A stretch of DNA of 64,000 nt, taken from the NCBI GenBank assembly GCA_016195025.1, contig JACQAL010000068.1:1-64000 (forward strand). Reading direction: 5' to 3'. Below the pieces are notes generated by a model. It did no database searches, was not told the origin of the DNA, and worked only from the letters and a program-made list of their open reading frames with translations. The stretch is from Bacteroidota bacterium (GTDB lineage: Bacteria; Bacteroidota; Bacteroidia; Palsa-948). Shown in pieces: positions 1 through 64,000 of this stretch. Positions within the stretch are counted from its first letter, which is position 1, and every line of letters begins with the position of its first letter. Made by a program: the position numbers and the translations under genes.

Positions 1-21
1 TGCTTCTTATTTCTGGTAAAG

Positions 22-62
22 GGAGAGAGCGGGCGCGGGCTTTGCCCGCGCCCGCTCTCTCC
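22..62. repeat. GC-rich perfect hairpin
   Basis: A 19-nt arm at 22-40 and its exact reverse complement at 44-62 enclose a 3-nt loop (ttt). The arms are almost entirely G and C in an AT-rich neighbourhood. There is no following T-run on the plus strand, so a simple intrinsic terminator is not obvious. It may be a REP-like or terminator-like element belonging to sequence left of the window. Confidence 0.7.
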
Positions 63-80
63 TCTCTAAACCGTGAACGC

Positions 81-120
81 TGTCATTCCGAATGAAGCGA
101 AGCGAAATGAGGAATCTCAC
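81..120. repeat. Dispersed intergenic repeat of the GTCATTCCGA type
   Basis: A 40-nt stretch starts with tgtcattccgaatgaagc and ends in ggaatctcac. It contains the small palindrome tcattccgaatga and begins and ends like the core of the 146-bp elements at 37849 and 39276 (gtcatttcga ... aaatctc). I infer that it belongs to the family of short mobile repeats common in Bacteroidota intergenic DNA. Only one copy of this exact form is visible here. Confidence 0.5.
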
Positions 121-162
121 TATACAAATCGTACAAAATGTCCAGTAGGTTAAAACAATTCT

Positions 163-519
163 ATGAAAATTTCAGAACACCTCGAAGGCAATGAACTTTG
201 CCCGCTTCAGCAGGAAATTCTTTTTCTTCATCTCCACGAAATTAAAACCGGTGTTATATGGCGAGAACTCGGTTCCAACAGGCGCGATGTGGAAACCATC
301 AACTCCCGGCTGAATGATATTTTTTGTCCGCATATACGCAGCATCGAAGCGGTGAAGGAAAAAGTTCGCGAATGCCCGGAATTGGTTGAACTGCTGCACA
401 AAAACATGAACGGCAAGCATGCAAAACTTATTGCGCAATACGGTTCGGGCGGGCAGCCAGTTACATTCAGTAAAAAAGAATCGGATGGGAAAATTCATAT
501 CCTTATTCACCGCGGGTAG
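163..519 (+). CDS. Hypothetical protein, 118 aa
   Basis: I do not recognise this family. The frame encodes a soluble, charged protein with helix-rich predicted composition in residues 40-85 (Arg-Arg-Asp-Val, then a run rich in Glu, Lys and Val), no signal peptide and no membrane segment. A reverse-strand frame covers the same DNA, but its residue composition (rich in Phe, Cys and Asn) looks like a shadow. The gene converges on the DUF1003 gene with 7 bp between stop codons. ATG at 163 is the first start in the frame; no convincing ribosome-binding site is visible. It could be a small regulatory protein, but nothing in the sequence proves that. Confidence 0.55.
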   Translation: MKISEHLEGNELCPLQQEILFLHLHEIKTGVIWRELGSNRRDVETINSRLNDIFCPHIRSIEAVKEKVRECPELVELLHKNMNGKHAKLIAQYGSGGQPVTFSKKESDGKIHILIHRG

Positions 520-526
520 GTTCATA

Positions 527-973
527 TTACTTAGCCGGCTGCTGTTCCAGAATTTTCAGGATAAGTTTATTTTGATTTTCAAGATGAAGCAATATGGTTT
601 CGATTTCGTGTTCGGCTTTTGTGTTCACCTCAAAGTCGGCTTCCGCGCGCGCTTCCGAATGGCGCGATTGCAGATTTTGCCCTACCATAATTAACGGCAT
701 CAAAAAAATTTGAATCATGTTTGACATAAACAACCAAAGCACAAATGCCGGATACGGGTCGAAGCGCATAGCAGCGGGCGCAAACATGTTCCAAGTCAGC
801 CATACGAACGTCCAGATTAAAATAATGATGAAGAACCCCATGCTTCCCACATGGTCAGTAATCCATAAAGCAAGTTTATCCAGTTTGCTTAACTTATCTT
901 TGTGTTCGATATTTACATTTCGAATTTTTTTATGAATTCTTTTTAGTTCTGACAGGGAGGTGGGTGTTTCCAT
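527..973 (-). CDS. DUF1003 family membrane protein
   Basis: 148 aa. The central part has the features of DUF1003: a short cytosolic N-terminus, two hydrophobic segments (about residues 44-66 and 75-100), the FDPYPA motif at the start of the second segment, and a MVGQNLQSRH-like stretch after it, followed by an acidic coiled-coil tail (residues 105-145). The family is inner-membrane and of unknown biochemical role. It stands alone, convergent with the upstream hypothetical gene, and is followed by a 124-bp gap before the efflux operon. The family call is confident; the function is unknown. Confidence 0.85.
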   Translation of the reverse strand: METPTSLSELKRIHKKIRNVNIEHKDKLSKLDKLALWITDHVGSMGFFIIILIWTFVWLTWNMFAPAAMRFDPYPAFVLWLFMSNMIQIFLMPLIMVGQNLQSRHSEARAEADFEVNTKAEHEIETILLHLENQNKLILKILEQQPAK

Positions 974-1097
974 GAGCGATTGTTTTTAAAATGATTTTAG
1001 TTTTCAAAATTACGTACCGAACGCAAATGTAATTATTACTGCAAAGAGATTATTTTGAAAATAGTGAGAACTATTCTTCGCTTTCACCTCCTTTCTT

Positions 1098-4000
1098 TTA
1101 CCCTTCCTTGCTTAATTTCCTCCTGTACGACAACTGATAAATAACAGGAAGAATAAACAGCACCAGCGCCATGGCGGTAATCATTCCTCCCACAATAACA
1201 ATGGCAAGCGGCTTTTGTGTTTGCGAACCAATGCCGGTGCTCATGGCGGTGGGAAGCAAACCAAAAATGGCAAGCAGCGCAGTCATCACTACCGGGCGCA
1301 CGCGGGAGAGAGCGCCTTTTTTAATCGCTTCATGCAATGGCATTCGCGCGGAAAGATTCTGGCGGAATACTGAAACGAGAATGACTCCGTTCTGAATGCA
1401 GACACCGAAGAGCGCAACGAAACCGATTCCTGCGGAAATGTTAAAGTTAGTTCCCGTAAGCAGCAGCCCGAAAATTCCTCCCACCAGCGCGAAGGGAACG
1501 TTGAGAAGAATTATTGTTACATCGCGCCCGTTTCGGAAAGCAATAAAAAGAATAATGAAGATGATGACTAAACTAATGGGCACCACGATGGAAAGTTTTT
1601 TCATGGCGCGGATTTCACTTTCATATTCTCCGCTGAACTGAAGCGAATATCCTTTTGGCAGAGAAAGTTTGCCTAACTTTTCCTGCGCTTCGGCAACGGT
1701 GCCGCCCAAGTCCCTTCCGCGCACAGCAAACTGAACTGCGGTGAAGCGCCTGTTGTTGTCGCGGTAAATAAATGCGGGACCGCTTCTCAACTTTATGTCT
1801 GCAATTTCCTGCAGGGGAATATTGGTTCCCGAAGAAGTGGGCACCATCAAATCTTCTATTTCTGTTTCGCTCTTGCGGAAACGTTCCTGATAGCGAATCC
1901 GGATGTCAAACTTTTTTTCATTCTCATATAACTGCGAAGCGGCTTTTCCGCCAATCGCCATTTCAATTACAGAGTTTGCATCGGCAGTGCTTACACCGTA
2001 GAGCGCCATTTTTTCCTGGTTGAGAAGAATTCTTAATTCGGGCTGACCAGAGTTTTTAATGGGTGCTACATCTTCCATGCCCGGAACCTTGCTCACTACA
2101 TCGTAAACTTTCCATGCTATGTTTGTTAAACTGTCAATGTTGTCGCCAAAAATTTTTACCGCCTGGTCAACATTCAAACCTGCCACTGCTTCATTCACAT
2201 TGTCAATAATGGGCTGGGAAAATTTCCAAACCACTCCGGTATATTTCGCTTCAAGTTTCTCCTGCATTTTATTAATCAGTTCTTCTTTCGATTTAGTTTT
2301 CGTTGTCCAATCTTCCTGCGGGCGCAAATCAACAAGACATTCTATATTGTAAAATCCCTTCGGGTCGGTGCCGTCATCCGGTCTTCCGACCTGTGAAGCC
2401 ACTTCTTTCACTTCGGAAAACGACAGCAAATCTTTTCTCATGTTTGAAGCGAGGTCGTTGCTCTCTTTGAGCGAAATGCTCATTGGCGCTTCGCCTTCCA
2501 CCCACATTGCGCCTTCATCGAGGTGGGGAAGAAATTCCGTGCCGAGAAATTTTGCAGCGATGAAGGAAGAAATTAAAATGACAGCGGCAATACTGAGCGC
2601 AAGGCGCTTGTTGCGCATGAGCCAGTCGTAAAATTTTTCATAGTAGCGCAGCATTCCCTCCAGAAAAACATTATGTCTTTCTTTTACATTCTTCCGAAGG
2701 AATTGCCCTGCCATGGCGGGCATGAGCGTGAAGGTGAGAATTACAGAGCCGAGCAGCGCAAAGCCGAGCATGTAGGCGAGCGGGGTAAATATTTTTCCTT
2801 CCACTTTTTCAAAGGCGAAAACAGGAATGAGCGCGGTAACAAGAATAAGTTTGGAGAAGAAGATGCTGCGTGCCATTCCGAATGTGGTGCCGCTAATCAG
2901 CCCGAGTTTTGCCGATTTGTTGAAGCGCTCCATTCCCATTTCGCGTGCGCGCTGCGCAAGAGCGACAAACACCGCTTCAATAATCACCACAGGTCCGTCA
3001 ATTAAAATTCCAAAGTCAATAGCGCCAATGGAAATTAAATTGGCGAACATTCCTTTTATATATAACATCATGAATGCGAATAAAAGCGAAAGCGGAACGG
3101 TGATGGAAAGAATGATGGTGCTGCGCATATCGAGCATGAAAACAAAAACAAGAATGATGACGAGAATCATTCCTTCCGTTACATTATGCAAAACGGTGTG
3201 AAGACAAAAGTCAATCAGGTTCTGGCGGTTGTAAAATGTCTTCATCTCCACACCGGCAGGAAGGATTTTTTCGTTGAGTTCTTTTACTTTATCGCTCAGC
3301 GCGCTCAGCACAGGACCGGGGTCAATATTTTTTCTCATAAGCACAATTCCCTCCACCACATCTTCGTCATTTCCTCTTTGAACTTGTCCAAGCCGCGGGC
3401 GATTTGATTCTTTTACATCGGCAACGCTCTTTACAAGAATGGGAGTTCCGTTCACATTCTGAACGGTTATGTTTTCTATTTCGTGAATGTTGTTCAGCAA
3501 GCCGATGCCGCGCACCACGAATGCCTGCGCTGCTTTTTCAATCACATCGCCTCCAACATTGATGTTGCTTTTGTTGACCGCGCTATAAACATCCAGCGCG
3601 GTGAGTCCGTACTTGGCGAGCAGATTCGGATTCACGCTCACTTCAAAAGTTTTTACAGGTCCGCCAAATGCAACCACATCGGCAACTCCGGGAACTGTTC
3701 GCAGGTTGCGGTCTATCACCCAATCCTGCAAGGTGCGGAGTTCAGCAGGAGTTTTATTGGGAGAGTAAAGCGTGTAGCGGTAAATTTCATCAATGGGTCC
3801 CGTTGGCGGAGTGAGCTGCACTTCGGCTCCTTCGGGCAAATCAATATCGTTGAGCAATCCTGTTATTTGCTGGCGCGCGTACATATCTTCCACATCGTCT
3901 TCAAACACCAGCGACACAACTGACAATCCAAACATAGATTGCGAGCGAAGATTTGTTTTGCGCTGCACGCTGTTCATCGTAATCTCAATGGGAATGGTAA

Positions 4001-4193
4001 CAAAGCGTTCCACTTCCTGCGCGCTTCTGCCGGGCCACAGCGTAATGATTCTTATTTGCGTGTTGGTGAAATCAGGAAAAGCAACGATGGGCGTTTTAAT
4101 ATAACAGTAAATTCCTGCTACGAGGAGAATCGCTGTAAGAAAGAAAACAAATATTCTGTTCTTAAGAGCGAATCCGATTATATTCTTTATCAT
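1098..4193 (-). CDS. czcA: CzcA/CusA-type heavy-metal efflux RND pump
   Basis: 1031 aa, the usual length of an HME-RND inner-membrane proton antiporter that exports metal cations through an adaptor and an outer-membrane channel. It starts with the typical membrane helix and FPDFT-like segment and has the second large periplasmic loop after the fourth to sixth helices. The helix-4 proton-relay motif reads DFGILIDGPVVIIEA (residues about 393-407). The two Asp and the Glu match the Co/Zn/Cd group, but family members usually read DGAV and VEN where this protein has DGPV and IEA. It is the last gene of the TolC-adaptor-pump operon and is separated from the adaptor by an inserted transposase unit. 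The substrate (Zn, Co, Cd or Cu/Ag) cannot be settled from sequence. Confidence 0.92.
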   Translation of the reverse strand: MIKNIIGFALKNRIFVFFLTAILLVAGIYCYIKTPIVAFPDFTNTQIRIITLWPGRSAQEVERFVTIPIEITMNSVQRKTNLRSQSMFGLSVVSLVFEDDVEDMYARQQITGLLNDIDLPEGAEVQLTPPTGPIDEIYRYTLYSPNKTPAELRTLQDWVIDRNLRTVPGVADVVAFGGPVKTFEVSVNPNLLAKYGLTALDVYSAVNKSNINVGGDVIEKAAQAFVVRGIGLLNNIHEIENITVQNVNGTPILVKSVADVKESNRPRLGQVQRGNDEDVVEGIVLMRKNIDPGPVLSALSDKVKELNEKILPAGVEMKTFYNRQNLIDFCLHTVLHNVTEGMILVIILVFVFMLDMRSTIILSITVPLSLLFAFMMLYIKGMFANLISIGAIDFGILIDGPVVIIEAVFVALAQRAREMGMERFNKSAKLGLISGTTFGMARSIFFSKLILVTALIPVFAFEKVEGKIFTPLAYMLGFALLGSVILTFTLMPAMAGQFLRKNVKERHNVFLEGMLRYYEKFYDWLMRNKRLALSIAAVILISSFIAAKFLGTEFLPHLDEGAMWVEGEAPMSISLKESNDLASNMRKDLLSFSEVKEVASQVGRPDDGTDPKGFYNIECLVDLRPQEDWTTKTKSKEELINKMQEKLEAKYTGVVWKFSQPIIDNVNEAVAGLNVDQAVKIFGDNIDSLTNIAWKVYDVVSKVPGMEDVAPIKNSGQPELRILLNQEKMALYGVSTADANSVIEMAIGGKAASQLYENEKKFDIRIRYQERFRKSETEIEDLMVPTSSGTNIPLQEIADIKLRSGPAFIYRDNNRRFTAVQFAVRGRDLGGTVAEAQEKLGKLSLPKGYSLQFSGEYESEIRAMKKLSIVVPISLVIIFIILFIAFRNGRDVTIILLNVPFALVGGIFGLLLTGTNFNISAGIGFVALFGVCIQNGVILVSVFRQNLSARMPLHEAIKKGALSRVRPVVMTALLAIFGLLPTAMSTGIGSQTQKPLAIVIVGGMITAMALVLFILPVIYQLSYRRKLSKEG

Positions 4194-4208
4194 AATTCAA
4201 AATTCATT

Positions 4209-4319
4209 TCGGCTAAAGCCGGGTTGTTGTTCTCATTTTTTCCATTCGCTGAAGCCAACGGCAATTTCGCCAACAGCATTTTTTTTGTTTTGACAATTTC
4301 CGTTGGCTTCAGCCAACGG
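4209..4319. repeat. REP-like palindromes, left of the transposase
   Basis: Contains CGGCTAAAGCCG (4210-4221), a degenerate gctgaagccaacggcaat stretch (about 4249-4266) and a perfect 20-nt palindrome at 4300-4319. The transposase stop codon (TGA, minus strand, 4347-4349) lies in a further ggcttcagcc copy, so the palindromes extend into the end of the gene. Confidence 0.7.
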
Positions 4320-4346
4320 TATTTATATGCAATAACCTTCATGGCT

Positions 4347-4778
4347 TCAGCCCAAAAATTTCCAACCATATTTTTTCATAAATGCATCTGCTTCTTCTGT
4401 AAAAGATTTTTTCCGGTGATGTTCTTCCTGATTTCGAATATATTTTCGAACCACATCAATTTGTGAATGGCTGACAGAAACAGCAAAGTAATCGTCCTGC
4501 CATGTGAATTTATTTTTAAGCAAACCCGATTTGTTTAACCAATATGCCGATTCGCCTTTTATCAATTGTGCGACTTTTGCAATGCTTTGCTCTTTTCCCA
4601 ATGAAACAAGGCAGTGAATGTGGTCTGAATAGCCGTTCACTTCGTCAATCCATATTTCTTTTGCCTTTGCATTTTCAAGCATGTGAGAAAAAAGTTTTTG
4701 TCTTATTTCTTTTGTAAGAATAGGTTCCCTGTTTTGTGTCGTCCACACATAATGAATCCAAACTGTGAGATAGGACAT
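4347..4778 (-). CDS. REP-associated tyrosine transposase (IS200-like)
   Basis: 143 aa, the size of Y1 transposases that cut and join single-stranded DNA. The HUH metal-binding motif is visible as HIH in SDHIHCLVSL (about residues 52-61), and the candidate catalytic tyrosine is in VVRKYIRNQ (about residues 108-116) after the QDDYF segment. The N-terminus (YLTVWIHYVWTTQNREPIL) is typical of the IS200/RAYT group. It is a single-copy gene bounded by REP-like palindromes rather than classical IS ends, hence the RAYT call. The frame is intact with no stops, so it may be active. It sits inside the metal-efflux operon, co-oriented, and probably leaves transcription of the pump gene intact. Confidence 0.88.
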   Translation of the reverse strand: MSYLTVWIHYVWTTQNREPILTKEIRQKLFSHMLENAKAKEIWIDEVNGYSDHIHCLVSLGKEQSIAKVAQLIKGESAYWLNKSGLLKNKFTWQDDYFAVSVSHSQIDVVRKYIRNQEEHHRKKSFTEEADAFMKKYGWKFLG

Positions 4779-4797
4779 GAACTTTAATTTTTGTTTT

Positions 4798-4876
4798 CGG
4801 CTAAAGCCGGTTTTGTTGCTTTTATTTTTATCCGTTCGCTAAAGCGAACGGCAATTCCGCTAAAGCAAACGGCAAT
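4798..4876. repeat. REP-like palindromes, right of the transposase
   Basis: CGGCTAAAGCCGG at 4798-4810, then a T-rich spacer and the perfect 20-nt palindrome 4832-4851 (arms ccgttcgct / agcgaacgg, loop aa), then a degenerate second copy (ccgctaaagcaaacgg, 4857-4872). It has the same order of parts as the left flank. Confidence 0.7.
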
Positions 4877-4883
4877 TGTCTTG

Positions 4884-6080
4884 TTATTGTTTTTTCAGCG
4901 CAGTGAAAACATAGAGTCCGCCTTTAGTAAGCACCACATCATTTTCTTTAAGCCCTTCGCCTTGTATGCAGCTTTTTCCATCAAGCGATTTACAAACGGT
5001 AACCGGCATCATCTTCACATCGCATTTGCCTTTGTAGCGCACCACATAATTTTTATTGTCATCAAAAATTACGGATGCGGCAGGAACGGAAAGCATTTTT
5101 TCTTTTTCAGGATAGTGCAGTGTAATTCGCGCAAACATTCCGGGCTTGAGCAAATAGTCAGTATTCTGCAGGCGGACTTTCACATTCAGCACTTTTGTTT
5201 CAGGGTTCATGATGTTGGATATCTTGTCAATCTTCCCCGTAAATTTTTTATCGCCATAACTCATGGTGGTAATATCAGCATCGTATCCCAACTGTACTTT
5301 CGCAATATCCGATTCATACACATTCGCTATTGCCCAAACTTCTTTTAAATCGGAAACCGTAAATAAATTTGCCGCGTCATCCGTGCGCAATTCCATTCCG
5401 CTGTTAATATTTTTTTCTACAATGAAACCTGTGATGGGTGATTTAATGACATAGCCGGAACCGGTGATTGCGTCTTCTTTTGTTGCATTGCCATAAATTT
5501 TCAACACTTCACTCGCTTTGTTATATGCCGATTGCGCTTTGGTAAATTCTTCCTGCGCGGTGATGTGTTCTTTTTCAGAACTCAATCCGTTCTTGTACAT
5601 GTCTTCCGTTACTTCCAGATTTTTTGTGGCAATGTCTAATTCCGACTTTGCAGAAGTGTATTCATTAAAATAATTCGCAATGTCTGTACTTCGAATCACA
5701 GCAAGCACTTGTCCCATCTGAACAAAATCACCAAGCGAAACTTTCACCTCTTCCACATGCCCGCCAGCAAGCGGGAAAACTCTCACTTGCTTTTCTTCAT
5801 TCACGGTTATTTTTCCTGAGAGAATCAATTCGTTGGTTACGGATTGCATTTTCACCGTGTCGAACGTAACGGATTGCATCAGCGAATCTGTTATGCAGAA
5901 TTGTTTCGCTTCAGAATTTTCATCCTGCTTGCTACCTCCACATGAGAAAAACATCAGCGCGATTGCAAGAAATAAAATGGAAGATTGGAAGATTGGAAGA
6001 TTGGAAGAATACCACAATGGCTGTTTACCAATCTTCCAACATTCCAACATTCCATCCTTCCTCTGAATTTTGTTTTTCAT
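4884..6080 (-). CDS. RND periplasmic adaptor lipoprotein (CzcB/CusB-like)
   Basis: 398 aa. A membrane-fusion protein that bridges the inner-membrane pump and the outer-membrane channel. A lipobox ending FFSC at Cys47 would make it a lipoprotein. It has the barrel-sandwich lipoyl halves (around residues 95-130 and 205-240), a long helical hairpin between them (residues about 132-200, Glu/Lys/Ala-rich) and the beta-barrel region with KPGMFARITL (around 315). The N-terminus is odd: residues about 7-35, ahead of the hydrophobic core, are encoded by an inverted pair of tandem 9-bp repeats (5977-6061). No later ATG would leave a usable signal peptide, so this start (or Met11) must be used. It lies 6 bp after the TolC-like gene. 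Confidence 0.9.
   Translation of the reverse strand: MKNKIQRKDGMLECWKIGKQPLWYSSNLPIFQSSILFLAIALMFFSCGGSKQDENSEAKQFCITDSLMQSVTFDTVKMQSVTNELILSGKITVNEEKQVRVFPLAGGHVEEVKVSLGDFVQMGQVLAVIRSTDIANYFNEYTSAKSELDIATKNLEVTEDMYKNGLSSEKEHITAQEEFTKAQSAYNKASEVLKIYGNATKEDAITGSGYVIKSPITGFIVEKNINSGMELRTDDAANLFTVSDLKEVWAIANVYESDIAKVQLGYDADITTMSYGDKKFTGKIDKISNIMNPETKVLNVKVRLQNTDYLLKPGMFARITLHYPEKEKMLSVPAASVIFDDNKNYVVRYKGKCDVKMMPVTVCKSLDGKSCIQGEGLKENDVVLTKGGLYVFTALKKQ
5977..6061. repeat. Inverted pair of 9-bp tandem repeats inside the adaptor N-terminus
   Basis: Left arm 5979-6007 holds three copies of ggaagattg. Right arm 6028-6061 reads as the complementary word (caatcttcc, then two attccaac-type units). Together they can form a long imperfect hairpin. 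The period of 9 keeps the reading frame. A similar word series begins the TonB receptor gene at 30138. Confidence 0.75.
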
Positions 6081-6086
6081 AAAGAA

Positions 6087-7379
6087 TTATTTTATAACAA
6101 TTGTTCCTGTCGTAAGATTAATTCCTTCGAGCGCTTCAATGCGAAGGTTTCTCAGATGTGTAATCTGCGACATGCTTTCAGTATAGGTTTCGTAATGGTC
6201 TAAAAATTCCAGCAGGGAAATATTTCGCTTCTGGTATTCCATGGTGATTCCTGTAATTAATTTATCATAATCACTTGCAAAAGATTTATCAAATGATTTA
6301 TAAAGTTTATCCGCTTCGTTCGCTTTCGCGAAAGCGGAAGTTACTTCGTTGTGCACTTCGTTTTTCTTTTCTTCCAATTCTGTCTTGCGGAGTTCCACTA
6401 AGTTTTTTTCTGTTTTAATATTTCCCTGGTTGCGGTTCCAAACCGGAAGCGGAACGCTCACGCCAGCGCCTGTATAATTCTGAACGAAACTTCCCGCGCG
6501 GTCATACACTCCGCCAACGGAAACATCGGGAACAGCATTTGCTTTTTCCAAAGACAATTTTGCTTCTTCTCTTTTCACAGCAAACTCGGATTCCTTTAAA
6601 TCATAGCGCGCGGTATCGGAAGTGACAAGCAATTGCTGCAGCGAAAAATTATTCGTAGAGAAAGATTCTATTTTGTTTTCATCTGCGACCGGAAGAACAA
6701 ATGATTGCGCGGGAGTTCGCGTGAGAATTCGCAATGAATTTTCTTTATCGTAAACATCGCTGAGCACATCTAATTTTGCGCTTTCAAGGGAGAAAACAAG
6801 CGCCTTGATTCTGGTTACTTCTTTCAGAGAAATATTTCCTTTCTTGTATTGCTCGTCCATTGCATCGGCAATTTGTTTTGCGGAAACAAGTTGGCGGTTA
6901 TAAATCTTCAGCGACTGAATCTGGTAATTCAACTGATAAAATGAAACGTACAATTCATTTCGGAGTTGGCGGAGAATATTATAGTATTCATACTCGCTTA
7001 TGTTTGTATTGATCTTTTCAACCTCCGCACGCTTTTTTCTTTTTCCCGCGAGATAAAATAATTGCTGCACCTGCACACTATTTTCAGAATGCATGGTAGG
7101 GTCATAAAAATTTCCGTTCAGCGATGTGGGAACAGAACTTTCAAAATAGAAGTTAGGATTCTGGAAAAGCTTCGCCTGTATGATTTGCGCACGGTCTGCT
7201 TCAATCTGAAATTTCTGTCCGATGAGAGCAAGGTTGTTTTTTAGAAAAAGTTTTTCGGCAGTGTCAACCGTTAATCGCAAGGTGTCTGATTTGGAAGAAG
7301 CCGGCTGCTGTGCAATGGAAAAACCCGATGCAAAAGTTACCAGAAAAATTATATTTATTGCAACTAACCTAAAACTCAT
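6087..7379 (-). CDS. TolC-family outer-membrane efflux protein (CzcC-like)
   Basis: 430 aa with a signal peptide (cleavage after about residue 23, ...SIAQ). The two OEP repeats are seen as alternating helical stretches rich in Asn, Glu, Lys and Leu, and paired barrel-strand segments such as the VPDVSVGGVYDRAG stretch about two thirds along and its first-half counterpart (NPNFYFESSVP). It forms the trimeric outer-membrane channel of the metal RND system. It precedes the adaptor by 6 bp and belongs to the same transcript. The length agrees with CzcC/CusC-type proteins. Confidence 0.9.
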   Translation of the reverse strand: MSFRLVAINIIFLVTFASGFSIAQQPASSKSDTLRLTVDTAEKLFLKNNLALIGQKFQIEADRAQIIQAKLFQNPNFYFESSVPTSLNGNFYDPTMHSENSVQVQQLFYLAGKRKKRAEVEKINTNISEYEYYNILRQLRNELYVSFYQLNYQIQSLKIYNRQLVSAKQIADAMDEQYKKGNISLKEVTRIKALVFSLESAKLDVLSDVYDKENSLRILTRTPAQSFVLPVADENKIESFSTNNFSLQQLLVTSDTARYDLKESEFAVKREEAKLSLEKANAVPDVSVGGVYDRAGSFVQNYTGAGVSVPLPVWNRNQGNIKTEKNLVELRKTELEEKKNEVHNEVTSAFAKANEADKLYKSFDKSFASDYDKLITGITMEYQKRNISLLEFLDHYETYTESMSQITHLRNLRIEALEGINLTTGTIVIK

Positions 7380-7454
7380 AATGTTTATTTTACTGTAATG
7401 GGGAAACCGGCAGGCAAAAATACTTTATCTCTGTGCTGCTTCAACATTATGAAT

Positions 7455-7802
7455 TCACAACCTGAGAACACGCAAGGCGAGATAATTCCGTGAAGAAAAA
7501 TTGAATTGCCCGAATGAATGGAAAATATTTCCGGTTAAATCAATGCGATTATTTGAGTAAAGCATCTCAACTGCATTTAAACTATTGCTTGCAAAAGAAA
7601 ATTTTTTCTTCGCCTCATTGTTTATGTCATCATCGTTAGCATCCGATAAATCATCGTCTGAATAGGAATCGCTGACGGGCGAATCCTGCGTGAAAAAAAT
7701 ATTCGCGGCTTCGGATTGAATGCGCGCTGTTTCGGCAGCAAATGAATGCTTTGTACAAAAACATGCGAGAATAAAAATGAATATCGGATACGCGCTCTTC
7801 AT
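7455..7802 (-). CDS. Small secreted acidic protein heading the efflux operon
   Basis: 115 aa, not a recognised family. A clear signal peptide (residues 1-23, FAA cleavage) is followed by a very acidic stretch near residues 45-62 (Asp-Asp-Asp-Leu ... Asp-Asp-Asp-Ile-Asn-Asn-Glu) that could bind cations. It is 75 bp upstream of the TolC-like gene in the same orientation and so is probably the first gene of the efflux operon. A TATCTTTA box (minus strand, 7811-7818) just ahead of the ATG resembles the Bacteroidota TAnnTTTG promoter with one mismatch. Small periplasmic metal-binding proteins often accompany such pumps; that role is inferred from position and composition only. Confidence 0.6.
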   Translation of the reverse strand: MKSAYPIFIFILACFCTKHSFAAETARIQSEAANIFFTQDSPVSDSYSDDDLSDANDDDINNEAKKKFSFASNSLNAVEMLYSNNRIDLTGNIFHSFGQFNFSSRNYLALRVLRL

Positions 7803-7917
7803 AAAGTTGCTAAAGATACTATCTCTTTTGTTCTGAAATATATTCCATTAACATTTTTTAACACGCATTTTTATGAGATTATACAAAAGGATATTAAATG
7901 TATTTGTCAAATCTAAT

Positions 7918-7945
7918 ATAAAATTTAGGATTGTCTAAATTTTAT
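7918..7945. promoter_or_regulatory. Putative MntR/DtxR operator
   Basis: A perfect inverted repeat: arm ATAAAATTTAG (7918-7928), 6-nt spacer, exact reverse complement at 7935-7945. It abuts the -7 box (7946) of the DtxR-type gene, so a bound dimer would block RNA polymerase. Length and symmetry fit DtxR-family operators. I infer manganese- or iron-dependent autoregulation of the mntR-mntH transcript. Confidence 0.75.
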
Positions 7946-7953
7946 TATTTTTG
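7946..7953 (+). promoter_or_regulatory. Bacteroidota -7 box TATTTTTG for mntR-mntH
   Basis: Matches TAnnTTTG, 17 bp before the ATG at 7971. No convincing -33 TTTG was found at the usual spacing. Confidence 0.6.
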
Positions 7954-7970
7954 TATCTAAAGTTACACAC

Positions 7971-8651
7971 ATGAACTCGCTTGCAGAAGAAAATTACCTA
8001 AAAGCAATCTACAAGATTGCGGAGAGTGGTGACGGTTACATCACCACAAACGATATTGCCAGAAGGATGAACACGTCAGCCGCTTCGGTAACAGACATGC
8101 TTAAAAAACTTGCGAAGAAGAAATTGATTAAATACAAAAAGTACCAGGGACTCAGCATGACTGATTCGGGAAAAAAAACTGCGCTCTCCGTTATCCGAAA
8201 ACATCGTTTGTGGGAAATGTTTTTGGTGAAGGTTCTTAAATTCAAATGGGATGAAGTGCACGAAGTGGCAGAGCAATTAGAACACATTCGCTCGGAGAAA
8301 TTAATTCAGCATTTAGACAAAGTGCTGCGCTTTCCAAAGTTTGACCCGCACGGTGACCCGATTCCCGATAGGCATGGAAAATTTATTTTGCCGAAGGGAA
8401 AATCTATTTGCCTTTCCGAAGCGAAAGAAAATATTCCGTATGTGGTGAATGGGGTAGTGGACCATTCGAATTCATTTCTTCAACTGCTGGATAAAGGAGG
8501 ATTCAAATTGGGAAGCAAAATAAAAGTACGCGCAATTCAACCGTATGATAAATCGCTTTCAATTCTTCTCAATGGAAAGAAAAAATTATTCATCAGCAAC
8601 CAGATTGCAAAAAATATTTTAGTAGCCAATGAGGGCAGTCGGATTAAATAA
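7971..8651 (+). CDS. mntR: DtxR-family metal-dependent transcriptional repressor
   Basis: 226 aa. The N-terminal winged helix (residues 1-65: AEENYLKAIYKI, then TTNDIARRMNTSAASVTDMLKKL) and the dimerisation/metal domain (residues 66-145, with KHRLWEMFL and the VAEQLEHIRSEKL helix carrying metal-ligand His/Glu positions) match DtxR/MntR. A FeoA/SH3-like C-terminal domain follows (about 150-220). The gene overlaps the NRAMP transporter by 23 bp and has an excellent palindromic operator directly upstream, so it most likely represses the operon when Mn(II) or Fe(II) is plentiful. Mn is favoured because the partner is NRAMP; the metal is an inference. Confidence 0.9.
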   Translation: MNSLAEENYLKAIYKIAESGDGYITTNDIARRMNTSAASVTDMLKKLAKKKLIKYKKYQGLSMTDSGKKTALSVIRKHRLWEMFLVKVLKFKWDEVHEVAEQLEHIRSEKLIQHLDKVLRFPKFDPHGDPIPDRHGKFILPKGKSICLSEAKENIPYVVNGVVDHSNSFLQLLDKGGFKLGSKIKVRAIQPYDKSLSILLNGKKKLFISNQIAKNILVANEGSRIK

Positions 8652-10524
8652 ATCGCTCGAAGAAGTTCATTCATCAGTTGACACCATAAAGCAATCCGGT
8701 TTCTGGAAAAAACTTTTTGCGTTTTTTGGTCCGGCATATCTGGTGAGCGTTGGCTATATGGACCCGGGCAATTGGGCAACTGATATTGCGGGCGGAAGCA
8801 AATTCGGTTACACATTGATTTGGGTTTTGCTGATGAGCAATCTGATGGCGCTTCTTCTTCAGAGTTTGAGCGCGAGATTGGGATTGGTGCGGGGACTGGA
8901 TTTGGCGCAGGCATCTCGTGAAGCATATCATCCCGTAATAAATTTCTTCAACTGGATCCTCTGCGAAATTGCCATCGCAGCATGCGACCTTGCAGAAGTA
9001 ATCGGAATGGCAATCGGCTTGCAACTTTTATTTCACATTCCGTTATTAATCGGAGTTTCGGTTACCATTCTCGATACAATTCTCCTGCTGTTTCTTCAGC
9101 GGTACGGAATGCGGAAAATGGAAGCGTTCATCATTGCGCTCATTCTTACCATTGGTTTTGCATTTATCTGTGAAATGATTTTTTCTCATCCTGCTGCCGG
9201 AGAAATTGCGACAGGATTTATTCCGGTGATTCCAAATTCAGATGCGCTGTATATTGCAATCGGAATTATTGGCGCCACCGTGATGCCGCATAATTTGTAT
9301 TTGCATTCCGCGCTGGTGCAGACAAGAAAATTTGAGCGCACAAAAAAAGGGATTGCCTCTGCGCTGAAATTTAATTTCATTGATACGGTAGTTGCGCTGA
9401 ACCTCGCTTTTTTTGTAAATGCCGCTATTCTCATTCTTGCAGCGGCTGCGTTTTACAATTCGGGTTTATATAATGTTTCCGAAATTCAGGATGCGCATAA
9501 ACTCCTCGAAGGAATTTTAGGAACCAAATTCGCGCCCATTCTTTTTGCAGTTGCGCTCATTGCTGCCGGGCAAAGTTCCACGCTCACCGGAACTTTATCG
9601 GGGCAAATTGTGATGGAAGGATATTTAAATCTCCGCCTTCAGCCGTGGCTGCGCAGGTTGATTACGCGCCTGCTCGCCATCATTCCGGCATTCATCACCA
9701 TTTATTTTTTCGGAGATGGGAAAATCGGAGCGCTGCTTGTATTATCCCAAGTGATTTTGAGTTTGCAACTGGGTTTTGCGATAATACCGCTTATTCATTT
9801 TACCAGCGATAAAAAGAAGATGGGAGAGTTTGCCATCAAACCCTGGGTGAAAATTTGTTCGTGGGTGGTGGCTGGAATAATTGTTTCGCTGAATGTAAAA
9901 CTCGTTATAGAAAAAATTATTGAATGGACAGAAACAAGTTCAACAGTTTCGCTGATTTATTTTCTGGTAATTCCTCTTTCTGCTGCTGCGGGAATTTTTC
10001 TTCTGTATGTAACTTTTTCTCCGCTCTTCAGGCATATTATTTCTCTCCGCAGAAAAATCCCGCACGAAGAAGCCGCGGAACTTTTTCTTCCCACGGATTT
10101 GAGTTTGCCTGCGGAAAGCAAATACAAAAAAATTGCCGTAACGGTAGATTTTTCTAATTCGGATTCGAAAGCGGTGAGGGAAGCGCTCGGACAAGGTGGA
10201 AAAGTGGCGGAGTATATTTTAATTCACGTGGTGGAAACAGCAGGAGCATTGATGATGAATGAAGACATTGATGACTATGAAACCGAAGCGGATTCTGCGG
10301 GGCTTAAAAAATATTCGGAACAATTAAAAAATCTCGGGCTGAACACAAACATAAAACTCGGCTATGGAAACCCGAAAGTTTCTATTCCTGATTTGGTGAA
10401 AGAATCAAATGCCGATTTGCTGGTGATGGGCGCGCACGGACACGGTGCGCTGCAGGATATTGCTTTCGGCACAACGCTGGAAGCGGTGCGCCATCACGTA
10501 AAAATACCGGTGATGATTATTTAA
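8629..10524 (+). CDS. mntH: NRAMP divalent metal transporter fused to a universal-stress domain
   Basis: 631 aa, about 200 longer than a normal MntH. Residues about 25-470 are an NRAMP proton-metal symporter: the TM1 metal-site motif DPGN at 45-48 and the TM6 motif MPHNLYLHS near 219-227. Residues from about 496 to 631 form a UspA domain that ends with an ATP-binding signature of the form GxxGx9GT (GAHG ... FGT). The start overlaps mntR by 23 bp, implying coupled translation. The Usp part could sense nucleotides and gate metal uptake; that is inference. A hairpin-type dispersed repeat begins right after the stop codon. Confidence 0.93.
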   Translation: MRAVGLNKSLEEVHSSVDTIKQSGFWKKLFAFFGPAYLVSVGYMDPGNWATDIAGGSKFGYTLIWVLLMSNLMALLLQSLSARLGLVRGLDLAQASREAYHPVINFFNWILCEIAIAACDLAEVIGMAIGLQLLFHIPLLIGVSVTILDTILLLFLQRYGMRKMEAFIIALILTIGFAFICEMIFSHPAAGEIATGFIPVIPNSDALYIAIGIIGATVMPHNLYLHSALVQTRKFERTKKGIASALKFNFIDTVVALNLAFFVNAAILILAAAAFYNSGLYNVSEIQDAHKLLEGILGTKFAPILFAVALIAAGQSSTLTGTLSGQIVMEGYLNLRLQPWLRRLITRLLAIIPAFITIYFFGDGKIGALLVLSQVILSLQLGFAIIPLIHFTSDKKKMGEFAIKPWVKICSWVVAGIIVSLNVKLVIEKIIEWTETSSTVSLIYFLVIPLSAAAGIFLLYVTFSPLFRHIISLRRKIPHEEAAELFLPTDLSLPAESKYKKIAVTVDFSNSDSKAVREALGQGGKVAEYILIHVVETAGALMMNEDIDDYETEADSAGLKKYSEQLKNLGLNTNIKLGYGNPKVSIPDLVKESNADLLVMGAHGHGALQDIAFGTTLEAVRHHVKIPVMII

Positions 10525-10525
10525 T

Positions 10526-10562
10526 CTTCGAAAAGCGAATTAATACGAAAAATACGAAAGAG
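10526..10562. repeat. Dispersed repeat, cttcgaaaagcgaa / tacgaaaaatacgaaa type
   Basis: A 37-nt half element: cttcgaaaagcgaattaa then tacgaaaaatacgaaag. Fuller copies with both arms are at 21925-22017 and 53165-53256. It occupies most of the gap between the convergent mntH and YD-type genes. Confidence 0.7.
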
Positions 10563-10566
10563 AAAA

Positions 10567-11604
10567 TTAGGGATAGAATTCGTATTCATACTTCAGAAGC
10601 ATTTCCGGCTCATCCAGAAAATTATATTTGACTGCTTCCGTGCGGTTGCCCTGCACATCGTATTTATAAGTGGTCTTTGAAAGAATCACTTCTTTATCTC
10701 CGTAAACTATTTCTTCAATCACATTTCCCTTGTCATCGTATAAATAAGTATTGCGTGAAGAAAAATTTCCATACGAGTAAGAAATTTCTTCTAATAGTTT
10801 TCCGAGAATTCCCCAGTGATAAACATTTTTATTGTACACCTGCCCTTCGGAATTATATTCAACTCGCTCAGTAATTTTTCCGTGGACATCATACGTATAC
10901 GTTTTTTTATCCTCAACCTTTCCATCGGTTCCGTATTTCACTTCTTTGGTTTTATTTCCTTTGTCATCGTAGGAGTAATATGTTTTTTTGCTGATGCTTC
11001 CATCTTGATTAAAGTAAGTTTCTTCCGATAAATTTCCTTTCGCATCGTATTTATTAACGGTGTTGAAATAAAAACTTTTGTCTTTGTCGTAAGCCGCCAC
11101 GTCCATGAGATTTCCCTTTTCGTCATACTTGAAAGCGGTTTTTATGCTGCCGTCTTCATTGTACGTAAGCGTTTTCACACGCTTGCCTTTGTCGTATTCA
11201 TACGAAGTGCGGAAATAAAAACTTCCGTCCACATTCATTTCTGCTTCATCGGTTAAATTTCCCAAGCCGTCATAGGTATAATTGTACCTGTATTTTATGG
11301 TTCCGCTCGGATTAAAATAAGTTTCCTGAACCATTTTTCCTTTCTCATTGTATTTGTATGCCAAACGCGCGTTGGGCGATTTGCTCTCGGTGAGGTTTCC
11401 GTTTTCATCATACGATTTTGAAAAAATTAAATCGCCTTGCAGCACGGGCTCTCCCCAATCATATTTATATTTGGAAACTTTCTGAATTTTGATTTTGTTC
11501 TGTTTTATTTTTGCCGGGCTATCTTCTTCCTGCTGCGAAAAAACAAACAGGCAGAAAAAATTAAAGATAGAGAACAGAAAAAATATTTTTTTAGGAAAGC
11601 ACAT
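10567..11604 (-). CDS. Secreted YD/RHS-like repeat protein
   Basis: 345 aa from the ATG at 11604, which gives a good signal peptide (hydrophobic residues 6-22, cleavage near FSQ). The frame stays open upstream, but that longer form would overlap smpB. After the signal come about a dozen repeats of roughly 20-25 residues with a Tyr-Asp-x-x-Gly-Asn core (YDENGN, YNEKGK, YDGLGN, YDDKGN and so on), as in RHS/YD or wall-associated repeat proteins that fold as a beta solenoid. There is no toxin or peptidase domain at either end. It is divergent from smpB with only 19 bp between the two start codons. It probably acts outside the cytoplasm; the binding partner is unknown. Confidence 0.8.
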   Translation of the reverse strand: MCFPKKIFFLFSIFNFFCLFVFSQQEEDSPAKIKQNKIKIQKVSKYKYDWGEPVLQGDLIFSKSYDENGNLTESKSPNARLAYKYNEKGKMVQETYFNPSGTIKYRYNYTYDGLGNLTDEAEMNVDGSFYFRTSYEYDKGKRVKTLTYNEDGSIKTAFKYDEKGNLMDVAAYDKDKSFYFNTVNKYDAKGNLSEETYFNQDGSISKKTYYSYDDKGNKTKEVKYGTDGKVEDKKTYTYDVHGKITERVEYNSEGQVYNKNVYHWGILGKLLEEISYSYGNFSSRNTYLYDDKGNVIEEIVYGDKEVILSKTTYKYDVQGNRTEAVKYNFLDEPEMLLKYEYEFYP

Positions 11605-11607
11605 AGG

Positions 11608-11615
11608 CAAAGTTA
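11608..11615 (-). promoter_or_regulatory. -7 box TAACTTTG for the YD-repeat gene
   Basis: Matches TAnnTTTG on the minus strand, only 3 bp upstream of the ATG at 11604, so the mRNA would be almost leaderless or start from another site. Confidence 0.4.
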
Positions 11616-11623
11616 ATGAAAAT

Positions 11624-12073
11624 ATGAACAATCGGGTTACTATAACAAATAAAAGAGCATCCTTTGAATATGCTTTTATTAATAAATATATTACGGGAAT
11701 TATTTTAAAAGGTTCCGAAATAAAATCTATCCGCGAAGGAAAAGCAACCATTAATGATGCCTACTGTTTTATGAATGCCGGTGAAATGTTTGTAAAAGGA
11801 ATGCACATTGCCGAATATAAAAATGCCGGGCAGTTCGGGCACATTCCAACTGCCGACAGAAAACTTCTTCTTACTAAAAATGAATTAAAAAAAATTGGGG
11901 AGGCATTAAAAAATAAAGGACTCACGATTATTCCCATCCGGCTTTTCATCAATGAAAAAGGATTTGCAAAATTGGAAATTGCTGTCGCCAAAGGAAAAAA
12001 GATTCACGACAAACGTGAAGCGATTAAGAAAAGAGAAACAGAAAGAGAGTTGCGAAGGGATTTCAGAGTTTAG
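11624..12073 (+). CDS. smpB: SsrA-binding protein SmpB
   Basis: 149 aa, normal length. It delivers tmRNA to stalled ribosomes. The conserved OB-fold core is clear: NKRASFEYAF at the start, GIILKGSEIKSIREGK in the middle, then LLLTKNELKKI, and the basic C-terminal tail (KGKKIHDKREAIKKRE) that mimics the mRNA path. ATG at 11624 begins the conserved part; an upstream ATG at 11616 is in another frame and stops at once. The gene is divergent from the YD-repeat gene with a 19-bp gap between starts, so its promoter must lie within that neighbour's coding sequence. It converges on uvrA with a 4-bp overlap of the stop regions. Confidence 0.95.
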   Translation: MNNRVTITNKRASFEYAFINKYITGIILKGSEIKSIREGKATINDAYCFMNAGEMFVKGMHIAEYKNAGQFGHIPTADRKLLLTKNELKKIGEALKNKGLTIIPIRLFINEKGFAKLEIAVAKGKKIHDKREAIKKRETERELRRDFRV

Positions 12074-14937
12074 ATTTTTGCCTTCAGAAATTTTCCCGTA
12101 ATGCTTTTCTCACTCCTCACTAAATTTTCGGGAGTGCCTTCAAAAACCAAATGCCCTCCTGCATCTCCGCCTTCTGGACCTAAGTCAATAACCCAGTCCG
12201 CACATTTGATTACCTCGGGGTTGTGTTCAATTACAAGAAGCGTGTGTCCTTCCTCCACCAATCGATTCAGCGCGTATAAAAGTTTTTTTATGTCGTGAAA
12301 ATGCAAACCGGTGGTTGGCTCATCGAAAATAAAAAATGAACCAAGCCCTCTCCCCATCCCTCCCCCATTGGGAGAGGGTGAAAGGGTGGGGGCAGAAAGA
12401 AATGTTGCAAGCTTCACCCGCTGCGCTTCTCCACCACTGAGCATGCTGGAAGATTGCCCGAGTTTGATGTAGCCCATTCCAACTTCTTCGAGTAATTTTA
12501 GTTTGGAAGCAATTTTTTTTTCTTCAGAAAAATATTTCACAGCTTCTTCCACTGTCATATCCAAAACATCCGCGATATTTTTCCCTTTATACTCAATTTC
12601 CAAAACATCCTCTTTGAATCTTTTTCCTTTGCACGCTTCGCATTCCAGATGAACATCTGCCATGAATTGCATTTCGATGGTTACTTCGCCTTCGCCTTCG
12701 CACACTTCGCAGCGCCCGCCATCGACATTAAAAGAAAAAGTGGAGGGCTTGTATCCGCGCAATTTCGCCAGCGGTTGTGATGCGAAAAGATTCCGTATGT
12801 CATCGTATGCTTTTATATAGGTAACGGGATTGGAACGCGAACTTTTTCCGATTGGATTCTGGTCAACAACTTCAACAGCAGAAATTTTATGCACATCGCC
12901 TTTAATGGCTTCTTCTTTTCCGGTATGGTCAACGTATCCGTCTTTTATTTTTTTCAGTTCCTCGTATAAAACCTTTTTCACAAGCGAAGTTTTTCCCGAA
13001 CCGCTCACACCAGTTACTACGGTAAAAATTCCCAAAGGAAATTTCACATCAATGTTCTTTAAATTATTTTCATGCGCATCTTTTATTTCAATATAGTTTT
13101 TCCATTTTCTTCTTTTTGTTGGAACAGGAATTTTTTCTTTTCCGGTGAGATAGGAAATGGTCAGGGATATAGGGGGAATAGGGGAAATAGAGTTTTCCTT
13201 TATTTCCCTTATTTCCTTATTCCCTATTCTTCCTTGAAAAACAATTTCCCCACCGTTCGTGCCCGCACCGGGACCCAAATCAATTATTTCATCTGCTGCA
13301 AGCATAATTTCTTCATCGTGTTCCACCACCATTACTGTGTTGCCTACATCACGCAACGATTTCAAAACTTTTATCAATTGCTGCGTGTCGCGCGGATGAA
13401 GGCCGATGCTCGGCTCATCGAGAATATACATGGAACCAACGAGCGAGCTTCCCAAAGATGTTGCAAGATTAATCCGCTGCGATTCTCCGCCTGAAAGCGT
13501 GTTTGACAAACGGTTCAACGTGAGATAATCTAATCCAACATCATTGAGAAACTGCAGGCGCGTTGTGATTTCAATCAGCAGGCGTTTTGCAATTTTTTTT
13601 TCTTCAGCATTGAGAGGAATGGTTTTGAAAAAGAAAAATGAATCCTTTATCTGCATCGAAACAATTTCCCCTATGGATTTTCCTGTCACTTTCACGTAAG
13701 AGGATTCTTTTCGCAAGCGTGAGCCATGACATTCCGGGCAAAGAGTTTTTCCGCGGAAGCGCGCGAGCATTACGCGGTATTGAATCTTGAAACTTTCCTG
13801 TTCCACGAATTTGAAAAAAGCATTCAGCCCGTCAAAATATTCATTGCCCGTCCACAAAAGTTTTTTTTCTTCTTTTGAAAGTTCATTGTAAGGGCGGTGA
13901 ATCGGAAAATTAAATTTATGAGCATTCTTAATTAATTCTTCTTTCCATTCTCCCATTTTTTCACCTTTCCAGCAGGCAATGGCGCCATCGTAGATGGAAA
14001 GATTTTTATTTGGCACAATGAGATTTTCATCGAGACCAATCACACTTCCGAAACCTTCGCAGGTTTTGCATGCGCCAATGGGATTATTAAAACTGAAAAG
14101 ATGAACGCTCGGCTCTTCAAATGTGATTCCGTCTGATTCATATTTATTGGAAAAAAATTTTCTAGTAACGAGCATTTTTTGAGTAGTGATTTCCAATGTG
14201 CATTCACCGTGGCCTTCATAGAATGAAGTTTGAACAGAATCTGCAATGCGGTTTTCATTTTCTTCATTTCCTTTTTCAACGGTGAAGCGGTCAATGACAA
14301 GAAAAATTTTCTCAACGCTTAATTTCTTTTTCTTATTTTCCAAAACATCCTCAATCTTTTTTATTTCGCCATCAATTTCCACTCTTGAAAATCCCTGCTT
14401 CTGCAAAAGTTCTAATTGCTGAAAAATATTTTTCTCTGTTTTAACCGGGGCGAGAAGAGTTATTTGTGTTTCATTCTCCAATAAATTGATATAATTTACC
14501 ACATCCGAAACTGTATTGCGTTTCACTTCTCTGCCGGAAACGGGAGAAAAAGTTTTCCCGATTCTGGCAAAAAGCAATTTCAGGTAATCATAAATTTCTG
14601 TGGAAGTTCCAACTGTGGAGCGTGAACTTCTTGAAATAACTTTTTGCTCGATGGCAATGGCAGGAGCAATTCCGTGAATGAAATCCACCTCGGGCTTGTG
14701 CATCTTTCCGAGAAACTGCCGCGCATAAGAAGATAAACTTTCTACATATCTTCTTTGGCCTTCTGCGTAAATGGTATCGTAAGCGAGAGAAGATTTTCCC
14801 GAACCGGAAACACCGGTAATCACTACCAATTTATTTCTTGGAATTTCAAGAGAAATATTTTTCAGGTTGTGAACGCGCGCGCCTTTAATGACAATTCCCT
14901 TCGACCTGGAAATAATTTCATTTATTTTCTCTTCCAT
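12070..14937 (-). CDS. uvrA: UvrA excinuclease ABC subunit A
   Basis: 955 aa from Met-Glu-Glu-Lys (ATG at 14937; another ATG at 14940 adds one Met). It is the damage-recognition ATPase of nucleotide excision repair. Both ABC modules are intact: Walker A GVSGSGKSS near the N-terminus and GVSGSGKTS in the second half, and two LSGGE signatures. The second zinc module has its Cys pairs (CEVCEGEG and CEACKGKR); the first, in the 260-290 region, keeps only the CKTC pair. Two segments are unlike the family: a roughly 20-residue Ile/Pro/Glu-rich stretch from a hairpin repeat (13164-13233) and a roughly 16-residue Gly/Pro stretch from another (12346-12393) just before the second Walker B (FIFDEPTTG). 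Both stay in frame. Confidence 0.96.
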   Translation of the reverse strand: MEEKINEIISRSKGIVIKGARVHNLKNISLEIPRNKLVVITGVSGSGKSSLAYDTIYAEGQRRYVESLSSYARQFLGKMHKPEVDFIHGIAPAIAIEQKVISRSSRSTVGTSTEIYDYLKLLFARIGKTFSPVSGREVKRNTVSDVVNYINLLENETQITLLAPVKTEKNIFQQLELLQKQGFSRVEIDGEIKKIEDVLENKKKKLSVEKIFLVIDRFTVEKGNEENENRIADSVQTSFYEGHGECTLEITTQKMLVTRKFFSNKYESDGITFEEPSVHLFSFNNPIGACKTCEGFGSVIGLDENLIVPNKNLSIYDGAIACWKGEKMGEWKEELIKNAHKFNFPIHRPYNELSKEEKKLLWTGNEYFDGLNAFFKFVEQESFKIQYRVMLARFRGKTLCPECHGSRLRKESSYVKVTGKSIGEIVSMQIKDSFFFFKTIPLNAEEKKIAKRLLIEITTRLQFLNDVGLDYLTLNRLSNTLSGGESQRINLATSLGSSLVGSMYILDEPSIGLHPRDTQQLIKVLKSLRDVGNTVMVVEHDEEIMLAADEIIDLGPGAGTNGGEIVFQGRIGNKEIREIKENSISPIPPISLTISYLTGKEKIPVPTKRRKWKNYIEIKDAHENNLKNIDVKFPLGIFTVVTGVSGSGKTSLVKKVLYEELKKIKDGYVDHTGKEEAIKGDVHKISAVEVVDQNPIGKSSRSNPVTYIKAYDDIRNLFASQPLAKLRGYKPSTFSFNVDGGRCEVCEGEGEVTIEMQFMADVHLECEACKGKRFKEDVLEIEYKGKNIADVLDMTVEEAVKYFSEEKKIASKLKLLEEVGMGYIKLGQSSSMLSGGEAQRVKLATFLSAPTLSPSPNGGGMGRGLGSFFIFDEPTTGLHFHDIKKLLYALNRLVEEGHTLLVIEHNPEVIKCADWVIDLGPEGGDAGGHLVFEGTPENLVRSEKSITGKFLKAKI
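12346..12393. repeat. G/C-armed hairpin repeat inside uvrA
   Basis: Arm ccctctccc (12346-12354) pairs with gggagaggg (12370-12378), followed by gtgaaagggtgggggc. The 48 bp are 16 codons, so the frame is preserved. The encoded peptide (APTLSPSPNGGGMGRGLG) has no place in the UvrA family and sits in the second ABC domain just before Walker B. Confidence 0.75.
13164..13233. repeat. Hairpin repeat (agggggaataggggaaatag type) inside uvrA
   Basis: Left arm 13164-13190 (ggatatagggggaatagggg and on) and right arm 13198-13233 (tttatttcccttatttcc and on) are imperfect reverse complements. The same words form the intergenic hairpin at 28662-28715. In uvrA it encodes extra residues between the first ABC module and the YLTGKEKIPVP linker. 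Confidence 0.75.
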
Positions 14938-14957
14938 CATAACTCTTAAAAAGTTTG

Positions 14958-14965
14958 CAAAGATA
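14958..14965 (-). promoter_or_regulatory. -7 box TATCTTTG for uvrA
   Basis: Perfect TAnnTTTG on the minus strand, 17 bp upstream of the ATG at 14940. Its position argues for the short start over the longer upstream frame. Confidence 0.6.
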
Positions 14966-15025
14966 TTTATTAAAAAGAAGAGCCCACAGTAAGATTTTAC
15001 CCGGATGCAATACAATTTTAAAAAT

Positions 15026-15033
15026 TATCTTTG
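15026..15033 (+). promoter_or_regulatory. -7 box TATCTTTG for the DUF2490 gene
   Basis: Perfect TAnnTTTG, 7 bp before the ATG at 15041; it supports that start and not the upstream in-frame ATG at 15005. Confidence 0.6.
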
Positions 15034-15040
15034 CCCAGGC

Positions 15041-15715
15041 ATGAAAAACTATTTACTTATTCTTTTTCTTCTTGTTTCAGGAATTTGTTTTTCTCAGTTC
15101 GATGATGCGCAGTTATGGGAAAATATTTATCTTGAAAAAAATATTACTCAGCGCTGGGTCATTCACATGAATGAAGAAGGAAGAATAACTGAAAACATAA
15201 CGCGCCCCAGTTATATTTATACCGACTGGGGAATTACCTATAAGGCCTGCAAACATTTACATTTCACACTGGCGTATGTCCCTATTGCAAAAAAACAGAT
15301 AGATGATTATGTCAGTTTCCGCCACCAGTTTTATTTTGACTTCACGCTTAAGAAAAAAATTCACCGATTCACTTTTTATGACCGCCAGATGTTCCAGAAT
15401 CAATACAACGATATTCTTCGCTCGCCTAACTGGAATATTCCGAGTTACTACCTGAGAAATAAAGTGACGATAAAATACAATACGAAAAAAGATTTTATTC
15501 CCTATGTGGCAGAGGAAATTTATTTTCAATGGAACAATTCTCAGCCAAACGGAAAAGAAACAGACCGCATGAGATATTACGCGGGAGTTTTTTATGAGAA
15601 GGATTTAATTAATGAATTTGAATTGTACTACCTCGTTGAACCGCATTATCACATTTCACAGCCGTTTACCAATTGGATTATCGGAATCGGCTACGCGCGA
15701 AAACTTTATTGGTAG
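15041..15715 (+). CDS. DUF2490 outer-membrane-like protein
   Basis: 224 aa. A signal peptide (residues 1-17, ICFS then Gln) is followed by an anti-parallel beta pattern typical of DUF2490: aromatic-rich alternating strands (HFTLAYVPIAKK, HQFYFDFTLKKK, HRFTFYDRQMFQ, MRYYAGVFYEKD) ending in a terminal strand with a C-terminal aromatic residue (ARKLYW), as in outer-membrane barrels. The start was chosen for the signal peptide and the promoter box. It lies 18 bp upstream of priA and may be co-transcribed. The biochemical role of the family is unknown. Confidence 0.8.
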   Translation: MKNYLLILFLLVSGICFSQFDDAQLWENIYLEKNITQRWVIHMNEEGRITENITRPSYIYTDWGITYKACKHLHFTLAYVPIAKKQIDDYVSFRHQFYFDFTLKKKIHRFTFYDRQMFQNQYNDILRSPNWNIPSYYLRNKVTIKYNTKKDFIPYVAEEIYFQWNNSQPNGKETDRMRYYAGVFYEKDLINEFELYYLVEPHYHISQPFTNWIIGIGYARKLYW

Positions 15716-15733
15716 TTTCCCTTTTCAAAGATT

Positions 15734-18178
15734 ATGGAACTTTTTGCCGATGTAATTCTCCCGCTCGCCCTTCCAAAAGCATTTACATATTCCATTCCTG
15801 AAAATTTTCAAAAGAAAATAAAAGCAGGAATGCGCGTGGTGGTGGAATTCAAAACAAAAAAACTTTATACCGCCATCGTTTGCCGCGTTCATGAAAATAA
15901 ACCCACTGACTATAAAACAAAACCCATTGAAAACATTCTGGATGAAATGCCGGTGGCGAATGAAAAACAACTTGCCTTCTGGAAATGGATGGCGGGTTAT
16001 TACCTCTGCACCATTGGGGAAGTGATGAATGCCGCACTGCCTTCGGGATTAAAACTTTCGAGCGAAACAAAAATTATATTAAGCGGCAAAGAAAGCGCAA
16101 AAGAAAATTTAAGCATTGACGAACTGCTAATTATTGATGCGCTGGAAAATAAAAATATTTTATCTATTGATGCTGCAACTGAAATTCTCGGAAAGAAAAA
16201 TGTTTATCCGGTAATCGCGTCTTTGTTAGAAAAAGAAATTATTCTTCTGCAGGAAGAATTAAAAGAAAAATTCAAACCAAAAATTATTCCCTTTGTCCGC
16301 TTCACTCCCTTTGCCGATGATGAAAAAAACCTGAAAGAGATTTATAAAATATTGGAAGAGAAAAAACAAAACCAGTTGGAGTTGGTGATTGCCTATGTAA
16401 AACTTTCCGAGCGCCATTCAAAAAATAAAAAGGAAGTAAAAAAATCTGAACTATTGGAAACATCCGGAGCAAAAGAATCAACTCTCCAATCGCTTGTTAA
16501 GAAAAATATATTTGAAATATACCGGAAAGAAACCGGGCGTTTTGCTTCGGAAGATGCGCATGCATTCAGCAAGACGCTTTCGGCAGAACAAAAAAATGTT
16601 TTTCAGAAAATAAAAAACGAATATGAAACAAAAGAAGTTGTTCTTCTGCATGGAGTAACTTCCAGCGGCAAAACAGAAATCTATGTAAAACTTATTGAAG
16701 AAATGCTCGCGCAGGGGAAACAGGCACTTTATCTTCTTCCCGAAATTGCACTCACCACGCAAATCACAAGCAGGATAAAAAAATATTTCGGAGACAAACT
16801 TGGCGTATATCATTCGCGCTTCAATGAAAACGAACGGGTAGAAATCTGGAATGGAATTATAAATCCTAAAATTATTCTTGGCGCCCGTTCCGCTTTGTTT
16901 CTTCCTTTTTCCAATTTAGGTTTAGTGATTGTGGATGAAGAGCACGATGGTTCATACAAGCAGCAAAATCCTGCTCCGAAATATAACGCACGGGATGCAG
17001 CCATTGTACTGGCAAAAATGCATGGCGCAAAAGTTTTACTCGGCTCTGCTACACCTTCTGTTGAAAGTTATTTCAATGCGCAGGAAAACAAGTTCGGATT
17101 CGCTGAACTGCAAACGCGGCATGGAGGTGCGGAACTTCCTGAAATAATTATTTCCGATGTGAAACTTGCTTCCAAACTCAAGCAAATGAAATCACACTTC
17201 TCCCCTATTCTGCTTGAGAATATTGAATCTGCGCTGAAAGAAAAAGAACAGATAATAATTTTTCAGAACCGCAGGGGTTTTGCTCCCTTTCTCGAATGCC
17301 AGTCGTGCGGATGGATTCCGCAATGTAAAAACTGCGATGTAAGCGTGGTATATCACAAAACCGGAAATCAACTTCGCTGCCACTACTGTGGATTCACATT
17401 GCCGCTTCCATCTGCCTGCAAAAAATGCGGAGACACAAATATCAAGATGAAAAATTTCGGCACAGAAAAAATTGAAGAAGAACTCGAAATATTTTTTCCG
17501 CAGGCAAAAATTGCGCGTATGGATTTGGATTCCACACGCTCAAAGTTTGCTTATCAGCATTTAATTAATGATTTTGAAGAAAAAAAAATAGATATTCTTG
17601 TCGGAACGCAAATGGTAACGAAAGGATTGGATTTTGACAATGTAAGTGTAGTTGGAATTCTCAGTGCTGACCAGATGCTCAACTTTCCCGACTTTCGTTC
17701 GCATGAGCGGAGTTTTCAAATCATGTCGCAAGTAGCGGGAAGAGCCGGAAGAAAAAACAAAGGCAAAGTGATTATTCAAACGTATTCGCCAACTCATCCT
17801 GTGATTGAACACGTGGTGAAACACGATTACTTAAAAATGTTCAGCGAAGAAATTGAACACCGGAAAAATTTCAAGTATCCGCCTTTTCACCGGCTGATTG
17901 AACTTACAGTAATGCACAGGGATATGGATGTTGTAATTCTTTCTTCCGATGAACTCACGAAAAAATTGCGTGACTTTCTTGGCAAACGCGTGCTTGGTCC
18001 TGAGTTTGCACTGATTCCCCGAATTAAAAATCTTTACCATAAAAAAATTCTTTTGAAGATTGCCCGCGAAGAATCATCGGCTAAAGTGAAAGAAAAAATT
18101 TTTGAATTAATTTCAAAAATGCAAAGTGCGGACGCTTATAAAGCAGTTAAAGTGCATGCGGATGTAGACCCATTATAG
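15734..18178 (+). CDS. priA: Primosomal protein N' (replication restart helicase PriA)
   Basis: 814 aa, as expected for PriA. The N-terminal 3'-DNA-end-binding domain (residues 1-100) is followed by a superfamily 2 helicase core with Walker A GVTSSGKTE near residues 306-314 and the DEEH box near 400. A cysteine-rich zinc module (about residues 520-570: CQSCGW, CKNCD, CHYCG, CKKCG) is inserted between helicase motifs. The C-terminal lobe carries QVAGRAGR. It restarts collapsed forks by loading DnaB through PriB/DnaT or, in this phylum, probably more directly. All motifs are intact. It is followed by the long rho leader. Confidence 0.95.
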   Translation: MELFADVILPLALPKAFTYSIPENFQKKIKAGMRVVVEFKTKKLYTAIVCRVHENKPTDYKTKPIENILDEMPVANEKQLAFWKWMAGYYLCTIGEVMNAALPSGLKLSSETKIILSGKESAKENLSIDELLIIDALENKNILSIDAATEILGKKNVYPVIASLLEKEIILLQEELKEKFKPKIIPFVRFTPFADDEKNLKEIYKILEEKKQNQLELVIAYVKLSERHSKNKKEVKKSELLETSGAKESTLQSLVKKNIFEIYRKETGRFASEDAHAFSKTLSAEQKNVFQKIKNEYETKEVVLLHGVTSSGKTEIYVKLIEEMLAQGKQALYLLPEIALTTQITSRIKKYFGDKLGVYHSRFNENERVEIWNGIINPKIILGARSALFLPFSNLGLVIVDEEHDGSYKQQNPAPKYNARDAAIVLAKMHGAKVLLGSATPSVESYFNAQENKFGFAELQTRHGGAELPEIIISDVKLASKLKQMKSHFSPILLENIESALKEKEQIIIFQNRRGFAPFLECQSCGWIPQCKNCDVSVVYHKTGNQLRCHYCGFTLPLPSACKKCGDTNIKMKNFGTEKIEEELEIFFPQAKIARMDLDSTRSKFAYQHLINDFEEKKIDILVGTQMVTKGLDFDNVSVVGILSADQMLNFPDFRSHERSFQIMSQVAGRAGRKNKGKVIIQTYSPTHPVIEHVVKHDYLKMFSEEIEHRKNFKYPPFHRLIELTVMHRDMDVVILSSDELTKKLRDFLGKRVLGPEFALIPRIKNLYHKKILLKIAREESSAKVKEKIFELISKMQSADAYKAVKVHADVDPL

Positions 18179-18211
18179 AAAGGGAACTATTCGCTATATC
18201 AGAAAAAGTTG

Positions 18212-18219
18212 TATGTTTG
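18212..18219 (+). promoter_or_regulatory. -7 box TATGTTTG, start of a long rho leader
   Basis: Perfect TAnnTTTG, 216 bp upstream of the rho ATG. If used, it gives a leader of about 210 nt. Confidence 0.45.
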
Positions 18220-18228
18220 CACTGTTAT

Positions 18229-18245
18229 TCCCGATTCCATCGGGA
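18229..18245 (+). promoter_or_regulatory. Hairpin in the rho leader
   Basis: Arms tcccgat and atcggga (7 bp) with a 3-nt loop, about 10 nt after the putative promoter box. The rest of the leader up to 18435 is AT-rich; its last 45 nt contain a ttaacttctaac-type tandem word (18399-18428) of the kind used as dispersed repeats elsewhere in the window. Confidence 0.4.
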
Positions 18246-18435
18246 TGGTTCAGCAGAATCCCGGTATTTCAGTTTTCTTTCTAATATTAAAATAAATTTC
18301 ATAGTCGGTTTCTGAATCTTTATTGTGGCATTATTTTTTAATCATAGCTAATATAAATTCTTCCAAAATTATTACGGTTTTTTCTGTATTTAACTTCTAA
18401 CGTCTAACTTCAAACTTTTAACTTCTACTTTTATT

Positions 18436-19953
18436 ATGTATGACATTATTGAACTAAACAGCAAAGCGCTGAATGAACTGAAAGAAATCGCAAAAGAACT
18501 TAACATTCTCAAATTCGAAACGCTGAAGAAGCAAGACCTCATTTATGAAATTCTCGACCAGCAGGCAATAAACCCTTCCAAAGCTTCCACGCAAACAAAA
18601 ACCCGCAAACCCATGGACGAAAAACGACCTTCCAAAAAAATGCAGGATGATTTTATTGACACTAACGGTGAAGAAACTCCTGCGCCTTCCGATGAGCCCA
18701 AACGCATGGAGCAATCCTATGCCGAAGAAGAAAAATTTTCTCTTCCCGTTGAGCCGGTAATTTCTCCCAGCGAAACACGCATGGAAGAAACTCCTCCGCA
18801 GGAAATGCAGCGCGAACGAAAGCCCGAAATTAACTTCGATGGAATTGTGCAGGGTGAAGGCGTTCTGGAAATCATGCCCGATGGCTACGGCTTCCTGCGT
18901 TCGTCTGATTATCAGTATTTGAATTCACCCGATGATGTGTATGTTTCGCAATCGCAAATCCGTTTGTTCGGTTTGAAAACAGGCGATACAGTAACAGGTT
19001 CCATTCGTCCGCCAAAAGAAGGAGAAAAATATTTTCCGCTCATTAAAGTGGAAATGATTAACGGCCGCGACCCATCGTATGTGCGCGACCGCGTTCCGTT
19101 CGAGCATCTCACGCCTCTTTTTCCTATAGAAAAATTCAAACTTGCCGCTTCGAAAGAAAAAAATATGTCGCTGCGCATTGTGGATTTATTCACACCTATC
19201 GGGAAAGGACAGCGCGCACTCATTGTTGCCCAGCCGAAAACAGGAAAAACAGTTTTGATGAAAGATTTGGCGAATGCCATTTCCGCAAATAATCCGGAAG
19301 CATATTTGATTGTGCTTTTGATTGACGAGCGCCCGGAAGAAGTTACTGACATGGCTCGCAGCGTTAATGCAGAAGTAATTTCTTCTACATTCGATGAGCC
19401 CGCAGAACGCCACGCGCGAATTGCGAATCTTGTTTTGGAAAAAGCAAAACGCATGGTGGAATGCGGACACGATGTGGTAATTCTTCTCGACTCGATTACA
19501 CGGCTTGCACGCGCATACAATACGCTTTCGCCTGCGAGCGGAAAAGTTTTATCAGGTGGTGTGGAAGCAAGCGCGCTTCAAAAGCCAAAACGGTTTTTTG
19601 GCGCTGCACGAAAAATTGAAAATGGAGGTTCTCTCACCATTCTCGCAACCGCACTTACGGAAACCGGCTCAAAGATGGACGAAGTGATTTTCGAAGAATT
19701 CAAAGGAACCGGCAACAGTGAAATGCAGCTTGACCGCAAACTCGCGAACAAACGTATCTATCCATCTATAGATATTGTTTCTTCCAGCACGCGAAGAGAT
19801 GATTTGCTTGTGGACAAAGAAACTTTGCAGCGCGTTTGGATTTTGCGCAAACATCTTTCAGACATGAATCCGCTCGAAGCAATGGAATTTATTCAAGACA
19901 GAATGCGCAACACAAACAGCAATGAGGAGTTTTTGGTTTCGATGAATAGTTAA
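18436..19953 (+). CDS. rho: Transcription termination factor Rho
   Basis: 505 aa. The RNA-dependent hexameric ATPase that ends transcription. The N-terminal Rho_N helices (residues 1-45) are followed by a charged, low-complexity insertion (about 48-135; Pro, Glu, Lys and Ser) that E. coli Rho lacks but that is common in this phylum. Then come the cold-shock RNA-binding domain (about 140-205, with [13 protein letters not shown]) and the ATPase core: Walker A AQPKTGKT near 266-273, Walker [16 protein letters not shown], and the Q/R loops near [17 protein letters not shown]. All motifs are intact. A leader of about 200 nt with a hairpin may mediate autoregulation, as is known for E. coli rho. 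Confidence 0.97.
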
Positions 19954-19974
19954 AAAACAGTTTATTGTTTGAAA

Positions 19975-20050
19975 GTTTTTAGTTTTGGTTTGCTGGCTTT
20001 AGTTTCAGTTCGAATGCCTATAACTACTAACTAAAAACTAAAACTAATAA
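19975..20050. repeat. Inverted low-complexity repeat upstream of the DUF4199 gene
   Basis: Left arm about 19975-20010 (ttttagttttggtttgctgg and on) and right arm about 20021-20050 (aactaaaaactaaaactaat and on) are imperfect reverse complements made of a short repeated word. It is the same design as at 5977, 29187 and 59174. It fills the 114-bp gap after rho. Confidence 0.5.
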
Positions 20051-20067
20051 CCAACGACTATAAACTG

Positions 20068-20577
20068 ATGAAGCCAATCTTTAAATATTCATTGCTCGCT
20101 TCTTTTCTCGTAATTGCAGTAAAACTTCTTGTTTATTTTACTCACACGCAGTTCTCCGCAATTGGAATTTATTCCGGACTGCTTTCGCTCTTACTTCTCA
20201 CTGTTCCACTTTTTCTTGCTATCAAAAACAGGCGCGATAATGAACTTGGTGGATTTATCACACTGAAAGAAGTTATGAAAGTCGGCTTGGGAATTTCTGT
20301 TATATCAGGATTGATTATTTGCGCATTCACTTTTCTCTATTATAAATTCATTGACCACGAAACGCTGGAGCAACTAATTACACGCACAACAGATTTCATG
20401 CATAAAGAAAATAAAACTTCATATGAAATAGAAATTGAATTAACTGCGCTGAAAGAATTTTATTCTCCTTTCAAGCAGGCAACCGGAGTGCTGACGGGAA
20501 TTTTAATTTCTGGATTAATCCTTTCGTTTATCCTTTCTACATTTTTTGTGCGAAGAAATTCTGCTAATGAGAATTAA
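20068..20577 (+). CDS. DUF4199 integral membrane protein
   Basis: 169 aa with four hydrophobic segments (about residues 8-28, 33-51, 70-92, 135-158), a KNRRDNELGGFITLKE motif after the second and a charged periplasmic or cytosolic stretch (95-130). This pattern matches DUF4199, a family seen almost only in Bacteroidota and of unknown role. Its 3' end overlaps the convergent mpl gene by 14 bp. Confidence 0.85.
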   Translation: MKPIFKYSLLASFLVIAVKLLVYFTHTQFSAIGIYSGLLSLLLLTVPLFLAIKNRRDNELGGFITLKEVMKVGLGISVISGLIICAFTFLYYKFIDHETLEQLITRTTDFMHKENKTSYEIEIELTALKEFYSPFKQATGVLTGILISGLILSFILSTFFVRRNSANEN

Positions 20578-21925
20578 TTTGTTCACCTAATTTTTTCAAA
20601 TCCATTCCATCAAAAGTCCCTGAACTCATCATCAAAAGATTTTTATTGTTCCAATTTTGAGAGAGAATATATTCTGAAATCTTTTTTGAATCAGTAACTG
20701 CCAGCAAAGAATTTCTTCCGAAAGATTTTTTTACTTGCTCTTCAGAAATCGGTTTTAATTTTTTATGCTCAATCGTATGCGGATTAAAATAAACAATCGC
20801 TTCATCGGCAGAATTCATAGAGCCGAAATATTCTTTCAAAAAATTTTCATTCAAACTGCTGAACGTGTGAAGTTCAAGGTAAGCAATTAATTTTCTATCT
20901 GGAAATTGTTTCTTCACTGCTTCAATGGTTGCTTTTACTTTTGAAGGCGAGTGAGCAAAATCCTTATAGAAAGAAAAATTCTCATTCTTCACAATCAATT
21001 CTAATCTTCTTGCCGCTCCTTTGAAAGAAGAAATCGCTTTGTAAAAATCTTCGTCAGAAATTCCAACCTGCTTGCAAACTAAATGAGCGCCATTAATGTT
21101 CATGAGGTTGTGTTCGCCATAAACAAGCAAAGGAATTTCTTTGCTATCATCTTTCAAATACGTAATTCCGTTTTCAATTTTATATTCGGGAATTGAATAA
21201 GGATATAATCGAATATCTGCCCGTGCTTTCGCAACAAGTTTTTTTACTTCACTATCTGCTTCACAATAAATCAGCGCGCCAATCTGTTCAATGCAGTCAA
21301 TATATTTTTTGAACTGCCCCACATATTTTTCATAAGTCGGGAAAATATTTATATGATCCCATGCGATTCCACTCAGCAATGCCACATCCGGTTTGTACAA
21401 AAGAAATTTCGGTCTGCAGTCAATTGGCGAAGCAAAATATTCATCGCCTTCGAAGACAGCAATAGTTGCAGAGTCGCTAAGTTTCACCATCGTATCAAAA
21501 CCTTCCACCTGCGCGCCAACAAGAAAATCAAAATCTTTTCCGCATTGTTTCAGCACGTGAAGAATCATTGCAGTGATGGTTGTTTTTCCGTGACTTCCTC
21601 CTATGACAATTCTGATTTTATCTTTTGTCTGCTCGTAAATATATTCGGGATAGGAATAAATTTTCAAACCTAATTCTTGTGCTCGAAGTAATTCAGGATT
21701 ATCAACACGTGCATGCATGCCGAGAATCACTGCGTCAAGTTCTTTAGAGATTTTTTCAGAATGCCAGCCCATTTCTGCAGGAAGCAAACCAAGTTTTTCT
21801 AATCGAAATTTTGATGGCTCCACAATTTCATCATCCGAACCCGTGACAGTATACTTTTTTTTGTGAAGCGCAATAGCGAGGTTGTGCATGACGGCACCAC
21901 CGATAGCAATAAAATGTACTCTCAT
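20564..21925 (-). CDS. mpl: UDP-N-acetylmuramate:L-alanyl-gamma-D-glutamyl-meso-DAP ligase (Mpl)
   Basis: 453 aa. A Mur-ligase-family peptidoglycan recycling enzyme that joins the recovered tripeptide to UDP-MurNAc. The N-terminal Rossmann-like domain starts HFIAIGGAVMHNLAIAL. The ATP site is GGSHGKTT at residues about 109-116, and the central domain has the VFEGDEYF motif (Glu and Asp) and AWDHINIFPTYE. The C-terminal domain starts near GAARRLE, with the DFAHSPSKVKAT segment typical of Mpl. MurC is the alternative, but the IGGAVMHNLA and DFAHSP forms favour Mpl. The start codon borders a palindromic repeat (21925-22017) that fills the divergent gap to the MBL gene. Confidence 0.9.
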   Translation of the reverse strand: MRVHFIAIGGAVMHNLAIALHKKKYTVTGSDDEIVEPSKFRLEKLGLLPAEMGWHSEKISKELDAVILGMHARVDNPELLRAQELGLKIYSYPEYIYEQTKDKIRIVIGGSHGKTTITAMILHVLKQCGKDFDFLVGAQVEGFDTMVKLSDSATIAVFEGDEYFASPIDCRPKFLLYKPDVALLSGIAWDHINIFPTYEKYVGQFKKYIDCIEQIGALIYCEADSEVKKLVAKARADIRLYPYSIPEYKIENGITYLKDDSKEIPLLVYGEHNLMNINGAHLVCKQVGISDEDFYKAISSFKGAARRLELIVKNENFSFYKDFAHSPSKVKATIEAVKKQFPDRKLIAYLELHTFSSLNENFLKEYFGSMNSADEAIVYFNPHTIEHKKLKPISEEQVKKSFGRNSLLAVTDSKKISEYILSQNWNNKNLLMMSSGTFDGMDLKKLGEQINSH

Positions 21926-22017
21926 AAATCTTCGAAAAGCGAAACTATATGAAAAATACGAAAGTTGTGTAATTTTCTTTTTCGTATTTTTCGTACCAAT
22001 TCGTTTTTCGTTGATTC
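21925..22017. repeat. Two-armed dispersed repeat between divergent mpl and MBL genes
   Basis: Left arm aatcttcgaaaagcgaaac then tgaaaaatacgaaag; right arm ctttttcgtatttttcgtac then caattcgtttttcgttgatt. The arms are near reverse complements around a loop of about 12 nt. It is the same family as at 10526 and 53165. It fills the entire intergenic space, so it must contain or overlap the promoters of both genes. Confidence 0.75.
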
Positions 22018-22018
22018 T

Positions 22019-22864
22019 ATGAAACTATATTCTATCAACACCGGCTATTTCAAATTGGATGGAGGCGCAATGTTTGGCGTTGTTCCGAAATCAATCTGGA
22101 ACAGAACTAATCCTGCCGATGAAAACAACATGATTGATTTGGCAATGCGCGCGCTGCTAGTGGAAGATGGAAATAAATTAATACTGATTGATAACGGAAT
22201 GGGAAGTAAACAGGATGCAAAGTTTTTTTCCTATTATTATTTACATGGAGATGACACGCTGGAAAAATCGTTGGCGAAATATGGGTTCACTCCCGATGAT
22301 ATTACGGATATGTTTCTCTCGCATCTTCACTTCGACCATTGCGGAGGAAGTGTAAAGTGGAACAATGCCAGAACAAAATTTGAACTCACTTTCAAAAACG
22401 CAACTTACTGGAGCAACGAACAGCATTGGAATTGGGCAACTCATCCTAACGTTCGAGAGAAGCCAAGTTTTCTGAAAGAAAATATTTTACCCATTCACGA
22501 GAGCGGACATTTAAAATTTACAAAAGAAGGAGAAGAATTATTTCCCGGTTTCACAATTATCTATTCCAACGGGCATACCGATGCAATGATGCATCCACAC
22601 ATAAAGTACAAAGGAAAAACGGTTGTCTATCTTGCGGATTTAATTCCAACAGTTGGGCATATTCCGCTTCCGTACGTGATGGGCTACGATACGCGCCCGC
22701 TGATTACGCTGGATGAAAAAGAAAAATTTTTGAACAAAGCGGCTGAAGAAGAATATATTTTATTCTTTGAACACGATCCTAAAAACGAATGTTGCACTGT
22801 GCAGAAAACGGAAAAGGGTGTGAGGTTGAAGGAAAGTTTTTCACTCGTTGCCCTAAATCCCTAA
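22019..22864 (+). CDS. MBL-fold metallo-hydrolase
   Basis: 281 aa from ATG at 22019, chosen because it begins the conserved fold (MKLYSINTGYFKLDGG); the longer upstream frame would start inside the repeat. The metal-binding signature is HLHFDHCGG near residue 103, followed by a second His region (NGHTDAMMHP), an Asp in YLADLIPT and a late FEHDP. This resembles the lactonase/phosphotriesterase-like branch of the superfamily. The substrate is unknown. The last residues (Ala-Leu-Asn-Pro) and the TAA stop are provided by the ccctaaatccctaaagggac repeat. Confidence 0.88.
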   Translation: MKLYSINTGYFKLDGGAMFGVVPKSIWNRTNPADENNMIDLAMRALLVEDGNKLILIDNGMGSKQDAKFFSYYYLHGDDTLEKSLAKYGFTPDDITDMFLSHLHFDHCGGSVKWNNARTKFELTFKNATYWSNEQHWNWATHPNVREKPSFLKENILPIHESGHLKFTKEGEELFPGFTIIYSNGHTDAMMHPHIKYKGKTVVYLADLIPTVGHIPLPYVMGYDTRPLITLDEKEKFLNKAAEEEYILFFEHDPKNECCTVQKTEKGVRLKESFSLVALNP

Positions 22865-22870
22865 AGGGAC
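22851..22870. repeat. ccctaaatccctaaagggac repeat at the MBL gene 3' end
   Basis: A 20-nt word that also occurs exactly at 27036-27055 and nearly at 38514-38532. Its first codons and TAA end the MBL gene. About 30 bp downstream an inverted partner ctccctttagggctgggg (22901-22918) allows a hairpin. Confidence 0.75.
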
Positions 22871-22990
22871 TTAGAAAAATATTTATTGCATTTGTTGTTT
22901 CTCCCTTTAGGGCTGGGGTTGCTATCCATGAATTGTTTCCTTCTCCCGTAATTCGCAATCACTTTCGCATAGCAGTTCAGCGATTAACAA

Positions 22991-24211
22991 TCACAAAAAT
23001 TTTCTAATCATCGGAGCGCTTGTCATACTTGTTACGAGCGCCATGATCACCAGCGCTACAAAAAGTTTGGGAGAAATAAGTCCTGCATTCAGCGCGAGTG
23101 TTCCCAGAATAATTGCCATTGCTCCGCCAACACTCATTCCGAAACCAACCGCAAATACTTTTTTATTTTTTATTCCTCCAAGATATGCGCCAAGCGCAGC
23201 TCCAAAAACTTTTCCGAAGTAGGCAAGCGCAAGCACAATTAAAACAATTTTCCAGTCAAAGTTCTCTATGAAATTTACGCGCAGCCCGATGGAAACAAAA
23301 AACAATGGCGCAAAAAAATTCATGATGAACTGGTGAATGATTTCTCTTGCTTTCTCATGGAGGTGAACCGAATCTCCAAACGCAATTCCCGCTATGAACG
23401 CGCCAAGTATTGCGTGAATATTTATTTTCTCGGTGAAGGCAGCGCAGAGCAAACAAATTCCGATTGAAATGGAAAGCACGCCACCGGGCCACGAAAGTTT
23501 TGTTTGAATCCACGGAAGCGAGCGGTCAATAATTTTTTTTCCGATGGTGAGCATGAATATTCCAAATCCAAGAATGTAAAAAATGGTATAGCCCGCCCCG
23601 AGAGATTCATTCCCGCTTTTAATTGAAAGTATAAAAGAAAAAATCAGCCAGCCGATTAAATCATTGAACATGGCGGAAGCAATAATCAGCATTCCGATAT
23701 TTGTCTTGAATAAATTCATGTCCATCAGAATTCTTGCAATGACAGGCAGCGCGGAAATGGCGAGCGCGGTGCCAATGAACATGGAGAAAAAAATATCTCC
23801 GGTTAAATCATTTCCAAACCACTGCGGAAAATACCAGGCAGCTGCAAAACCGGTAGCGAACGGAATTATCATGCTGAAAAAACTTGTGGAGATGGCGGTT
23901 CTTCCCTGCTTCAACACTAATTGCAATTGCACTTCAAGTCCCGCGACAAAAAGCAAAAGCACAACAGATAAATTCACCAGGCCATCGAATGCTGCGGAAA
24001 CAAAACCGTCTTTTGGAAAAACTTTTTCAAAAAGAGTAGGATCAATTGTTCCGATGAGCGTGGGACCAAGAAGAATTCCTACAAGAATTTCTCCCATAAC
24101 AATCGGAAATTTGAATTGCCTGCCGAGTTCAGCAATGATGCGCGATAAAATCAGAATGACACCTATTGCTGTGAGAAGAATTATCAGGTCGTTGTGAGTG
24201 AAATGTGACAC
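22991..24211 (-). CDS. CPA2-family cation:proton antiporter
   Basis: 406 aa with about 12 membrane segments and no cytosolic TrkA domain, so it is a minimal Na+(K+)/H+ exchanger of the KefB/NapA type. Recognisable parts are the N-terminal GEILVGILLGPTLIG helix, the FVAGLEVQL segment after helix 3, the crossing-helix pair with SAMFNDLIGW (the ND motif of the ion site) and APLFFVSIGLRVN. The transporter follows a two-domain universal-stress protein in the same orientation, a pairing that suggests stress-related control of ion exchange. Whether Na+ or K+ moves cannot be told. Confidence 0.9.
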   Translation of the reverse strand: MSHFTHNDLIILLTAIGVILILSRIIAELGRQFKFPIVMGEILVGILLGPTLIGTIDPTLFEKVFPKDGFVSAAFDGLVNLSVVLLLFVAGLEVQLQLVLKQGRTAISTSFFSMIIPFATGFAAAWYFPQWFGNDLTGDIFFSMFIGTALAISALPVIARILMDMNLFKTNIGMLIIASAMFNDLIGWLIFSFILSIKSGNESLGAGYTIFYILGFGIFMLTIGKKIIDRSLPWIQTKLSWPGGVLSISIGICLLCAAFTEKINIHAILGAFIAGIAFGDSVHLHEKAREIIHQFIMNFFAPLFFVSIGLRVNFIENFDWKIVLIVLALAYFGKVFGAALGAYLGGIKNKKVFAVGFGMSVGGAMAIILGTLALNAGLISPKLFVALVIMALVTSMTSAPMIRKFL

Positions 24212-24223
24212 AAATTATTTTGG

Positions 24224-24259
24224 GATTACACCGATTTCTAATTCAAGATTACACCGATT
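24224..24259. repeat. Direct repeat gattacaccgatt x2
   Basis: Two copies of gattacaccgatt (24224-24236 and 24247-24259), 23 bp apart, lie in the 58-bp gap between the universal-stress gene and the antiporter gene. This could be a protein-binding site or a remnant of a dispersed repeat. Confidence 0.5.
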
Positions 24260-24269
24260 ATTTTTTCAG

Positions 24270-25151
24270 TTAAACTCGAGAGTGTACGATTAATAAGTTG
24301 CACGGAAGGTCGGCAAGAACGAATTCGATATCGTGCGTAAAAATTCTGTCGAGAAAAGTGAGATGCGTATCGGGAGAATTAATCACAAGCAAATCTGCTT
24401 TTTTAGTTTCAGCATACTGGCGGATTGCGTAGCCGGGTTTTCCTTTAATAATTTTTTCATTTATTTTCAGAGTGCCGGTATCGCATTTCGAAATCATCGA
24501 ATGAAGTTTGTTCGTTTCCTCCTCAGTATATTCTTTTTTTATTCTGGTAACTTCAGGTGCGCTGGAACTTTCTGCCATTGCCATTGCAAGTGCAGGCGCA
24601 TGAACTTCGTGCACAAGCGTAACTTCTTTTACTCCGATATGTTTTGCAAAATAAAAAGCGGTGTTAATGGTATGAATTGTTTTCGGATGGTCTGCTCCTG
24701 CATTGATAATTAATTTTTGTTTTATTTTTTCTCCTGAAGATTTTGTAAGAAGAAGCACCGAACACTTTGCTTTGCGGCTGATGGAACGCGCGATAGAACC
24801 GAGATAGTATTTCAGAATATTTTCTTTTTCGAGCGCGCCAAGAATGAGAAGGTCAACAATATTTAATTTGCAAAGTTTGAGAAGCGTGTCCACCACATCG
24901 CCTTCTGCCCATATTGTTTTTATTTTTTTCTCTTCAATATTATTGCGGAATAAAATATCTCCGAGCGTTTTTTCTTTTTCTTTCGTCTTCGCACCAACAT
25001 GGACGAGAACTAATTTTGAATTGCAGGCATCAGAAATTTTTTTCGCTTCAATGAGAATGGATTCCATGCGCGGAGAAAAAGCCAGCGCAACCGCAATGGT
25101 TTCGAACGGATAGGAAGGGCGCTTTTTTAATTTCTGAATATCAAATTCCAT
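24270..25151 (-). CDS. Universal stress protein with two UspA domains
   Basis: 293 aa made of two tandem Usp folds (about residues 15-140 and 145-293). Domain 1 has the VDLLILGALEKEN segment and a degenerate GSIARSI loop; domain 2 has ADLLVINSPDTHL and FVLADLPCNLLIVHS. Neither carries a full GxxGx9G(S/T) ATP loop, so nucleotide binding is uncertain. The start codon overlaps the stop of the upstream DUF5606 gene by 1 nt, and the antiporter follows after 58 bp. It is most likely a cytoplasmic stress or signalling partner of the antiporter. Confidence 0.85.
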   Translation of the reverse strand: MEFDIQKLKKRPSYPFETIAVALAFSPRMESILIEAKKISDACNSKLVLVHVGAKTKEKEKTLGDILFRNNIEEKKIKTIWAEGDVVDTLLKLCKLNIVDLLILGALEKENILKYYLGSIARSISRKAKCSVLLLTKSSGEKIKQKLIINAGADHPKTIHTINTAFYFAKHIGVKEVTLVHEVHAPALAMAMAESSSAPEVTRIKKEYTEEETNKLHSMISKCDTGTLKINEKIIKGKPGYAIRQYAETKKADLLVINSPDTHLTFLDRIFTHDIEFVLADLPCNLLIVHSRV

Positions 25152-25693
25152 TAAGCGGTTCCTGTTTTGCGAACGCCCATTGTTTTCTTAGGTGCATTCA
25201 TTTGAGGATTTAAATGTTTCCCTTCATGACCATGCTGCGTAAAACTTTTTTCTTTTTCTTCTTTTAATACCGCAGAAACTTCGTCACCTTCTTTTTTCTC
25301 TTCTTCTTTCTGAGTGAAAATATCCGTCTTCTGCAAAAGATTGTACCAGAGAATTGCTTTGCGGATATCGGAAGTGTGAACTTTTTCTTTGTCATATTCC
25401 GGAAGAACGGATTCAAAAAACTTTTTCAGTTCTTCATCAGAAGATTTTGAATCGAGCGCGGGCCGACCGTTTTGCTTGTCGTATATTTTTTTGAGCACAT
25501 CTGCAAGCGGAACTGTGTCGCCATTATTTATGTAGATGCTAATATTATCCAGCACGCTTATTTTGTTCGATGAATGAACTGGAATTCTTTTTTTATCAGC
25601 AAGCGATTCAACAATCAAACCGCTTTTGCTTTGCGCGATTACTTTGAAAAGCCCGCTCATTCCGGAGATAGAAAGAATTTTGCTTAGATCCAT
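25151..25693 (-). CDS. DUF5606 family protein
   Basis: 180 aa from ATG at 25693, where the conserved block begins (MDLSKILSISGMSGLFKV); the longer frame upstream has no support. Residues 1-125 match the DUF5606 pattern: LIVESLADKKRIPVHSSNKISVLDN, then PLADVLKKIYD and a KAILWYNLL helix. A charged tail (Lys/Glu-rich, then HGHEGKHLN) follows. The family is known from Bacteroidota, with no assigned function. The stop overlaps the next gene by 1 nt, so they are translationally coupled. Confidence 0.85.
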   Translation of the reverse strand: MDLSKILSISGMSGLFKVIAQSKSGLIVESLADKKRIPVHSSNKISVLDNISIYINNGDTVPLADVLKKIYDKQNGRPALDSKSSDEELKKFFESVLPEYDKEKVHTSDIRKAILWYNLLQKTDIFTQKEEEKKEGDEVSAVLKEEKEKSFTQHGHEGKHLNPQMNAPKKTMGVRKTGTA

Positions 25694-25794
25694 TTTTTCA
25701 GATATAAAAGTTAGATTGCGAATGTAACAAACTTTCAAATATTACCTCTTACATATTCCTTATTACATTTACACATATCTTCGGCATCTTGAAA

Positions 25795-27027
25795 ATGTTA
25801 TTAGAAAATATCCGCATCGCGCTTCGTTCCATCAGAAGTCAATTACTGAGAACTATTCTCACCATTCTGATTATTGCCATTGGAATTACAGCGCTGGTCG
25901 GAATTCTCACAGCCATTGACAGCATAAAAAATTCCATCAACAGTAATTTTTCCGATATGGGCGCGAACACGTTTACAGTTCGCAACCGCGAAATGTCCAT
26001 TCGAATCGGAAGGCGCGGAAAGAAAGCAAAAAAATTTCCTCCCATCACTTTTGCGCAGGCAATGCAGTTCAAAAAAGAATTTCAATATGGAACTGCTGTG
26101 GCGGTTTCCACATGGGCTTCGCAAACTGCCACGCTGAAATTCTTATCGAACAAAAGTAATCCGAATGTGCAGGTGCTTGGCACAGATGAAGATTATCTTG
26201 CAACTTCCGGCTATGAACTTGGCAGAGGAAGAAATTTTTCTTTTCAGGATATTCAAAATAATTCTCACGTAACAATTATAGGAGCGGAACTAATTCCTGT
26301 TCTTTTTAAGAAAAAAGAAAATCCGCTCGACCAAATTATTACTATCGGAAGCGCGAAGTTTACCATCATCGGAGTTTTGAAATCAAAAGGAAGTTCCATG
26401 ATGTTTGGCGGAGATAAAATTTGCATGATACCTATTACAAGCGCGCGCCAATATTTTCCCCGGCCTGACATGAGTTTTACCATCAGCGTGCTTGCGTTCA
26501 ACGCGCAAGTTCTTGACGCAACGCTTGCCGAAGCGACCGGTTTACTCAGAGGAATCAGGAAACTTGAAACGGGTGAAGAAGATAATTTCGAAATCTCAAA
26601 AAGCGATGCGCTTGCAGGAATTCTCATAGACAATATTAAATACGTAACGCTTGCTGCAACTATTATCGGAATCATCACGCTGCTCGGAGCGGCAATCGGT
26701 TTAATGAATATTATGCTGGTTGCGGTTGCGGAACGCACACGTGAAATCGGCACGCGAAAAGCGTTAGGCGCTACGCGTTCGGATATACGCAGACAATTTT
26801 TGATTGAAGCAATTGTGATTTGTTTGCTCGGAGGATTAGTAGGAATTCTTCTCGGAATTTTTATCGGCAACATCACTTCCTTTCAAATGCATTCCGGTTT
26901 CATCATGCCGTGGATGTGGATTTTCGGAGGGCTTGTGATTTGTGTAACGGTTGGAATTATTTCAGGAATTTATCCCGCGATGAAAGCAGCTAAACTTGAC
27001 CCGATTGAAGCGTTGCGCTACGAGTAA
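25795..27027 (+). CDS. ABC transporter permease, MacB/FtsX type
   Basis: 410 aa from the ATG at 25795 (an in-frame TTG lies 6 bp upstream). One N-terminal membrane helix (residues about 20-42) is followed by a MacB_PCD periplasmic domain (45-270) and three C-terminal helices forming the FtsX domain, with the family motif [20 protein letters not shown] before the second helix and a final DPIEALRYE tail. It has no ATPase domain; the partner nucleotide-binding protein is not next to it. The likely role is export of, or mechanotransmission for, a peptide, lipid or lipoprotein. It ends 18 bp before the convergent prfC gene, where a short repeat lies. Confidence 0.9.
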
Positions 27028-27035
27028 ATACAAAA

Positions 27036-27055
27036 CCCTAAATCCCTAAAGGGAC
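27036..27055. repeat. ccctaaatccctaaagggac repeat at the prfC 3' end
   Basis: An exact copy of the word at 22851. On the minus strand its ccctttagg half provides the last codons (Ser-Leu) and the TAG stop of prfC. Confidence 0.75.
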
Positions 27056-28650
27056 ACTTCCTTCTCTGAAAACTCCGAAGTAAAATGAAATTTAATTTCG
27101 GGATAACTCTCCTGCGCTTTCTGTAACATCCACGCGCTCTCCGCAAAATATACAGGACGGTTTTCTTTATCGTAAGCAATGTTAAGAAGCTTCACGTTGA
27201 AAAATTTATCCATCTGTTCTTTGTTATCGGAAGTGAACCAGCATGCTTTGTAAAAATCTAACGGACGGAATTCACAGGAAGCGCCATATTCTTCACGCAA
27301 GCGAAATTGAATCACTTCAAACTGAAGTTCACCCACCGTGCCGACAATTTTTTTATTCCCCATCTGCTGAATGAATAATTGCGCAACGCCTTCATCCGTC
27401 AACTGGCGGATTCCTTTTTCCAGTTGCTTTGTTTTGAATGGGTCTTTATTAATTAACTCTTTAAAAATTTCAGGAGAAAAACTTGGAATGCCCTTGAATT
27501 GTAAATGTTCTCCTTCCGTGAGCGTATCGCCAATTTTAAAATTCCCTGTGTCATACAATCCAATCACATCACCGGGGAACGCTTCGTCTACAATATTTTT
27601 TGCGTTGCCCATAAAACTTGTCGGGCTTGAGAAGCGGAGTTCTTTATCAAGACGAACATGATGATAAAATTTATTTCGTTCAAACTTTCCGGAGCAAATT
27701 CTGCAGAATGCAATCCTGTCCCGGTGATTCGGATCAAGGTTCGCGTGAATCTTAAAAACAAATCCGGTGAAATTATTTTCTTCGGGAGAAACCATTCTTA
27801 CATCTGCCTGCCGCGATAAAGGGAATGGAGCAATCTTCACAAACGTATCGAGCAATTCTTTTACTCCGAAATTATTTATTGCGCTTCCGAAGAAAACAGG
27901 AGCGAGATAACCTTCGCGGTACAAACTCCTATCAAACCGCTCGTAAACGCCTTCAATCAAATGCACATCTTCCCGAAGTTGTTTTGCAAAATTTTCTCCC
28001 ACATATTTTTCAAAAGAAGAATCATTCAAATCATTTATTGCAATTACATCTTCCGCGATTCTCTGCTTGTCTGAAGAAAAAAACAACTGTAATTTTTTTT
28101 CATAAAGATTGTACACTCCTTTAAACTCGGAGCCCATTCCAATAGGCCATGAAAGCGGGCGGGTGTGAATGTGAAGTTCCTTTTCAATTTCTTCGAGCAA
28201 ATCATACGGATCGCGTCCTTCGCGGTCAAGTTTGTTGATGAAAACAATTACGGGTGTATGGCGCATGCGGCAAACTTCCATGAGCTTTCTCGTTTGCTCC
28301 TCTACTCCTTTCACGCAATCAATCACCATGATTACGCTGTCAACTGCGGTGAGAGTGCGATACGTATCTTCCGCGAAATCTTTGTGGCCCGGAGTATCCA
28401 AAATATTTACTCGATAGCCGGAATAATCAAATGCCATCACAGAAGTAGCCACAGAAATTCCACGCTGCTTTTCTATCTCCATGAAATCGGAAGTAACTGC
28501 TTTCCTGATTTTATTCATCTTCACGGCACCAGCCGTTTGAATGGCACCTCCGAACAAAAGAAGTTTTTCCGTGAGCGTAGTTTTCCCTGCGTCAGGATGA
28601 GAAATTATTCCGAACGTTCTGCGTTTTGCTATTTCCTCTTTTTGTGTCAT
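27046..28650 (-). CDS. prfC: Peptide chain release factor 3
   Basis: 534 aa, full length. The GTPase recycles RF1/RF2 after termination. The G motifs are those of RF3: SHPDAGKTT (about 17-25), the [12 protein letters not shown] switch (IEKQRGIS), DTPGHKDF and NKLDRE. Domain II has FTGFVFKI and the C-terminal domain has [12 protein letters not shown]. The final Ser-Leu and TAG stop lie in a ccctaaatccctaaagggac repeat, so the C-terminus was reset by that repeat. It is separated from rplI by 76 bp containing a hairpin repeat and may have its own promoter. Confidence 0.97.
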
Positions 28651-28661
28651 GATGATAAGGG

Positions 28662-28715
28662 CAATAAAGGAAATAGGGGAAATAAGGTTTACATATCCCC
28701 TATTTCCCCTATTCC
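28662..28715. repeat. Hairpin repeat between prfC and rplI
   Basis: Left arm 28662-28687 (ggaaataggggaaataagg) and right arm 28694-28715 (tatcccctatttcccc) are near reverse complements with a short loop. It is the same word family as the insert in uvrA at 13164. It is placed just after rplI on the minus strand, where it could act as a terminator hairpin. Confidence 0.65.
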
Positions 28716-28726
28716 ACTATACCTTT

Positions 28727-29176
28727 CTACTCCGCCACTACTTCAAAATTCACTTTCAGCGATACTTCTTTATGAAGTTTAATGTTGGCTGAATAAGTGC
28801 CGAGAGTTTTAATGTTCGCTTCGTTCTCTATGGAAATATTTTTTCTATCCACATCGTAGCCGGCTTTTTTAATTGCTTCCGCAATTTGAATTGCAGTAAC
28901 GGAGCCAAAAATTTTTCCTTTCTCTCCCACTTTTGCGCCAACTTTCAGTGTCATGTTTTTTAGAACCTCTGCCGCTTTTTGCGCTGCGGTGCGGATTTTT
29001 TCTTCCTTATGCGCACGCTGTTTTATAACCTCCGCGTGTTCTTTTCTTCTTCCTTCGGTTGCTTCCACAGCAAAACCTTTCGGAATTAAAAAGTTTCTTG
29101 CATATCCGGGGCGAACCTTTACCAGTTCATGTTTTGAACCGAGATGTTTTACATCTTCTTTTAATATTACTTCCAT
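28727..29176 (-). CDS. rplI: 50S ribosomal protein bL9
   Basis: 149 aa. The N-terminal rRNA-binding domain reads MEVILKEDVKHLG and PGYARNFLIPKGFAVEAT, followed by the long connecting helix (residues 45-80) and a C-terminal domain. Length and motifs are standard. It is the last gene of the rpsF-rpsR-rplI order typical of bacteria; here it is separated from rpsR by 75 bp of inverted repeat. Confidence 0.97.
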   Translation of the reverse strand: MEVILKEDVKHLGSKHELVKVRPGYARNFLIPKGFAVEATEGRRKEHAEVIKQRAHKEEKIRTAAQKAAEVLKNMTLKVGAKVGEKGKIFGSVTAIQIAEAIKKAGYDVDRKNISIENEANIKTLGTYSANIKLHKEVSLKVNFEVVAE

Positions 29177-29186
29177 GTTTTAAAAT

Positions 29187-29246
29187 GTTAGATGTTTGAT
29201 GTTTGACGTTAGATGTTGTTTGAACTTCAAACATCTAACCTCTAAC
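29187..29246. repeat. Inverted low-complexity repeat between rpsR and rplI
   Basis: Left arm 29187-29224 is built of the word gttagatgtttgatg repeated; right arm 29226-29246 reads ttcaaacatctaacctctaa. It could form a hairpin of about 20 bp within the ribosomal operon. Confidence 0.6.
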
Positions 29247-29251
29247 GGTTT

Positions 29252-29530
29252 TTATTTTAGCCCATCCGTTACGAATGGAAGAAGCGCCAGATGCCTCGCG
29301 CGTTTCACCGCTTGCGATACTTTGCGCTGAAACTTAATTGAGTTTCCGGTCAAACGCCTCGGAAGAATTTTCCCCTGGTCGTTGATGAAGCGCAAAAGAA
29401 AATCCGGGTCTTTGTAATCAATATAATGCCAGCGCATTTTTTTGAAGCGGCAATATTTTTCGCGTGTCACTTCAAGCACAGGAGGATTCAGATATCTGAT
29501 TTCGCCTGTATCGGTTGTTATTACTGCCAT
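29252..29530 (-). CDS. rpsR: 30S ribosomal protein bS18
   Basis: 92 aa. The family core is clear: KYCRFKK near residue 26, [26 protein letters not shown] and a C-terminal helix with [17 protein letters not shown]. It binds bS6 on the 30S platform. It lies 35 bp downstream of rpsF on the same strand. Confidence 0.97.
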
Positions 29531-29565
29531 AGTAAGGAAATTAAAAATTATGAATTATAAATTAA

Positions 29566-29946
29566 TTATGCAGCCACTTCTTCTTTTCTATCCTTATGGC
29601 TGTCTTTTCGCGCAGCGCGTTTTGCTTTTCTTTTCTCCGCCCACTCGAGCGCATATTTATCGAGGTGAACGGTAAGATAGCGAAGCACGCGTTCATCGCG
29701 CCTGAATACAACTTCTAAATCAGCAATTGCATTGCCGGGCGATTCAATCTGAAAAAGTTGATAGAAGCCCGTGTTTCTTTTCTTGATGGGATAAGCAAGT
29801 TTTTTCAACCCCCATGATTCTTCGTGGACGATTTTCGCGCCCAGTTCCTTGAAAAGTTTCCTGTAACTGTTCACCGCCTCGCGCGTTTGTTCATCCGAGA
29901 GAACGGGTGTCAGTATGAAAACTGTTTCGTACTGTTTGTTTGACAT
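29566..29946 (-). CDS. rpsF: 30S ribosomal protein bS6
   Basis: 126 aa. The N-terminus YETVFILTPVLSDEQ and the central RNA/bS18-binding part (GLKKLAYPIKKRNTGFYQLFQIE) and FRRDERVLRYLTVHLDKYALE are typical. A basic tail (KRKAKRAARKDSHKDRK) extends it. It is the first gene of the ribosomal operon, preceded by a structured leader and a TATATTTG box. Confidence 0.97.
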   Translation of the reverse strand: MSNKQYETVFILTPVLSDEQTREAVNSYRKLFKELGAKIVHEESWGLKKLAYPIKKRNTGFYQLFQIESPGNAIADLEVVFRRDERVLRYLTVHLDKYALEWAEKRKAKRAARKDSHKDRKEEVAA

Positions 29947-29964
29947 TGTTTTTGTTTTGTCTCA

Positions 29965-30019
29965 TGCCCTATCTCCGATTTATCGGAGCCATTGGACTCC
30001 GCGTTATTGCGGAGGGGCA
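29965..30019 (-). promoter_or_regulatory. Structured rpsF leader, three-way junction
   Basis: On the transcript (minus strand) a 5-bp closing stem (tgccc / gggca, 30015-30019 with 29965-29969) encloses two hairpins with 6-bp stems: ctccgc / gcggag (29997-30002 with 30009-30014) and ctccga / tcggag (29973-29978 with 29983-29988). Autoregulation of rpsF by a bS6:bS18-binding leader is known in many bacteria. Whether this fold is that motif was not tested. Confidence 0.5.
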
Positions 30020-30060
30020 CAAGGGTTATTATTTATTTTTCCTTTTCTGAAAAAGGGACG

Positions 30061-30068
30061 CAAATATA
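30061..30068 (-). promoter_or_regulatory. -7 box TATATTTG for rpsF
   Basis: Perfect TAnnTTTG on the minus strand, 114 bp upstream of the rpsF ATG; it would place the three-way junction inside the leader. Confidence 0.55.
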
Positions 30069-30119
30069 AAAAAAGGTTTGATACGAAGGGAATGAAATTT
30101 CATAGTAGAAATTTAGCCC

Positions 30120-30127
30120 TATCTTTG
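30120..30127 (+). promoter_or_regulatory. -7 box TATCTTTG for the TonB-dependent receptor
   Basis: Perfect TAnnTTTG, 8 bp before the ATG at 30136. Confidence 0.6.
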
Positions 30128-30135
30128 CGCACGCT

Positions 30136-32598
30136 ATGAAATGGAAGAATGGAAGAATGGAATGCTGGAAAAATGGTAAACCATTTAACCATTTAATCAT
30201 TCAACCATTTTTTCTTTTTTTACTTGCCTTCTGCCTGTTGCCAACCTCCAACTTGCATTCTCAAACCCTTACCCAAACCGTCCGGGGAATTGTTATGGAT
30301 GCCGATTCAAAGTCACCCATTGAACTTGTTGGCGTCAAAATAATAAATAGTGATTCAAACATTTCATCCGTCACCGATGCGAATGGAAAATTCCGCCTGG
30401 CGAAAGTTCCCGTAGGAAGGCACGCCATTAAATTTTCTTTGATTGGCTATGAAGATGCGGTGCTTCAGAATATTGTTGTCATTACCGGAAAAGAAGTGGT
30501 GCTGAATGTGGAGATGCGCGAAAAACTTTTAATGGGAAAAGAAGTGGAGATTGTGGCAGAGAAAGACAAAACAAAAGCGAACAATGATTTGGTGACCAAC
30601 AGCGGAAGAAATTTTCAGCGCGAAGAAACCGAACGCTATGCCGGCAGCCGCGGTGACCCCAGCAAAATGGTTGCCAATTATGCGGGCGTTGCCACCGGAA
30701 ACGATGCGCGCAATGATATTATTGTGCGCGGAAATTCTCCCCTCGGAGTGTTGTGGCGGCTCGAAGATACCGACATTCCCAGCCCGAATCATTTTTCCAC
30801 GCAGGGCGCAACGGGCGGACCGGTGAGCATTCTCAACAATAATCTTCTCGGCTCATCTGATTTTCTCACGGGCGCTTTTCCCGCTGAGTACGGAAATAAA
30901 ATGGCAGGCGTGTTCGATTTGAAAATGCGGAACGGAAACAACGAGCGTACCGAATACACAGGACAAGCCGGACTGAACGGGCTTGAAGCGGGCATTGAAG
31001 GTCCTTTCGGAAAAAAAGATTCCTCTTCTCTTTCCACCAACCGCGCTTCCTACCTTATTAATTACCGTTACAACTCGCTGAAGTTTTTTCAACTTCTCGG
31101 AATAAGTTTTGGCGTTTCAGGAATTCCAACGTATCAGGATGTTTCGTTCAAAGTAAATGTTCCCACTGCGAAAGCGGGCGTGTTTACGCTGTGGGGAATC
31201 GGGGGCGTGAGCGATATTTCTTTGCTCGACAGCCAGAAAGATTCTGCGGACTGGACGTTCACCGACTTTGGAGAAGACCTGAGGTTTGGTTCGAAGATGG
31301 CGGCAACCGGATTTTCTCATTTATATTTTTTCAATGAGAAAGTTTCGGGCAAGTTGAATGTTTCCGCTTCGGGTTCGCAATTCAACGTAACGATTGATAC
31401 GCTTTCCGCCAGCAAAAATCCTTTCCGCGTTTATACAAACGATTCGAAAGACGGGCAGGTGTTTGCCAACTACACCGTGACCGATAAAATCAGCGCGCAT
31501 CATTTGCTAAAGGCGGGTTATACCTGGAAAAACATGCAGGTGAATTATAAATCCTCTTATTGGTCGAGGCGCGATAAACTTACGCTCGACCAATTTAACG
31601 AACAAGGAAGCACCAATTCTTTCAATGCTTTTCTGCACTGGCAATACCGCTGCACGGATGAACTTACCTTCAACAGCGGAGTGCATTATAATTATTTTCA
31701 GTTGAGCAACTCGTATGCCATTGAGCCGCGCACAGGCATGCGCTGGCAGTTTATGCCGAAGCAAACACTTTCCGCATCGTTCGGAATGCACAGCCAAACG
31801 CTTCCGCTGATTTATTATTTCTATCAGACGTATGATTCGGCATCGGCAAAGTACGTGAACACCAACCGCGCACTTGATTTCAGCAAGAGCATTCATTATG
31901 TGATTGCGTATGATTACAACTTTGCAAAAGATTTTCGTTTGAAACTTGAAACATACTATCAGAACCTATACAATATTCCCATAGAGCAATACCGCAGCAA
32001 TTCTTTTTCCACGCTGAATGTGGGCAACGAACTGGAGGGATTAACGTTTGTGGATTCGCTGCATAACAAAGGAACAGGGTTTAATTACGGAACTGAATTC
32101 ACGCTGGAGAAATTTTTCAGCCGCCATTATTATTTTCTCTCTTCGCTTTCGGTTTATAATTCGCAGTACAAAGGCAGCGATGGAATTTTGCGCCACACTG
32201 CCTTCAGCGGTGGCTATGTGTATAATCTGCTTGGCGGAATTGAACTGCCCATCGGCCCTAAAAAAAACCACAGCATTTCGTTTGATGTGAAACTGACTTT
32301 TGCAGGAGGAAACCGCTACACTCCTATTGACATTCAGCAATCCATTTTGCGCAAGGATGCCGTGTATGTTGATTCGCTTGCCTTCGCGAAACAGTTCCGC
32401 GATTACCGCAAAGTTGATTTCAAAATTTCGTACCGCATCAACAGCAAAAAGGTTTCGCATTACATCTTCCTGCATGTTGAAAATATTTTCAACCGCAAAA
32501 ATGTGCTTCAGCAGGTTTACAATGACAACAAACAGGCGGTGGTGCAGGAGTTTCAGTTGGGGTTGTTTCCCTATGGCGGCTATAGAATTGAGTTTTGA
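30136..32598 (+). CDS. TonB-dependent receptor with carboxypeptidase-regulatory-like domain
   Basis: 820 aa. After an unusual N-terminus (residues 1-25 encoded by a repeat) and a signal peptide core (about 20-42) comes a carboxypeptidase-like beta-sandwich (about 50-130: RGIVMDADSKSPIELVGVKI ... DANGKFRLAKVPVG), the plug (about 165-260, with IIVRGNSPLGVLWRLEDTDIP) and a 22-strand barrel ending in a C-terminal Phe (YRIEF). It takes up a ligand through the outer membrane using TonB energy. There is no SusD partner next to it, so it is probably not a polysaccharide-uptake SusC. The ligand is unknown. Confidence 0.92.
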   Translation: MKWKNGRMECWKNGKPFNHLIIQPFFLFLLAFCLLPTSNLHSQTLTQTVRGIVMDADSKSPIELVGVKIINSDSNISSVTDANGKFRLAKVPVGRHAIKFSLIGYEDAVLQNIVVITGKEVVLNVEMREKLLMGKEVEIVAEKDKTKANNDLVTNSGRNFQREETERYAGSRGDPSKMVANYAGVATGNDARNDIIVRGNSPLGVLWRLEDTDIPSPNHFSTQGATGGPVSILNNNLLGSSDFLTGAFPAEYGNKMAGVFDLKMRNGNNERTEYTGQAGLNGLEAGIEGPFGKKDSSSLSTNRASYLINYRYNSLKFFQLLGISFGVSGIPTYQDVSFKVNVPTAKAGVFTLWGIGGVSDISLLDSQKDSADWTFTDFGEDLRFGSKMAATGFSHLYFFNEKVSGKLNVSASGSQFNVTIDTLSASKNPFRVYTNDSKDGQVFANYTVTDKISAHHLLKAGYTWKNMQVNYKSSYWSRRDKLTLDQFNEQGSTNSFNAFLHWQYRCTDELTFNSGVHYNYFQLSNSYAIEPRTGMRWQFMPKQTLSASFGMHSQTLPLIYYFYQTYDSASAKYVNTNRALDFSKSIHYVIAYDYNFAKDFRLKLETYYQNLYNIPIEQYRSNSFSTLNVGNELEGLTFVDSLHNKGTGFNYGTEFTLEKFFSRHYYFLSSLSVYNSQYKGSDGILRHTAFSGGYVYNLLGGIELPIGPKKNHSISFDVKLTFAGGNRYTPIDIQQSILRKDAVYVDSLAFAKQFRDYRKVDFKISYRINSKKVSHYIFLHVENIFNRKNVLQQVYNDNKQAVVQEFQLGLFPYGGYRIEF
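30138..30212. repeat. Repeat-derived 5' end of the TonB receptor gene
   Basis: The word ggaagaatg is repeated from 30143, followed by ggaatgctggaaaaatgg and then ccatttaaccatttaatc, which reads back the aaatgg word. The encoded peptide (MECWKNGKP) resembles that of the adaptor N-terminus (MLECWKIGKQ, from 5977-6061), showing that the same dispersed element donated both. Confidence 0.7.
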
Positions 32599-32649
32599 AG
32601 GAGCAGAACGCAAGCGAGTTGAGTTACTGAACCACCACTTTCAGTCCAA

Positions 32650-32711
32650 GCAGAGTCTCTCGGCAGAGGACTCTGCGCCATTCACGCAGTGTCCCGAAGC
32701 GGAGACACTGC
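32650..32711. repeat. Twin hairpins after the TonB receptor gene
   Basis: Hairpin 1 pairs gcagagtc (32650-32657) with gactctgc (32669-32676); hairpin 2 pairs gcagtgtc (32686-32693) with gacactgc (32704-32711). The arms of the two hairpins are variants of each other. They lie in the 231-bp gap before the restriction-modification gene and could serve as a terminator or REP-like element. No T-run follows. Confidence 0.6.
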
Positions 32712-32829
32712 TGCGGCAGAAAACTGCGTCAAAAAATTATTGCCCTTCTCCCCTATGAAAAATGACTTTTCAACAAACACAAGATGTTACATTTTAAAGT
32801 AGTATTTTCGCCTGATTTCATCACTGAAA

Positions 32830-35637
32830 ATGACCAGAGACCAGGCGAAAGCCACCATAGAAAAGTTAGTTGAACGCTTCCGCGAACATCGGAACGATTA
32901 CCATTTAGCCGATTATAACGAAGCAAAAACTCGTCAGGATTTCATCAACCCGTTTTTCAAAGCATTGGGTTGGGATGTAGATAATGAGGAAGGACACAGC
33001 GAAGCTTATCGCGAGGTGATCTATGAAGATAAGGTACTTGTTAAAGGAAAAGCGAAAGCGCCCGACTACGGATTTCGGCTTTCGGGAAGCGCGAAAAAAA
33101 GATTGTTTTATGTGGAAGCGAAAAAACCATCCGTTTCACTCAAGGCAAATAAAGAATCCGCCTATCAGTTGAGGCGTTATGGAAGCAGTGCGCAGGCGTA
33201 TGTTTCCATTCTCACAAACTTCGAGGACTTTATTGTTTACGATTGTTCGCGCGTTCCAAATCTGCACGACAGCGCGAGCGTTGCGAAACTAAAGCACATT
33301 CACTTTGAAAAATATCTCGAAGAGTTTGATTTTATTTACGACACCTTTTCTCACGAAGCGGTTACGCATGGTAAGTTCGACAAGTATGTGCAAAGCGACA
33401 CAAATAAAAAAGGAAGCCAAACGCTCGACAAAGAATTTGTTCAAAGTTTGGATGAGTGGCGCAGATACCTTGCCGTAAGTATTGCGCACAACAACCGAAA
33501 ATTAAATGACGAAGAAATAAATTTTTCTGTTCAGCAGACGATTGACCGATTAATTTTCCTGCGCTTCTGCGAAGACCGCGCGGTAGAACCTTACGGACAG
33601 TTGCAGAAAGAAGTTTCAAAAGGAAATTCCTATCAAAATCTTTTTCATCTTTTCAAGTTAGCCGATGATAAATATAATTCAGGTCTTTTCGATTTCAAGA
33701 AAGATGTAATTACTCCTCACCTTAAGGTCGACAATAAAGTAATAAAATCAATAATTGAAGACCTTTATTATCCGCTCTGCCGATACGAATTTTCCGTAAT
33801 GCCTGTTGAAGTTCTCGGAAACGCCTACGAGCAGTTCCTCGGAAAAGTAATTCGCATTACACCCGCGCGAAGTGTGCGCATTGAAGAAAAACCCGAAGTA
33901 CGAAAAGCGGGCGGAGTTTATTACACGCCTCAATACATAGTTGAATACATTGTAAAAAACACTGTCGGAAAACTTGTTGACGGAAAATCCCCGAAAGAAA
34001 TTGAGAAGATAAAAATTGTTGACCCCGCTTGCGGAAGCGGTTCTTTTCTTGTGGGCGCGTTTGAATATTTATTGAATCATCACATTAACTGGTATCACAA
34101 TAAAGGTTACGCAACTAAAAAAGGAAAAGATAATCCCTTCACTCCGCAAGGCACATTAACCACCCACGAAAAAAAGCGCATACTGCTCAATAATATTTTC
34201 GGAGTTGATATTGACGCCAACGCGGTGGAAGTAACCAAACTCAGTTTGCTTCTCAAATGTATGGAAGGTGAAACCGAAGCCAGCATTAAACAGCAGCTTA
34301 GTATGTTTCACGAGCGGGTTCTCCCCGATCTCGATAAAAATATTAAAGACGGAAACAGTTTAATTGATACGGATATTTACGATAGTGAAATGGCTTTAGG
34401 TTTTGAGAAAAAAATTAAACCTTTCAGTTGGAAGAAAGGATTTCAGGATGTGTTTAAACAAGGAGGGTTTGATGTGGTGATTGGAAATCCGCCTTATGTT
34501 AATTTAGTATCTATTGAAGAGGAGCAACGGAGTTACTTTCAAGAAAAATTTAAAACCTGTAAGAATAAGAGCGATTTATATTCCTTCTTCATTGAAAAAT
34601 CAATTTCTTTAATCAACGAAGAAAAATCTAAGTTTGGATTTATTGTTCCTCATACTTGGCTTGCTACTGAAAGTTTTGAATTGCTACGCAAATTATTGAT
34701 TGAAAACAAACTAATTGAAGAAATTGTTGAAATGGGATTCAAAGTATTTGACGAAGCAATAGTCAGTACAGTTATAATTATTTGCTCTCATAATAATTCT
34801 TCTATCAAGGTTAGAAATCGTGATTTTTCTGAAAGAGTAAAAATTCCCTATAAGTTTCTTCAAAATAATAATTTCAGTATTGACCTTGAGTGGAGCGAAA
34901 GCAAACAAAAACTTTATGATAAAATTGGATTGGGTTCTGAGCCACTTGAAAAATTTATTTCATTTTCAAGAGGGATAAAGACAAGTGATGATACTCGTTT
35001 TATTCTTAATGACAAAAAAAATAAAGATTGCTATAAAATATTCAGAGGTAGAAATATCAAAGCATATCAATTAAATTGGGAAAAGGAATGGGTATGGTAT
35101 CGTCCTGATTTAATGAAAGAAAAAGTTGGTTGCCTTCCGCATTCAAAAGAATTCTTTGAAGTATCTGAAAAATTAGTAACTCAAAGAGTGAATAGTTCTA
35201 TGCAATTGCTGGTTACATACGATAATCATAAAAATTATTTTTTAGATACAGTTAATGTTTCTCGCTACGATTCATGGGACAAGAAACATTCATTAAAATA
35301 TATCTGCGGTGTATTAAACTCAAAATTGGTTACGTATTGGTATTGCAATAAATATAAAATGCCTACTATCGGCTTATACGAATTACATTCAATCCCAATA
35401 AAGCCAATTGATTTTAAAAATACTGCCGAGAAAAATACACACGATGAAATTATAAAACACGTTGACTTACTTCTGAAACTTAATGAAGAATTACAAGAAG
35501 AAAAACTTCAAACAAAAATCGAACAGATAAAACAACGAATAGAACACAGCGAAGAAAAAATTAATGAATTGGTTTATGAGTTATACGATTTAAAGAAAGA
35601 TGAAATAAAAATAATAGAAGAAGCACAAAATAAATGA
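32830..35637 (+). CDS. Type IIG restriction-modification enzyme (nuclease-methyltransferase fusion)
   Basis: 935 aa. The N-terminal PD-(D/E)xK nuclease is seen as Pro78-Asp79 ... Glu96-Ala-Lys in KRLFYVEAKKPS. A helical linker leads to an N6-adenine methyltransferase with motif I DPACGSGSF at about 398-406 and motif IV NPPY at about 553-556 (gamma-class order). The C-terminal part (about 650-880) is a TaqI-like target-recognition region, and the last 60 residues are a coiled coil. It cuts and methylates the same short asymmetric site, so no separate S subunit is needed. Its stop codon lies in ATGA, overlapping a 33-bp direct repeat that once was the start of the small partner gene. Confidence 0.92.
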   Translation: MTRDQAKATIEKLVERFREHRNDYHLADYNEAKTRQDFINPFFKALGWDVDNEEGHSEAYREVIYEDKVLVKGKAKAPDYGFRLSGSAKKRLFYVEAKKPSVSLKANKESAYQLRRYGSSAQAYVSILTNFEDFIVYDCSRVPNLHDSASVAKLKHIHFEKYLEEFDFIYDTFSHEAVTHGKFDKYVQSDTNKKGSQTLDKEFVQSLDEWRRYLAVSIAHNNRKLNDEEINFSVQQTIDRLIFLRFCEDRAVEPYGQLQKEVSKGNSYQNLFHLFKLADDKYNSGLFDFKKDVITPHLKVDNKVIKSIIEDLYYPLCRYEFSVMPVEVLGNAYEQFLGKVIRITPARSVRIEEKPEVRKAGGVYYTPQYIVEYIVKNTVGKLVDGKSPKEIEKIKIVDPACGSGSFLVGAFEYLLNHHINWYHNKGYATKKGKDNPFTPQGTLTTHEKKRILLNNIFGVDIDANAVEVTKLSLLLKCMEGETEASIKQQLSMFHERVLPDLDKNIKDGNSLIDTDIYDSEMALGFEKKIKPFSWKKGFQDVFKQGGFDVVIGNPPYVNLVSIEEEQRSYFQEKFKTCKNKSDLYSFFIEKSISLINEEKSKFGFIVPHTWLATESFELLRKLLIENKLIEEIVEMGFKVFDEAIVSTVIIICSHNNSSIKVRNRDFSERVKIPYKFLQNNNFSIDLEWSESKQKLYDKIGLGSEPLEKFISFSRGIKTSDDTRFILNDKKNKDCYKIFRGRNIKAYQLNWEKEWVWYRPDLMKEKVGCLPHSKEFFEVSEKLVTQRVNSSMQLLVTYDNHKNYFLDTVNVSRYDSWDKKHSLKYICGVLNSKLVTYWYCNKYKMPTIGLYELHSIPIKPIDFKNTAEKNTHDEIIKHVDLLLKLNEELQEEKLQTKIEQIKQRIEHSEEKINELVYELYDLKKDEIKIIEEAQNK

Positions 35638-35659
35638 GCATATCAGTTCGCATAAAAGA
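35627..35659. repeat. 33-bp direct repeat, left copy
   Basis: Identical to 36125-36157 except for one base (c versus t). It spans the stop of the type IIG gene and a truncated start ATGAGCATATCAGTTCGC that reads nine codons and stops. It marks one side of the DUF559 cassette. Confidence 0.85.
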
Positions 35660-36124
35660 ATAACCTGTCCCCCTCTTGAGGGGGATAAAGGGGGAGGAAA
35701 ATGAAAGCCACAAAAGAAAACCATAACCTATATAACACGCACGTGCGAGAAAACGCACATGAGTTGCGTTACACCATGACCAAAGCGGAAGCATGCTTAT
35801 GGAAGTACGCTTTAAGAGCAAAAATGATGAATGGATATACATTTAACAGGCAACGTGCAGTATTAAATTACATTGCCGATTTCATGTGCAAAGAATTAAG
35901 ATTGGTAATTGAAGTGGACGGATATTCACATACTTTGGATGAGGTGATTAAAAAAGATGAAAAGAAACAAACCGATTTAGAAAAAGCAGGATTTACAGTT
36001 GTTAGATTTACTGATGAAGAAGTATTGAAAGGAATTGAAAATGTAAAACGAGCGATTGAACAAACAATAGAAAGATTGGAGGAAAATAAATAACCTCCCC
36101 CTGCCCCCTCCAGAGGGGGATAAA
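35660..36124 (+). mobile_element. DUF559 nuclease cassette with hairpin inverted ends
   Basis: A 465-bp segment between the two 33-bp direct repeats. Left end: hairpin ccccctc-tt-gaggggg (35669-35684), then gggggagg (35690-35697). Right end: cctccccc (36094-36101), then hairpin ccccctc-ca-gaggggg (36104-36119). The ends are therefore inverted relative to each other. A single gene of the DUF559 nuclease family lies between. I infer insertion with a long target duplication. Confidence 0.7.
35701..36093 (+). CDS. DUF559 (VSR-like endonuclease domain) protein
   Basis: 130 aa. The fold of Vsr/PD-(D/E)xK-type nucleases is recognisable: an N-terminal helix with AEACLWKYALRAKMMNGYTFNRQ, then NYIADFMCKELRLVIEVDGYSH (Asp in IADF, Glu and Asp in IEVDG, then His) as the catalytic core, and FTVVRFTDEEVLKGIENV at the C-terminus. 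Such proteins are thought to nick or cut DNA; biochemical data on this family are scarce. Its start follows the left terminal repeat and its TAA lies in the right one. The gene has inserted between the type IIG gene and its partner. Confidence 0.85.
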   Translation: MKATKENHNLYNTHVRENAHELRYTMTKAEACLWKYALRAKMMNGYTFNRQRAVLNYIADFMCKELRLVIEVDGYSHTLDEVIKKDEKKQTDLEKAGFTVVRFTDEEVLKGIENVKRAIEQTIERLEENK

Positions 36125-36157
36125 AAAATAAATGAGTATATCAGTTCGCATAAAAGA
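36125..36157. repeat. 33-bp direct repeat, right copy
   Basis: The copy that retains the functional start of the small partner gene (ATG at 36132). It matches 35627-35659 at 32 of 33 positions. Confidence 0.85.
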
Positions 36158-36518
36158 TTGTATTGATAACCACGATAAATACGTGGAGAAATTGGCAACT
36201 AAATCTGATAAGGAATTAGCAAAGCGACTTGATTTAGTTCATATACAAATGGAGCTTGCCCATAAAGCAAAAAATACTGGTTCATTAGAACTGCTTGAAA
36301 TCTGGCGCACACAAATAATAGAAGCACGTATTTACAAAGCCGAAAATAATATTGCAGATGTTCCGAGTGAAATCGAATTGGCAATTGCAGATATGGAAAC
36401 ATTCATAGCCAAAGCAGAAGAACGGCAGGAAATAGTAAAAGAAGAAACAAAACCTGTTGAACAGCCCGCGTCAAAAGTAAAGCAACAGGATGACGACAGT
36501 CAGTTAACCCTGTTTTAA
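36132..36518 (+). CDS. Small partner of the type IIG enzyme, C-terminal clamp-like motif
   Basis: 128 aa, not a recognised family. Residues 1-100 are strongly helical and charged (DKYVEKLATKSDKELAKRLDLVHIQMELAHKAK and later AIADMETFIAKAEER). A Pro/Glu/Gln linker follows and the chain ends DSQLTLF, which fits the QLxLF form of beta-sliding-clamp-binding motifs. Before the DUF559 cassette came in, its ATG overlapped the stop codon of the type IIG gene (ATGA), so the two were translationally coupled. I infer an accessory subunit that ties the enzyme to the replication clamp or modulates it; that is untested. Confidence 0.7.
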   Translation: MSISVRIKDCIDNHDKYVEKLATKSDKELAKRLDLVHIQMELAHKAKNTGSLELLEIWRTQIIEARIYKAENNIADVPSEIELAIADMETFIAKAEERQEIVKEETKPVEQPASKVKQQDDDSQLTLF

Positions 36519-36567
36519 ATTCATAAGTACTCCTACAAAAAAGTTCGCATTTTTTCACCTGCATTCC

Positions 36568-36903
36568 ACATCCAAGTTCAAACAAGCGCTCTCTCACCTC
36601 ACACAAGCCCTGTCCGGCATTGAACAAGCGCAGTCCGTTAACAGACAAGCGCAGTTTGATAACGGATAATCTCCGTTTGATGTCAAACAAGCGCAGTCCG
36701 TGAACAATTAATAATTGTTTGTTAACAAACAGAAACTGCCTGTAAGCAGATTGAGATTTTCCGTTATTGGTCAGGATGTATTCGCTATTGGTCAGGATTT
36801 GTTCGTTATTGAACACAACCTGAATGGTAACGGATACAACGTGTGTGTGAGCAGGCAAGCCCTGTCTGTTGCCGGACAAGACCTGTTAGTTGTTTTCGTG
36901 TTA
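36568..36903. repeat. 21-bp-period array of degenerate quasi-palindromes
   Basis: From 36568 the sequence divides into consecutive 21-nt units, 16 in all, the last of them degenerate (for example 36610 ctgtccggcattgaacaagcg, 36631 cagtccgttaacagacaagc, 36862 ctgtctgttgccggacaaga). The rough consensus is TGTCCGTTAACGGACA, itself palindromic, plus a 5-nt spacer. One unit contains a perfect 16-nt palindrome (tgtttgttaacaaaca, 36716-36731). Reading frames on both strands run through it as heptad repeats and are taken as artefacts. It fills the gap between two convergent genes. Confidence 0.85.
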
Positions 36904-37665
36904 CTGAATGACAATGTAAATCACATCGCTGAAGTTGAGAAAGTCCACCCCGTGAGTAACTGTTACCTTTCCCTGGGCGTTCACCGTGTGAACGGTAACC
37001 ACCTTGCTGATGGCATGGTCGGAATCGGGCAGTTTGGTCTTGAGCGCTTTCTTGCTGTGAGCCGGATGCTTTGAAACGGCATAGCGCACCGCCACCATGC
37101 TGCCGGGTGGCAGCCCTTTTACAATGCACTCGGTTACGGAGAGGGAAATATCGCGCTCCCATTTTGCGGGCAGCACATTTTCGGCAGTGGTAATGCCGTA
37201 TTCATATATATAGGTAAGCCCTCTCATTTTTTCAGAAGGCACGCGCACATGAAAACTTCCTTTTTCAGCAGGCAGCGATTCAAACACGCGCTGGTGCTTT
37301 TTAGAAATTCCTCTGGGAATGAAACCGGTTCTGCGGGCAATAACATCAAAGATGGAGCGGTCGCCCTGCGCCTTGTCGTTGGCAGGAATTTCCACATCGC
37401 TTTTCACCGCCACAATCATGCGGCAAAGTTTATCCACATCTTTTTGTTCCTGCGCAGTGAGCGAGGGCTTGGGGTCGGTGGCGCGGCTGCCTATTTCGGT
37501 TTGCACTAATTGCGCCTGCGCCTGAATTTGCGCATCGGTGAAATGCACGGAGGGAATATCGGGGTCGCCCGTGGTTTTAATGCCGAATGCGAAACTCACC
37601 AATTCCGAAATGGTCATTCTGTCTAAGTGAAGCATGATGTGAAAGTAACTGACTAATTTTTTCAT
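36901..37665 (-). CDS. Hypothetical protein with a possible FN3-like C-terminal domain
   Basis: 254 aa. Residues 1-30 are helical, 45-110 are charged with many Gln and Asp, and 165-254 look like a beta-sandwich (ECIVKGLPPGSMVAVRYAVSKH, then alternating strands with a final Asp-Phe-Leu-Asn-Phe-Ser-Asp). The LPPGSMVAVRYAV stretch recalls fibronectin type III-like ends found in Bacteroidota proteins of unknown function. No signal peptide is evident. It is convergent with the type IIG operon across the 21-bp array, and its last codons touch the array. Confidence 0.6.
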   Translation of the reverse strand: MKKLVSYFHIMLHLDRMTISELVSFAFGIKTTGDPDIPSVHFTDAQIQAQAQLVQTEIGSRATDPKPSLTAQEQKDVDKLCRMIVAVKSDVEIPANDKAQGDRSIFDVIARRTGFIPRGISKKHQRVFESLPAEKGSFHVRVPSEKMRGLTYIYEYGITTAENVLPAKWERDISLSVTECIVKGLPPGSMVAVRYAVSKHPAHSKKALKTKLPDSDHAISKVVTVHTVNAQGKVTVTHGVDFLNFSDVIYIVIQ

Positions 37666-37848
37666 AGGGGTTGGATTTAGAAATTCAGTTGTTATTTTTT
37701 CCCGTCAAAGGGCTGAAAGAGCCCGCCTGTTTTTTTGAGTGCGCAATTATAGAAAAGACCTGCTCAAGTGCCTATACGGTAAACACACTAAGCCAATTCT
37801 TGAACAGATAAATAGTTGCAAATAGCAATAAATTATTTCCTCTTCCAC
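37666..37848. other. Intergenic DNA left of the first MITE
   Basis: 183 bp in the 322-bp gap between the hypothetical gene and the LuxR-like gene. A short hairpin (gggct ... agccc, 37711-37725) and T-runs are seen. No gene, promoter or RNA could be supported here. Confidence 0.4.
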
Positions 37849-37994
37849 TAGACATTATTCAAAATAAGAAACCATGTGTATGTTGTCATTTCGACCGAAG
37901 GGAGAAATCTCCTCATTCAGGGGGAGATTTCTCACCCTCAAAGCAGGGTTCGAAATGACAAACCTCTATAAATATCTAATCTGAATAATGTCTA
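37849..37994. mobile_element. 146-bp MITE, copy 1
   Basis: Both ends are tagacattattca / tgaataatgtcta (13-bp perfect inverted repeats, each including a TA). The core is an imperfect hairpin: gtcatttcga ... tcgaaatgac outside and gagaaatctcc ... ggagatttctc inside. It is identical to 39276-39421 except at 3 positions and has no coding capacity. TA ends suggest mobilisation by an IS630/Tc1-mariner-like transposase; none is in the window. The ATG at 37988 of the next gene lies in its right end. Confidence 0.85.
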
Positions 37995-38452
37995 CTATGA
38001 AAAATGAAAAAGACGATTGCCGCCTTGAGTGTGTAAACGAAAAAGAAATAAAAATACTTCAACTCAATGCCGATGGGCATAAGCCGGAGCGGATACGAAA
38101 AATCATGCGCCTGTCAGAAGAAAATTACAACGATGCCTGTTTTTATATGATTACAAAACTCAACTGCCACACCCTTGCCCGCGCGGTGGGCATAGTGGTG
38201 AATGCAGGCAAAATAAAAGTAAAGGGCTGGAAAAAATTCCGCAGCGTACAACTCACTCCTTGCGAGAAAAAAATATTGCAGCATTATGCCGATGGATACG
38301 ATTGCGGGGACATAAAAAAAATAGAAGGCAAAAGCAAAAACACCATTCACAACCAGCGCGAGAGCATAAAGCGCAAACTGAAAAGCAAAACCATTGCCCG
38401 CGCAGTGGCGCTGGGGTTAGTGCTGCTTCTGGTGGAATTCACGGAACCGTAA
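37988..38452 (+). CDS. Protein of two tandem LuxR-type HTH domains
   Basis: 154 aa. Two four-helix HTH_LuxR units follow each other: residues 15-75 (NEKEIKILQLNADGHKPERIRKIMRLSEENYNDACFYMITKLN) and 90-150 (LTPCEKKILQHYADGYDCGDIKKIEGKSKNTIHNQRESIKRKL). There is no receiver, PAS or other sensor. The second unit is closer to the family consensus. It would bind DNA as a one-chain tandem pair. The listed start is inside a MITE end; the ATG at 37997 (MKNEKDD) is an equal or better candidate. Its neighbour is a beta-barrel protein gene. Confidence 0.75.
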   Translation: MSTMKNEKDDCRLECVNEKEIKILQLNADGHKPERIRKIMRLSEENYNDACFYMITKLNCHTLARAVGIVVNAGKIKVKGWKKFRSVQLTPCEKKILQHYADGYDCGDIKKIEGKSKNTIHNQRESIKRKLKSKTIARAVALGLVLLLVEFTEP

Positions 38453-38496
38453 CCATTTTATTTCTTTCACGTAGAAATTGTACCTTTACAGCAAGC

Positions 38497-39231
38497 ATGA
38501 AAAAATTCTTTTACCCTAAATCCCTAAAGGGGCTTTCTCACTTTCTCACTTTCTCACTTTCTTTTTTTATACTCCTTTCAGAGCAATGCGGGCATCTCTT
38601 GGCACAAAATCTGCTGCCATCCGAGCCGCGCATTTTTCTCGAAGGCGGCATTGCAAACTCCTGCATTGATTTAAGCCGCTACACCGGCTCAGGAATCACC
38701 AACACCTACAGGGGGCTTCATTTCGCTTTAGATGCTAAAATTAAGCGAACGGTTTCTATTTCCGCAGAAGCATCCTTGTTCCCCGTGCACCGGGTTTTTT
38801 TAAAATGGGAAGATGCGCACACGCGCAAATACGATTTGAACCTGCACTTTTATTTTTTCACCGCTTCTTCCACCAAATTATTTTTTCTTGCCGGCATTAA
38901 CCGCCACCTGTGGAATGCGCTCTATGCCGGAACGCCCGACCCGTTGAACAATCTTTTCAGCGGAACAAACGTGGAAGTGAAATCGTGGGGAATGAATTGC
39001 GGAATGGGTTTTGTTTCCCCGCTCTATGATAACCTGGCGCTCAATGGCGATTTCCGTTTCTCCATTTCCGATGCACGCAAATGGGAAGCCCCCAACGTAA
39101 TGGATGTGCTCCTCACCTTCGGAATTTCGTATTTCATCCGCGAACTGCCTTTGCCCGATAAAAAGCATAAAGTGAAAACTTCTCACACAGGAAAAAAGGT
39201 CTACAAGTGGACGGAGAAGGGCGCGAAGTGA
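38497..39231 (+). CDS. Outer-membrane beta-barrel protein with repeat-derived signal peptide
   Basis: 244 aa from ATG at 38497; the open frame continues upstream but overlaps the HTH gene and lacks a signal there. The signal peptide (residues 1-37, cleavage near LLAQ) is encoded by the ccctaaatccctaaagggg word (38514-38532) and then three and a half copies of the 8-bp unit ctttctca (38533-38564). The mature part alternates aromatic and polar residues as in eight-stranded porins (FHFALDAKIKRTVSISAEASL-like strands, YFFTASSTKLFFLAGIN). An 8-bp tandem unit in coding DNA can shift the frame, so phase variation is conceivable. The tail is basic. Confidence 0.65.
   Translation: MKKFFYPKSLKGLSHFLTFSLSFFILLSEQCGHLLAQNLLPSEPRIFLEGGIANSCIDLSRYTGSGITNTYRGLHFALDAKIKRTVSISAEASLFPVHRVFLKWEDAHTRKYDLNLHFYFFTASSTKLFFLAGINRHLWNALYAGTPDPLNNLFSGTNVEVKSWGMNCGMGFVSPLYDNLALNGDFRFSISDARKWEAPNVMDVLLTFGISYFIRELPLPDKKHKVKTSHTGKKVYKWTEKGAK
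38514..38532. repeat. ccctaaatccctaaagggg repeat in a signal-peptide region
   Basis: Third copy of the word at 22851 and 27036, here with a 3' G in place of A, encoding residues about 6-12 of the beta-barrel protein. Confidence 0.7.
38533..38564 (+). repeat. 8-bp tandem repeat ctttctca in coding DNA
   Basis: Three full copies and a partial fourth. The period is not a multiple of three, so loss or gain of one unit would frameshift the signal peptide. Confidence 0.8.
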
Positions 39232-39275
39232 CGGCAGGGATATAGGGTATAAGGTATAAGTAAAGACATGCTGAA

Positions 39276-39421
39276 TAGACATTATTCAAAATAAGAAACT
39301 ATGTGTATGTTGTCATTTCGACCGAAGGGAGAAATCCCCTCATTCAGGGGGAGATTTCTCACCCTCAAAGCAGGGTTCGAAATGACAAACCTCTATAAAC
39401 ATCTAATCTGAATAATGTCTA
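39276..39421. mobile_element. 146-bp MITE, copy 2
   Basis: Same ends, length and orientation as 37849-37994, with three substitutions. With copy 1 it brackets a 1.28-kb segment with the two-HTH gene and the beta-barrel gene. The right end is followed by the terminator T-run of the SRP RNA on the minus strand. Confidence 0.85.
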
Positions 39422-39430
39422 ATAAAAAAA

Positions 39431-39531
39431 AGAGCAAGCTTGCTGCAGCGCACCGCTCAACCGTTTTATCTTTGCTTTCTTCCGAACCTGGAGAGTTCAA
39501 CAGGAGCTGGTCGTACAGGGCTTGCCCGCTG
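39431..39531 (-). ncRNA. ffs: Signal recognition particle RNA (4.5S-like)
   Basis: On the minus strand the sequence carries the SRP apical hairpin: gttcggaagaaagc, with the GGAA tetraloop closed by ttc/gaa and the asymmetric-loop bases seen in bacterial 4.5S RNA (39475-39492 region). The outer ends gggcaagc (39520-39527) and gcttgctc (39432-39439) pair as an 8-bp stem. A T-run (39424-39430) after the 3' end is the terminator, and a TATTTTCG box is upstream. The length, about 100 nt, suits the short bacterial form. It guides Ffh to ribosomes translating membrane proteins. Confidence 0.82.
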
Positions 39532-39539
39532 CGAAAATA
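39532..39539 (-). promoter_or_regulatory. Promoter box TATTTTCG for ffs
   Basis: One mismatch to TAnnTTTG on the minus strand. A TTTG-like -33 element lies 22 bp further upstream. Confidence 0.45.
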
Positions 39540-39702
39540 CCATTTTACTTTTTCCCGCTCCCAAAACTTTTCCTCACAATATTCGGATGGGTGAATCGTT
39601 AATCCCCGCGTGAAAAGTCATAAGTTACAAGAAACAGCCATGCTGTTTTTGCTTTGGGACTTGGAAATTGGAATTTGGAACTTGGGACTTTCAAATAAGG
39701 TT
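39540..39702. other. Intergenic DNA between ffs and the GT2 gene
   Basis: 163 bp. Its right part (39656-39695) is a low-complexity tract made of the word ttggaa (cttggaaattggaatttgga). No gene is supported. Confidence 0.4.
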
Positions 39703-39710
39703 TAACTTTG
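39703..39710 (+). promoter_or_regulatory. -7 box TAACTTTG for the GT2 gene
   Basis: Perfect TAnnTTTG, 6 bp before the ATG at 39717, with a TTG (39682-39684) 18 bp upstream as -33 candidate. It argues against the in-frame TTG at 39708 as start. Confidence 0.6.
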
Positions 39711-39716
39711 CCGCCC

Positions 39717-40655
39717 ATGAATCTCTCCATCGTCATCCCTCTTCTGAACGAAGAAGAATCGCTGCAGGAACTTTCTGATTGGATTGCGCGCGTGTGTTCA
39801 GCGAATAATTTTTCTTACGAACTAATTTATGTGGACGATGGAAGTTCGGATAACTCATGGAAAAAGATTCAGGAGATTGCTACGAAGAATAATAATGTAA
39901 AAGGAATCCGCCTTCAGCGCAACTACGGAAAATCTGCCGCGCTGCAACTGGGCTTTGAAGCCGCGCTGGGCGATGTGGTCATTACCATGGATGCCGACTT
40001 GCAGGATTCTCCCGATGAAATTCCCGGTTTATACAACATGATTTCGAAAGACGGATTCGATTTGATTTCCGGCTGGAAGCAAAAACGCTTTGACCCCTTT
40101 ACCAAAACAATTCCCACCAAACTTTTCAACTTTGCTACCCGGAAAATGTCGGGCATTCACCTGCACGATTTCAATTGCGGGTTGAAAGCATACCGCGCAA
40201 CTGTGGTGAAAAGCATTGAAGTGTTCGGAGAAATGCATCGCTACATTCCGGTGATTGCAAAGAAAGCCGGCTTCGGAAACATAGGGGAAAAGGTTGTGCA
40301 GCATCAGAAACGGAAATACGGAAAAACAAAATTCGGAATGGAGCGTTTCATCAACGGCTTTCTTGATTTGCTCACCATCAGTTTCATTTCCAAATTCGGA
40401 AAACGCCCCATGCACTTTTTCGGCTTGTGGGGAACAATTATTTTTTTTATCGGGTTTGGAATTGCCGTTTATCTCGCGGCAGCGAAAATTATTTTTGCCG
40501 AATATAAAATGACCGAGCGCCCGCTGTTTTATTTCGGTTTGCTTGCCATGATTCTCGGAACCATTTTATTTGTGGGCGGGTTTTTAGGCGAACTCGTTTC
40601 GCGAAATTCTCCTGTGAGAAATACATATCTCATCGAAAAAAAGATTGGAATTTGA
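39717..40655 (+). CDS. Family 2 glycosyltransferase (DPM1/ArnC type)
   Basis: 312 aa. The GT-A domain has VIPLLNEEESL, VDDGSSDNSW (nucleotide-binding Asp), MDADLQD (DxD-type metal site) and a YRATVVKSIEVFGEMHRYIP segment, as in dolichyl- or undecaprenyl-phosphate sugar transferases. Two C-terminal membrane helices (about 235-260 and 270-292) anchor it. It would transfer a sugar from a nucleotide donor to polyprenyl phosphate. First gene of a glycan cluster with GT9, GT4 and a WcaJ-like enzyme. Confidence 0.9.
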   Translation: MNLSIVIPLLNEEESLQELSDWIARVCSANNFSYELIYVDDGSSDNSWKKIQEIATKNNNVKGIRLQRNYGKSAALQLGFEAALGDVVITMDADLQDSPDEIPGLYNMISKDGFDLISGWKQKRFDPFTKTIPTKLFNFATRKMSGIHLHDFNCGLKAYRATVVKSIEVFGEMHRYIPVIAKKAGFGNIGEKVVQHQKRKYGKTKFGMERFINGFLDLLTISFISKFGKRPMHFFGLWGTIIFFIGFGIAVYLAAAKIIFAEYKMTERPLFYFGLLAMILGTILFVGGFLGELVSRNSPVRNTYLIEKKIGI

Positions 40656-40685
40656 TTTCATTAGTACCAATTAGTAATTTAGTAG

Positions 40686-41762
40686 ATGGAAATAAAATTC
40701 GACTGCCTTCATTTCAAAGGAGAAATTCCCTGCCTGCCGAACAAACTGCGCAACAAAGTTTGTCCCTCTTGCGATGAATACGAAAAAATTCAGACACGGA
40801 TCCTGATTATAAAATTGGGCGCAATCGGAGACGTGATGCGCTCCACTCCCCTGCTCCATCGTTTCAAAAAAGATTTTCCTTCTCCGCACATCACATGGAT
40901 TACGCACACGCCTGAAATTCTTCCGCGCAATTATGTAAATGATAATTATAAATTTGATTTTGCTTCCGTTTATAAAATTGAAAATACGGAATACGATATT
41001 GCAATCAACCTTGACAAAGACAAAGAAGCGTGCATGTTGCTGAAAAATGTGAAGGCAAAAAGAAAATTTGGTTTCACATGGGAAGACAATCATGTTGCGC
41101 CTGCCACTCCTCAGGCGGAGCATAAATTAATTACCGGTGTCTTTGACAACATTTCAAAAGAGAATACGAAAAATTATCTCGAAGAGATTTTTGAAATCTG
41201 CGGCATGAAGTTCAACGGAGAAAATTATCTTCTGAATTTCGATTCCAAACTTGCAGATAAATTTCAGTATATAAAAGAAAAAGCAAAAGGAAAAAAAATA
41301 ATCGGCTTGAACACCGGATGCGGCAAGCGCTGGCAAACGCGTTTATGGCCCGAAGAATACTGGCTCGAACTGATTAAAAAACTTCAGGCGGAAAATTATT
41401 TTCCTCTTTTACTAGGCGGACCCGATGAAGACGAAATGAATAAAAAATATTCTGCATCCACCGCTGCATTTTATCCCGGAACTTTTTCATTGCAGGAATT
41501 CATTGCGCTCACTTCTGTTTGCGATGCGGTGCTCACAGCCGTTTCCATGATGATGCACATTGCCATCGGGCTGAAAAAACCGCTTGTGCTCTTCAATAAT
41601 ATTTTTAACAGGCACGAGTTCTACCTTTATAATAACGGAGTAATCATTGAACCCGCTTCCGGCTGCGATGATTTTTACGGCAGCAAATGTTCGCGCGAAC
41701 GGCACTGCATGAAAGATATTCCGGTGGAAACAGTTTTTACTGCCATCAAGAAGTTTGTCTAA
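40686..41762 (+). CDS. Family 9 glycosyltransferase (heptosyltransferase-like)
   Basis: 358 aa. The GT-B fold starts after a cysteine-rich leader (Cys residues near 7, 16, 26 and 29, a possible metal knot) with ILIIKLGAIGDVMRSTPLL, the family signature. The donor domain has NTGCGKRWQTRLWPEEYW and GGPDE, typical of ADP-heptose:LPS transferases. The C-terminal part carries further Cys (SKCSRERHC). It acts in the cytoplasm on LPS core or a similar lipid-linked glycan; the true sugar is not known. Confidence 0.88.
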   Translation: MEIKFDCLHFKGEIPCLPNKLRNKVCPSCDEYEKIQTRILIIKLGAIGDVMRSTPLLHRFKKDFPSPHITWITHTPEILPRNYVNDNYKFDFASVYKIENTEYDIAINLDKDKEACMLLKNVKAKRKFGFTWEDNHVAPATPQAEHKLITGVFDNISKENTKNYLEEIFEICGMKFNGENYLLNFDSKLADKFQYIKEKAKGKKIIGLNTGCGKRWQTRLWPEEYWLELIKKLQAENYFPLLLGGPDEDEMNKKYSASTAAFYPGTFSLQEFIALTSVCDAVLTAVSMMMHIAIGLKKPLVLFNNIFNRHEFYLYNNGVIIEPASGCDDFYGSKCSRERHCMKDIPVETVFTAIKKFV

Positions 41763-41777
41763 CCTGAAACCAGAAAC

Positions 41778-42896
41778 TTGAAACTCGCTTACCTTTCCAC
41801 TTTCTACCCTTTCCGTGGCGGCATTGCGCAGTTCAATGCTTCGTTGTATCGCGCGTTTGAAAAAAACAATTCTGTAAAAGCATTCACGTTCACGCGGCAG
41901 TATCCCGATTTTCTTTTTCCCGGAGAAACACAAATGGTAACAGAAAAAGATAAGGCGGATAAAATTCCTTCTGAAAGAATTTTAGACAGCATCAATCCTC
42001 TCTCTTATTTTACCGCTGCAAAAAAAATAAATTCATTCGCGCCTGATGTTATGCTGATGAAATACTGGCTCAGTTACATGGCGCCTTCGCTCGGCACGGT
42101 TGCAAAAAAAGTGAAGAAGAATGCAAAAGTGATTACAATTCTTGATAACGTAATTCCACACGAAAAAAAAATCTTTGACGCTGCCTTTACAAAATATTTC
42201 CTGAAACAAAACCACGGCTTCGTGGTGATGAGCGATGCAGTGAAAAATGATTTACTGAAACTTTTGCCCGGTGCAAAATATATTTTTCATCCTCATCCTT
42301 TGTACAATCATTTTGGAAATAAAGTGGATGCTACAGAGGCAAAAAGAAAACTCAACATTTCGGAAAATAAAAAAGTTATTTTATTCTTCGGCTTCATCCG
42401 CGATTATAAAGGACTGGATTTGCTGATTGAAGCCATGACCAAATTAAACGATGAATATATTTTAGTGATTGCCGGAGAGGTTTACGGCCCTTTTGAAAAA
42501 TATGAAAAGCAAATTGAAAGTTTGAATAGTAAAAATGAAATTGCGCTGCATGTCCGCTACATCAGCGATGAAGAAGTGCCTTTGTTTTTTTCTTCGGCAG
42601 ATGTTTGCGTGCTGCCATACAAGTCGGCAACGCAGAGCGGAATAACGTCCATTGCCTATCATTTCGATTTGCCGCTGATTGCGACTGATACCGGAGGATT
42701 AAAGGAAAGCATCCATCACAACAAAACCGGAATCATCGTTGATTCTCCCGATTCAACTTTAATTGCCGATGCAATCAAAAAATATTTTTCAGAAAACCTG
42801 AAAGAAAAATTCCGGGAAGAAATAAAATTGCTTAAGAATAATTTATCGTGGGATTCGCTGGCAAACGCAATAATTGATTTCAGCAAAAGTTTATAA
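41778..42896 (+). CDS. Family 4 glycosyltransferase, TTG start
   Basis: 372 aa. The conserved N-terminus KLAYLSTFYPFRGGIAQFN begins directly at a TTG codon (41778); there is no in-frame ATG upstream and the next Met is about 54 residues in, so TTG is the likely start. The second Rossmann domain carries FFGFIRDYKGLDLLIEA, the VLPYKSATQSGI segment and a TDTGGLKE motif (donor diphosphate and E-x7-E like region). It would add a sugar from a nucleotide donor in glycan assembly. It lies 15 bp after the GT9 gene and is followed convergently by pcm. Confidence 0.9.
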   Translation: MKLAYLSTFYPFRGGIAQFNASLYRAFEKNNSVKAFTFTRQYPDFLFPGETQMVTEKDKADKIPSERILDSINPLSYFTAAKKINSFAPDVMLMKYWLSYMAPSLGTVAKKVKKNAKVITILDNVIPHEKKIFDAAFTKYFLKQNHGFVVMSDAVKNDLLKLLPGAKYIFHPHPLYNHFGNKVDATEAKRKLNISENKKVILFFGFIRDYKGLDLLIEAMTKLNDEYILVIAGEVYGPFEKYEKQIESLNSKNEIALHVRYISDEEVPLFFSSADVCVLPYKSATQSGITSIAYHFDLPLIATDTGGLKESIHHNKTGIIVDSPDSTLIADAIKKYFSENLKEKFREEIKLLKNNLSWDSLANAIIDFSKSL

Positions 42897-42898
42897 CG

Positions 42899-43564
42899 CT
42901 ATTTATTTTTCTCGGTGAGCATCGGTACAAAACGAAAATATCCGTGCTCGGTTTCTTTGTACTCCGAAGCCGATATTTTTTCAATCAAAACCATTTTCTG
43001 CATATCACCTTTCCCGACAGGAATCACCAATCTTCCTCCAACTTTCAATTGTTCTTTCAGCGGTTCGGGAATATAAGGCGCGCCAGCCGTTACCAGAACT
43101 TTATCAAACGGTGCGAATGCTTCCATTCCTTTGTAGCCGTCTCCGTAAAACATTTTCGGAACGTATCCCATTCGCGCAAGAATAATTTTTGTTTTATCAA
43201 ACAATTCTTTCTGCCGCTCAATGGTAAAAACTTTTGCGCCCATTTCGAGCAGCACACAGGTTTGATAACCGCTGCCGGTTCCAATCTCTAAAACTTTTTC
43301 TCCGCTTTTTATTTCGAGCAACTGCGTTTGAACAGCAACCGTGTAGGGCTGCGAAATGGTTTGTCCCGCAGCAATGGGAAATGCTTTGTCTTCGTAAGCA
43401 TGTTGAATAAAAGTAGTGTTGAAAAAAAAATGGCGCGGAACTTTTCCGATTGCATTCAAAAGATTTATATCGGTAATTCCTTTTTCAGCAAGCAACTTTA
43501 CCAGCCGCGCGCGCATGCCCTGATGAATGGGTTCATCTTTCAATTGATTGGGAGAAACGGGCAT
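42899..43564 (-). CDS. pcm: Protein-L-isoaspartate O-methyltransferase
   Basis: 221 aa. S-adenosylmethionine-dependent repair of isoaspartyl residues. Visible are the family's PRHFFF region, GQTISQPYTVA (substrate motif), motif I VLEIGTGSGYQT and the post-I GAKVFTIERQ, then FYGDGYKG and a VTAGAPYIPEPL segment. All are intact and the length is typical. It is convergent with GT4 (2 bp apart) and divergent from the Gfo/Idh gene. Confidence 0.95.
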   Translation of the reverse strand: MPVSPNQLKDEPIHQGMRARLVKLLAEKGITDINLLNAIGKVPRHFFFNTTFIQHAYEDKAFPIAAGQTISQPYTVAVQTQLLEIKSGEKVLEIGTGSGYQTCVLLEMGAKVFTIERQKELFDKTKIILARMGYVPKMFYGDGYKGMEAFAPFDKVLVTAGAPYIPEPLKEQLKVGGRLVIPVGKGDMQKMVLIEKISASEYKETEHGYFRFVPMLTEKNK

Positions 43565-43578
43565 TCTCTTTGAATGAT

Positions 43579-43586
43579 TATTTTTG
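43579..43586 (+). promoter_or_regulatory. -7 box TATTTTTG for the Gfo/Idh gene
   Basis: Perfect TAnnTTTG, 21 bp before the ATG at 43608; supports that start over the upstream in-frame ATG at 43584. Confidence 0.6.
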
Positions 43587-43607
43587 CAGGCAAATCTACA
43601 ACGATTT

Positions 43608-44594
43608 ATGATTAAGATTGGATTGTTCGGAGTTGGGCATCTCGGGAAAATTCATTTGAAACTTCTCAGGGAGATTCCGCAGTTTCAAGTTGCAGGTTTC
43701 TTTGACGTTGATAAACAAAAGTCACAGCAGGTTCAACAGGAATATAATATCACTGCATTTAATTCGGAAGAGGAATTGATTTCAAACTGCGATGCGATTG
43801 ATATTGTAACTCCCACCATTTCTCACTATGAAATTGCAACAAAGGCGCTGAAAAAATTCAAACATATTTTTATTGAGAAGCCGCTTGCAAATACGCTGGA
43901 AGAAGCAAAACAAATTGCTTCTCTTTCAAAAGAAGTAAAAGTGAAAGCGCAAGTCGGGCATGTGGAGCGTTTCAACCCGGCTTTTCTTTCGGTGCAAAAA
44001 TATTTTGATAACCCTATGTTTATTGAAACGCATCGTCTTGCTCAATTCAATCCGCGCGGCACCGATGTTTCGGTTGTGCTGGATTTAATGATTCACGACA
44101 TAGATATTGTGCTGAGCGTAATTAAATCGAACATAAAAAAAATTAATGCGAGCGGGGTGGCAGTGGTGAGCGATACGCCCGATATCTGCAACGCCCGAAT
44201 TGAATTTGAAAATGGCGCAGTGGCAAACATAACTGCCAGCAGAATTTCCATGAAGAACATGCGCAAGAGCCGGTTTTTTCAGCGCGATGCCTACATCTCT
44301 GTGGATTTTTTAGAAAAGAAAACAGAAGTCATCCGCATGAAATCAATTTCCAAAGAACCCGATGACCCGTTTGCCATTACGATTGACTTAGCCGGAAAAG
44401 GAATGAAACAAATTTTTTTCGACAATCCAAAAGTGGAAGAAACCAATGCAATAAAAATGGAACTTGAATCGTTTGCTGATTCTATTCTTAACAACAAACC
44501 AACTGCCGTCAGCGCAGAAGACGGTTATCGCGCGCTTGAAGTCGGATATAAAATAATGGAGAAAGCAATGCTTACTACTGTTTCCACAAATTAA
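43608..44594 (+). CDS. Gfo/Idh/MocA-family oxidoreductase
   Basis: 328 aa from ATG at 43608, where the Rossmann fold begins (KIGLFGVGHLGKIHLKLL). EKPLANT is the family motif near residue 90. The second domain begins near GHVERFNPAFL and has LMIHDIDIVLS, where the His is in the place of the catalytic residue. It uses NAD(P)H to modify a sugar, often a UDP- or dTDP-sugar in glycan clusters. The neighbouring glycosyltransferases support that role; the substrate is not known. Three bp ahead of the lipoprotein gene. Confidence 0.88.
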   Translation: MIKIGLFGVGHLGKIHLKLLREIPQFQVAGFFDVDKQKSQQVQQEYNITAFNSEEELISNCDAIDIVTPTISHYEIATKALKKFKHIFIEKPLANTLEEAKQIASLSKEVKVKAQVGHVERFNPAFLSVQKYFDNPMFIETHRLAQFNPRGTDVSVVLDLMIHDIDIVLSVIKSNIKKINASGVAVVSDTPDICNARIEFENGAVANITASRISMKNMRKSRFFQRDAYISVDFLEKKTEVIRMKSISKEPDDPFAITIDLAGKGMKQIFFDNPKVEETNAIKMELESFADSILNNKPTAVSAEDGYRALEVGYKIMEKAMLTTVSTN

Positions 44595-44597
44595 AAA

Positions 44598-45437
44598 ATG
44601 AAAAACAAAATTTATTTTTTCCTCTTCTGGGTTTTATGTATTTCCTGCCACAAAGAAGTTCCCATTCCTTCCTACATTCATATAGATAAAATGAATCTTA
44701 CAACATTATCCACGCAGGGAACCAATTCGCAAAAAATAGTTGACGCCTGGGTGTATGTTGACAATGACCTGATAGGTGCATTTGAAATGCCGTGCACCTT
44801 TCCTGTTTTATACAGCGGAAAACACACAGTGAAAATTTTTCCAGGCATAAAAGAAAACGGAGTTGCTGCTACACGAATTCAATATCCGTTTTATTCCGAT
44901 TATGAAACCGATGTAACCTTGACAGCAGGACAAAAAACTTTTCTTACACCAACCATAACGTACTCTCCGATTGCAAATTTTCTCTGGCTCGAAGATTTTG
45001 AAGCCGCCACGCACACCTTATGCAAAAGCGATTTCTCCAATGACACAACCTATATAAAAATCACGAAAAACATATCCGAAGTTTTTGAAGGAACCGGCAG
45101 CGGGAAAGTAGAACTCACCAGCGGTGGTTATTATGGCGTGAGTTGCAGCAAATATGCAGTTGCATCCAGCGGAAATATTTTTCTTGAATTAAATTATAAT
45201 TGCAACACGGAGTTTACCATTGGCATTCAGGCGTATGATTCCGGAAACAATTTATTGCTTCAAACCGGCATAGTGGCATTGCTTCCCACCACCGGATGGG
45301 ACAAAGCGTATGTGAACCTTGCCACTACGCTTCGCAACGCAGGCGCTGAAAAGTTTGCTGTTTATATTGCCATGAAAAAAGATGATAACCTTTCTTCTTC
45401 CTATTTATATATAGATAACCTCAAGGTTATAGATTAG
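44598..45437 (+). CDS. Putative lipoprotein of unknown function
   Basis: 279 aa. A hydrophobic signal ends in an ISC lipobox near residue 17, so a lipoprotein is likely. Residues 30-115 resemble a PEGA-like beta domain (DAWVYVDNDLIGAFEMPCTFPVLYSGKHTVKI), and 135-279 look like a carbohydrate-binding-type beta sandwich (FLWLEDFEAATH, YVNLATTLRNAG, YLYIDNLKVID). It follows the Gfo/Idh gene by 3 bp and precedes the WcaJ-like gene. Perhaps it belongs to surface-glycan work, but no function can be read off. Confidence 0.75.
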   Translation: MKNKIYFFLFWVLCISCHKEVPIPSYIHIDKMNLTTLSTQGTNSQKIVDAWVYVDNDLIGAFEMPCTFPVLYSGKHTVKIFPGIKENGVAATRIQYPFYSDYETDVTLTAGQKTFLTPTITYSPIANFLWLEDFEAATHTLCKSDFSNDTTYIKITKNISEVFEGTGSGKVELTSGGYYGVSCSKYAVASSGNIFLELNYNCNTEFTIGIQAYDSGNNLLLQTGIVALLPTTGWDKAYVNLATTLRNAGAEKFAVYIAMKKDDNLSSSYLYIDNLKVID

Positions 45438-45458
45438 GTGTTTATTATTTGTTAATAA

Positions 45459-45497
45459 CTTCGCAGCGCCTTATGCAATAAAAAAAATGCGAAGGCG
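45459..45497 (+). promoter_or_regulatory. Mutually exclusive stems before the WcaJ-like gene
   Basis: cttcgca (45459-45465) can pair with tgcgaag (45488-45494), or cgcctt (45467-45472) with aaggcg (45492-45497); the two pairings compete. They lie 22 bp ahead of the ATG and could act as a leader switch; no other evidence. Confidence 0.3.
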
Positions 45498-45518
45498 TTT
45501 GCGCAACAATGCTTTTTC

Positions 45519-46943
45519 ATGCGGGATAAAACTTTACAGATACTCAAACATATTGTTGCCGATTTGTTCACTGCGGGCGCAGCATGGACAGCATTTTATT
45601 TTTTCCGGAAAGTTTATATAGAAAGCGCAAAGTACCACCAGCATATTCCCATTGAGTTCGGAAAAAAATTTTATTTAGGGTTATTGATAATTCCTTTTTT
45701 CTGGTTTGCGTTGTATGCTTCCACAGGCGCTTACAAAGATGTTTATAGGAAATCACGCTTAAAGGAACTTGGGCAAACTCTTCTTATTTCTCTCATTGGT
45801 GTAATTGTAATTTTCTTTACATTAATTCTTGACGATGAAATTATAACTTATAAAACCTATTACGAATCTTTCCTGGCAATTTTTTCACTGCATTTTTTAT
45901 TTACATTCTCTGTACGGTTTCTTCTTGTAAGCAACACCGTTCATAAAGTTCACAACCGGATTATTGGTTTCAATACGCTTTTAGTAGGAAGCAATGAAGA
46001 AGCATGGAAAATTTTTAACGAGATGGAAAGCCAGAAAAAATCTTCCGGAAATAAATTCATCGGGTTTGTAATGGTGGACGATAAAAACGGTTACTCTCAT
46101 AAACTTCAGCAAAAAGTTTCTTGCCTTGGAAATATTAATAATATTCAATCTAGCATCCGGGAAAAAAATGTGGAAGAAGTAATCATTGCCATTGAATCAT
46201 CGGAGCATGAGAGTTTGGGAAAAATCATCAGCGAACTGGAAGATACTTCCGCCAGCATAAAAATTATTCCCGACATGTACGATATTTTATCCGGGCAGGT
46301 GAAAATGGGCAACGTGCTCGGCACTCCTCTCATAGAAATCTCGAGAGAAATTATGCCCGTATGGCAGCAAACGCTCAAGCGCATGATTGATATTGTTGTT
46401 TCCGTTTTTGTGCTGGTTATTTTCAGCCCGGTATTCGCAGTGGTTTCTCTCATAGTAAAGTTCGGTTCTCCGGGAAAAATAATTTACAGCCACGAGCGAA
46501 TCGGAAGGCACGGAGTTCCATTTATGATTCATAAATTCCGTTCAATGGTTGACAATGCGGAAGAAAACGGTCCGCAGCTTTCCAGCAGCAATGACCCGCG
46601 CATTACACGCTTCGGAAAATTTATGCGCAGAACCCGCCTCGATGAACTGCCGCAGTTTTACAATGTGCTGATTGGCGAAATGTCCATTGTCGGTCCGCGT
46701 CCTGAACGCCAGCATTTCATTGACCAGATTTTACAACGCGCTCCGCATTACAAACATTTGTTGAAAGTGCGCCCGGGCATCACTTCGTGGGGACAGGTGA
46801 AATACGGTTATGCGGAAAATGTTGACCAGATGACTGAGCGCCTTAAGTTCGACATTATCTATATTGAAAACATGTCGCTCGCGCTTGATTTCAAAATCCT
46901 GATTTATACTGTGATGATTATTCTGCAGGGAAGAGGAAAATAA
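45519..46943 (+). CDS. Undecaprenyl-phosphate sugar phosphotransferase (WcaJ-like)
   Basis: 474 aa. The N-terminal half has four to five membrane helices (within residues 10-135) and a Rossmann-like middle domain (145-250). The C-terminal Bac_transf domain begins LKRMIDIVVSVFVLVIFSPV and has the KFRSM and DELPQFYNVL catalytic motifs and SIVGPRPER. It starts a lipid-linked glycan by moving sugar-1-phosphate onto undecaprenyl phosphate. Which sugar is not known. It closes the glycan cluster and ends 1 bp before the convergent beta-helix gene. Confidence 0.93.
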   Translation: MRDKTLQILKHIVADLFTAGAAWTAFYFFRKVYIESAKYHQHIPIEFGKKFYLGLLIIPFFWFALYASTGAYKDVYRKSRLKELGQTLLISLIGVIVIFFTLILDDEIITYKTYYESFLAIFSLHFLFTFSVRFLLVSNTVHKVHNRIIGFNTLLVGSNEEAWKIFNEMESQKKSSGNKFIGFVMVDDKNGYSHKLQQKVSCLGNINNIQSSIREKNVEEVIIAIESSEHESLGKIISELEDTSASIKIIPDMYDILSGQVKMGNVLGTPLIEISREIMPVWQQTLKRMIDIVVSVFVLVIFSPVFAVVSLIVKFGSPGKIIYSHERIGRHGVPFMIHKFRSMVDNAEENGPQLSSSNDPRITRFGKFMRRTRLDELPQFYNVLIGEMSIVGPRPERQHFIDQILQRAPHYKHLLKVRPGITSWGQVKYGYAENVDQMTERLKFDIIYIENMSLALDFKILIYTVMIILQGRGK

Positions 46944-48371
46944 TTACTGCAGAAAAAATATTCCTGTCTTTCTCTGCTCTCCCGAAATAATTTCCAGAAT
47001 ATAAATTCCGGATTCAAATTTTGAAATGTCTATTTCGGATTTTCCTCTAGATATTTTTTCTTCTTTCAGGTTTCTTCCATTCAAGTCAATAATTTTTGCT
47101 GAAGCATTTTTTTCTGAATCATAAAAGAGATTTAATGTTTTATTCGAAATAAAAAAACTGAAATTAAAATCAGATGTGTTTTCTAAAATTCCATTTGCCG
47201 AAACATACTCGTGCGCACCAACATCAATCACACCTGAAATATTTCTTGGAATATTATTCGCAGGATGAGAATACTCAAGCGCTGGAGTCAAGTTGTAACC
47301 GTTGCTTGCAGTTCCGGCATTTGCTCCTGCATTAATCGCTCCAGAACCTGCAGTGAGATGATAATCGTAATTTGAAGCGTTTACAAATCCGCAGTTCGCA
47401 ATAGTTGTTACAACCCAGTTTTTCATAGTGTCAATGGTGGTTGCTGAGCCGCTTAATAACGTTCCGGGTCCGGCAAAAATATTATTGTATGCTTTGTACA
47501 AATCCATTCCCGTTTGAAGCGTAATAAAAGTTCCGTTGCTTTTATCATTCACCACCGTATTATTGATGAAATAAAAATTATTGGGAGCGGGGTTTGTTAA
47601 ACCTTCCAATCCGTATTCAATAATGCCTGAGTTGGTGGAGTTGGGTCCCTGCTCAATAATATTTCCCATCACGATTGCCATGCCTCCGTTGGGTAAATCC
47701 ATTTCGCGGCTGGCATCGCCTGTTGCTTCATTGCTGAAACGGTTATACAAAATATAATTTACACTAGCGCGTGATTTCAATTCATGCCCTATGGAAGCAA
47801 GATGAGAATAGTTGTAACGAAAAATCAACGTGTCGCTGTGATTGATGTAAAGATTGTGCGAATAGCCATCGCCATATCCATTGTGCGCAAACTCTGTGAA
47901 CTCAATTAAAATTGGAGAAGTGCTAACACCGTTGTCTAAAATGCCATCATCATTGTCGTGAAAATAACAGTTACGAATGGTAATGCCCGATGCTTCAAAG
48001 CGAATGCCCGCCCAGTTTTTGCTGTTTCCAACCACATCGTGGCAGTGGAGGAATTCAATATACTCAACCGTACAATTGTTTCCGTCAATCACAAAAATTC
48101 CTTTCTGCCCGTAAGAAGTATTGTTCGCATCAAGCGTTGCCATTCCATTCACTCCGCGGATAAGTAAATTATTTGCTGTCCATTTGCAGACATCGCCTGT
48201 GTAAGTCGCAGCGTCAATTGAAACAGTATCTCCACTCGCAACAAGCGTTGAAACCTGGCTCGGCATTGTATAAGTTTTTGCAGGACCAACGAGCCAATTG
48301 ACTGCATGGCACATGTAAGAGGTCAGATGGAAGATGGAAAAAACAAAAAGCGAAAGAGTAAATTTTTTCAT
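46944..48371 (-). CDS. Secreted right-handed beta-helix protein with T9SS C-terminal domain
   Basis: 475 aa from ATG at 48371, giving a signal peptide (residues 1-24). The middle (about 40-330) has the Asn/Gly-rich repeat pattern of parallel beta-helix enzymes (pectate lyase-like): many NN, GI-rich and N-x-F repeats such as FEASGITIRNCYFHDNDDGI and RYNYSH. The last 85 residues match the Por-secretion tail, with AKIIDLNGRNLKEEKI and SGIYILEIISGEQRKTGIF. It is therefore exported by the type IX system and kept on, or released from, the surface. Substrate unknown. Confidence 0.88.
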   Translation of the reverse strand: MKKFTLSLFVFSIFHLTSYMCHAVNWLVGPAKTYTMPSQVSTLVASGDTVSIDAATYTGDVCKWTANNLLIRGVNGMATLDANNTSYGQKGIFVIDGNNCTVEYIEFLHCHDVVGNSKNWAGIRFEASGITIRNCYFHDNDDGILDNGVSTSPILIEFTEFAHNGYGDGYSHNLYINHSDTLIFRYNYSHLASIGHELKSRASVNYILYNRFSNEATGDASREMDLPNGGMAIVMGNIIEQGPNSTNSGIIEYGLEGLTNPAPNNFYFINNTVVNDKSNGTFITLQTGMDLYKAYNNIFAGPGTLLSGSATTIDTMKNWVVTTIANCGFVNASNYDYHLTAGSGAINAGANAGTASNGYNLTPALEYSHPANNIPRNISGVIDVGAHEYVSANGILENTSDFNFSFFISNKTLNLFYDSEKNASAKIIDLNGRNLKEEKISRGKSEIDISKFESGIYILEIISGEQRKTGIFFLQ

Positions 48372-48457
48372 GATGTGAATTTTTGCCGAAGGTATGTTTC
48401 GCAAAAGAATTCTCCAAATAAAAGATTGCCAGAGTAAAGCGATTATTTGATGCCGAA

Positions 48458-48886
48458 TTATAATCTTTTCAGAAAATGAAAACCTCTTGCAGTATATCCT
48501 TCGCGCCAGTAAAATTTATGGCCGGAGAAATTTTCCACGTACGCATCAAGCATAATTGTTTTGCAACCGTTACACTTTCCCTCTTTTTCCAGCCACTTGA
48601 AAAGTTTTTTACCGACTCCTTTCGAACGGTAATTTTTATCTATGACAACATTATCCGGCTCAATGTATTTATCGCTGTAAAGTTTTGTTGCAATCCAGAA
48701 ACCGGAAATGCCAATGCATTTTTTTCCGTCAAACACACCAACCATTCTATATCCCTGCTTCAACATTTCAGGAAGTATCCGCCTGAAATCTTTTTTCTTT
48801 GCGTTTGCGCTTAATTGTTTTAGGAGAGGAAACTGAAGAAGCATTTCTTCTTTGGAAAGTTCGCGGATAATAAAATTGGAATTCAT
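48458..48886 (-). CDS. GNAT-family N-acetyltransferase
   Basis: 142 aa. The acetyl-CoA loop SKGVGKKLFKWLE (R/QxxGxG/A form) follows the VVIDKNYR strand; MLDAYVENFSGHKFYWREGY is the typical final strand-helix (the NxxxxxFY-type motif). No relative was recognised that gives the substrate. It lies 1 bp after the E1 gene on the same strand and may share its transcript. Confidence 0.88.
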   Translation of the reverse strand: MNSNFIIRELSKEEMLLQFPLLKQLSANAKKKDFRRILPEMLKQGYRMVGVFDGKKCIGISGFWIATKLYSDKYIEPDNVVIDKNYRSKGVGKKLFKWLEKEGKCNGCKTIMLDAYVENFSGHKFYWREGYTARGFHFLKRL

Positions 48887-48887
48887 C

Positions 48888-50957
48888 TTAGTAATTCAGC
48901 AGTTCTTCCATCGCCTTCGCCACCTTCTCCGCATTGGGAAGCATGGCGGCTTCGAGCGTGGAGTTGAGCGGAATGGCGGGAAGATTTTCCGAGCCAATAA
49001 TCCGCACAGGAGCATCGAGCGATTCAAAACATTTTTCTGCAATAAATCCCGCCAGCGCCTGCGCAAAAGAATTCTGTGGCGGTTCTTCTGTCACAACTAA
49101 ACAACGTGAATGTTTCCGAACGGAATTGAAAACAGTTTCTTCATCGAGCGGAACTAAAGTTCTCAAATCAATAATTTCTATGCGATCCGGAAATTTTTTG
49201 GAAGCGTTCTTCGCCCAGTAAACGCCCATTCCGTAAGTGATAATTGTTATCGAAGATTTGCTTGCATCTTTTTCTGCAGATTGTACAATCCTCGCTTTCC
49301 CAAATGGAATAATATAATCCTCATCCGGCTCAACCGTCTTTGCATCTTCCGTTCCTTTTATTTTGCTCCAGTAAAGTCCTTTGTGTTCGAGAATCACGCA
49401 GGGATTCAGATCGTAGTAAGCAGATTTAATCAGTCCTTTCAAATCAGCGCCTGTAGATGGATACGCAACTTTTATTCCGCGAATGTTTGTTACAATACTT
49501 TCTACCGAGGAAGAATGATACGGACCACCGCTTCCGTATGCGCCAATCGGTACGCGGAGAATCATGCTTACCGGATATTTTCCATTGGTGAGATAACACG
49601 AGCGTGCAACTTCAGTGAACAATTGATTTAATCCCGGCCAGATATAATCTGCAAACTGAACTTCAACAATTGGTTTCAATCCGACCGCAGACATTCCAAC
49701 GGTACTTCCAACAATAAATGCTTCCTGAATCGGAGTATTGAAAACTCTTTCATCACCAAATTTTTCTGCAAGCGTTGCTGCTTCGCGGAAAACTCCGCCT
49801 AATCTTTTTCCAACATCCTGTCCATAGAGCAAACATTCTTTATGTTTCTCCATTAATTCGCGAATCGCAAACAAAGCAGAATCCACCATCACTTTTTTTT
49901 CTTTTCCCTTAGGTTCGCGCTCGCCTTTTTCTTCGGTGATAGGAGTTGGCGCGAATGCGTGAGTGAATAAATCTTCGGGGCGCGGGTCTTCAGAATTTTT
50001 TGCACGCTTGTAATCTTCTTCCACTTTTTTCTTTACGCGTTCTTCAATTGCGTTCAGTTCATCTTTATCAAATCCTTCAATGATTAATTTATTTCTGAAG
50101 CGAGGAAACGGGTCACGGAGTTTTTGTTCTTCCAAGTCCTCGCGATACCATTCCTTACGAACTCCCGATGTGTGATGATTCAGCAGCGGAACTTTCGCGT
50201 GAATGAGAAACGGTCTTCTTTCTTTACGGATGATTTCCAAAACTTCCTGAATTGTTTTATAGGATTGAAAAAAATCTGTTCCGTCAATGCTTCGTGTCTC
50301 CAGTCCGTGAAAACCTTTTGCAAATTCAGTTGCATCCTGCGCGCGGATTTCATCCGAGTGCGCGGAAATATCCCAGTCATTATCTTGCACAAAATAAAGT
50401 ATAGGAAGTTTTTTCAATACTGCCATCTGGAATGCTTCAGAAACTTCACCTTCAGTGATTGAACCGTCACCGAGAGAACAAACAACTACTCCTTTTTCTT
50501 TTTCATCCGTTGGCGGAAAAACTTTTTCTCTATACTGAATTCCCATCGCAACTCCCGTAGTGGGAATCGCCTGCATTCCTGTTGCAGAAGATTGATGCGG
50601 AATCTTCGGCATATCATCGCGATTCAAACTCGGATGAGAATAATAAGTTCTTCCTCCTGAAAAAGGATCATCGCGTTTCGCCATCAACTGCAACATTAAT
50701 TCATACGGCTGCATTCCGATTCCGAGAAGAATGGAATCATCACGGTAGTAAGCCGAGAGCCAATCCTGCGGCTTCAACTGCAAGCCAAGCGCGAGTTGAA
50801 CTGCTTCGTGCCCGCGCGAAGTAGCGTGAACATATTTGGAAGTGAACTGCGCGTTCTTATCATAAATCTCCGTCATCGCCTTCGCGGTGCACATCAACTC
50901 AAACGCTCGAAGAAGAATTTCTTCGGAGATTTTAATTTTGGTTTCTGTTTCACGCAT
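48888..50957 (-). CDS. Fused 2-oxoacid dehydrogenase E1 (alpha-beta)
   Basis: 689 aa. The first 345 residues are an E1-alpha: SRGHEAVQ, GRTYYSHP, and the thiamine diphosphate motif GDGSITEGEVSEAF with the closing VQDN in place of the usual NN. A linker (about 350-375) leads to the E1-beta part (GQDVG, NTPIQEAFIVGSTVGMSAVG, QFADYIWPGLNQL, then the transketolase C-terminal domain). This single-chain layout is usual in Bacteroidota for branched-chain 2-oxoacid or similar substrates. The E2 and E3 genes are not in the window, so the substrate is uncertain. Confidence 0.9.
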   Translation of the reverse strand: MRETETKIKISEEILLRAFELMCTAKAMTEIYDKNAQFTSKYVHATSRGHEAVQLALGLQLKPQDWLSAYYRDDSILLGIGMQPYELMLQLMAKRDDPFSGGRTYYSHPSLNRDDMPKIPHQSSATGMQAIPTTGVAMGIQYREKVFPPTDEKEKGVVVCSLGDGSITEGEVSEAFQMAVLKKLPILYFVQDNDWDISAHSDEIRAQDATEFAKGFHGLETRSIDGTDFFQSYKTIQEVLEIIRKERRPFLIHAKVPLLNHHTSGVRKEWYREDLEEQKLRDPFPRFRNKLIIEGFDKDELNAIEERVKKKVEEDYKRAKNSEDPRPEDLFTHAFAPTPITEEKGEREPKGKEKKVMVDSALFAIRELMEKHKECLLYGQDVGKRLGGVFREAATLAEKFGDERVFNTPIQEAFIVGSTVGMSAVGLKPIVEVQFADYIWPGLNQLFTEVARSCYLTNGKYPVSMILRVPIGAYGSGGPYHSSSVESIVTNIRGIKVAYPSTGADLKGLIKSAYYDLNPCVILEHKGLYWSKIKGTEDAKTVEPDEDYIIPFGKARIVQSAEKDASKSSITIITYGMGVYWAKNASKKFPDRIEIIDLRTLVPLDEETVFNSVRKHSRCLVVTEEPPQNSFAQALAGFIAEKCFESLDAPVRIIGSENLPAIPLNSTLEAAMLPNAEKVAKAMEELLNY

Positions 50958-51058
50958 AATTCTAAGCGTAAAAATAATCTATCCATTGGAACTACAAAGC
51001 ATTCGTAGAATCATAAGATATTGACTTGAAAAAGTAAAAAGTCGTTCGAATTAATTTT

Positions 51059-51066
51059 TATTTTTG
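51059..51066 (+). promoter_or_regulatory. -7 box TATTTTTG for the M49 peptidase gene
   Basis: Perfect TAnnTTTG, 17 bp before the ATG at 51084. Confidence 0.6.
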
Positions 51067-51083
51067 CCAACTAAAATCACTAT

Positions 51084-53156
51084 ATGAAATTATTTTCCGC
51101 TCTCACTTTAATCGTCACAATTTTTCTTTTCTCATTCAGCCAGACAAGCAAAAAGAAACATCCGAAGCCAACCACTCCGGCTGTTGCTGCCGACACTTTC
51201 AAATACAATGTCGAGCAGTTTGCCGACATACGAATTCTCCGCTACCAGGTTCCGGGCTTTGAAAAACTTTCGCTCAGGCAAAAAGAACTTCTTTATTATT
51301 TATATGAAGCCGCGCTTGCGGGAAGAGATATTTTCTGGGACCAGAATTATAAATACAATCTCACTGTGAGAAAAACTTTGGAAGCGATTGTTTCCACTTA
51401 CAAGGGTGATAAAAAATCAGCCGACTGGAAAAAATTTATGGTGTATGCAAAGCGCGTATGGTTCTCGAATGGAATTCACCACCACTATGGAATGCAAAAA
51501 TTTCTTCCTGAATGTTCGAAAGAATATTTTACAGAGCTGATTAAAAATTCCAGCGATATGGAGCTTCCTTTGGCGCCTCACGAAAAACTGGATGCGTTCA
51601 TCGCGAAAATAATTCCCATCATTTTCGACCCGAATGTTGCCGCGAAAAAAGTCAACCTCGACACTAAATTCGATTTGGTGGAATCCTCGGCAACAAATTT
51701 TTACGAAGGCGTGAATGAAAAAGAAGTTACCGAGTTTTACAAATCAATGAACAAGCCCGATGATAAAACTCCTGTTTCCTACGGGCTGAATTCAAAAGTT
51801 ACAAAAGTGGATGGAAAAGTGGTGGAGAAAGTTTGGAAAGTGGGTGGAATGTATTCGGGCGCGCTCGATAAAATTGTTTACTGGCTGGAAAAAGCAAGCG
51901 CCATAGCGGAAAATGACGCGCAGAAAAAAGCACTCACACTTCTCATCGAGTTTTATAAAACAGGCGACTTGAAAAAATTTGACGAGTATTCCATCGCGTG
52001 GGTTCACGATACGGAATCGGCAATTGATGTGGTGAATGGTTTCATTGAAGTGTATGGCGACCCGCTGGGAAGAAAAGGAAGTTTTGAATCCGTTGTGTCG
52101 GTAAAAGATTTTGAAGCGAGCAAACGCATTGCGGCAATTGGCGGACAGGCACAGTGGTTCGAAGATAATTCTCCGTTGAAGCCGGAACATAAAAAGAAAA
52201 ACGTAAAAGGAATTTCCGCGAAAGTAATTCTCACGGTGGTTGAATCGGGGGAATCGGCTCCCACTACTCCGATTGGAATTAATCTTCCGAACGCAAACTG
52301 GATTCGCCAGCAGCACGGAAGCAAATCGGTGAACCTTGGAAATATTGTTTACGCATACGAAAAAGCAAAATCTCCTTCGCTGCTCGATGAGTTTTACATT
52401 AATCCCGAAATGAACAAGCGCGTGAAAGAATTTGGCGCGCTGGGTGGAGCGCTTCACACCGATATGCACGAAGTGATTGGTCACGCCTCTGGACAAATTA
52501 ATCCGGGCGTTGGCGACCCGAGCGAAACGCTGAAAAATTATGCGAACGCTCTCGAAGAAGGGCGCGCGGATTTAGTTGCGCTCTATTATATTCTCGACAA
52601 AAAATTAATTGAGATTGGCGTGATGCCTTCGCTTGAAGTCGGAAAAGCGGAATACGATAATTATATCACGAACGGTTTGCTCGTGCAGCTCGCGCGGTTG
52701 AAATTAGGCGACAACATTGAAGAAGCGCATATGCGCAACCGGCAGATGATTGCCGCGTGGTGCTATGAAAAAGGAAAAAAAGATAATGTGATTGAACGGA
52801 AAAAATCTCCCGAAGGAAAAACTTATTTTGTGATTAACGATTACGAAAAACTCCGCACGCTCTTCGGGGAATTATTGAAAGAAGTGCAGCGCATAAAATC
52901 GGAAGGCGATTACAACGCTGGAAAAACTCTCATAGAGAATTACGGAGTGAAAGTGGATGCCGAACTTCACAAAGAAGTCCTTGACCGCTACAACAAAGTT
53001 GGAATTGCACCTTATGCGGGTTTCATCCAGCCGAAATTAATTCCAGTGATGAGCGGAGATAAAATCACCGATGTGAAAATTGAATATCCTTCTGACTTTG
53101 TACAGCAAATGCTGGAGTATGGGAAAAAATATTCACTACTGGCGGTGGTGAATTAG
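51084..53156 (+). CDS. Dipeptidyl peptidase III-like M49 metallopeptidase
   Basis: 690 aa. A signal peptide (residues 1-20) leads to a periplasmic or surface enzyme. The M49 zinc motif is HEVIGH at about 462-467, with EEGRAD at about 491-496 giving the third ligand Glu. The family form is HELLGH and EECRAD, so both are conserved with small substitutions. It would remove dipeptides from peptide N-termini. Some homologues in this phylum carry other names (dihydrofolate reductase), which are errors. Length is close to that of DPP III. Confidence 0.9.
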   Translation: MKLFSALTLIVTIFLFSFSQTSKKKHPKPTTPAVAADTFKYNVEQFADIRILRYQVPGFEKLSLRQKELLYYLYEAALAGRDIFWDQNYKYNLTVRKTLEAIVSTYKGDKKSADWKKFMVYAKRVWFSNGIHHHYGMQKFLPECSKEYFTELIKNSSDMELPLAPHEKLDAFIAKIIPIIFDPNVAAKKVNLDTKFDLVESSATNFYEGVNEKEVTEFYKSMNKPDDKTPVSYGLNSKVTKVDGKVVEKVWKVGGMYSGALDKIVYWLEKASAIAENDAQKKALTLLIEFYKTGDLKKFDEYSIAWVHDTESAIDVVNGFIEVYGDPLGRKGSFESVVSVKDFEASKRIAAIGGQAQWFEDNSPLKPEHKKKNVKGISAKVILTVVESGESAPTTPIGINLPNANWIRQQHGSKSVNLGNIVYAYEKAKSPSLLDEFYINPEMNKRVKEFGALGGALHTDMHEVIGHASGQINPGVGDPSETLKNYANALEEGRADLVALYYILDKKLIEIGVMPSLEVGKAEYDNYITNGLLVQLARLKLGDNIEEAHMRNRQMIAAWCYEKGKKDNVIERKKSPEGKTYFVINDYEKLRTLFGELLKEVQRIKSEGDYNAGKTLIENYGVKVDAELHKEVLDRYNKVGIAPYAGFIQPKLIPVMSGDKITDVKIEYPSDFVQQMLEYGKKYSLLAVVN

Positions 53157-53164
53157 TATTTTTT

Positions 53165-53256
53165 AATCTTCGAAAAACGAAACGATACGAAAAATACGAA
53201 ACAACTGCCATTCTTCTCTTTCGTATTTTTCGTACTAATTCGCTTTTCGAGGATTT
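53165..53256. repeat. Two-armed dispersed repeat before the crotonase 3' end
   Basis: Left arm atcttcgaaaaacgaaacga then tacgaaaaatacgaaac; right arm ctttcgtatttttcgtac then taattcgcttttcgagg. The arms are reverse complements around a loop of about 15 nt. Its right arm encodes the last residues (Asn-Pro-Arg-Lys-Ala-Asn) and stop of the crotonase gene. Confidence 0.8.
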
Positions 53257-54008
53257 GCTTTGAACTTCTCAATATACTTTTTCGTAAAGTCCGAAAGAAC
53301 CAAACGCCCGCTCATTTCCGCGCGCTCGATGAGGAGTGTATCCCAGTTTTCTGTTCCTTCCCACATAACTTTTTTCAGTTGAGCCATTGCTTCAGGACTG
53401 CTTTGCGAAAGTTTTTCCGCGAGAGATTGAACCGCATTATCTAATTCAGCAACGGAAGAAAAAATATCCGCATACAATCCTTTTTCACGAGCCCAGTTTG
53501 CATCTTTCCATTCGGTGGGATTTATTGTGAGCGCAGTGAAAGCCGATGTTCCAACTTTTCTTTCCACTGCAGGACCAACTACAAACGGGCCAATTCCTAA
53601 AGCGAGTTCGCTTAAACGAATAGAAGCGTCTTTCACCGCTAACGTATAATCTCCAGCAGAAGCAAGCCCCACTCCACCTCCAACAGCTTTTCCGTGCACG
53701 CGGACAATTACAAACTTTGGAACTTTGCGGATGGCGTTAATCACAAAAGAAAATCCGGAAAAGAATTTTTTCCCTTCTTCAAAATTCTTGATTGTCATGA
53801 GTTCGTCAAATGAAGCTCCTGCACAAAAAGATTTTTCTCCTTCGCTTTGCAAGATAATAACTTTTGCTTCTGAATTATTTCCTGCGGAAGTAATTTCATA
53901 TGCCAGTTTTCTAAGAATTGCTCCAGACAGAGAATTGCTTTGCGGATGAAAAAAAGAAATCGTTGCGATTCCGTTTTCAATTTTTGATTCTGCTTTTCCG
54001 TTCTCCAT
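53235..54008 (-). CDS. Enoyl-CoA hydratase/isomerase (crotonase family)
   Basis: 257 aa. The oxyanion-hole segments are CAGASFDEL (around 62) and GKAVGGGVGLASAGDYTLA (around 105), and the Glu in LSELALGIGP (about 134-143) occupies the catalytic Glu site. The C-terminal trimerisation helix is present. The last six residues and the stop come from a dispersed repeat. It lies 3 bp after an ABM-domain gene on the same strand. It may take part in fatty-acid or phenylacetate-type beta-oxidation; the paa genes nearby make the latter plausible. Confidence 0.88.
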   Translation of the reverse strand: MENGKAESKIENGIATISFFHPQSNSLSGAILRKLAYEITSAGNNSEAKVIILQSEGEKSFCAGASFDELMTIKNFEEGKKFFSGFSFVINAIRKVPKFVIVRVHGKAVGGGVGLASAGDYTLAVKDASIRLSELALGIGPFVVGPAVERKVGTSAFTALTINPTEWKDANWAREKGLYADIFSSVAELDNAVQSLAEKLSQSSPEAMAQLKKVMWEGTENWDTLLIERAEMSGRLVLSDFTKKYIEKFKANPRKAN

Positions 54009-54011
54009 AAA

Positions 54012-54335
54012 TTATTTTTCAAAAAGTTTTGAATGTTCCACTTTGCAAATCTGGCTTAAATATCTTTTATACCATTTGCTCACTTGCGCTTTGGCAGTTA
54101 AGTGCGTGGAGTTTATTCTCCAGTTATTTATCGCTTCCATATTTTCCCAGTAAGAAATAAAAATACTTTGATTATCCTTCTTCACATTTTCCCATCCTAA
54201 AAATCCAATTTGTGTTTGCGCAAGCTCCATTAGCTTATTGTCCATTTCATAGTAGCCAGTTAAATCTTCTTCTTTGGTAGAAATAAAAATCACTGCGTAA
54301 TAATCTTTTTCAGGAGGAGCGCCTTTGAGCCACAT
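54012..54335 (-). CDS. Antibiotic biosynthesis monooxygenase-like (ABM) domain protein
   Basis: 107 aa. The ferredoxin-like fold is seen as a strand YYAVIFISTK, a helix with MDNKLMELAQTQIGFLGW, strand SIFISYWENMEAINNWR (the family's Y-W-x-x-x-E-A-I/L motif) and a final helix STHLTAKAQVSKWY. Members often act on quinones or degrade haem, but many have no known role. It starts 62 bp from the divergent nth gene, and the crotonase gene follows after 3 bp. Confidence 0.75.
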   Translation of the reverse strand: MWLKGAPPEKDYYAVIFISTKEEDLTGYYEMDNKLMELAQTQIGFLGWENVKKDNQSIFISYWENMEAINNWRINSTHLTAKAQVSKWYKRYLSQICKVEHSKLFEK

Positions 54336-54366
54336 AAATTTTTTTCAGGAGATAAAATTATCAATT

Positions 54367-54374
54367 TATCTTTG
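54367..54374 (+). promoter_or_regulatory. -7 box TATCTTTG for nth
   Basis: Perfect TAnnTTTG, 23 bp before the ATG at 54398. Confidence 0.6.
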
Positions 54375-54397
54375 AAGCCATTTTAAAAAAATATACA

Positions 54398-55033
54398 ATG
54401 AAAATTAACTGGCACGAAGCGGTTCAGCCGCTCATTAAAAAATACAAAGGCAAAAAACATCCGCTCGATTACAAAAATTTGTATCAACTGGTGGTGATGG
54501 TGATTCTATCCGCGCAGGATTCTGACCGGCATATAAATCAGGTTGCGATTCCGCTCTTCGAAGCATTTCTAGATATACCTTCGCTGGCGAGAGCTGATGA
54601 GCAAATGCTTCATAAATATATTTCAGGCGTTAGAAATTTTGGAAACAAAACCAAGTGGCTGATGAATCTTGCAAAGACAGTAAAAGAAGACAAAAATATT
54701 CCTCTGACAATGGATGGATTGACAGCACTCACAGGCATCGGAAGAAAATCCGCAAACGTAATTATGCGCGAGACAGGAAAGAAAGCCGAAGGCGTGATTG
54801 TGGATTTACACGTTGTAAGAGTTGCACCGCGTTTAGGAATCGCTACTGGCACTGATCCGAAGAAAATTGAAAAGCAAATTATGGAAACACTTCCTGAAAA
54901 AGATTGGAGAGAAATTGGAATGGCGATTTCATTTTTAGGAAGAGAAATTTGCAGACCGACAAATCCGAAACACGAAGAGTGTGTGATGAAAGAAGTGTGC
55001 GGGTATTACAAAGAAGTGAAAAAGAAAAGTTAA
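54398..55033 (+). CDS. nth: Endonuclease III-type DNA glycosylase with a His in the Fe-S motif
   Basis: 211 aa. The helix-hairpin-helix is LTGIGRKSANV with catalytic Lys117 and Asp136 (EGVIVDLHVVRV), so glycosylase and AP-lyase activity are expected on oxidised pyrimidines. The C-terminal Fe-S motif reads C185-X6-H192-X2-C195-X5-C201: the second Cys of the canonical C-X6-C-X2-C-X5-C is His. This could make a Cys3His cluster or weaken cluster binding. The 3' end overlaps the convergent paaZ by 4 bp. Confidence 0.9.
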   Translation: MKINWHEAVQPLIKKYKGKKHPLDYKNLYQLVVMVILSAQDSDRHINQVAIPLFEAFLDIPSLARADEQMLHKYISGVRNFGNKTKWLMNLAKTVKEDKNIPLTMDGLTALTGIGRKSANVIMRETGKKAEGVIVDLHVVRVAPRLGIATGTDPKKIEKQIMETLPEKDWREIGMAISFLGREICRPTNPKHEECVMKEVCGYYKEVKKKS

Positions 55034-57156
55034 TTCTGATTTTTCTTTTTTACCATCGTAAGAATGGTTGCAATGCCTACAGTATCTCCCATGGTTAAAT
55101 CCACTTCATATTTTTTTCTGATTTCTTCTGAACTTGCATCGTAAATATCCACAACCCATTTTACAATTCCAACTTTTACATCTTCACCGTTAGCGGCTTT
55201 CAATCCTTTGTCATTTTCTATTTTTTCTTTGCAGGTAAAACGAACTCCGATTGTCATTCCCGGATAAATTGGTTTTGTAAAACGGCATTCATCCAAACCA
55301 TAATTAAGAAGAACAGGTCCTTTCGGAGGATCAACAAATAACCCCGCTGCACGCGACAAAATAAAATATCCGTGAGCAACCGTGCGTTTGAAAATTGTTC
55401 CTTCTAAAGAATCAGGTTCAAGATGCGCGTAAAATTTATCCCCGCTCAGTTCAGCGAAGTTGATGATGTCATCTTCGGAAACAGTGTGAGTTTTTGTAAT
55501 TAAAGTTTCACCCACTTGCAACTCTTCAAAATATTTTCTGAACGGATGAACATCCGTATGAATATATTTTCCGCCAATCTGATATTGATTCGTGATGTTT
55601 GTAATCGTAGTTGGCGAACCTTGAATGGCGGTGCGCTGCAAATAATGAAACACTCCGCGCTTGCCACCCATTTCTTCTCCTCCGCCCGCTCTCCCTGGAC
55701 CACCATGAACCAACATCGGCATAGGAGAACCGTGGCCCGTACTTTCTTTTGCGCAATCGGAATTGAGAATTAAAATTCTTCCGTGCATCGATGCAGAACC
55801 AAGCACATATTGCTTGGCTATTTTATCATCACCAGTAATAATTGAACTCACAAGTGAACCTTTCCCCATTTTCGCTAACTGAATTGCTTCGTCAATATTT
55901 TTGTAAGGCATTAAAGTTGAAACCGGACCGAATGCTTCCACATTGTGGCAATCAATATTTTTAAATGGATTTTCATTCAGGAAAATTATCGGAGGCATGA
56001 ACGCGCCTTTGTTTTTATCTGCGCCTTTCACTTCAAACTTTTCAAAATCGCCAATAATTATTTTTTGCGACTTGGAAAGTTGTTCAACTTTTTCTTTAAC
56101 TTCTTTTAACTGAGTCATTCCCGCGAGTGAACCCATGCGAACTCCTTCCACGTTCGGATCGCCAATGATATTTGATGCTAATCTTTTTCCTAAAGCAGTT
56201 CTAACTTCTTCCACACGATTTTCAGGAACTATAATTCTTCTTATTGCTGTACATTTTTGTCCTGCTTTGGTTGTGATTTCTCTTACAACTTCTTTTATGA
56301 AAATATCAAACTCGGGTTTGTCCGGAGAAACATCAGAACCAAGTACACAGCAGTTCAACGAATCGGCTTCCATATTAAAGTGAACAGATTCTTCAATCAA
56401 TCTTTTATTGCTCTTCAGCATTTTTCCTGTTGATGCGCTTCCTGTAAAAGTCACTACATCCTGATTCATTGTATAGTCAAGAATTCCGTTTGCACTTCCG
56501 CAAATTAATTGCAGTGCGCCTTCGGGAAGAATTTTGCTCGCGATAATTTCTTTTACTACTGCTTCAGTGAGAAAAGAAGTTATCGTTGCGGGTTTCACAA
56601 TGGCGGGAACGCCCGCAAACCAATTCACCGCAACTTTTTCGAGCATTCCCCATACGGGAAAATTAAATGCGTTGATGTGAATGGCAACGCCTTCTTTCGG
56701 AACACAGATGTGATGTCCGATGAAAGTATTTTGATTTGAAAGTTTTGCTACATCGCCTTCCACACAAAAAGTTTCATTGGGAAATTGCCTGCGCAAAGAT
56801 GAATACGCAAAAAGATTTCCGATTCCTCCTTCAATGTCTACCCAAGAATCAATTTTTGTTGCACCCGTTGCCCAGGAAATTTTGTAGAACAAATCTTTTT
56901 TCTCCATCAAATGCATCGCAAGCGCTTTCAACATTAATCCCCGCTCGTGAAAAGTTAGTGTGCGGAGTTTCGGTCCGCCAACAGTTCGTGCATACTCGCA
57001 CATCTTCGCAAAGTCAAGCCCTTTTGAAGAAGCTGTTGCGATTTCTTCTCCCGTAATGGCGTTGTATAAAACTTGTCCTTCGCCTTCACCGGAAATAAAT
57101 TTTCCGAGGGCGTAGTTTTCTAATTTACGGAGAGAAATTTTTGCAGCGGTAGTCAT
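55030..57156 (-). CDS. paaZ: PaaZ: oxepin-CoA hydrolase / semialdehyde dehydrogenase
   Basis: 708 aa, two-domain. Residues 1-525 are an aldehyde dehydrogenase (Glu263 in HFNMEADS and catalytic Cys302 in TTKAGQKCTA). Residues 540-708 are a MaoC hydratase (DFAELSGDKFYAHLEPD, VAHGYFILSRAAGLF). PaaZ opens the oxepin ring of phenylacetyl-CoA catabolism and oxidises the semialdehyde. The gene stands alone between nth and the SpoIIE phosphatase; paaABCDE are not in the window. The paa genes paaI, paaJ and paaY are 3 kb away on the same strand. Confidence 0.92.
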   Translation of the reverse strand: MTTAAKISLRKLENYALGKFISGEGEGQVLYNAITGEEIATASSKGLDFAKMCEYARTVGGPKLRTLTFHERGLMLKALAMHLMEKKDLFYKISWATGATKIDSWVDIEGGIGNLFAYSSLRRQFPNETFCVEGDVAKLSNQNTFIGHHICVPKEGVAIHINAFNFPVWGMLEKVAVNWFAGVPAIVKPATITSFLTEAVVKEIIASKILPEGALQLICGSANGILDYTMNQDVVTFTGSASTGKMLKSNKRLIEESVHFNMEADSLNCCVLGSDVSPDKPEFDIFIKEVVREITTKAGQKCTAIRRIIVPENRVEEVRTALGKRLASNIIGDPNVEGVRMGSLAGMTQLKEVKEKVEQLSKSQKIIIGDFEKFEVKGADKNKGAFMPPIIFLNENPFKNIDCHNVEAFGPVSTLMPYKNIDEAIQLAKMGKGSLVSSIITGDDKIAKQYVLGSASMHGRILILNSDCAKESTGHGSPMPMLVHGGPGRAGGGEEMGGKRGVFHYLQRTAIQGSPTTITNITNQYQIGGKYIHTDVHPFRKYFEELQVGETLITKTHTVSEDDIINFAELSGDKFYAHLEPDSLEGTIFKRTVAHGYFILSRAAGLFVDPPKGPVLLNYGLDECRFTKPIYPGMTIGVRFTCKEKIENDKGLKAANGEDVKVGIVKWVVDIYDASSEEIRKKYEVDLTMGDTVGIATILTMVKKKNQN

Positions 57157-57228
57157 AGGAATATTTTTAGAATTCCAAAGGTAAAAAATCCTTCTTATGA
57201 ATTTGTCTTTTTCTACCTTTATACTCTG

Positions 57229-58641
57229 ATGAATCCTTTCAAAAAATTCAAAAACTACTTTATCGGCAGTGCACTTGCTAACACAGATGATGTTTTTGAA
57301 AAGGCGCGAATTGAATTAATGTTTGATTATTCAGTTTTTCTTCTTGTGATGGGATGTATGTTCACAGGCAGTGTAATTGCCAATCATAATACATGGGAAA
57401 TTTATCTCACTACTTGTTTCGCTATTCCTTCTATCACCAGTTTGTTATTTATTCTCAAGAAAACAAAAAATGTGAAATATGCAGGATACCTGTTTGTGTT
57501 CATGCAAATAGTAATGCACATTGCAAACGGATATATAAATAAATATGAACCAAGAATAGATGGCATACTCTGGTCTATCACTTCTATAATTCTTGTGTTT
57601 TTTGTTCTTGGAAAAAAGTGGGGATTGGGAATTACAATTTTTATTATTCTTCAATATTCCCTTGGAGCGATAAACGCCAGTACCGGATATAAAATTTTTA
57701 ACTACACAATTCCACCGGAGCAGTTTTTGAAGGAAAGTTATTTTGCGACTCTTATTCCTTTCGCCCTCATCGTTTACGGATTAACACAGATATTAAATAC
57801 AAGAACAGGCGCAGAAAAACAAATTCAAGAACAAAAAAATAAATTGGAGGCAAGCCACAAAGAACTTCAATTAAAAAATAAAGATATTACTGATTCAATT
57901 AACTATGCAAAAAAAATTCAACATGCTGTTTTACCAAATGAAGAAACAATTTACCGAAGCATCCCTCTTTCGTTTATTTTATATAAGCCGCGTGATATTG
58001 TAAGCGGAGATTTCTTTTGGTTTTATGAAATTAACCGAGATAATTATATTATTGTATGTGCCGATTGCACAGGCCACGGAGTGCCGGGCGCGATGATGAC
58101 AGTTATTGGAAGCAGTTTGCTCAATCAGACAATCGTTGATAATAAAATAACACAGCCATCGCAAATTCTTTTGGTGCTCGATAATTTCATCAACATTACT
58201 TTGAAACAGCAGAAAGAACACGAGCATTCTGTTCAGGACGGAATGGATTTATCTTTGCTGAAAGTGGATAAGGCAAAAAAGGAATTCACTTTTACTTCTG
58301 CCAAACGTCCGGCTGTTTTCATTCGCAACAAAGAAATGACTGAACTAAAAGGAAGCAAACATACACTCGGTGGAATGATAACGGGGTGCAAAGTATTTAA
58401 CGAAGTGAAAATGGATTACCGCGAAGATGACATCATTTATTTTTATACCGATGGTTTCACCGACCAGTTTGGCGGACCCAAAGGGAAAAAGTTTTCTTCG
58501 AAGCAACTAAAAGAAACTTTTCTGAACATTCACAAACAACAAATGACAGAGCAGAAAAATAAACTTTCTTCTATTTTAGAAAACTGGAAAGGAAACCTGG
58601 AACAGGTGGATGATATTCAGGTAATAGGAATCAGGTTTTAA
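57229..58641 (+). CDS. Membrane-bound SpoIIE-type PP2C phosphatase
   Basis: 470 aa. Six hydrophobic segments (residues about 37-190) form a membrane sensor, then a coiled coil (195-225, IQEQKNKLEASHKELQLKNK) and a SpoIIE/PP2C domain with DIVSGDFFW, CADCTGHGVPGAMM (the Asp metal ligands) and FYTDGFTDQFGG. Such proteins dephosphorylate anti-sigma-factor antagonists or other serine-phosphorylated partners. No partner gene lies next to it. Its 3' end overlaps the convergent DUF1569 gene by 4 bp. Confidence 0.88.
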   Translation: MNPFKKFKNYFIGSALANTDDVFEKARIELMFDYSVFLLVMGCMFTGSVIANHNTWEIYLTTCFAIPSITSLLFILKKTKNVKYAGYLFVFMQIVMHIANGYINKYEPRIDGILWSITSIILVFFVLGKKWGLGITIFIILQYSLGAINASTGYKIFNYTIPPEQFLKESYFATLIPFALIVYGLTQILNTRTGAEKQIQEQKNKLEASHKELQLKNKDITDSINYAKKIQHAVLPNEETIYRSIPLSFILYKPRDIVSGDFFWFYEINRDNYIIVCADCTGHGVPGAMMTVIGSSLLNQTIVDNKITQPSQILLVLDNFINITLKQQKEHEHSVQDGMDLSLLKVDKAKKEFTFTSAKRPAVFIRNKEMTELKGSKHTLGGMITGCKVFNEVKMDYREDDIIYFYTDGFTDQFGGPKGKKFSSKQLKETFLNIHKQQMTEQKNKLSSILENWKGNLEQVDDIQVIGIRF

Positions 58642-59096
58642 TATTCTGATAACCCGAATTGCTTTGCGTGATGCTGAAAATGTTTATGAAGCAAGTGAAC
58701 CCATTGCTCAAAATTAAATTTACCCGCGAAAGGATTTATTGTAGTGCGCTGTGAATCTTCAAACATGGAAAAAAATTCATTCAACTCCGTTTCAAATTCT
58801 TTTATTGAATTTTCCATAGACAAATTACGGACTGGATTCGGTTGAACCGGGAGAAGATGATTGGTCGTATTCTCGCGGAAAGGTTTATCGCCGAGAAAAA
58901 ACTTGCGGGCTTTTTCTGTGAGTTCTTCCGTTAATTCTTTTTTCTGATATTCTTTTCCCGTTGCCACGCGCGTGGAATCTGTGAGATGTTCCACCATTTG
59001 CTGTGCGTTCATCTTTCCCCATTTCCCTTTTGCTGTCGGTTCAAGCGAGCGCAAGTGATTGGGGAAATTTTTCATATATAAAATATTTTCCTGCAT
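58638..59096 (-). CDS. DUF1569/DinB-like family protein
   Basis: 152 aa. A four-helix bundle with WGKMNAQQMVEHLTDST near residue 27-42 and HLLHKHFQHHAKQFGL at the C-terminus; the spaced His residues are those of DinB-like proteins that bind a metal in bacillithiol- or mycothiol-dependent enzymes. As bshC is nearby in this window, a thiol-transferase role is possible but not shown. It ends the ogt-paaI-paaJ-paaY-esterase run. Confidence 0.8.
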   Translation of the reverse strand: MQENILYMKNFPNHLRSLEPTAKGKWGKMNAQQMVEHLTDSTRVATGKEYQKKELTEELTEKARKFFLGDKPFRENTTNHLLPVQPNPVRNLSMENSIKEFETELNEFFSMFEDSQRTTINPFAGKFNFEQWVHLLHKHFQHHAKQFGLSEY

Positions 59097-59098
59097 GA

Positions 59099-60226
59099 TT
59101 ACTCCTTTACTATTTTATGAATTGAAATTCCATTTTCAGTTTTTACTTTCAGTAAATAAATTCCTTTACTACTACGAATTATGAATGAGTTCGAATTACG
59201 AATAGGTTCAATTAATATTTCTTTTCCATAAATATCAAACAACCTTACCTCCGTAATTCGTAATTCGGAAGGATTTGTAATTCGCAGAGAAAAAAAATCC
59301 GATGATGGATTAGGATATACAATTATCTCTTCCGAAAAATAATTCTCCTCCACTCCATTCGCTCCGCATTGCAAACTATGCTTTCGAAAAAAATTCCAGA
59401 TTTCTCCGCTTGCATTGATGTCTTCATTTGTATTTCCTAAACTCGGAACTGGAACTCCGCCCGGCCAGGTGTGCCCGCCATTCGTAATCTTGAAAAATAC
59501 AACTTCAGAATTATTTTGCCCGGGGCTGTAAACATATTTTGTAACGGTGCAGTTATCCGCAGGATTTATGTCAGGAACATTTGTAACAAAGGGAGTTTGC
59601 GGACAAGCATCTTTTCCCACCCATATTTTTATTGTTGAATCCACAGAAACATATCCGGGAGACATGCCATTGTAATTAACAATACCATCAGCTGTGCCAT
59701 GAAAATACATCAGGGGAATGGGACAAATGCTCTGGCAAAATATTCTTGTACTATCAGACATCAATCCGGAAACCGGAGCGATGGCTGCAATTTTATTTTC
59801 CAGTTCGCATGCAAGTCGAAAACTCATGAATCCTCCATTCGAAAGTCCGCAGGAATAAACTTTTGTGGAGTCAACGCTGAAATTTTTCTTCATCGTGTCA
59901 ATCATCATGGAAAGAAACCCGACATCATCCACAGACGGATTTGTTCCGAATCCTGCGTTCCACGCCTTGTTCACTCCATCGGGGTAAACCACAATAAATT
60001 TTCCTGTATCCGCTACTGCGTCCATTTGCGAATATACTTCCTGCTGCGAAGCATTGGAAGTATAGCCGTGCATATTAATTATCATCGGGTATTTTATGCT
60101 CGAAGTATATCCGGTTGGAAGATGAACAATATAACTGCGAAGAATACTTTGATAGGTAAAGCTGTAAGTTTGGCTAAAACAGTGCAGCGAAAACAGTAAA
60201 ATGATAAAAAGAAAAAACTTTTTCAT
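59099..60226 (-). CDS. PHB-depolymerase-type esterase with T9SS C-terminal domain
   Basis: 375 aa from ATG at 60226, which overlaps the paaY stop as ATGA; an upstream ATG 18 bp earlier is less likely. After a signal peptide (1-17) comes an alpha/beta hydrolase of the LpqC/PHB-depolymerase group: the oxyanion-hole HGYTSN, the nucleophile elbow CGLSNGGF, an Asp in FHGTADGIVNY and the His in NGGHTWPGG. Residues about 303-375 form a Por-secretion tail (YPNPSSDFFSL ... GIYLLKV), part of which is coded by repeats (59174-59286). It is exported by type IX secretion. Esters of plant or polymer origin are likely substrates. Confidence 0.88.
   Translation of the reverse strand: MKKFFLFIILLFSLHCFSQTYSFTYQSILRSYIVHLPTGYTSSIKYPMIINMHGYTSNASQQEVYSQMDAVADTGKFIVVYPDGVNKAWNAGFGTNPSVDDVGFLSMMIDTMKKNFSVDSTKVYSCGLSNGGFMSFRLACELENKIAAIAPVSGLMSDSTRIFCQSICPIPLMYFHGTADGIVNYNGMSPGYVSVDSTIKIWVGKDACPQTPFVTNVPDINPADNCTVTKYVYSPGQNNSEVVFFKITNGGHTWPGGVPVPSLGNTNEDINASGEIWNFFRKHSLQCGANGVEENYFSEEIIVYPNPSSDFFSLRITNPSELRITEVRLFDIYGKEILIEPIRNSNSFIIRSSKGIYLLKVKTENGISIHKIVKE
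59174..59286. repeat. Repeat words inside the esterase T9SS tail
   Basis: Left arm 59174-59203 (cgaattatgaatgagttcga) and right arm 59251-59286 (ccgtaattcgtaattcgg) share the word cgaatta and its complement. They encode NSFIIRS and SELRITEV of the tail, so the repeat has been accommodated by coding sequence. Confidence 0.6.
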
Positions 60227-60816
60227 GATTTTGTTTTCTTCCATGTATTATAATTGGATTTCTGTTTTTCTTTTTTAGCAGTAGCTTCTCTTAAAGGTTT
60301 TGCTTCTTTCATCTGCGCAAGGCAATCTTCTGTTAACTGCTGATAAATTTTTGTTCCTTCTGTTTTCCATTCCAGCATTTCATCCGAAACATCTTTTATA
60401 ATTTTTGCCGGATTGCCGATTACAAGTTTTCTCTCTGGGATTTTCATTCCATCTGTAACGAGCGAGAGTGCACCAATGATACAGTCATTACCAATCTCCA
60501 CATTGTCCATTATTACCGAATTCATTGCGACTAAAACATTTTTTCCAATCTGCGCTCCGTGAATAATTGCTCCATGACCGATGTGCGCGCCTTTTTGTAA
60601 ACGCACCGTCACACCAGGAAACATGTGAATGATACAGTTCTCCTGCACATTGCAGCCGTCTTCAATAATTATTTCCCCGAAATCCCCGCGAATGGCAGAA
60701 CCTGAACCGATAAAAACATTTTTGCCGATGGTCACATTCCCAGTCACCGAAGCAAGCGGATGAACAAAAGAAGATTTATGAATGACTGGAATATATTTTT
60801 TGAATTTGTAGATCAT
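60223..60816 (-). CDS. paaY: PaaY-like gamma-carbonic-anhydrase-fold protein
   Basis: 197 aa. A left-handed beta-helix of hexapeptide repeats ([LIV]-G-x-x-x-x) with GKNVFIGSGSAIRGD, CIIHMFPGV, GHGAIIHGA, AMNSVIMDN and IPERKLVIGNPAK, which includes the metal His pattern of the gamma class. In phenylacetate operons PaaY acts as a thioesterase protecting the pathway from dead-end CoA esters. Overlaps the thiolase stop by ATGA (4 bp) and the esterase start likewise. The basic tail (KKEKQKSNYNTWKKTKS) is variable. Confidence 0.88.
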   Translation of the reverse strand: MIYKFKKYIPVIHKSSFVHPLASVTGNVTIGKNVFIGSGSAIRGDFGEIIIEDGCNVQENCIIHMFPGVTVRLQKGAHIGHGAIIHGAQIGKNVLVAMNSVIMDNVEIGNDCIIGALSLVTDGMKIPERKLVIGNPAKIIKDVSDEMLEWKTEGTKIYQQLTEDCLAQMKEAKPLREATAKKEKQKSNYNTWKKTKS

Positions 60817-62018
60817 ACTTTCTCAATCACAACTGCGTAACCCTGCCCTACTCCGATGCACATAGTAACCAGCGCATACTTTTTATTTTGCTCGTGCAAT
60901 TCAATCGCAGCAGAGTTCAGAATTCTTGCTCCGCTCATTCCGAGAGGATGTCCGAGAGCAATTGCGCCACCATTCGGATTTATTCTTGAATCGTTATCTG
61001 CCAATCCCCACGAACGTGTGCAGGCAAGTGACTGAGCAGAAAAAGCTTCGTTGAGTTCAATGATATCAATGTCTTTCCATGTCAGTCCTGCCTTTTTCAG
61101 AGCGCGATTGCTTGCTTCCACCGGACCAATTCCCATAATGCGTGGTTCAACACCGATAACTCCGGAAGAAACAATTCTTGCTTTCGGTTTGAGATTATAT
61201 TTTTTGATCGCATCTTCAGAAGCCAGAAGAATTGCGCAGGCACCATCGTTCAGTCCGGAAGAATTTCCTGCAGTCACTGAGCCGTCTTTTCTGAAAGCGG
61301 GTTTGAGTTTGGAAAGAATTTCCATCGAAGTATCGGGTTTGATGAATTCATCGTTCTCAAATAATTTCACTTCTCCTTTCTTCTGAGGAATCTCAACTCC
61401 CATAATTTCTTTTTTGAATCTTCCTTTCTTTTGAGCAGCGGTTGCCTTCTGATGAGACCAAAGAGCGAACTTGTCCTGATCTTCACGGGAGATTTTATCA
61501 CGCTCTACTAAATTTTCTGCGGTCTCTCCCATTCCATCTGTACCATATTTTTCTTTCATCTTCGGATTAATGAACCTCCATCCGAAACTTGAATCGAACA
61601 TTTGCGCGTCTCTTCCGAAAGGCGTAGAAGTTTTTGAAATCACCCATGGAGCACGCGTCATATTTTCAACTCCGCCAGTAATTACTAAATCCATATCGCC
61701 AACCATAATTGCTCGTGCGCCAGAAATGCTTGCCGATAATCCTGAAGCGCATAAACGATTTACGGTTTCTCCCGGAACAGAATAAGGAAGTCCGGCAAGA
61801 AGCAAACTCATACGCGCAACATTACGGTTATCTTCTCCTGCCTGATTTGCACAACCTAGAATTACATCTCCAATCTCCTTCGGATCAATGGAAGAATTTC
61901 TTTTCAGAAGTTCTTTCAAAACGATTGCTCCCAAATCATCGGGACGAACAACAGAAAGTGTTCCTCCGAAATTTCCTATGGGAGTTCTTATTCCGTCTAT
62001 GATATAAGCACTTTTCAT
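60813..62018 (-). CDS. paaJ: 3-oxoadipyl-CoA/3-oxo-5,6-dehydrosuberyl-CoA thiolase
   Basis: 401 aa, a standard thiolase length. Cys90 in NRLCASGLSA is the acyl carrier, His is in GGAIALGHPLGMSGAR and the second Cys in TMCIGVGQG. The surrounding GGVENMTRAPWV is the pattern of the PcaF/PaaJ subgroup. It cleaves 3-oxoadipyl-CoA to acetyl-CoA and succinyl-CoA. An acetyl-CoA acetyltransferase is possible, but the paa neighbours support PaaJ. It is 2 bp after paaI and overlaps paaY. Confidence 0.9.
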   Translation of the reverse strand: MKSAYIIDGIRTPIGNFGGTLSVVRPDDLGAIVLKELLKRNSSIDPKEIGDVILGCANQAGEDNRNVARMSLLLAGLPYSVPGETVNRLCASGLSASISGARAIMVGDMDLVITGGVENMTRAPWVISKTSTPFGRDAQMFDSSFGWRFINPKMKEKYGTDGMGETAENLVERDKISREDQDKFALWSHQKATAAQKKGRFKKEIMGVEIPQKKGEVKLFENDEFIKPDTSMEILSKLKPAFRKDGSVTAGNSSGLNDGACAILLASEDAIKKYNLKPKARIVSSGVIGVEPRIMGIGPVEASNRALKKAGLTWKDIDIIELNEAFSAQSLACTRSWGLADNDSRINPNGGAIALGHPLGMSGARILNSAAIELHEQNKKYALVTMCIGVGQGYAVVIEKV

Positions 62019-62020
62019 AA

Positions 62021-62449
62021 TTATTTATTTTCAGGAAACCATTCTTTGCTTGTGCGATAAACTGTTCCTTTGAAGAATGCCACACTTTCGTTCTTCTGAT
62101 TTTTAACGTCAATCAAATAGGTTCCGGTTTTAGCAGTGAGAGAAAGTTGTTTCGCTTCGCAGGTGAGCACATCACCTTCTTTCACCGCGACTGGAAAAGA
62201 AATAGAACAATCCAGCGCAACGCTTAACCGTCCATGTGCGTTGGAAGCAAATGCAAGAGCGCTGTCAGCAAATGAAAAAGTAATTCCACCGTGCGTACTG
62301 CTAAAACCGTTCAGCATTTCTTTTCTGATTTTCATTTTCAAAATGCAATGACCTTGATCAATTAATACACGCTCAATACCCAACCACTGGCTGAACCAGT
62401 CGTTGTCGTACATTTTATCTACAATTCTATTTGCTAAATCTTTACTCAT
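62021..62449 (-). CDS. paaI: PaaI-like hotdog thioesterase
   Basis: 142 aa. The hotdog fold with HGGITFSFADSALAFASNAHG carries the family's catalytic region (His-Gly-Gly, then Asp), and VALDCSISFPVAVKEGDVLTC is the next strand-turn. PaaI removes CoA from stalled ring-hydroxylated phenylacetyl intermediates. Its ATG overlaps the ogt stop by 4 bp (ATGA). Confidence 0.9.
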   Translation of the reverse strand: MSKDLANRIVDKMYDNDWFSQWLGIERVLIDQGHCILKMKIRKEMLNGFSSTHGGITFSFADSALAFASNAHGRLSVALDCSISFPVAVKEGDVLTCEAKQLSLTAKTGTYLIDVKNQKNESVAFFKGTVYRTSKEWFPENK

Positions 62450-62931
62450 GCAAAAAGTTCTTGTTGAATTAATACGCCTTCGTGTTCTAATAAAAATTTC
62501 TTTTTATCCAATCCTCCGCCATAGCCAACTAAATCTCCATTCGAACCAATCACACGGTGACAAGGAACAATAATTGAAACAGGATTTCTTCCGTTCGCAG
62601 TTCCCGCTGCGCGAATACATTTCTTATCTCCGAGATTAATTGCGAGTTGCAAATAAGAAATTGTTTTTCCAAAAGGAATGTTCAGCAGTTCATTCCAGAC
62701 TCTTTTCTGAAAATCAGTTCCTATCAGATCTAGCGAAACGGAAAATGTTTTTCTTTCTTTATTAAAGTAATCGTGAAGTTGTTTCAGGCATTCTGTCGTA
62801 TGCTCATTGTTCTTGCTTTGTCCAACGCGTTTCTTCACAAACAAAATGGAAGTAACTCCTGTATCATTCGCCATGATCTCCATAAGTCCCGCAGGAGATT
62901 CATAATAGGTTTTATAGAGAGTATTTTCCAT
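62446..62931 (-). CDS. ogt: Methylated-DNA--protein-cysteine methyltransferase (Ogt)
   Basis: 161 aa from ATG at 62931 (METNTL-like start MENTLYKTYYES); the longer frame to 62991 would overlap bshC and has no support. The suicide acceptor is Cys124 in IVPCHRVIG, with RAAGTANGRNP before it and the DNA-binding helix (KRVWNELLNIPFGKTISY). It directly repairs O6-alkylguanine. It heads the paa-type operon through an ATGA overlap with paaI, an unusual pairing. Confidence 0.92.
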   Translation of the reverse strand: MENTLYKTYYESPAGLMEIMANDTGVTSILFVKKRVGQSKNNEHTTECLKQLHDYFNKERKTFSVSLDLIGTDFQKRVWNELLNIPFGKTISYLQLAINLGDKKCIRAAGTANGRNPVSIIVPCHRVIGSNGDLVGYGGGLDKKKFLLEHEGVLIQQELFA

Positions 62932-62935
62932 TGTC

Positions 62936-62943
62936 CAAATGTA
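62936..62943 (-). promoter_or_regulatory. -7 box TACATTTG for the ogt-paaI-paaJ-paaY operon
   Basis: Perfect TAnnTTTG on the minus strand, 4 bp from the ogt ATG, in the short gap after bshC. Confidence 0.5.
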
Positions 62944-62953
62944 GCAATTACAA

Positions 62954-64000
62954 CTATTCCTTTTCTGATAGAATAGTGAACCGAAAATCAAACGGGTTCA
63001 GATTTCCTTTCAATTCATCAAAAAGATTTCTACCATGCTTCAAATAAAAAGGAATGAAATTATCATGGCGTTCCTGCAGTTCTCCTTTAAAAATTTCTGT
63101 TTCGGATGTCTCTTCATTATCTATGTGAACAAAGTTGCGCGGAATTAAAACCGGAAAAAATATTTTATGATGATCGAACATGACTATGTACTCCAGCCAA
63201 TATGAAATCTCAGCGGGACCGCCAACATAAGCAAGGTTGGGAAAAATTTTTTGCTGATACAAAGGGCGGGTAATCACACTCGGGCTGAATCGTTCTGTTT
63301 CTTCGACAAGCTTCTTTTTCCACTCCTCAGGTTCTGACTGAACTTTTGCAGTATCAATCCATCCTCGGAATTTTTTTGATAGAAGAAAAAAATTTATTTC
63401 CTTCGGTATTACCTGAGCATCATATCCGTTATTTTTTAACTGAGCAATTGTTTCATTAACGAGATTAAAGTTGGTGTGATTGAACATATCGTCTCTGATA
63501 ATTTCTCTGAATTCATTTTTCAAACGCTTATCATCCGCATCGAGAATAACCAAACCGTATTTGCCGAAAAGTTCATTCACTAAATATCTTGTTGCAGAAG
63601 CGTAATCCGAATGATTCAGATATGCATTCTCAAATAAAGCAATCAACTCTGCCACATTTTTTGAATCATCCAAAAGAGATTTCAACTCTGAAATCACTTC
63701 ACTAATTCCTGCTGTAGAAAATTTCCCGACAGGTCCGCCTGGTTTTTTATTCCATTCGATCTTCTTTCCGAAAAGATTGATGTGATTCACTTCTACAAAA
63801 TCATGGTCTTCGCTTGCCATCCAGTAAACAGGGACAAAATTATAAGCAGAATATTTTTTCTTCAACGCCTCAGCAAGATTAATTGTAGAAATTATTTTAT
63901 AAATAAAATACAGCGGGCCGGTGAAGAGACACAATTGATGACCGGTGCAAACTGTAAATGTTTTCTCGTCAAGAAGAAGTTGGCAGTTGGCAGTTGGCAG
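62954..64000 (-). CDS. bshC: Bacillithiol biosynthesis cysteine-adding enzyme BshC (partial)
   Basis: At least 349 aa visible; the frame is open to the window edge, so the N-terminal part lies outside. The family core is TGHQLCLFTGPLYFIYKI (starting near 63949 going down), YNFVPVYWMASEDHDFVEV, and the middle Rossmann-like part with GLVILDADD. It adds Cys to glucosamine-malate in bacillithiol synthesis. A 7-bp tandem repeat (63979-64000) lies in the coding sequence at the edge. The stop is 22 bp before the ogt start. Confidence 0.93.
   Translation of the reverse strand: MPTANCQLLLDEKTFTVCTGHQLCLFTGPLYFIYKIISTINLAEALKKKYSAYNFVPVYWMASEDHDFVEVNHINLFGKKIEWNKKPGGPVGKFSTAGISEVISELKSLLDDSKNVAELIALFENAYLNHSDYASATRYLVNELFGKYGLVILDADDKRLKNEFREIIRDDMFNHTNFNLVNETIAQLKNNGYDAQVIPKEINFFLLSKKFRGWIDTAKVQSEPEEWKKKLVEETERFSPSVITRPLYQQKIFPNLAYVGGPAEISYWLEYIVMFDHHKIFFPVLIPRNFVHIDNEETSETEIFKGELQERHDNFIPFYLKHGRNLFDELKGNLNPFDFRFTILSEKE
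63979..64000. repeat. 7-bp tandem repeat gttggca at the window edge
   Basis: Three copies of gttggca. It lies inside the open bshC frame. The period is not a multiple of three, and the array may continue beyond the window. Confidence 0.7.

Follow-up and report, generated by a model that had tools for sequence, protein, structure and literature searches.

Organization of the locus

The window analysed here, a stretch of 64,000 nucleotides from a Bacteroidota bacterium (contig JACQAL010000068.1), holds two host genes separated by a short segment whose only gene encodes a DUF559 nuclease (Table 1). The original prediction had described this segment as a 465-bp cassette with inverted hairpin ends, enclosed by a 33-nt direct repeat, and this structure was confirmed throughout. 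The two repeat copies are 32/33 identical at a spacing of 498, an agreement with a chance expectation of about 1e-11 (in 1.2 kb). As also predicted, the upstream methylase-like gene retains its stop codon (35635-35637) inside the left copy, where the copy of the downstream start is truncated, while the real start, at 36132, lies in the right copy. Joining the flanks in silico, with the cassette and one repeat removed, gave the anticipated ATGA overlap of the two host genes, and in the uninterrupted homologous operons L017 and L019 the two genes overlap in the same way, these homologues being only about 50% identical.

Table 1. Features of the inserted element and its surroundings, in window coordinates.
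Feature	Position	Strand	Description
Upstream host gene	32830..35637	+	Eco57I/TaqI-like methylase-specificity protein (type IIG/BREX PglX-like); intact, own stop kept
Left 33-nt flank repeat (target copy)	35627..35659	+	End of upstream gene plus truncated start of downstream gene
Inserted element, 465 bp	35660..36124	+	Similarity to the L073 element is confined to this segment
Left-end intrastrand triplex motif (ITM)	35669..35697	+	CCCCCTC-TT-GAGGGGG-ATAAA-GGGGGAGG: hairpin plus mirrored third strand
DUF559 (PF04480) nuclease, 130 aa	35701..36093	+	Conserved D60, E71, D73, H77, D86
Right-end ITM, inverted	36094..36119	-	CCTCCCCC-TG-CCCCCTC-CA-GAGGGGG; minus strand reads CCCCCTC-TG-GAGGGGG-CA-GGGGGAGG
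Right 33-nt flank repeat	36125..36157	+	Start of the downstream gene is functional in this copy
Downstream host gene, 128 aa	36132..36518	+	Partner of the methylase-like gene; homologues elsewhere adjoin that gene without an insert

Defining an ITM as a 6-15 bp hairpin that is followed, after a short loop, by a mirrored third strand, we found that both ends of the element qualify by sequence as perfect ITMs over 7 nt (inverted plus mirror repeat). The hairpins proper are CCCCCTC-TT-GAGGGGG (35669-35684) and CCCCCTC-CA-GAGGGGG (36104-36119), with the inner arms lying inside them at 35690-35697 (GGGGGAGG) and 36094-36101 (CCTCCCCC), and the left third strand doubles as a ribosome-binding-site-like GGAGG before the nuclease ATG. 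The self-folding energy of these ends is by itself unremarkable (z -0.7 to -1.6); the support for them comes from recurrence and pairing. No further hairpins of this palindrome type occur elsewhere within the window, and exact CCCCCTCNNGAGGGGG sites number only three in the source genome, ruling out the window's own palindrome type as a high-copy repeat; the broader ITM pattern had 73+64 matches in this genome vs 0 for the control.

A conserved EDxHD-like nuclease

The placement of DUF559 among the Vsr/PD-(D/E)xK nucleases, as originally predicted, is upheld by profile, active-site residues and fold. The window reading frame matches Pfam PF04480, the sole family encoded by the element, at E 9.9e-31 (106 bits, cut-off 20.6), and fold comparison matched 3hrl (NGO0050) at E 3.8e-8. 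Evaluating 69 sequences, we found D60, E71, H77 and D86 invariant and D73 kept in at least 90%; the five residues are predicted to form an EDxHD-like active site. The nuclease is also remotely related to the homing endonuclease I-Bth0305I (3r3p; profile E 9e-7, fold E 3.3e-4), and dN/dS values of 0.03-0.17, for pairs with unsaturated dS, indicate purifying selection. Covariation between nuclease and palindrome was weak (rho 0.23 within the genus, partly from orthologues; global Mantel r 0.13, not above all shuffles), and we dropped it as support.

Triplex motifs pair with DUF559 genes and scale with their number

Scoring strict ITMs within 200 nt of 117 DUF559 domains from many phyla, with shifted positions at the same loci as controls, revealed an ITM on both sides of 51/117 domains (0/422 controls) and on at least one side of 86/117 (48/422 controls), though orthologous copies are included and these counts are thus not fully independent. 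The two motifs were inverted relative to each other in 39 of the 51 pairs (p 2e-4). Separate inverted-repeat and hairpin tests gave 29/40 and 41/77 against 0/147 and 1/275 controls, and a further hairpin/inverted-repeat test gave 56% at DUF559 vs 1.2% in the control. The original prediction had named two observations that would speak against it, DUF559 orthologues at this locus in every relative without flanking direct repeats, and a DUF559 gene fixed in one operon position and lacking hairpin ends. Neither was observed: the operon position varies, and the hairpin ends recur.

Extending this to 149 genomes, ITM pattern and control counts were 807/818 in genomes without DUF559, 1050/376 in those with 1-2 copies and 1714/163 in those with 3 or more, so that the excess rises from none without DUF559 to about tenfold at three or more copies (Spearman 0.48 against copy number, phylogeny uncorrected). 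Nuclease-free ITM pairs and single ITMs are also present.

Related elements at unrelated sites, and empty alleles

The window element shares about 73% identity with L073, an element from another species that is located upstream of an rsmD-like gene, with similarity that starts at the left end and stops at about the right-end ATAAA, the flanks being dissimilar. Similar elements likewise occupy the non-homologous RecJ and acetyl-CoA synthetase (Acs) sites, and the element in Sua5 resembles two intergenic ones. The comparison with empty sites that had been proposed as a check did uncover empty alleles: at the RecJ site three species have no insert, one has an ITM pair lacking the nuclease and three carry the complete element, and ffh-folD has four empty and three filled cases. 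MetH is occupied in 6/136 genomes, patchily within genera; Flavobacterium cucumis MetH is one occupied gene. In MetH, RecJ and LeuRS insertions recur at identical sites, and the insertions at some sites (MetH and RecJ) may be old and vertically inherited. E. coli ycjD was rejected as a precise empty site, since strains that lack ycjD have eefRABCD in the sapF-fabI interval, which leaves no clean empty allele.

The long staggered target duplication that had been inferred from the window, by contrast with its hairpin ends, did not generalize. The RecJ insertion adds exactly 137 codons (L170 vs L173) with no target duplication, and long non-palindromic flank repeats are limited to a handful of the roughly 117 loci, for which reasons we rejected such a duplication as a hallmark; the 33-nt duplication represents a minority feature. 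Duplication lengths were 0 (RecJ), 33 (window) and 63 (L086), and duplications were mostly absent. A classical insertion sequence was also rejected, as DUF559 is the sole gene and the duplication length is not constant.

Many copies are read in frame within host proteins

Two features escaped the original prediction, namely that the ends are triplex motifs like Box C and that numerous copies are translated in frame within housekeeping proteins. Among the domains listed, 53/150 (about a third) fall within open frames at least 300 aa long. In-frame hosts, confirmed by Pfam, include RecJ, MutS, TsaD, MetH, LeuRS, IleRS and UvrA, with RecG, HsdM, MetRS, TsaB, Sua5 and urocanase as further hosts. 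The reading frame stays open across both element ends, both ITMs and the nuclease are read as a segment of the host protein, and in RecJ the insert interrupts the DHH domain mid-domain.

A probable mobile element with triplex-motif ends

Genome comparison shows that nuclease and ITM pair co-occur at numerous unrelated sites across many phyla, that these sites are polymorphic for their presence, and that the insertions are either intergenic or in frame within host genes. These observations support the predicted recurring mobile unit, analogous to RAYT-REP or homing nuclease systems. We consider it likely that the window cassette represents a single copy of a mobile element in which one DUF559 nuclease gene sits between two inverted ITMs and that it spreads by an ITM-directed nuclease mechanism; the movement, the cleavage and the direction of causation are inferred from the sequences.

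The alternative that comes nearest, possible though clearly the less probable, is homing-endonuclease-like spread only, with cut-and-repair into empty alleles of one site, no transposon and ITMs as structural or expression features. It accords with the homology to I-Bth0305I, with the repeated occupation of the MetH, RecJ and LeuRS sites and with the precise, duplication-free RecJ insertion, but insertion is not confined to a cognate allele, close elements lying at non-homologous sites (window/L073, RecJ/Acs, Sua5/intergenic), and the ITMs both travel with the nuclease and occur singly or as pairs. We regard as improbable that the palindromes are moved by another agent, whether an HUH transposase of the RAYT/IS200 type or slippage of replication on folded DNA, with DUF559 a captured passenger. 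RAYT-type Y1_Tnp genes do occur in 6/7 congeneric genomes, including one within the window, and some genomes are ITM-rich without DUF559 (G050, G079, G083, G099). As a group, however, DUF559-free genomes have no ITM excess, the excess grows with copy number, and ITM-rich, DUF559-free genomes would also be expected after nuclease loss. Moreover, in the same genus paired ITMs flank 0/20 Y1_Tnp genes vs 22/40 DUF559 genes, 12/20 of those Y1_Tnp genes having inverted repeats of their own, and G001 has two DUF559 elements and no Y1_Tnp; RAYT as the mover is thus unsupported, its genes being without ITM ends. It would also be unexpected for one passenger family to be kept between ITMs in different phyla and to be strongly constrained by purifying selection.

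That DUF559 is a functional defence or repair nuclease domain, fused or in operons, with hairpins acting as terminators or messenger stabilisers, is very unlikely. Repair and restriction hosts (RecJ, RecG, MutS, UvrA, HsdM) and weak matches to PADLOC restriction-type models would fit it, but the hosts are functionally unrelated (MetH, LeuRS, IleRS, MetRS, TsaB, TsaD, Sua5, urocanase), the RecJ DHH domain is split, sister species carry empty orthologues, and terminator-like hairpins are not expected to be translated in frame or to form inverted, matched triplex pairs. Least probable of all, to the point that we rejected it, is an intein or self-splicing intron carrying the nuclease: in-frame placement in housekeeping genes and a homing-endonuclease-like domain would suit one, but a Pfam scan of 18 in-frame proteins found no Hint/intein domain, ten in-frame loci had no Rfam intron at gathering score, the window locus had none up to E 1 (only a chance-level whalefall-1 match), and an intron has no need of a frame left open through both ends.

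Under the ITM-directed mobile element that we favour, the EDxHD/Vsr-like nuclease would recognise or cut the ITM, probably once replication has extruded it in the form of a folded single strand, and the resulting break or displaced strand may allow the element to be copied to a new site or to an ITM-bearing or empty allele, with ITMs alone carried in trans. Insertion would mostly proceed without target duplication, and the 33-nt duplication in the window, which would have kept both ATGA-overlapping genes intact, may have been favoured by selection.

Relation to known repeats and nucleases

In mechanism the element would resemble RAYT (TnpA-REP)/REPIN systems, with one small gene between inverted palindromes and more numerous gene-free palindromes per genome. 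It is not a member, however, because RAYTs encode an HUH Y1 domain (PF01797), absent here, and the Y1_Tnp genes of the genus are without ITM ends, whereas the DUF559 element has a PD-(D/E)xK/EDxHD nuclease, triplex-motif ends and frequent in-frame insertions. Rickettsia palindromic elements (RPEs) and coding MITEs are similarly palindromic insertions read in frame within protein genes. RPEs are not known to carry a gene, unlike the DUF559 element with its nuclease gene between the ends. With I-Bth0305I the element shares a homologous catalytic domain, the same E-D-H-D active-site pattern and the invasion of protein genes, but it has no intron or intein and no long DNA-binding region or arm, has inverted repeat ends of its own and occupies non-homologous sites (EDxHD homing endonucleases are reviewed in PMC3943268).

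The closest architecture is that of Box C/PIT/TMECO, itself an ITM of hairpin, spacer and mirrored third strand, recognised in E. coli from the 1990s on, present in hundreds of genomes and tied to genome instability; the main study detected no mobility gene in the vicinity of the motif (PMC4666352). Both are of the G/C-rich class II, often in inverted pairs and patchy between strains, but Box C is described as gene-free and, in E. coli, strictly intergenic, whereas the ITMs of DUF559 elements bracket a nuclease gene and also lie within coding sequences. We lean, with some reserve, towards a distinct class of bacterial mobile element in which a single EDxHD/Vsr-like nuclease recognises triplex-forming ends and propagates both itself and gene-free ITMs, also into housekeeping genes as non-splicing in-frame insertions, and of which Box C/PIT/TMECO (possibly also rhizobial RIME-like repeats) would be non-autonomous relics. 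Our search of an open-access literature library found no description of such an element, which is apparently widespread and undescribed.

If true, Box C, an orphan repeat long recognised in E. coli as well as other bacteria, gains a candidate mobility gene. Aminoacyl-tRNA synthetases, MetH, RecJ, MutS and TsaD would then harbour a frequent, overlooked type of non-splicing in-frame insertion that bears on annotation and enzyme engineering, and a compact nuclease is suggested that may recognise DNA shape rather than sequence. The question is directly testable because the family has a member in E. coli K-12 (ycjD) and a solved crystal structure (3hrl). YcjD, discussed in PMC1189080, and gonococcal NGO0050 share family and fold with the window nuclease but are annotated merely as putative endonucleases, their link to repeats undescribed; C/G-rich hairpin repeats are also found near the gonococcal gene. 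In E. coli, Box C motifs occur on the 3' side of ycjD only, and the one about 165 bp downstream is identical in sequence to K-12 TMECO no. 9.

The insert and its neighbouring genes

The original prediction described the window's DUF559 nuclease gene as a cassette bounded by inverted hairpins and a 33-bp direct repeat, and we found both features at the places it named. The original gene junction corresponds to the left 33-nt repeat, and the working start codon of the partner gene lies within the right one. Two congeneric homologues of the partner gene (L017, L019) are insert-free and share an ATGA overlap with a methylase-like gene; as they are only ~50% identical to the window gene, the sequence comparison supports a derived insertion but leaves its exact junction unfixed. 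Less general was the proposed long target duplication, as the 33-nt repeat is real in the window but long flank repeats occur at only a few loci, of which this is one. The window duplication is most readily understood as an occasional by-product, retained because it left two overlapping genes intact. A second element (L086) has a 63-nt flank duplication that takes in the upstream gene's end and half of the adjoining palindrome.

Coordinates of the window features and of two further elements
Feature	Position	Description
Inserted element	35660-36124	465 bp, single ORF
DUF559 ORF	35701-36093	PF04480 match, E 9.9e-31
Upstream methylase-specificity gene	32830-35637	Eco57I/TaqI/PglX type
Downstream partner gene	36132-36518	128 aa
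Y1_Tnp gene (L203)	4428-4766 (-)	RAYT/IS200-type, PF01797
L086	G000:C1:6180-6515	
L048	G005:C114:35449-36333	two tandem DUF559 genes

Paired triplex motifs around DUF559 genes

The left end of the window element reads CCCCCTC-TT-GAGGGGG-ATAAA-GGGGGAGG, in which the last block mirrors the hairpin's purine strand to form an intrastrand triplex motif (ITM), and the right end has the same architecture inverted. The G-rich third strand at the left end doubles as a Shine-Dalgarno-like sequence for the nuclease. This architecture is held in common with the E. coli motif called Box C, PIT or TMECO (consensus CCCTCNCCC-N3-6-GGGNGAGGG-N3-GGGNGAGGG), for which triplex folding is reported in vitro with inconclusive evidence in vivo, and around which local genome variability was elevated and no mobility gene was found (PMC4666352).

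Hairpin ends, which the original prediction proposed to seek at other DUF559 genes, proved recurrent in Bacteroidota and beyond. Inverted hairpin units of differing sequence flank 7/7 full DUF559 genes of the source genome (which also holds one fragment) and most of the 43 DUF559 domains in seven congeneric genomes, and a separate scan yielded 80 loci from Bacteroidota, Chloroflexota, Proteobacteria, Cyanobacteria, Patescibacteria and others. Against controls at the same loci shifted by 1-1.5 kb, inverted-repeat scores marked 29/40 and 41/77 DUF559 loci (controls 0/147 and 1/275), and hairpins stood on both sides of 56% (controls 1.2%). Strict ITMs, in agreement with these tests, occurred on both sides of 51/117 domains (controls 0/422; 39 of the 51 pairs inverted) and on at least one side of 86/117 (controls 48/422), counts that are conservative because the detector (stem at least 6 bp) misses the shorter motifs of flavobacterial MetH insertions, and partly non-independent because orthologous copies are included. 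At L048 the right ends are repeated, as if an element had been duplicated or one had inserted in or beside another.

In E. coli K-12, the DUF559 gene ycjD has a degraded triplex motif overlapping its 3' end and, ~165 bp downstream, a motif sequence-identical to TMECO no. 9 of PMC4666352. No such motif lies on its 5' side, so the K-12 copy looks degenerate. C/G-rich hairpin repeats also occur near gonococcal and Sinorhizobium DUF559 genes, the latter perhaps reminiscent of RIME elements. Two PLSDB entries labelled plasmids (L087, NZ_CP141089.1; L088, NZ_CP119142.1) are in fact E. coli and N. gonorrhoeae sequences of chromosome size.

Specificity and genome-wide dose

Paired ITMs flanked 22/40 congeneric DUF559 genes and 0/20 RAYT-type Y1_Tnp genes in that genus, 12 of which had inverted repeats of their own. 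The window's Y1_Tnp gene (L203) has a modest flanking inverted repeat without the triplex motif.

Across 149 genomes of the class, we counted the pattern CCCC-N-GGGG-N-GGGG against its reversed control. The 66 genomes that lack DUF559 gave 807 matches and 818 for the control, those with one or two copies 1050 and 376, and those with at least three copies 1714 and 163. Copy number correlated with pattern excess (Spearman 0.48, kinship ignored). The excess in the last group, ~twelve matches per nuclease gene, is inflated by overlapping matches, perhaps twofold, yet even halved it exceeds two flanking copies.

Dispersal and in-frame insertion

Elements are dispersed. The window element is ~73% identical to L073, an element of another species that lies just ahead of an rsmD-like gene, with the likeness limited to the element itself and the right ends nearly identical. 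Similarly, a RecJ element (three species) resembles one within acetyl-CoA synthetase, and a Sua5 element resembles two intergenic ones. Occupied and empty states coexist: one RecJ site is empty in three species (591-598 aa), element-bearing in three (728-763 aa), and in one species (L176, G002:C92) holds a nuclease-free ITM pair with the frame kept, possibly a MITE/REPIN-like relic. The ffh-folD gap carries the element in three species and lacks it in four, and MetH contains DUF559 in 6/136 genomes, with both states within the same genera.

Host genes tolerate in-frame insertion, with 53/150 listed DUF559 domains in the class sample lying in open frames that span at least 300 aa. Pfam-confirmed hosts were RecJ, RecG, TsaD, MutS, acetyl-CoA synthetase, TsaB, Sua5, SpoIIE-type phosphatase, methylmalonyl-CoA mutase, MetH, LeuRS, IleRS, MetRS, UvrA, urocanase, adenine deaminase and HsdM, and both hairpins read as Pro/Gly-rich linkers. 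Removal by splicing appears unlikely from these sequences, since Pfam scans of in-frame proteins gave no Hint domain and Rfam searches of ten in-frame loci gave no intron. Single triplex-type palindromes also lie within long open frames of the source genome (L009, L186, L188, L191, L192) and may be translated as Pro/Gly-rich inserts.

The nuclease and its proposed role

YcjD-like proteins were earlier assigned to the PD-(D/E)XK superfamily, near Vsr (PMC1189080). Among 69 aligned sequences, E71, D60, H77 and D86 are invariant and D73 nearly so, and DUF559 is under purifying selection (dN/dS 0.03-0.17 where dS is unsaturated). The predicted structure of the window nuclease (pLDDT 87.6) matches the Neisseria gonorrhoeae protein NGO0050 (3hrl) and the I-Bth0305I catalytic domain (3r3p), which belongs to an EDxHD homing endonuclease and was also recovered by sequence profile (E 9e-7).

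The best reading is a mobile element, autonomous or nuclease-assisted, with triplex-motif ends on which its nuclease acts; the nuclease would bind or cut the folded motif, and the element would be copied by repair or replication. We found no description of DUF559 mobility in the open-access literature, and an earlier one may exist among preprints or subscription papers. Four class genomes (G050, G079, G083, G099) are ITM-rich with no detectable DUF559 gene, possibly through loss of the nuclease or the action of another driver.
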